From Borrelia coriaceae (GTDB taxonomy: Bacteria; Spirochaetota; Spirochaetia; Borreliales; Borreliaceae), in NCBI RefSeq assembly GCF_023035295.1, contig NZ_CP075084.1, positions 1-20,414 of the forward strand: a DNA stretch of 20,414 bases. The letters run 5' to 3'. The notes beneath the pieces were generated by a model. The model was not told the origin of the DNA and did no database searches. It saw nothing but the letters and a program-made list of their open reading frames with translations. Position numbers and translations under genes: made by a program. This document shows, piece after piece, positions 1 to 20,414 of this stretch (positions are counted from its first letter, which is position 1; each line of letters opens with the position of its first letter).

Positions 1-25
1 TAGAATAACACCCGTTAGTATATAT
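1..25. other. left hairpin telomere motif (putative)
   Basis: Borrelia linear replicons end in covalently closed hairpins made by the telomere resolvase ResT. Its recognition sites carry a TATAAT-like box 1 and a conserved TTAGTATA-like box 3 about 14 bases from the tip. Here TAGAAT lies at 1-6 and TTAGTATA at 15-22. The opposite window end has the same arrangement on the other strand. The match is short, so this is inference from motif, position and symmetry. Confidence 0.65.
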
Positions 26-127
26 TGGCCCCCATAACAATTTTTTGTCATAATTCATATTAAAATAACTGTTTTTGAAAAAACTATGCTCTACATTTCA
101 ATACATATAATTTAAGGAGAAATTATA

Positions 128-1192
128 ATGAAAAATTTTAAAAACCTTTAGTGTTATTGCTATGATGTCTATGTTAACTAGTTGTGAACTCATTGCTGAC
201 TCTATTTCTAATCAAAATGAAATCTCATCACTAAAAACTCTAACAACAGTAGCTACAAATCAAGAAATAACAAACAAACATGACATTTCACTAGAAAACT
301 TAACAAACAAAATAAAACAAGCTATCCAAAACATAGATACCAATAACCCATCTACAAACGAAATTATTGAAATATTCAAAAATTTTTCTATTGTTAAATT
401 TGAACCTAATAACAAAAGAAACGAAATAGGCACTCACTTCAAAAAAACAGCAGAAGGATTAACAGTTCTTAAAAATGAATTAAAAGAAAAATTAACAATA
501 ATGATAATATCATTACAAACATTGAAAATGTAATAAATGCTATAAAAAAATTAGCTGAAACTACTGATAATAACAATATTGAAATTGGAGCAATTAATAA
601 TACAGGTACCAAAGCTGCAATTATTTCTAACAAAAAGAACGTTGAGGATATCATTAGCAAAATAAAAGATATAATCAAAATTGCAGAAGAAGCCCAAATA
701 AACATTGAAGCAAAAACTAATAATAATATTACTGGCAATAATATTACCTCAATTGCTGCCATTAATGGTGGTGCCGGTGCCGATCTTAAAGGCGGAGGTG
801 CTAACGAAGAAGACGTTTCCAAACTTATTGATATAATATCTCAAATTGACGCACTAGCAATGCTTAACAAAATAGCACATGCTACAACAAACGTTAATAA
901 CGGTTATATTAACGAAACCAATAACGATGCTGGTCAATTAATCGTTGGTAGAACTCTTAATACTAATGGTGTCGGTGCAAAAAGTAACGCTGACTTTGCT
1001 GCTGCTATTGCACTAAAAGCTATGAGTAAAGACGGTAAATTCGCTGGACATAAAAATGGTAATAACACTGAATATGCAAAAAATATTCAAAAAGCTGCAG
1101 CTACTGCCATTAGCAAGGTAGTAACCGCAATCGATACAATTATTATAGATATATTAAACGCTGAACTTAATAAAATTAAAACTAAATCTTAA
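128..1192 (+). pseudogene. divergent Vlp-like lipoprotein pseudogene
   Basis: A Shine-Dalgarno AAGGAG (114-119) precedes ATG at 128, but the frame stops after seven codons. A one-base shift in the A/T-rich run at about 138-146 restores a lipoprotein signal ending in the lipobox MLTSC. That frame runs to 533. A second shift near 490-500 leads into a frame open to 1192. The joined product of about 350 residues has Vlp hallmarks: an EIGTHFKK segment like the Vlp VGKYFK region, then AIALKAMSKDGKFAG and a C-terminal helix of the TAIDTIIIDIL type. The signal peptide differs from the MKINIKNI leader of every other vlp here, and the gene lies on the opposite strand, nearest the left telomere. It is therefore a divergent Vlp-family member, now broken, unless the two shifts are sequencing errors. 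Confidence 0.75.
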
Positions 1193-1211
1193 ATAAAGAT
1201 AAAATTATCTA

Positions 1212-1255
1212 AAAAGCGCTAATATATAATAACAAATATTTATTTTAGCGCTTTT
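1212..1255 (+). terminator. intrinsic terminator after Vlp-like pseudogene
   Basis: A perfect 11-bp stem, AAAAGCGCTAA (1212-1222) with TTAGCGCTTTT (1245-1255), encloses a 22-nt AT-rich loop and ends in a T run. It begins 19 bases after the stop codon at 1192. Its intact state suggests the upstream gene decayed recently. Confidence 0.8.
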
Positions 1256-1463
1256 ATCTAAAGCTTTTAAAAATAAATATTGAATATCTTAAGACCAATT
1301 TCACAATACCAACTAAAACCCAAATTAATTAGTAAAATTCCAAATACTATTAAAACTTAATCTAATACATCTTCAACAAAAAAAATATTGATTTTGACAT
1401 AAAATTATCATTTATAATATGAACTTAAAAAGAAAAGAAAGGTTACTCTTCATTTAAAAGAGT

Positions 1464-1775
1464 TTATTTAAAGATTAATGTCAATAAAATTCCTACACAT
1501 ATAGTAATAATTGTTCCTAACATCCAATTATGCACTTTTAATGTACTCCTAAACTCCATTTTATTAATTTCTATGTCTTTTCTTACATTATCTATCTTAT
1601 TATCTAAATCCTTAATATCTGATTTTAGATTTGACTCTACTTTTTCTAGTTTAAGATTAAATGTATTTTCTAAATACTCAATATCCTTATACGTTAACTC
1701 ATTCCTATAGTACCTATAAGATAAATCAATAGCAATATCTCTATCAATTCCTGCTTTAATCTGCTGAAACTGCAA
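1464..1775 (-). pseudogene. bdr: Bdr-family protein, 5'-truncated
   Basis: The 103 codons match the Bdr (Borrelia direct repeat) family. They carry the conserved block IKAGIDRDIAIDLSYRYYRNEL, a short coiled coil (KLEKVESNLKSDIKDLDNKI) and a C-terminal membrane helix (WMLGTIITICVGILLTLIF). Compared with the intact paralogue at 19504-20064, the first 14 or so residues (MGLPQTIGITRQMV) are missing. An in-frame TAA lies four codons before the first possible start, which would be TTG at 1775, and no Shine-Dalgarno is visible. The central repeat region is also much shorter than in the paralogue. A perfect inverted repeat begins just upstream and may mark the rearrangement that removed the start. 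Translation from TTG is possible but unlikely. A 6-bp hairpin (1445-1463) follows the stop codon. Confidence 0.7.
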
Positions 1776-1795
1776 ATCAATATGTTAAAGAATTA

Positions 1796-1847
1796 GCAAA
1801 GAGTATAACCATAGTTTATAAAATATAAATATGGTTATACTCTTTGC
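1796..1847. repeat. perfect 18-bp inverted repeat
   Basis: GCAAAGAGTATAACCATA (1796-1813) is exactly inverted at 1830-1847 around a 16-nt AT-rich loop. It lies between the damaged 5' end of bdr and the terminator of the next gene. No T run follows on either strand, so terminator function is doubtful. It could be a rearrangement scar or a protein-binding dyad. Confidence 0.8.
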
Positions 1848-1943
1848 AAGAATCATAAATAATGCTAATCTATCAAATTAAATAAAACTTAATATTAAAA
1901 AGTAAAAAATAGATAAATAGCCTATTTACTTTAAACAACAAAT

Positions 1944-1978
1944 AGGAATCTAGGTCATATTATATGACCTAGATTCCT
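1944..1978 (-). terminator. hairpin terminator of the PFam54-like gene
   Basis: A perfect 16-bp stem, AGGAATCTAGGTCATA (1944-1959) with 1963-1978, encloses a 3-nt loop. It starts 22 bases beyond the stop of the minus-strand gene ending at 2000. On that strand it is followed by ATTTGTTGTTT, so it probably acts as a rho-independent terminator. Confidence 0.75.
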
Positions 1979-1999
1979 TTATTCTCATAAAACTTAAAA

Positions 2000-2860
2000 T
2001 TACTTAATTTTATCTATTAGAGATATAATCTTATCAGACACCCCTTGAATTCCTGGTATCTCAACTGTAATAAGATTTTTATATCTTTCACTAATATAAC
2101 TTATCAATCTTTTACTGTCAGAATCAATACCTTCTTTCTTTGCTTTATAAGCTACTATAATAGCATCTACACTCTTTTTCCAAGTTAATCTTTGTAATTG
2201 AATCTCTTCAAGTTTTGATTTAATTTCTCTTAAATCATCAAGACTTAATTGATCTAATTTGTCTTTATTCTTATCTAACTTACTAATTACTCTCTCAAAG
2301 TTAAATTGAAGATATACTATTCCAGAATCCATTATATCTATAAGCCATGTACCTTTATTTTGACCATCTGTTCCTATCTTGTTAAGAATTTCTGCAAATT
2401 CCTTTATCCTTTCTTTATCGTATAATAAAGATGAATAAAATAATCTTCTTAAATCCTTATTCAAATCATCATCTAATGCCTTATTAGTAACCCCATCTGT
2501 TACTGCTTTAAACACTACTTCCTTCATACCATATTGACTTTCATCTTCAACTTCTTTCTTATCTGAATTTATTAGTCCCATACCAATATTAACATCTTTT
2601 TTAATGGCAGCTATTAATTCCTCTTTCTCATCTTTGATTACAGGACCTGCTTCTACTACCTCTTCAACAGGAGCTTTATTAACCTCTTCTGAAAAATCAC
2701 CATTACTAATAATATTTTTTATTCTTTCATCTCCCTGAACACCATTGTCAACCGCTCCTACCGCATCTCTGGTTTCCCCTTTATCCAATAATTTAGAATT
2801 TACATCACATGATACTAATCCTATAATTAATAATATAAATATAAATAATTTTTTTCTCAT
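2000..2860 (-). CDS. surface lipoprotein, PFam54/CspA-like
   Basis: This is a 286-residue predicted outer-membrane lipoprotein. The start is ATG at 2860, because AAGGAG (2868-2873) sits 7 bases upstream. A GTG two codons earlier is less likely. A basic, hydrophobic signal ends at LVSC (Cys18). Residues 19-120 are acidic and low in complexity, as in tethers. Residues about 125-265 are helical, with DLRRLFYSSLLYDKERIKEF, then an ISKLDKNKDKLDQLS stretch and IKSKLEEIQLQRLTWKKS. This spacing resembles the remembered Lyme Borrelia CspA sequence (RTLYSSLDYKKENIEK and KSNLEIKQRLKKTLNE), the PFam54 group. Several members of that group bind complement regulators or complement components. Family membership rests on recalled similarity, and the ligand is unknown. 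The gene is monocistronic, with its own terminator. Confidence 0.7.
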   Translation of the reverse strand: MRKKLFIFILLIIGLVSCDVNSKLLDKGETRDAVGAVDNGVQGDERIKNIISNGDFSEEVNKAPVEEVVEAGPVIKDEKEELIAAIKKDVNIGMGLINSDKKEVEDESQYGMKEVVFKAVTDGVTNKALDDDLNKDLRRLFYSSLLYDKERIKEFAEILNKIGTDGQNKGTWLIDIMDSGIVYLQFNFERVISKLDKNKDKLDQLSLDDLREIKSKLEEIQLQRLTWKKSVDAIIVAYKAKKEGIDSDSKRLISYISERYKNLITVEIPGIQGVSDKIISLIDKIK

Positions 2861-2875
2861 AAACACTCTCCTTTC

Positions 2876-3302
2876 TTAATTAAGAATCATTATTAATTTA
2901 AAATATATACCATTTAGTCTAAAATACAAATTACTTACAGCAAAATTATTTATTTTTTCTTCATCCTTACTCTTAAGTATACATATCCCCTCTATGACTC
3001 TTTGAAAGAAAGATAAAATCTTATCATTATTGATTAATAATTCTGCTCAAACTTTCTAACAATAAATTAACATTGTAATTCTTAACCAATTATTAATTTT
3101 TATGTAGTCTATCTCTATATTTTAATTAGTAGCATGTTTATACACAGCAACTAGTGTATTCAATAATGTTAGCAAAAGTTGTTACCCTAGTGTAGTGATT
3201 TTCATTCAAATTGATAATATATCAATCCTTTTGCCCTATACAAATTAATTTAATTGAAAATCCATAACTATATAATAAAGATCTTTACAATTCAAAAAAC
3301 AC
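2876..3302. other. intergenic region, possible decayed coding remnant
   Basis: No convincing gene is present. On the minus strand 2876-3046 is open for 57 codons without a start. It contains a protein-like stretch (ILSFFQRVIEGICILKSKDE), and a shift of frame upstream continues into NVNLLLESLS. This may be the tail of a degraded gene. Its stop lies just beyond the Shine-Dalgarno of the following lipoprotein. The rest is AT-rich with short dyads, for example ATTGAT...ATCAAT near 3211-3227. Confidence 0.3.
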
Positions 3303-3365
3303 CTTTCAAATTTAGTTATGTCATTTATTTATATATTCTTAGGAAGACATAACTAAATTTGAAAG
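3303..3365. repeat. perfect 20-bp inverted repeat
   Basis: CTTTCAAATTTAGTTATGTC (3303-3322) is exactly inverted at 3346-3365 around a 23-nt loop. It lies just beyond the terminator of the broken lipoprotein gene. It has no T run, so it is more likely a dyad or the scar of an insertion than a terminator. Confidence 0.8.
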
Positions 3366-3390
3366 AACTCACTTAAATAAAATAATTTTT

Positions 3391-3418
3391 AAAAAAGGTC
3401 TTCCTTAAAAGGAAGACC
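3391..3418 (-). terminator. intrinsic terminator of coiled-coil lipoprotein gene
   Basis: GGTCTTCC (3397-3404) pairs with GGAAGACC (3411-3418) around a 6-nt loop. On the minus strand the stem is followed directly by a run of six T (3391-3396). It serves the lipoprotein gene whose frame ends at 3460. Confidence 0.85.
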
Positions 3419-3459
3419 CTCCATTCCAAACAGCAATATAAACCCGACTTTTTCTACCA

Positions 3460-4397
3460 TCAAAGACTATCTAAAGCAGCTCTTACTGCATCAATGGGAT
3501 CCTTTATATTTTTCTTTTCTCCAATTGCTCCATTTAACTTTATAACAGCAGATTCTAATTGACTTAAAGCATTTCTTGCATAGCGTTGTGAATCCCTAGA
3601 TAATTGTAATAATAACCCATTGCTAACCTCTCTGAAAAAGTAACGACCACCTTTACGTGCTTCATTTTCTAACCTTTTAGTAATAGCTTCTGTTAAAGTT
3701 TCTCCAGCTTTATTAAAGAAAAATTCTGAAGATTTTAGTTCACTTATTGTACTAACAACTTGACTCATCAGTCTTTCAATATCAAGACTTATCTTTAATT
3801 GATTTTGCAATCGATTTAGTTTACTAATCTTTTCTAGATTCCCCTTATAATCCTCACTCCTCAAAGATCTTACTTCAGTCTGAATTTTAGACATTATACT
3901 ATGAAAATCAACTTCTAATTGTTCATATTCATTTTTAAGTTTATGTGCATCCTCAATTAATTTTGAGGATGATATAGAACGCTCTTTAAGAAGATTTTTT
4001 ACTTTTTCAATCTCTACTTGTGCTTTCTTCTCCTCATCAGTCCTTGCGACTAAATCCTCTTTTTTATCTCTATTTTTTCTTCTTGAGAATACATCCTAAT
4101 CGCTGAATTATTATCATTAACAGGCTTCTCAAAAACCTCATTATTCAATCCACCAACAGGAACTACTGGAACAGCCTGCACAACTTGTTGTACTCCTTTT
4201 TCAATCCTTTTAACAATACCTACTTGTTTTTCTTTATCCTCTTGATTTTCTTCTATAGATTTTAAATTTTCTACCTTGTTATTTTCTTCTAAAAACTTTT
4301 CTCTTGCTTTGCCTAGCAATTCATTTAAAGCATTTATATCACATGATAGAAAACACAATAGTATCAACATACATATTACCAAAATGTTCTTCTTCAT
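3460..4397 (-). pseudogene. coiled-coil lipoprotein, single-base frameshift
   Basis: ATG at 4397 has a strong GGAGG (4403-4407) 5 bases upstream. The signal ends at the lipobox FLSC. The first frame runs to a TAG at 4050-4052. Adding one A to either of two six-A tracts (minus-strand runs at 4073-4078 and 4060-4065) joins it without a stop to the frame ending at 3460, giving about 312 residues. The joined protein has a lipid anchor, an acidic linker, a PVVPVGG stretch, then long heptad-rich helices (EDAHKLKNEYEQLEVDF onward) and the ending DPIDAVRAALDSL. I do not recognise the family with confidence. AREKFLEEN after the anchor recalls several Borrelia plasmid lipoproteins. It could be a real null, a phase-variable gene or a homopolymer sequencing error. 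An intact promoter-proximal ORF, Shine-Dalgarno and terminator argue for a recent event. Confidence 0.7.
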
Positions 4398-4407
4398 ATT
4401 TCCCTCC

Positions 4408-4810
4408 GGGGATGTCAATTTATTTAATTATCAAATCTCTACATTGAAATACAATAATTATTGGTAAATATATACATTTTATTTTAAATTTCAAATAAAT
4501 TAATTAAATTAATACAAATTATCGATATGACATGCTTATAAGGTCTTAAATAACTATTTAAATAAATAAAACTTATACAATACAACGAAAATATAAAAAA
4601 ACAAGTTTAACATAACTGTTATAATTAGTTACATACAATTTAAACTGTTAAAATAAACAATTAACATTGACCTTTAACTGCCAAAGAATTTTACTTATAT
4701 ACTAAGCAAAACTAATCTCATGCAACTATCAAGATATAGTTAATAAATTAAATAATTAAAAATAATTAACTATATCCTGTTTTAGTATAAGCTTTATATC
4801 ACTACCCATA
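4408..4810. other. AT-rich intergenic region
   Basis: No gene is visible. The region is very AT-rich and holds one dyad (4733-4776, listed separately). A minus-strand promoter for the coiled-coil lipoprotein should lie just above 4408, but I cannot pick convincing -35 and -10 boxes. The short plus-strand frame across 4276-4467 is antisense to the lipoprotein gene and is not credible. Confidence 0.5.
4733..4776. repeat. 12-bp inverted repeat
   Basis: GATATAGTTAAT (4733-4744) is exactly inverted at 4765-4776 around a 20-nt AT loop. It lies just before the vlp fragment that opens the archive on this side. Its function is unknown. Confidence 0.6.
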
Positions 4811-4975
4811 TCAAAAAAAGAAGTCATTATCTAAATTAGCTAGTGAGGATAAGAAGGTATTTTGATTTTTAAGGTTTTCTAATTCCTCACCAGAATTATT
4901 ACAAGAAAGGAATAGAAAGATAAATAATCTTGTACAAATACTTCTTAATCTAATATTTTTAATATTTATTTTCAT
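4811..4975 (-). pseudogene. vlp: vlp 5' fragment, truncated
   Basis: From ATG at 4975 the first 50 or so codons are unmistakably Vlp: the MKINIKNIRL leader, the lipobox FLSC at Cys25, then a GEELENLKNQNTF segment and SLANLDNDF. The homology then ends in TTTTTTTGA and unrelated AT-rich DNA follows, so only 54 residues remain. The leader upstream, with the TTTAACTAAAGG element seen before other cassettes, is also present. This looks like the residue of a deletion or incomplete recombination at the edge of the archive. It keeps exactly the part of the gene that serves as upstream homology in cassette exchange. Confidence 0.9.
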
Positions 4976-5029
4976 ATATTACTACACCCTTTTAACCCTA
5001 CCTTTAACTAAAGGTATTAGATAAAACAA

Positions 5030-5066
5030 AAGAGAAACTACTCTCATATAGAGAAACGTTTTCCTT
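5030..5066 (-). terminator. weak terminator hairpin after vlp (5120-6157)
   Basis: AAGAGAAAC (5030-5038) and GTTTTCCTT (5058-5066) pair with one mismatch, with extra CTCT/AGAG pairing inside. On the minus strand it is followed by a T-rich tract. It is a degraded version of the AAGGGAAAC/GTTTCCCTT terminators between the other cassettes. Confidence 0.5.
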
Positions 5067-5119
5067 AAATAACTTTATTATTTTGTTTGCTGATCTTTTT
5101 CCAAATTTTATTTACGTTC

Positions 5120-6157
5120 CTACTTAGTATTTCCAGATTCACTTGTATCTGCTGACATATCTCCTTGTTTAATTGCTGCCAATGCCTCACTTATTGCTTT
5201 TAAAGCAGTATCAACAGTATTTCTTATTGCAATTACAAGAGTGCTTAATGTCTTATTTACTGCACTTGCTGCTGCATTTTTAACTATAGCAACAGCATTC
5301 TCAGCACTAGTGTTACCAGCAAATTTACCATTCTTAGTCATTGCTCGAAGTGCTATAGCTCCTGCTACAACTGCATCATTAGCATCAGCTACAGCATTAA
5401 CACTATCATGAGTGGTATTATTCTTAGCTAACGTAGCAGCTGCACCACCTTCTTTAACTATAGCTTTTAAAATGTCAGCACCAGTTACGGCTCCTACTGC
5501 TTTAGCTGCATCAGTTGCTGCTTCTTTTGCATTAGCATGAGCAGTACCAGCCTGATTATTAGCAAATAAATTACCTGCACTATCATTATTATTAGCTCTT
5601 GGAGTCTGACCATCTTTAGCTTTCAAATTATTACCAGCCTCAGGATTCCCTTTTGCAAGAACCACATTTACAATAGTCTGAATTGCCTTTATTAATTTAT
5701 CAACCTCACCAGGCTTACCTCCACTATTTTTGGCCTCCATATTACCAAGTAATTCAGCACCTTCTTCAACCTTTGACGCTTCCTTAGCACCCTCTTCTAT
5801 TTTTACTAATTGCTCAATAAATTGAGCAACCTTTTCTTTTACCTTTGGATAATGACCATACTTTTCTGCAACATTTTTTAACTTATCTTGAACGTTTTTC
5901 ATAGTAGATTCAATTTTGCTAAAATAACCACCAATATCATCTTTTTTAGTCTCAGCTTTAATTCCTAAAGAATCAGTAACAATATCTCCAAAATAAGTAA
6001 AAACATCTAAGAAATCTTGTCTTAAATTAGCTAGTGAGGAAAAGAAGTTATTTTTATTCTCAAGTTCTTCTATTCCACTATTACAAGAAAGGAATAGGAA
6101 GATAAATAATGTTGCACAAATACTTTTTACTTTAATATTTTTAATATTTATTTTCAT
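5120..6157 (-). CDS. vlp: variable large protein (Vlp), DSLGI type
   Basis: This is an intact 345-residue Vlp, a surface-exposed lipoprotein of the Vmp/VlsE superfamily and an antigenic-variation coat protein. The MKINIKNI signal ends at the lipobox FLSC (Cys25). It continues with SLANLRQDFLDVFTYFGDIV and TDSLGI, the helical ETKKDDIGGYF region, an Ala/Asn-rich central variable part, the family block GAVTGADILKAI, IALRAMTKNGKFAG, and the closing helix LSTLVIAIRNTVD. With the genes at 11103 and 13166 it forms one sequence group, also sharing an IKQGDMS/VKQGDMS tail. A GAGG lies 10 bases before the start. No promoter is recognisable, so it is probably a silent donor cassette. Confidence 0.93.
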   Translation of the reverse strand: MKINIKNIKVKSICATLFIFLFLSCNSGIEELENKNNFFSSLANLRQDFLDVFTYFGDIVTDSLGIKAETKKDDIGGYFSKIESTMKNVQDKLKNVAEKYGHYPKVKEKVAQFIEQLVKIEEGAKEASKVEEGAELLGNMEAKNSGGKPGEVDKLIKAIQTIVNVVLAKGNPEAGNNLKAKDGQTPRANNNDSAGNLFANNQAGTAHANAKEAATDAAKAVGAVTGADILKAIVKEGGAAATLAKNNTTHDSVNAVADANDAVVAGAIALRAMTKNGKFAGNTSAENAVAIVKNAAASAVNKTLSTLVIAIRNTVDTALKAISEALAAIKQGDMSADTSESGNTK

Positions 6158-6215
6158 AAGTTATGTGCCTCTTTCTTCTCCTTTCCTTTAACTAAAAAGA
6201 CTAGATACAATAAAA

Positions 6216-6252
6216 AAGGGAAACTACTCCTATAAAAAGCAGTGTTTCCCTT
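6216..6252 (-). terminator. terminator between vlp cassettes
   Basis: AAGGGAAAC (6216-6224) pairs with GTTTCCCTT (6244-6252). The minus strand then runs into TTTTTTATTG. It terminates the vlp that ends at 6293. Confidence 0.8.
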
Positions 6253-6292
6253 AAACGAACTTATTATTTAGTCTATTTCTTATTAATTCTAA

Positions 6293-7330
6293 TTAGTTAC
6301 TGGTTGCAATGCCTCTATCATCAGAAGTTACAGGATCGATATTAGCATTAATATTCATAACTTTTTTAACTTCTTTAAGTCCTTCATCAATTGTTTTTCT
6401 TATTGCTATTGTGAGTGTATCTAATGCCTTAGTTAACGCGCTTGTCACTGCTCCATCTAATATTTTTTTTGCCTCAGAAGCACTACTTCCATTAGCAAAC
6501 TTACCCTCCTTAGCCATCGCTCTTAATGCTATACCTCCTGCTACTTCCGCATCTTTAGGAGCAGTAACACCAGAACTAGAATTCTTAGCTAGCTTAGCAG
6601 CATCACCATTATCTTTAACCATGGCTTGTAATATGTCAGCACCTGTTACTGCCCCAATAGCTTTAGCCGCGTCAGCTGCTGCTTTTTTGTCATCGGAGCC
6701 CGCACTAGCATTAGCAAATAGCTTTACTGAGCCATCACTATTCCTTTCGGTAGAGCCATCTTCAGCCTTTTTATTATCACCAGCATCGGCTTTACCTTTA
6801 TCTTTAAGTACTACTCCTACAATTGATTTAATTCCTTGAACCAATTTGTCAACACCAATACCTACAGCCCCAGCAGCAGCACTAGCAGCAACATTACCAA
6901 TCGGAGCAGTAGCATCAGTACCAATAGCCTCACTAACGGTCTTTGCTCCCTCAATTATCTTATCAAGTTTTTCATTTAAAGCTTTTACAGCAGCCTCAAC
7001 TGTAGAAGCATTAGGATTTTCTTGATTCTTCATATCAGTAACAATATTATTAAGACCTGTCTTAACACCTTGTACAGTCTCTTGAATATTCTTAAAGTAA
7101 TTTCCAACCTCAGACTTTTTAGTATTAGGATTAAATCCTAAAACACCACCAAGTGAATCTCCAAAAGAAGTGAAGACAGATAAGAAGTCATTACCTAAAT
7201 TAGCAAGTGAAGAGTAAAACTGCTTTTCCCTCTGAAGTTCTTCTATCCCATTATTACAAGAAAGGAATAAAGAAATAAATAACGTTGCACAAATACTTTT
7301 TATACTAATATTTTTAATATTTATTTTCAT
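6293..7330 (-). CDS. vlp: variable large protein (Vlp), GGVLGFN type
   Basis: This intact 345-codon Vlp has the archive-standard leader and the lipobox FLSC. It belongs to the second body type: NLGNDFLSVFTSFGDSLGG, then VLGFN, KKSEVGNYFKNIQ, an IIEGAKTVSEAIG helix and a GAVTGADILQAM block. The end carries LDTLTIAIRKTIDEGLKEV followed by a divergent tail (MNINANIDPVTSDDRGIATS). The central segment (about 145-260) is rich in Ala, Gly, Asp and Lys and is where members differ most, as expected of surface loops. Upstream the ribosome site reads GGGTGCACG rather than GGAGGCACG, weaker than in some sister cassettes. Confidence 0.93.
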   Translation of the reverse strand: MKINIKNISIKSICATLFISLFLSCNNGIEELQREKQFYSSLANLGNDFLSVFTSFGDSLGGVLGFNPNTKKSEVGNYFKNIQETVQGVKTGLNNIVTDMKNQENPNASTVEAAVKALNEKLDKIIEGAKTVSEAIGTDATAPIGNVAASAAAGAVGIGVDKLVQGIKSIVGVVLKDKGKADAGDNKKAEDGSTERNSDGSVKLFANASAGSDDKKAAADAAKAIGAVTGADILQAMVKDNGDAAKLAKNSSSGVTAPKDAEVAGGIALRAMAKEGKFANGSSASEAKKILDGAVTSALTKALDTLTIAIRKTIDEGLKEVKKVMNINANIDPVTSDDRGIATSN

Positions 7331-7383
7331 ATATTACGTGCACCCTTTTCCCCATTTTTTAACTAAGAGACTAGATATAACAA

Positions 7384-7420
7384 AAGGAAAACGACTCTCA
7401 TATAGAGCAGTGTTTCCCTT
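7384..7420 (-). terminator. terminator between vlp cassettes
   Basis: AAGGAAAAC (7384-7392) pairs with GTTTCCCTT (7412-7420) with one mismatch, strengthened by inner CTCT/AGAG pairing. It serves the vlp ending at 7457. Confidence 0.65.
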
Positions 7421-7456
7421 AAATGACATTATTATCTAGTTTATTTATTTTTTTAC

Positions 7457-8515
7457 TTATTTAGTAGCAGTACCAGATTCAGTAGTTACAGACACATCAT
7501 TAGCGTTTATGTTCATAGCTTTTTTAACTTCTTTAAGTCCTGCATCAATTGTTTTTCTTATTGCTATTGTGAGCGTATTTAAAGCCTTATTTACTGCACT
7601 TACTGCTGCTCCTTTAACTATAGGCGCAACGGCACCAGAATCATTATCACTAGAACCCGCGAATTTACCACCCTTAGCCATCGCTCGCAATGCCATAGCT
7701 CCTGCTATAACAGCATCTTGCTTAGCATCGGACACATCATTTCCTGCAGCCAATTTAGCAGAGTCATCAGATTTAGACATAGCTTTTAATATGTCAGCCC
7801 CAGTTACTGCACCAACAGCTTTTGCTGCATCAGCTGCTGATTTTTTCGCATTAGCATTAGTTCCAGCATTAGTACCATTAAATAACTTTCCTGCTTCACC
7901 ATCCTGATTGTTGCCACCATTTCTGTTACCAGAACCATCTGTAGCTTTTTTAACATCTCCGGCTTCAGGATTTCCTTCTTTTGTATCAAGAACCACGTCT
8001 ACGATAGCTTTAATTCCATTTACTAATTTCTCAACTTCACCCTTAGAACCTGCAGCAGATGTATAAATAGCACCATTACCAAGTAACTCAGCATCAGTAA
8101 TACCAATAGCATCACTAACGGTCTTAGCTCCATTAATTATATTATTAAGTGTGTCATTAACTAATTTACTTACTGCACTTTCTACTGCAGTAGCATTAGG
8201 ATGGCCTTGATCCTTCATATCAGCAACAATTTTTTCAAGGTTTGTCTTAGTTGTTGTTAAGCCTTTTTCTATATTCTTAAAGTACTTACCAACATCAGAC
8301 TTTTTAGTTTCAGCATTAAAAGCTAAAACACCACCAAGTGAATCACCAAAAGAAGTAAAAATAGTTAAGAAGTCATTCCCTAAATTAGCAAGTGAGGATA
8401 AGAAAGTATTTCTCTTCTCAAGTTCTTCTATCCCATTATTACAAGCAAGGAAAAGAGAAATAAATAATGTTGCACAAATACTTTTTAATCTAATATTTTT
8501 AATATTTATTTTCAT
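7457..8515 (-). CDS. vlp: variable large protein (Vlp), GGVLAFN type
   Basis: This intact 352-residue Vlp has a strong AAAGGAGG (8526-8533) upstream. The lipobox is FLAC (Cys25). The body follows NLGNDFLTIFTSFGDSLGG, VLAFNAETKKSDVGKYFKN, a variable Asn/Gly/Asp-rich middle, GAVTGADILKAMSKSDD, MALRAMAKGGKFAG and LNTLTIAIRKTID. Its first 45 or so codons are identical in DNA to those of the next cassette (8661-9749). They form the left boundary of the tandem duplication described separately, so this gene donated the 5' end of its neighbour. Confidence 0.93.
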   Translation of the reverse strand: MKINIKNIRLKSICATLFISLFLACNNGIEELEKRNTFLSSLANLGNDFLTIFTSFGDSLGGVLAFNAETKKSDVGKYFKNIEKGLTTTKTNLEKIVADMKDQGHPNATAVESAVSKLVNDTLNNIINGAKTVSDAIGITDAELLGNGAIYTSAAGSKGEVEKLVNGIKAIVDVVLDTKEGNPEAGDVKKATDGSGNRNGGNNQDGEAGKLFNGTNAGTNANAKKSAADAAKAVGAVTGADILKAMSKSDDSAKLAAGNDVSDAKQDAVIAGAMALRAMAKGGKFAGSSDNDSGAVAPIVKGAAVSAVNKALNTLTIAIRKTIDAGLKEVKKAMNINANDVSVTTESGTATK

Positions 8516-8571
8516 ATATTACGTGCCTCCTTTGATTCCATCCTTTAACTAAAGATGCTCAACATAAATAA

Positions 8572-8613
8572 AAGAGAAACAATGCCTTCTAAATAGAAAG
8601 CATTGTTTCTCTT
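8572..8613 (-). terminator. strong terminator between vlp cassettes
   Basis: A 19-bp stem (8572-8590 with 8595-8613, one mismatch, 4-nt loop) contains AAGAGAAACAATGC and its complement. It terminates the vlp ending at 8661 and is followed by a T-rich tract on the minus strand. Confidence 0.85.
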
Positions 8614-8660
8614 AAATGACTCTATTATTTAATTATTAATAGCGTATTAATTATGATTGT

Positions 8661-9749
8661 TTATTTTTTAGATTCAGGAATATTTTTATCAGAAGTTACA
8701 GAAGTAGCCTCAGGATTAATTTTCATAGCTTCTTTAACTTCCTTAAGTCCTGCATCAATTGTCTTCCTTATTGCAATAGTTAATGTATTTAGTACCTTAG
8801 TTACTGCACTTACTGCTGCTCCTTTAACTGTATTAGCAACATCAATATTAGCAGTACTGTTATCATTAGCAAATTTACCACCTTTAGCCATTGCTCTTAA
8901 CGCTATAGCCCCTGCTATAGTTGCATCATTTTTACTAACCATACCAGTAACTGCAGTGTCAACTTTATGCTCAGCCAACTTAGCTGACTCACCATTTTCT
9001 TTAACCATAGCTTGTAAGATATCAGCACCTGTTACTGCCCCAACGGCCTTAGATGCATCAGCTGCTGCCTTATCTGCATTAGCAGCAATAGCACCTTGAT
9101 TACCAGAACTACCAAAAAGCTTTACCACATCACTAGAATTAGCGTCACGATCACTAGCAAGAGCATCAGCCTTTTTACCAGTACCAGCATCAGCACTTCC
9201 TTTATCTTTAAGTACTATGTCTACAATTGACTTAATTCCCTTTACTAAATTTTCAATATCTTTACCTTTAACTCCAGCCCCATCAGTATTACTACCACCT
9301 TTAGCAACATTAGCAATTGGTTCACTAGCATCGTTGCCAATAGCACCACTAGCAATCTCAGCTCCTTCTATTATCTTACTAAGCTTATCATCAATGAATG
9401 TTTTAACTGAAGCACTTACAGCTTCTGCATTAGGATTACCCTTATCTTTCATATCAGCAACAATTTTCTCAAGAGCTGTCTTAGTAGAAGAAACAGTATC
9501 ATGAACGCTCTTAAAGTACTTACCAACCTCAGACTTTGGAGTTTTAGTATTAAACCCTAAAACACCGCCAAGTGTGTCGCCAAAAGAAGTAAAACTATCT
9601 AAGAAGTCATTACCTAAATTAGCAAGTGAGGATAAGAAAGTATTTCTCTTCTCAAGTTCTTCTATCCCATTATTACAAGCAAGGAAAAGAGAAATAAATA
9701 ATGTTGCACAAATACTTTTTAATCTAATATTTTTAATATTTATTTTCAT
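8661..9749 (-). CDS. vlp: Vlp, hybrid copy of a tandem duplication
   Basis: This intact 362-residue Vlp has the lipobox FLAC and the GGVLGFN body (NLGNDFLDSFTSFGDTLGG). From the lipobox region onward the protein equals that of 9895-10983. Its leader, signal peptide and first 45 codons equal those of 7457-8515. It is therefore a chimera: the start of one neighbour joined to the body of the other. The variable middle includes IANVAKGGSNTDGAGVKG and a VDTAVTGMVSKNDAT stretch. The tail is TSVTSDKNIPESKK. AAAGGAGG lies 10 bases upstream. It probably arose by unequal crossover, and it adds gene dosage without adding an antigen type. Confidence 0.94.
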   Translation of the reverse strand: MKINIKNIRLKSICATLFISLFLACNNGIEELEKRNTFLSSLANLGNDFLDSFTSFGDTLGGVLGFNTKTPKSEVGKYFKSVHDTVSSTKTALEKIVADMKDKGNPNAEAVSASVKTFIDDKLSKIIEGAEIASGAIGNDASEPIANVAKGGSNTDGAGVKGKDIENLVKGIKSIVDIVLKDKGSADAGTGKKADALASDRDANSSDVVKLFGSSGNQGAIAANADKAAADASKAVGAVTGADILQAMVKENGESAKLAEHKVDTAVTGMVSKNDATIAGAIALRAMAKGGKFANDNSTANIDVANTVKGAAVSAVTKVLNTLTIAIRKTIDAGLKEVKEAMKINPEATSVTSDKNIPESKK

Positions 9750-9805
9750 ATATTACGTGCCTCCTTTGATTCCATCCTTTAACTAAAGATGCTCAACATA
9801 AATAA

Positions 9806-9847
9806 AAGAGAAACAATGCCTTCTAAATAGAAAGCATTGTTTCTCTT
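9806..9847 (-). terminator. strong terminator, duplicate copy
   Basis: This is the exact duplicate, at an offset of 1234, of the 19-bp hairpin at 8572-8613. It lies downstream of the vlp ending at 9895. Confidence 0.85.
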
Positions 9848-9894
9848 AAATGACTCTATTATTTAATTATTAATAGCGTATTAATTATGATTGT

Positions 9895-10983
9895 TTATTT
9901 TTTAGATTCAGGAATATTTTTATCAGAAGTTACAGAAGTAGCCTCAGGATTAATTTTCATAGCTTCTTTAACTTCCTTAAGTCCTGCATCAATTGTCTTC
10001 CTTATTGCAATAGTTAATGTATTTAGTACCTTAGTTACTGCACTTACTGCTGCTCCTTTAACTGTATTAGCAACATCAATATTAGCAGTACTGTTATCAT
10101 TAGCAAATTTACCACCTTTAGCCATTGCTCTTAACGCTATAGCCCCTGCTATAGTTGCATCATTTTTACTAACCATACCAGTAACTGCAGTGTCAACTTT
10201 ATGCTCAGCCAACTTAGCTGACTCACCATTTTCTTTAACCATAGCTTGTAAGATATCAGCACCTGTTACTGCCCCAACGGCCTTAGATGCATCAGCTGCT
10301 GCCTTATCTGCATTAGCAGCAATAGCACCTTGATTACCAGAACTACCAAAAAGCTTTACCACATCACTAGAATTAGCGTCACGATCACTAGCAAGAGCAT
10401 CAGCCTTTTTACCAGTACCAGCATCAGCACTTCCTTTATCTTTAAGTACTATGTCTACAATTGACTTAATTCCCTTTACTAAATTTTCAATATCTTTACC
10501 TTTAACTCCAGCCCCATCAGTATTACTACCACCTTTAGCAACATTAGCAATTGGTTCACTAGCATCGTTGCCAATAGCACCACTAGCAATCTCAGCTCCT
10601 TCTATTATCTTACTAAGCTTATCATCAATGAATGTTTTAACTGAAGCACTTACAGCTTCTGCATTAGGATTACCCTTATCTTTCATATCAGCAACAATTT
10701 TCTCAAGAGCTGTCTTAGTAGAAGAAACAGTATCATGAACGCTCTTAAAGTACTTACCAACCTCAGACTTTGGAGTTTTAGTATTAAACCCTAAAACACC
10801 GCCAAGTGTGTCGCCAAAAGAAGTAAAACTATCTAAGAAGTCATTACCTAAATTAGCAAGTGAGGATAAGAAAGTATTTCTCTTCTCAAGTTCTTCTATT
10901 CCATTATTACAAGAAAGGAATAGAGAGATAAATAATGTTGCACAAATTCTTTTTACCTTAATATTTTTAATATTTATTTTCAT
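9895..10983 (-). CDS. vlp: Vlp, parental copy of the duplicated body
   Basis: This 362-residue Vlp is identical to 8661-9749 except within the signal peptide. Here it reads KVKRICATLFISLFLSC instead of the neighbour's RLKSICATLFISLFLAC. It is likely the original owner of the duplicated body. Its leader has lost about 16 bases relative to the neighbour, removing AAAGGAGG and leaving only AAGGG near the same position, so translation from its own site should be weak. This would not matter for a silent cassette, which needs only the homologous 5' coding sequence to be copied into the expression site. The spacer downstream is the duplicate of 8516-8660. Confidence 0.94.
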   Translation of the reverse strand: MKINIKNIKVKRICATLFISLFLSCNNGIEELEKRNTFLSSLANLGNDFLDSFTSFGDTLGGVLGFNTKTPKSEVGKYFKSVHDTVSSTKTALEKIVADMKDKGNPNAEAVSASVKTFIDDKLSKIIEGAEIASGAIGNDASEPIANVAKGGSNTDGAGVKGKDIENLVKGIKSIVDIVLKDKGSADAGTGKKADALASDRDANSSDVVKLFGSSGNQGAIAANADKAAADASKAVGAVTGADILQAMVKENGESAKLAEHKVDTAVTGMVSKNDATIAGAIALRAMAKGGKFANDNSTANIDVANTVKGAAVSAVTKVLNTLTIAIRKTIDAGLKEVKEAMKINPEATSVTSDKNIPESKK

Positions 10984-11023
10984 ATATTACGTGCCCTTAA
11001 CTAAAGTAGTTAGATACAGTAAA

Positions 11024-11061
11024 AAGGGAAACAACTTCCTATCAAAAGAAATGTTTCCCTT
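11024..11061 (-). terminator. terminator between vlp cassettes
   Basis: AAGGGAAACA (11024-11033) pairs with TGTTTCCCTT (11052-11061), with flanking A and T runs. It serves the vlp ending at 11103. Confidence 0.8.
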
Positions 11062-11102
11062 TAATGACTTTATTATCTACTTTTCTTTTCTTAATTTTTT
11101 AT

Positions 11103-12152
11103 TTACCTAGTAGCTCCAGATTCACTTGTTTCTGATGACATATCTCCTTGTTTAACGGCTGCTAATGCCTCACTTATCGCTTTTAAACCACTATCAACAG
11201 TATTTTTTATTGCAATTACAAGAGTACTTAATGTCTTGTTTACTGCACTTACAGCTGCACCATTTACTGCATGAGCAGATTTTTCTTCAGTATTTTTGGC
11301 TGTGAATTTACCATTTTTTGCCATCGCCCTTAATGCTATCCCTGCCGCAATAATAGCATCCTTTGTTACAGCGCTAAGGGTTTTAGTACCAGAATTTTGA
11401 GCAACTGCAATCTCTGCCGCACTGGTTACTGTATTGAGCTGTTTATTAGTACTAACATCTCCTGACTTTAATATAGCTTGCAATATGTCAGCACCAGTTA
11501 CTGCTCCAATAGATGCATTTGCTGCTGCTGCCTCTGCTTCTGTTCCATCACTACCACCACTACCTTGAGCAAACAACTTACCAATTGTTTGTTGTTCTGA
11601 AGTTTTAGTCTTATTAGCCCCTGCATCTCCTTCACTCTTCTTTAAAACTACCTCAACTATTGTTTTAATTCCTTTAACAAGTGAATTAACACTTGCCACT
11701 TCCCCAGGCACAGCATCCTGACCAGCAGTAGCGCTACCAATAGCATCACTGCCTACAGCCCCTTTTGCTGCTTCCTTAGCACCTTCTGCAATCTTATCTA
11801 ATGTATCGGCAACAAATTTATCAACAACTGCTTTAACTTTTTCATAATTACCATTTTCTGCCACCAAAGTATTTAATTTTTCCTTAACTTTCTTCATAGT
11901 TGTCTCAATATTAGTGAAATACTTTCCTATATCTTCTTTTTTAGTATCAACATTAATACCCAAAGTGTCAGTCACCATATCAGAAAAGGAAGTAAAAACA
12001 TCTAAGAAACCTTGTCTTAAATTAGATATAGAGAGTATAGAATCCCTTTGTTTCTCAAGTTCTTCTATTCCATTATTACAAGCAAGGAATAAAGAGATAA
12101 ATAATGTTGCACAAATACTTCTTACTTTAATATTTTTAATATTTATTTTCAT
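11103..12152 (-). CDS. vlp: variable large protein (Vlp), DTLGI type
   Basis: This intact 349-residue Vlp has AGGAGG upstream and the lipobox FLAC. The group-defining region is ISNLRQGFLDVFTSFSDMV and TDTLGINVDTKKEDIGKYF, followed by an ETTMKKVKEKL helix and AEGAKEAAKG. The block GAVTGADILQAILKS is followed by a long insert (NTVTSAAEIAVAQNSGTKTL) shared in outline with the gene at 13166 but absent from the GGVLGFN group. It ends with GIALRAMAKNGKF, LSTLVIAIKNTVDSGLKAI and KQGDMSSETSESGATR. It separates the four GGVLGFN cassettes from the vsp. Confidence 0.93.
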   Translation of the reverse strand: MKINIKNIKVRSICATLFISLFLACNNGIEELEKQRDSILSISNLRQGFLDVFTSFSDMVTDTLGINVDTKKEDIGKYFTNIETTMKKVKEKLNTLVAENGNYEKVKAVVDKFVADTLDKIAEGAKEAAKGAVGSDAIGSATAGQDAVPGEVASVNSLVKGIKTIVEVVLKKSEGDAGANKTKTSEQQTIGKLFAQGSGGSDGTEAEAAAANASIGAVTGADILQAILKSGDVSTNKQLNTVTSAAEIAVAQNSGTKTLSAVTKDAIIAAGIALRAMAKNGKFTAKNTEEKSAHAVNGAAVSAVNKTLSTLVIAIKNTVDSGLKAISEALAAVKQGDMSSETSESGATR

Positions 12153-12257
12153 ATATTACGTGCCTCCTTTTCTTCCTATTCTTTAAACTAAATAGGCTAG
12201 ATACAAATAAGAAAGGCTAAATCATTAATAGTTGCAACCTTTCAATAAGATAAAAAT

Positions 12258-12292
12258 AAGGAAGCTAGAACAACTAAGTTCCTAACTTCCTA
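12258..12292 (-). terminator. imperfect terminator hairpin after vsp
   Basis: GGAAG (12260-12264) and CTTCC (12286-12290), with inner GAAC/GTTC pairing and a bulge, form a hairpin. It lies between the vsp stop and the next vlp leader. A-rich sequence precedes it and T-rich sequence follows it. Its sequence is unlike the vlp terminators. Confidence 0.55.
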
Positions 12293-12374
12293 TTTATTTG
12301 ACTTTGTTTTTTTCAATTACTGACTTCCTCAGTAAAACTAACCTCAAAATAATTACCTAAATTAATTATTTTAA

Positions 12375-13037
12375 TCAGTCATTTTGAGTAGAAGTAGTTC
12401 TAGAAGGCTCTTTAAGTTCCATCATTACAGTTTCTAATTCTTTTTTAGTAGCAGCTAACAGCTCCGCCATCGCTGAATTTAACTTAACAAGTTCCGCAAC
12501 TCCTTGATCCTTAGTACCATCAGTTAAAAGTATAGCACTCTTTGCATGCACATCAGTCGCTCCTTCTTGACCAAGATTAGTATGTTGTTTTTTAATTTGC
12601 TCTATGAATGCTCGACTTGCATCTTTAGCACTAATAACCTTTGCCTTAATCGAATCAGGAGTTTCAGTTGCTTTCTCTAATTCTTTCAATTTAAACTCTA
12701 TAGCCAATACCACTTGAAATGCCCCTGCAATTAACGACCCATTGTGATTATTATTACTAGTATCAAGAGTATCTGAGTTTTTAATTTTAGAACCAATAGC
12801 TTTAGCTAACTCATCTATTGACTTAACTAAAGTATTAACTTCTTTAACACCCGCTGCAAAGTCAATAGCATCTCTTATCTTTTTACTTACTTTTGTTAAA
12901 TCAATTACTCTCCCATCAGCCATAGCTGCTTGCCCCTCTCTAAGCTCTGGTCCTGAATTATTACAAGAAAAGAATAGAGAGATAAATAAAATTGCACATA
13001 TACTTTTTATATTTATATTTTTAATATTTATTTTCAT
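12375..13037 (-). CDS. vsp: variable small protein (Vsp), OspC homologue
   Basis: This intact 220-residue Vsp is the small class of relapsing-fever coat protein. The class is homologous to Lyme OspC and folds as a dimeric helical lipoprotein. The signal ends at FFSC (Cys25). OspC-family features follow: VIDLTKVSKKIRDAIDFA, VKEVNTLVKSIDELAKAIG, a GSLIAGAFQVV segment with KLKELEKA, and a C-terminal LNSAMAELLAATKKELE helix. The leader, start region and signal are the vlp type (MKINIKNINIKSICAILF), although the mature protein is unrelated. This shows the common upstream homology of vlp and vsp cassettes. The ribosome site is GGGTGCACG. It is the only vsp in the window and sits inside the vlp block. 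Confidence 0.94.
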   Translation of the reverse strand: MKINIKNINIKSICAILFISLFFSCNNSGPELREGQAAMADGRVIDLTKVSKKIRDAIDFAAGVKEVNTLVKSIDELAKAIGSKIKNSDTLDTSNNNHNGSLIAGAFQVVLAIEFKLKELEKATETPDSIKAKVISAKDASRAFIEQIKKQHTNLGQEGATDVHAKSAILLTDGTKDQGVAELVKLNSAMAELLAATKKELETVMMELKEPSRTTSTQND

Positions 13038-13095
13038 ATATTACGTGCACCCTTTTATCACACCCTTTAACTCAAAAGGAGATTAGGTACAATAA

Positions 13096-13132
13096 AAGGG
13101 AAACAACTCTCATATAAAGAACTGTTTCCCTT
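13096..13132 (-). terminator. terminator between vlp and vsp cassettes
   Basis: AAGGGAAACA (13096-13105) pairs with TGTTTCCCTT (13123-13132). The minus strand continues into TTATTGTACC. It serves the vlp ending at 13166. Confidence 0.8.
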
Positions 13133-13165
13133 AAATCATCGTATTTACTTATTTTTTATTACTTA

Positions 13166-14203
13166 TTACTGTCCACTAGTTGCTGTTTCCGCTGACATAT
13201 CTCCCTGTTTAACTGTTGCCAATGCTTCACTTATTGTTTTTAAACCACTATCAACAGTATTTCTTATTGCAATTATAAGAGTACTTAATGTCTTGTTTAC
13301 TACACTTGCCGCTACCCCATTCACTGCACCAGAAGATTTAGCATCATTCTTAGCAGCAAGTTTACCACCTTCAGCCATAGCTCTTAATGCTATACCAGCT
13401 ACTAGTACTGCATCTTTATTTGCTTTATTGAGAGTTTTAGTACCAGAATTTTTATTAGTAACTGCAATTTCCGCTGCATTTTTTGCGTCTTCAATATTAG
13501 GCTGATCTTTAGCTTCTTCAGATCCAGCTATAGCCTGTAAGATATCAGCACCAGTTACAGCCCCTATTGATGCACTTGCTGCAGCCGCTATTGTTTCTGT
13601 TGCATCACCAGGAGTGTCACTAAATAATTTACCAACCGATTTCAATTCGGTATCATCTGTCTTAGTAAATGCTGGATTACCCTCACCCTTTTTTATAACT
13701 ACATCAACGATTGTTTTAATCCCTTTAACAAGTGAATTAACGCTTTCAACCTTTGCAGGTGCAGCATTTTGGCCACTAGAAGCAGTAGCACCACTAATAG
13801 CATCACCTTTAACCCCTTCTGCAGCTCCCTTAGAACCTTCTTCTATTTTTGTTAATTTTTCAATAAATTTTTCAACCGCTTCTTTCACTTTTGAATAGTG
13901 TTCATTCTTAACAACTTCAGACTGCAACTTATCTTTAACTGTTTTAATAGTTGTAGCAATATCAGTGAAATATTTCCCAATATCAGATTTTTTAGTATCG
14001 GGATTAATACCTAAAGAGTCTGTGATCATATCACCAAAAGAAGTAAAAATATCTAAGAAGTTTTGTCTTAAATTAGATATAGAGAGTATAGAATCCTTTT
14101 GCTTTTGAAGTTCTTCTATTCCATTATTACAAGAGAGGAATAGAAAGATAAATAATGTCGCACAAATACTTTTTACTCTAATATTTTTAATATTTATTTT
14201 CAT
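13166..14203 (-). CDS. vlp: variable large protein (Vlp), DSLGI type
   Basis: This is an intact 345-residue Vlp with the lipobox FLSC. It is closest by eye to the gene at 11103. Both share ISNLRQ(N/G)FLD, LGIN(P/V)DTKK.DIGKYF, a GTKTLNKANKDAV-like segment before GIALRAMAEGGKL, and LSTLIIAIRNTVDSGLK. Differences cluster in the loops at about 100-150 and 190-270. The C-terminus is shorter and ends in ATSGQ. The ribosome site is the weaker GGGTGCACG. The spacer downstream carries a standard terminator. It is the last intact cassette before the decayed end of the block, so it is likely an active donor. Confidence 0.93.
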   Translation of the reverse strand: MKINIKNIRVKSICATLFIFLFLSCNNGIEELQKQKDSILSISNLRQNFLDIFTSFGDMITDSLGINPDTKKSDIGKYFTDIATTIKTVKDKLQSEVVKNEHYSKVKEAVEKFIEKLTKIEEGSKGAAEGVKGDAISGATASSGQNAAPAKVESVNSLVKGIKTIVDVVIKKGEGNPAFTKTDDTELKSVGKLFSDTPGDATETIAAAASASIGAVTGADILQAIAGSEEAKDQPNIEDAKNAAEIAVTNKNSGTKTLNKANKDAVLVAGIALRAMAEGGKLAAKNDAKSSGAVNGVAASVVNKTLSTLIIAIRNTVDSGLKTISEALATVKQGDMSAETATSGQ

Positions 14204-14330
14204 ATATTACGTGCACCCTTTTATCACACCCTTTAACAAACACAAAAAAGGAACACTACCATCCCTAAATAAAGAATGAACTGTCTCCCTTTAATGACTT
14301 TACTATTTTGTTTACTTATCTTTGTATTAT

Positions 14331-15196
14331 TTACTTAGTAATATTACTAGAAATAACTGAATCAACTTTAATTAAATCCTTGATCGCTTTTAAATCAAAA
14401 TTAATTGTTTTCATTATAGCAAGATTCAAAGTATTTAAAGCCATTTTAATAGCACTCGCTACTGCATTCTTAATCTCATCCTTAGCATCAGTCCCATTAG
14501 AATGAGTAGCGAATTTACCATCCTTAGCCATTCCTCTTACTGCAAGAGTGCCCGCAATTAATGCATCTTTAGCAGAAGCAGTATTAGTCTTAATAAATAG
14601 ATGAGTAGCACCAGTATTTTGCTGTCTTTCGGAACCATCCTCAGCCCTATTAACAGTACCAGCTGCATCACTACCTTCTTGTCGTAATACTATGCTTACT
14701 ATTTCTTTGATTCCATCAATAATACTATCAACCCCAGTCAGTTTAGCAGTAATTGCACTACTATTAACAACTTTACCAACTTCATCATTAACACCTTCAC
14801 CAATTGCACCAGATACCTTTTTAGATCCTAAAATTATCTTCATAAGTTTTGCATTTAAAGTTGTTACAGCCTTATCAATAGCATCAGCATTAGAATGTCT
14901 TTTAGTTTTCATCTCATCAACAATTTTTTCAAGCTTTGTTTCTGTTGTTGTTAATATTTATTCCATATTCTTAAAGTAATTTCCAATCTCAGATTTTTTT
15001 GTTTCAGCATTAAACCCTAAAACAGTACCAATCATATCCCCAAAAGAAATAAAGACAGATAAGCAGTCATTACCCAAATTAGCCCATTGAGGATAAGAAC
15101 TGATTGGTCCTTCTGAAGTTTTTCTAATTCACTCTCTCCTGAATTATTACAAAAAAGGAATAGAGAAATAAATAATTTTGCACAAATACTTTTTAC
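14331..15196 (-). pseudogene. vlp: vlp pseudogene at the end of the archive
   Basis: Vlp homology begins at about 15196, inside the signal peptide (VKSICAKLFISLFLFC). The MKINIKNI start and the leader are missing, so no start codon is left. A small frame disturbance at about 15085-15115 leads from the lipoprotein frame into WANLGNDCLSVFISFGDMI, TVLGFNAETKKSEIGNYF. An in-frame TAA (14958-14960) then interrupts it. From 14912 to 14331 the frame is open for 193 codons: VTTLNAKLMKIILGSKKVSG, then TLAVRGMAKDGKFATHSNG and MALNTLNLAIMKTINFDLK. The GAVTGADIL block is absent, so the middle is also shortened. It could still serve as a partial donor by gene conversion, but cannot be expressed as it stands. 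Confidence 0.88.
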
Positions 15197-15470
15197 TATT
15201 TGCCTAATTATTAAATCAAGTATTTCTAATAACTATTTACTACTTCACTTAATTGACTACAGCAATAATATTATCAGTGACAGCCCAATATTATAATTAA
15301 GTATATTTACAATCATTGAAATGATGACCCTTAAGATATAGCGCCTACAATAGGTAAACCTTTTGTCTTATGTTTACCATAATTTTTATCTTTATATTAC
15401 ATACAAAAAAACAAAATATCAAAAAGTCTAATATCTATGAAAATTTCACAAATTAATTTACTAGAAAAAA

Positions 15471-16733
<1,263 letters not shown>

Positions 16734-17299
16734 CAAAGCCCTCTATCCTAATTATATTAACACACAACTCACAAACTTTTATATAACCTTGGCCACTTGT
16801 GATGAAATTATCAATTTGCGATAAACACCCCCATTTGTGATGAAATTAATTTGACGTGTATTGTTATATAAAATAAATAACTAAATATTTTTTCTACAGT
16901 AACACCATTACATGTAAGTTAAATCTCATCACTAAAGCCTACTGACTGCACCTTGGCGCTCCTTTTCAATACTTTGTACAATAATTTGAGCATCCTTTAA
17001 ATAACTATTTCCATTCCAATAACAATGATATGTACTTTATCAATTTCTGATTAAGAGATAATACACTTTACTTTAACATTCTTCAAATCTTATGCCCTAA
17101 CTAGTTTTGCATCCTCTAGTGTGAATTAAGTCCTTGCAATGATTTATCAAAAACACTTATTGCCTTACTTTATGATTGTTTCAGAAATTTAATCTTTGCT
17201 CTATGCTAAGTATTAAGAACTACAAAATCAACATCTAGGATATCAACACAACCACAATTATAAAAGCAGTAATTTAAATTAACAAAAGGAATATAAAAT

Positions 17300-17338
17300 A
17301 TGAAAAAAACAGAATTAAAAAAATCACCTCGACTTTAA
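17300..17338 (+). CDS. 12-codon leader ORF upstream of rep (candidate)
   Basis: ATG at 17300 is preceded by AAAGGA (17285-17290) at 9 bases and encodes MKKTELKKSPRL before TAA. It ends 15 bases before the first of two overlapping dyads and 104 bases before the rep start. The rep gene itself has no Shine-Dalgarno. A leader peptide controlling rep is possible, but so is chance in AT-rich DNA. Confidence 0.3.
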   Translation: MKKTELKKSPRL

Positions 17339-17352
17339 AGCTAGTCAAGAGT

Positions 17353-17426
17353 GAATTTTTTATATATAATAAAATATATAAAATTCCAAAGATTCACAAA
17401 TAGAGTGAAAATCCAAACTTTGGAAT
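17353..17426. promoter_or_regulatory. overlapping dyads just upstream of rep
   Basis: GAATTTT (17353-17359) pairs with AAAATTC (17380-17386), with TATATA arms inside. ATTCCAAAG (17383-17391) pairs with CTTTGGAAT (17418-17426), which ends 16 bases before the rep ATG. The two share bases 17383-17386, so in RNA the ends of the stems exclude one another. GTGAAT/ATTCAC at 17351 and 17392 forms an outer pair of the first. Possible roles are an operator for Rep autoregulation or an RNA switch. Confidence 0.5.
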
Positions 17427-17442
17427 AAAAAACTTTAATCCT

Positions 17443-18996
17443 ATGAATAGTGTAACAAAAGACAAAAAAAATTTCAATTCAAATAATACCAAAGACCAAA
17501 TAAAGTCAATACTAAAATCACTTGTAGCATTAAATAAAGATAAAACATCTGCTGATACTAAATTTATCCGTGTATCACAAGTTAGATATCAAATAAACAG
17601 AATGTTAAGACGCAAGCTGCGCTTGTATAAAATATACTGGATAATAGCAATTAAAAATGCAAAATACAAGAAGTCGTGTGGAGTAGAAGAATATTCAGCA
17701 CGTGATATCTATAATATAGTAATCAAGCTGCTGAGAAATGATGGACAAAAGACAGTATGTAAACGAACAATTGAAAGAGATATAAAACTCTTAAATGAAA
17801 TGGGACTTTTAGAATCTAAAATCATAAGATTTGGTGAAAATAAGGGAAGCATGTCTTTTTATAAACAAAATATGCAGTTAGCACATTTACATAAAGACAT
17901 AATCTTTAAATACCTTTTACATTTACTAAAAGAGAATTTAAGTGATAAAAAAATTGTTGGTAATTTTGATGACTCATTAGAAGAAAGCAATTTTAATTAC
18001 ACAAATCTAAAAAAATTTGGAATCCTATCTGAAATAGATGAAATGAATAATGAAAGTGTAATGTCGCATCGTGTCGACCCTCATGCTTTTAATAATAAAG
18101 CTAATATAAGCAATAATAAGAATTCTAAAGAATTGCTTCTTAAGCATACTAATTCAAGTAAACTAAAAAAAGAAGAGTGTAGATTTAAAAGGAATGATGT
18201 AGAGACAAGGCTAATTTGTGAACATAAAATCAGTAAAAATTATCTAAACCAAATAAAAGAATACAGTAACAACGATGCAACGTACATCAATGCCTTAATC
18301 AATCTAGAGACAGCAATAGATGAGTACCAAAGTGAATATTACATAGAAGATATTTTAGAACATTTCTTAAAACAGTTTGGTAATAGGTACAAGTATAAGA
18401 TTTGGATGATGATGAAGCGTAGTGATGGAGTTATTAGCGATTATGCTCTTATTTGGGAAGGAAGGTTTAGGGATTGGTATCCCAATAAGTACAAGAGTAA
18501 TTGTGCGGTTAAAGAGACTTATGGAGAGAATTTACGAATAGGAATTAAAAAAGCATCTGTTGTTAAGGAGAAAAAGGCTAAAGAGCAGTTAAATGTAGAA
18601 GAATTAAAAGAAAAAGAGATAGAAAAAGCAAAAGAAAGAGAAGAGGAAAGAAAACGAGAAGCTGATAGGCTGCAAAAATATTTAACTGGGTTATTTGAAA
18701 GAGAAGCAAAAGAAAGAGAAGAGCGACTTAGAAAGGCAAGAGAAGAAGAATTGAATTTAAAAAAGAAAGCTAGAGAAAGCATGCTTGTTACTTTGGAAAA
18801 GAGTAAGGAAAGGTGTGTTGGGTTGGATATATCAAATAATAATGGTATGGATAAGATGATAGATGCTATTTCAAATGAGGATTCTATGGTTAAATTTGCA
18901 ATTAGAGATGAATTTGGTGGGTTTAAAACTACTAAGGGGATGAGTATGCTGAATTTGGGAATAATGATTAAAGATGTAGGTCAAAATGAGATTTAA
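17443..18996 (+). CDS. plasmid replication protein, PF57/62 (Borrelia ORF-A) family
   Basis: This 517-residue protein matches the Borrelia PF57/62 family, often annotated 'plasmid maintenance protein'. A family member is enough for autonomous replication of several Borrelia plasmids. Residues 60-125 hold the typical YWIIAIKNAKYKKSCG region and a winged-helix-like segment (SARDIYNIVIKLLRNDG, CKRTIERDIKLLNEMGLLES). Residues about 285-350 carry the second conserved part (YIEDILEHFLKQFGNRYKYK, then ALIWEGRFRDWYPNKYKSN). From about 372 to 447 there is a long, highly charged Lys/Glu/Arg coiled coil. The ATG at 17443 is the first in frame after a TAG at 17401, and has no Shine-Dalgarno. The stop overlaps the start of a PF50-like remnant, as in the usual PF57-PF50 gene order. 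It is the only intact replication or partition gene seen. Confidence 0.88.
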   Translation: MNSVTKDKKNFNSNNTKDQIKSILKSLVALNKDKTSADTKFIRVSQVRYQINRMLRRKLRLYKIYWIIAIKNAKYKKSCGVEEYSARDIYNIVIKLLRNDGQKTVCKRTIERDIKLLNEMGLLESKIIRFGENKGSMSFYKQNMQLAHLHKDIIFKYLLHLLKENLSDKKIVGNFDDSLEESNFNYTNLKKFGILSEIDEMNNESVMSHRVDPHAFNNKANISNNKNSKELLLKHTNSSKLKKEECRFKRNDVETRLICEHKISKNYLNQIKEYSNNDATYINALINLETAIDEYQSEYYIEDILEHFLKQFGNRYKYKIWMMMKRSDGVISDYALIWEGRFRDWYPNKYKSNCAVKETYGENLRIGIKKASVVKEKKAKEQLNVEELKEKEIEKAKEREEERKREADRLQKYLTGLFEREAKEREERLRKAREEELNLKKKARESMLVTLEKSKERCVGLDISNNNGMDKMIDAISNEDSMVKFAIRDEFGGFKTTKGMSMLNLGIMIKDVGQNEI

Positions 18997-19318
18997 TTTC
19001 AAATATTTAGCAAGAGGGTCGGGGGTATAAAAAGGCACAAATTTTGGGCTCCTTATATGAGTCGTGAAGCGCAATATAAGAGGATAGATGATAGAATAAT
19101 AATGAACTTTCCAATATTTAATCTTACAGATATTGACTATGAATATGTATGTATATCTTAAATATTGGGCAGAAAAAAATATATAGCTGGTTTTGAGAAT
19201 TACAATTAATAGAGTTGTTGATAATTATGAATGTGAAACAATCCAAGATGTTTTGATGAGTAATATTTTGGATAGGATTTTTGAGTATTATAATAAAATA
19301 TTTCTTGTTAATCTGTGA
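18986..19318 (+). pseudogene. PF50-like plasmid maintenance gene, decayed
   Basis: ATG at 18986 overlaps the rep stop by 11 bases and reads MRFNFKYLARGSG before failing at the five-G run (19020-19024). Following the frames by hand gives GIKRHKFWAPYMSREAQYKR, IDDRIIMNFPIFNLTDIDYE, then YLKYWAEKN, IAGF, RITINRVVDNYECETIQDVL and ILDRIFEYYNKIFLVNL to TGA at 19318. At least four shifts are needed. Position and content fit PF50, the gene that normally follows PF57 in Borrelia replication clusters and contributes to plasmid maintenance. The assignment rests on synteny and recalled sequence. No PF32 (ParA) or PF49 gene follows. Confidence 0.7.
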
Positions 19319-19458
19319 ATTAAGGCTGTTGATAATTAAAGTTTGGAGTGGTGGCATTGAATCCTTAGAGGTGTGTTAGGATATAAGAAGGGAATATTTT
19401 TTGGGAGGTTGTAAGGCAAGATAACAATTACATAGAGTTAATACTATTATATAATTTA

Positions 19459-19486
19459 TGTGAATTGTATATTCTGTACATTCACA
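19459..19486 (-). terminator. hairpin downstream of bdr
   Basis: TGTGAAT (19459-19465) pairs with ATTCACA (19480-19486), with three further pairs across a one-base bulge. It lies 18 bases past the bdr stop on the minus strand. The following T run is weak. Confidence 0.4.
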
Positions 19487-19503
19487 AAATGAGTAGTGCA
19501 CAT

Positions 19504-20064
19504 TTACTTAATCAAAAAAGAGTAAATAATTCCAATTAAAGTTAAAAAAATACCTGTACATAGGCCAATTAAGGTTCCAAGCATCCAATTGTGTAATTTT
19601 AGTGTACTTTTAAGTTCCATTTTGTTTTTATCAATTTTATTATCAAGTTCATTAAATTTAGTATCAATTTTTACATTGAGATTGTTTTCTACGATATTAA
19701 TTTTATTGTTTAAGTTATTTTCAACAGTATCAATTTTATTATCAAGCTCGTTAAATTTGTTATCAATTTTATTATCAAGCTCGTTAAATTTGTTATCAAT
19801 TTTATTGTCAAGTTCAGTTTTGACAGCTTTAATTTCGGACTGTAAACTTGCTTCTATCTTTTGAATTTCGGATTGTAGTAGTGCCTCAACTTTTTCAAGT
19901 TTAAGGTTAAAATTAGTTTCTAGATATTCAAGGTCTTTATGAGTAAGTTCATTACGATAATACCTATAAGATAAATCGTCGGCTATATCTCTGTTAATTC
20001 CGGCTTTAATAAGTTCATTTAAGACCATTTGTCTTGTAATTCCTATTGTTTGGGGAAGTCCCAT
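19504..20064 (-). CDS. bdr: Bdr-family repeat membrane protein
   Basis: This intact 186-residue Bdr protein has AAGGAG (20071-20076) 6 bases before its ATG. Residues 1-50 are the conserved head (GITRQMVLNELIKAGINRD, IADDLSYRYYRNELTHKDLE). Residues about 55-150 are a repeat-rich coiled coil with tandem copies of the 11-residue DNKIDNKFNEL unit and related VENNLN units. A membrane helix lies at about 161-183 (MLGTLIGLCTGIFLTLIGII). Bdr proteins are multi-copy, size-variable, membrane-associated Borrelia proteins of unsettled function, encoded on many plasmids. This copy points inward from the right telomere. A truncated relative lies near the left end at 1464-1775. Confidence 0.93.
   Translation of the reverse strand: MGLPQTIGITRQMVLNELIKAGINRDIADDLSYRYYRNELTHKDLEYLETNFNLKLEKVEALLQSEIQKIEASLQSEIKAVKTELDNKIDNKFNELDNKIDNKFNELDNKIDTVENNLNNKINIVENNLNVKIDTKFNELDNKIDKNKMELKSTLKLHNWMLGTLIGLCTGIFLTLIGIIYSFLIK
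19741..19806. repeat. 33-bp perfect tandem repeat in bdr
   Basis: Two identical 33-bp units (19741-19773 and 19774-19806) are followed by a diverging third. Each encodes 11 residues (unit DNKIDNKFNEL), so copy-number change keeps the frame. This is the usual source of Bdr size variation. Confidence 0.9.
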
Positions 20065-20202
20065 AATAATCTCCTTAATATATTATACAGTATTTCAAGA
20101 GATGATTGAATGAGTTTTTTGTACTATTTGATATTAAGAAGTAATTTTGTTAGGATTTATTTTGAATTAGTCAGAGGTAGATCTATTTATAGAAAAAAAT
20201 AT

Positions 20203-20382
20203 CAACTTTGGTATATTTTAAGTGCAACTATTGTATATTTTTGAGGCAACTATGTTCATTTTAGGTGCAACTCGTAAAAATAAAAAATGTTAATAGACAA
20301 CTTTGTTCATTTTCATGGCAACTATGTATAAAAATGAGGTAACTATGTTTTTATTTGAGGAAACTTTGTTCATTATTATTGG
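20203..20382. repeat. subtelomeric 21-bp degenerate repeat array
   Basis: Eight units begin near 20203, 20225, 20247, 20268, 20298, 20319, 20340 and 20361. The consensus is approximately CAACTATGTTCATTTTAGGT. The last four, and the third, have a period of exactly 21 bp; the fourth is stretched to 30 bp. The array ends 12 bases before the telomere box 3 motif. It lies upstream of bdr and has no ORF that I would believe. Confidence 0.85.
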
Positions 20383-20389
20383 CCAAACA

Positions 20390-20414
20390 CTTCTATACTA
20401 AAAACAAATTATAT
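20390..20414. other. right hairpin telomere motif (putative)
   Basis: Read inward from the end on the minus strand, TATAAT occupies positions 2-7 (20413-20408) and TTAGTATA positions 14-21 (20401-20394). This is the box 1/box 3 layout of Borrelia hairpin telomeres that ResT recognises. The following GAAGTGTTTGG also resembles remembered Borrelia subtelomeric sequence. Confidence 0.8.

Follow-up and report, generated by a model that had tools for sequence, protein, structure and literature searches.

A spacing-constrained array of 21-bp repeats beside Borrelia plasmid telomeres, a possible accessory platform for telomere proteins

A degenerate array of AACT boxes at the ends of Borrelia plasmids belongs to the telomere and not to the neighbouring bdr gene, and alignment of its copies indicates that its spacing is constrained while its letters drift. 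The proposal that it serves as a telomere-anchored, spacing-constrained accessory platform for telomere proteins is, in our judgement, evenly balanced between right and wrong; the alternatives are weighed below with the evidence that bears on each.

The window analysed is the whole of contig C9 (20,414 bp) from a relapsing-fever-type Borrelia genome (G000, hereafter the source genome). Eight AACT boxes lie at its right end (C9R; Table 1), with steps of 22, 22, 21, 30, 21, 21 and 21 bp between them, and the array extends from ~54 bp from the tip inward to ~212 bp. The array is real and beyond chance. AACT occurs eight times in positions 20179–20395, a count reached by none of 5000 dinucleotide shuffles, and six of these are followed by a second AACT 20–22 bp on, which again none of 5000 shuffles equalled. 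The lag-21 autocorrelation is weaker evidence than the AACT counts: at 0.403 it exceeds the shuffle average of 0.305 but not the highest shuffle value, 0.413. Box 3 (TACTA, reading outward) is found near the tip at C9R, as in Borrelia hairpin telomeres. Box 1 and Box 3 are the names used for Borrelia telomeres in the accessible text of PMC6945570 and PMC4370689.

Table 1 Features at the right end (C9R) of the 20,414-bp window
Feature	Position	Strand	Details	Basis
Array unit 8, counted from the telomere	20203–20224	+	22 bp; box AACTTT at 20204	
Array unit 7, counted from the telomere	20225–20246	+	22 bp; box AACTAT at 20226	
Array unit 6, counted from the telomere	20247–20267	+	21 bp; box AACTAT at 20248	
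Array unit 5, long unit	20268–20297	+	30 bp; box AACTCG at 20269	
Array unit 4	20298–20318	+	21 bp; box at 20299; 97 bp from Box 3	
Array unit 3	20319–20339	+	21 bp; box at 20320; 76 bp from Box 3	
Array unit 2	20340–20360	+	21 bp; box at 20341; 55 bp from Box 3	
Array unit 1, telomere-adjacent	20361–20381	+	box at 20362; 34 bp from Box 3	
Putative hairpin telomere	20382–20414	+	Box 3 TACTA at 20396–20400; Box 1-like TATAAT (reverse strand) at the tip	
PF-88 gene, apparent broken remnant between bdr and array	~20120–20160	−	INPNKITS and NYFLISNST in two frames	By eye against the PF-88 alignment
bdr gene, directed away from the telomere	19504–20064	−	186 aa; start codon at 20064	

A sequence-only reading of this DNA had reported eight units at 20203–20382 abutting the telomere motif; both the coordinates and the count are correct, and the hairpin telomere does follow directly, with its Box 3 starting at 20396. 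Its regular 21-bp spacing applies to most units, at 21–22 bp, and fails at the one unit of 30 bp. The left end of the same plasmid (C9L) is indeed without an array (lag-21 z −0.5). That reading also raised two ways in which the array might dissolve, as fragments of a protein-coding gene or as something absent from other telomere-proximal regions. Stops are present in all six frames of 20203–20382, which rules out coding repeats as the nature of the array, and arrays were found at other ends. Elsewhere in the window, two vlp genes (8661–9749 and 9895–10983) encode near-identical proteins whose main difference is the signal peptide.

In the source genome, blastn placed the array region at 13 sites. 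Eleven are contig ends with a full array; at the other two ends, one of them the right end of the chromosome, the last unit alone is present. The arrays occupy at least ten different contigs; some are at left ends, and C12 carries one at both ends. A three-box AACTNT pattern matched 39 times, all 39 directed outward and no further than 215 bp from a contig end, whereas the same pattern reversed, as a control, matched eight times. When 36 genomes were scanned, internal chromosomal sites also matched outside the source genome, for example a recurrent AACTCTCTATAGTAAT site, and the clean 39 of 39 is therefore valid for the source genome only. Besides these arrays (family A), pattern searching turned up family B, a diverged set of arrays, at C11R, C17L, C20R and C22R, and a third repeat type, with GTATACTTA boxes ~21 bp apart, adjoins a third subtype of the subtelomeric PF-88 gene at C10L, C19R and C22L. 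Two of the family B ends (C11R and C22R), together with C10R, C13L, C23L, C15R and C19L, also carry a subtelomeric gene family of ~230–250 aa (MLK...VRVKDWKTNFNNL) directed away from the tip.

Treating C2–C6 as circular, as inferred from their lack of Box 3 and from ends that fall within genes, leaves 38 linear ends in the source genome, 35 of which have Box 3 in their last 45 bp. An AACT lies 33–35 bp from Box 3 at 18 of the 35, where base composition (0.0060 per bp) would give fewer than one such end. The other 17 have no array, the left end of the chromosome among them. Since this is about half of the telomeres, the array is dispensable for a working telomere as such; minimal ResT substrates, likewise, function without it. 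A separate G-rich telomere class carries a G-quadruplex motif (such as GGGAGTTGGGGGATGTTGAGGGGGGGGGAGATAATGGG) 75–81 bp from the contig end at C11L, C17R, C18L, C21L and C24L, that is, at five of the 38 linear ends, with none in the remaining 2250 bp of those ends.

Among plasmids at large, blastn matched the array region in 27 records, all of them Borrelia, and in seven of the 61 genomes searched, the source genome counted. In G015 and G018, which have no PF-88 match, the array was absent from the two telomere-bearing ends inspected (L213 and L214), a small sample. Inside B. miyamotoi lp72 (L154, about 1250–1530), a putative fossil telomere has the array alongside it, which reads as a sign of end-to-end plasmid fusion. 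Other repeats and sequences were seen at contig ends in passing. The left end of G014 C6 (L209, 1–300) has telomere-adjacent 21-bp units with a different box (GCAACAAG...), and five contig ends of G017 (L123, L140, L142, L144 and L145) carry sequences like CCAGCACACTGGCGGCCG, which to our eye resemble cloning-vector polylinker that stayed in the assembly.

The boxes keep a register with Box 3. Beyond the four proximal boxes, whose distances (Table 1) are common to families A and B, both families have boxes at 127/128, 148/149 and 170 bp, and family A has an extra one at 192 bp; the two families share this register while differing in the sequence that separates box from Box 3. Several relapsing-fever relatives also have their proximal boxes at about 34, 55, 76 and 97 bp. 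At 19 of 19 loci from four relatives, picked by similarity, the first AACT lies 32–35 bp from Box 3 (34 bp in 16 loci; 32, 33 and 35 bp once each). The distance nevertheless changes with lineage, from the usual 34 bp to 30 bp in B. duttonii (L139), 24 bp in Lyme lp28-4 and lp17 (L146 and L151, where the box is AAAGTT and the distance comes from alignment by unit) and 19 bp in B. turcica (L205). These values refute a single helical phase relative to Box 3 for every lineage.

More general than the distance is the layout, in which ~21-bp boxes run toward the telomere, with four proximal boxes 21 bp apart followed by a step of 30 or 31 bp, about three turns, and then further boxes. It was found in the window, at family A and B ends, and in B. 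duttonii L139, B. turcica L205 (one proximal step being 22 bp) and Lyme lp28-4 L146. Of the six Lyme ends with a complete telomere, the layout is complete at L146 alone, with four boxes at L151 and fewer or broken boxes at the rest. Several B31 ends whose assembly stops short of Box 3 have the 30-bp unit too, and the Lyme arrays differ in unit number. The long unit 5 measures 20, 28, 30 or 31 bp in relatives; the 20-bp form, shorter by about one turn, is that of the A-type ends of B. turicatae, B. parkeri and B. puertoricensis.

Comparison of arrays with their own flanks points to constraint on spacing. Eight of the 11 A ends were compared after the near-identical C19L, C20L and C21R were dropped, giving 28 pairs that are not independent of one another. 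Gap columns per 100 bp came to 1.0 in the array and 14.2 in the adjoining 115-bp flank, a 14-fold difference, and identity fell from 0.94 in boxes through 0.87 in spacers to 0.80 in the flank. The pairings of C18R with C9R, C12L, C12R, C13R and C16R are the most telling in this respect: spacers (0.75–0.78) and flank (0.77–0.83) have diverged to similar levels, with no gap columns in the array against 22–30 in the flank. Between families A and B, 60 unit pairs gave an identity of 0.88 for boxes and 0.46 for spacers, with 0.32 expected by chance. Box positions in 15 arrays fall largely on one helical face, with a mean resultant of 0.89 at 10.5 bp per turn, compared with 0.38 at 10.0 and 0.29 at 11.0. 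The weak cases are Lyme lp28-4 (0.63) and C8L (0.59), whose 28-bp long unit moves the inner boxes off the shared face. The helically phased, telomere-tied platform suggested by the sequence-only reading gains support here, from the scarcity of gaps as from the 39 matches at contig ends and the register with Box 3.

The same data bear on whether the array is a functionless relic of an old tandem duplication that spread with telomeres through end exchange. Such a history would fit the persistence of array-less ends (17 of 35), the remnants of one or two boxes at C1R, C23R, C10R and C23L, and the variable unit number of Lyme arrays. A relic should not, however, show gaps so much scarcer than in its own flank at similar substitution levels, boxes better conserved than spacers between the families, or a layout common to distant lineages, and we regard this explanation as quite improbable.

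The array is also predicted to be curved. Bending was modelled over the last 200 bp before the tip with a wedge model. The predicted bend was 161–206 degrees for the 11 A ends, 118–138 for three B ends and 114–119 for the three GTATACTTA ends; 400 segments of the window averaged 58 degrees with a maximum of 153, and nine G-rich ends gave 8–80. Thus, A ends exceed all 400 window segments, and B and GTATACTTA ends stay below the window maximum. Dinucleotide shuffles matched the predicted bend in 0 to 1.3% of trials (eight arrays), and arrays with permuted units did so in 0 to 13.5% (ten arrays). Because permuted-unit arrays sometimes equal the observed value, part of the predicted bend is a by-product of the 21-bp periodicity.

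The genes next to the array argue further for its association with the telomere. The sequence-only reading placed the array upstream of bdr, which is true at C9R, with an apparent PF-88 remnant in between; this scrap was missed by tblastn at E 1e-3. Its suggestion of a bdr regulator site did not hold up, as bdr is the nearest ORF (at least 80 aa, directed away from the telomere) at just five of 15 array ends (C9R, C12R, C16R, C18R and C20L), where its distance from the tip is 350 to 916 bp. Relatives carry PF-88, a named gene family, behind the array; it encodes ~267 aa and is directed away from the telomere. PF-88 matched 177 plasmid records by tblastn, all Borrelia or Borreliella. At L163, the right end of G020 C15 in a B31-like genome, bdr lies beside PF-88, as at relapsing-fever ends.

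That the array might be the upstream regulatory region of PF-88 or bdr, telomeric only because the gene is subtelomeric, is unlikely. In 57 of 60 records sampled evenly from the 177, the PF-88 match reads inward and starts less than 1 kb from the record end, and at C13R the PF-88 start is ~35 bp away from the array. Moreover, PF-88 subtypes go with array types: A-linked members are 69–79% identical across species and B-linked members 70%, whereas A and B members share 44–50% (the row Ly_B31C15R, a Bdr ORF, was left out). Linkage alone would give the same match. The state of the gene itself speaks against regulation. By tblastn, PF-88 is intact at one of the 11 A ends (C13R), in pieces at C8L, C18R and C20L, and not detected at the other seven, and all eleven keep the array. 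Conversely, among four internal PF-88 genes, L152 and L153 have neither array nor telomere, L158 has two boxes, and L154 has an array together with its fossil telomere. These internal cases and the rarity of intact PF-88 at the A ends of the source genome indicate that the array tracks the telomere more than the gene. In addition, promoter-like sites in 19900–20414 number four where 3.7 are expected by chance, in a scan confined to sigma-70, and on the puertoricensis lp39 plasmid the nearest annotated gene is directed toward the telomere.

The PF-88 product is predicted to have a ResT-type fold that lacks the catalytic arginine. For two intact members, the predicted structures match that of the ResT catalytic domain, with middling pLDDT values of 77 and 72. 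R199 of ResT is catalytic; at the motif-I position of this arginine (ATGRRP in ResT), the aligned stretch of PF-88 (ASGI-P) has no arginine in any of 12 members. PF-88 also has no counterpart of the ResT N-terminal domain. In profile and sequence searches, the PF-88 profile matched ResT with a low probability of 4.2%, Pfam PF16684 matched ResT alone in the source genome and not PF-88, no resolvase family appeared among the Pfam matches of the 12 members, and no significant hit to the PF-88 profile was obtained among PDB sequences. A likeness of the C-terminal part of PF-88 to the ResT C-terminal domain, suspected by eye, scored 8.3 by profile, with shuffled controls reaching 15.7.

Plasmid ends are known to be exchanged in this genus, and the array could be a recombination handle for such exchange, for instance in vmp switching by whole-end replacement. 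At the A-type ends of the source genome, telomere-anchored similarity reaches 219 to 2499 bp inward. Near-identical plasmid ends and replacement of long segments up to the telomere are described for B. miyamotoi in the available text of PMC12510640, and swapped 3′ ends are described for B. venezuelensis in that of PMC10580987. Yet homologous exchange requires identity rather than helical spacing, and it is spacing that the array keeps while its letters drift. Furthermore, on lpE27, the vmp-expression plasmid of B. hermsii, the vsp-side end is a G-rich telomere that lacks the array. We consider a recombination handle unlikely.

Iterons typically consist of direct repeats at a distance of two helical turns, which favours reading the array as a plasmid replication or partition site of this kind. 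The distribution of the array makes this very improbable. The same array on ten or more contigs of one genome, and on both ends of C12, would be expected to cause incompatibility, and replication and partition genes are internal in annotated relatives. The segregation role entertained by the sequence-only reading is unlikely for the same reason, namely that many plasmids of one cell share the array.

We return to the accessory platform for telomere proteins, for which we infer protein binding, the identity of the protein and the function of the array. With boxes spaced at two helical turns, one three-turn step beyond the fourth box, and a set distance to the Box 3 of ResT, the array would present its boxes along one side of ~180 bp of DNA that is predicted to be curved. 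Several copies of a DNA-binding protein could be loaded on this one DNA face, and the protein-loaded array might then fold the plasmid end into a compact complex. Such a complex could control or shield the hairpin end by positioning or restraining ResT at the replicated telomere, by excluding nucleases, or both. Restraint of ResT, aid to ResT, shielding of the hairpin and pairing of ends may all be compatible with the sequence alike.

A candidate for the bound protein would be the PF-88 product with its predicted ResT-type fold. According to the available text of PMC12624138, the telomere resolvase TelN of phage N15 protects hairpin ends against Mre11-Rad50, and since it does so without catalysis, PF-88 becomes an interesting candidate. 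In its most specific form, the accessory-platform proposal would have PF-88, as a catalytically dead relative of the resolvase, sit on the curved, phased array, cap the plasmid end and govern the access of ResT and nucleases, with array and protein subtypes having co-diversified. We put this version forward as a speculation and think it rather unlikely.

Apart from the resolvase site, little is known of the organisation and protection of hairpin ends in Borrelia, bacteria with many linear replicons. The array, common to relapsing-fever and some Lyme species, would be a specific DNA target for finding bacterial telomere-associated proteins, and the predicted dead resolvase beside it would be a first candidate for such a protein. 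The array also bears on plasmid-end exchange in antigenic variation.

The boxes so far described for Borrelia telomeres lie within ~40 bp of the tip. As the ResT substrate, they share place, orientation and host with the array, which is counted from Box 3; the array, in contrast, begins only beyond them and runs far further inward. The DHS of B. hermsii, a 214-bp element with a 31-bp inverted repeat after vmp genes (PMC6011951, in its accessible part), resembles the array in being extragenic, repeated and telomere-proximal on relapsing-fever plasmids. However, the array consists of direct repeats, and the absence of a phased AACT array from the expression-site telomere at the right end of lpE27 leads us to reject their identity. 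Compared with the DHS by description, 20081–20414 contains imperfect short inverted repeats only.

Iterons and recombinase accessory sequences are likewise phased direct repeats that load protein on one DNA face, and they serve as our working analogy. Plasmid iterons are plasmid-specific and stand beside an initiator gene, whereas the array occurs at the telomeres of many plasmids in one cell and replication genes are internal in relatives, so it is very probably not a plasmid iteron. By analogy with TelN, a resolvase-like fold without the catalytic arginine, encoded beside telomeres, would suit a TelN-like protection. In the available text of PMC12624138, TelN protection requires both its N-terminal and its catalytic parts, and it is the counterpart of the ResT N-terminal part that PF-88 lacks.

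A related feature has already been mentioned in passing. Imperfect 21-bp repeats centred near bp 100 of lp17 were recorded in two Lyme strains (Casjens 2018, PMC5870499), and they share the period and place of the array, with units that are likewise degenerate. The verdict of the sequence-only reading that no named feature fits holds in the literature searched, apart from this passing mention. In the accessible part of PMC5870499, the lp17 repeats figure as a repeat-number indel only, without the Box 3 register, the shared layout, the relapsing-fever occurrence or a function; an account of the array's register, layout and relapsing-fever occurrence was likewise not met in the literature searched, which omits much older and subscription telomere work. 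A fuller telomere analysis by others is announced in the available text of PMC12958805. The lp17 repeats are very probably the Lyme version of the array.
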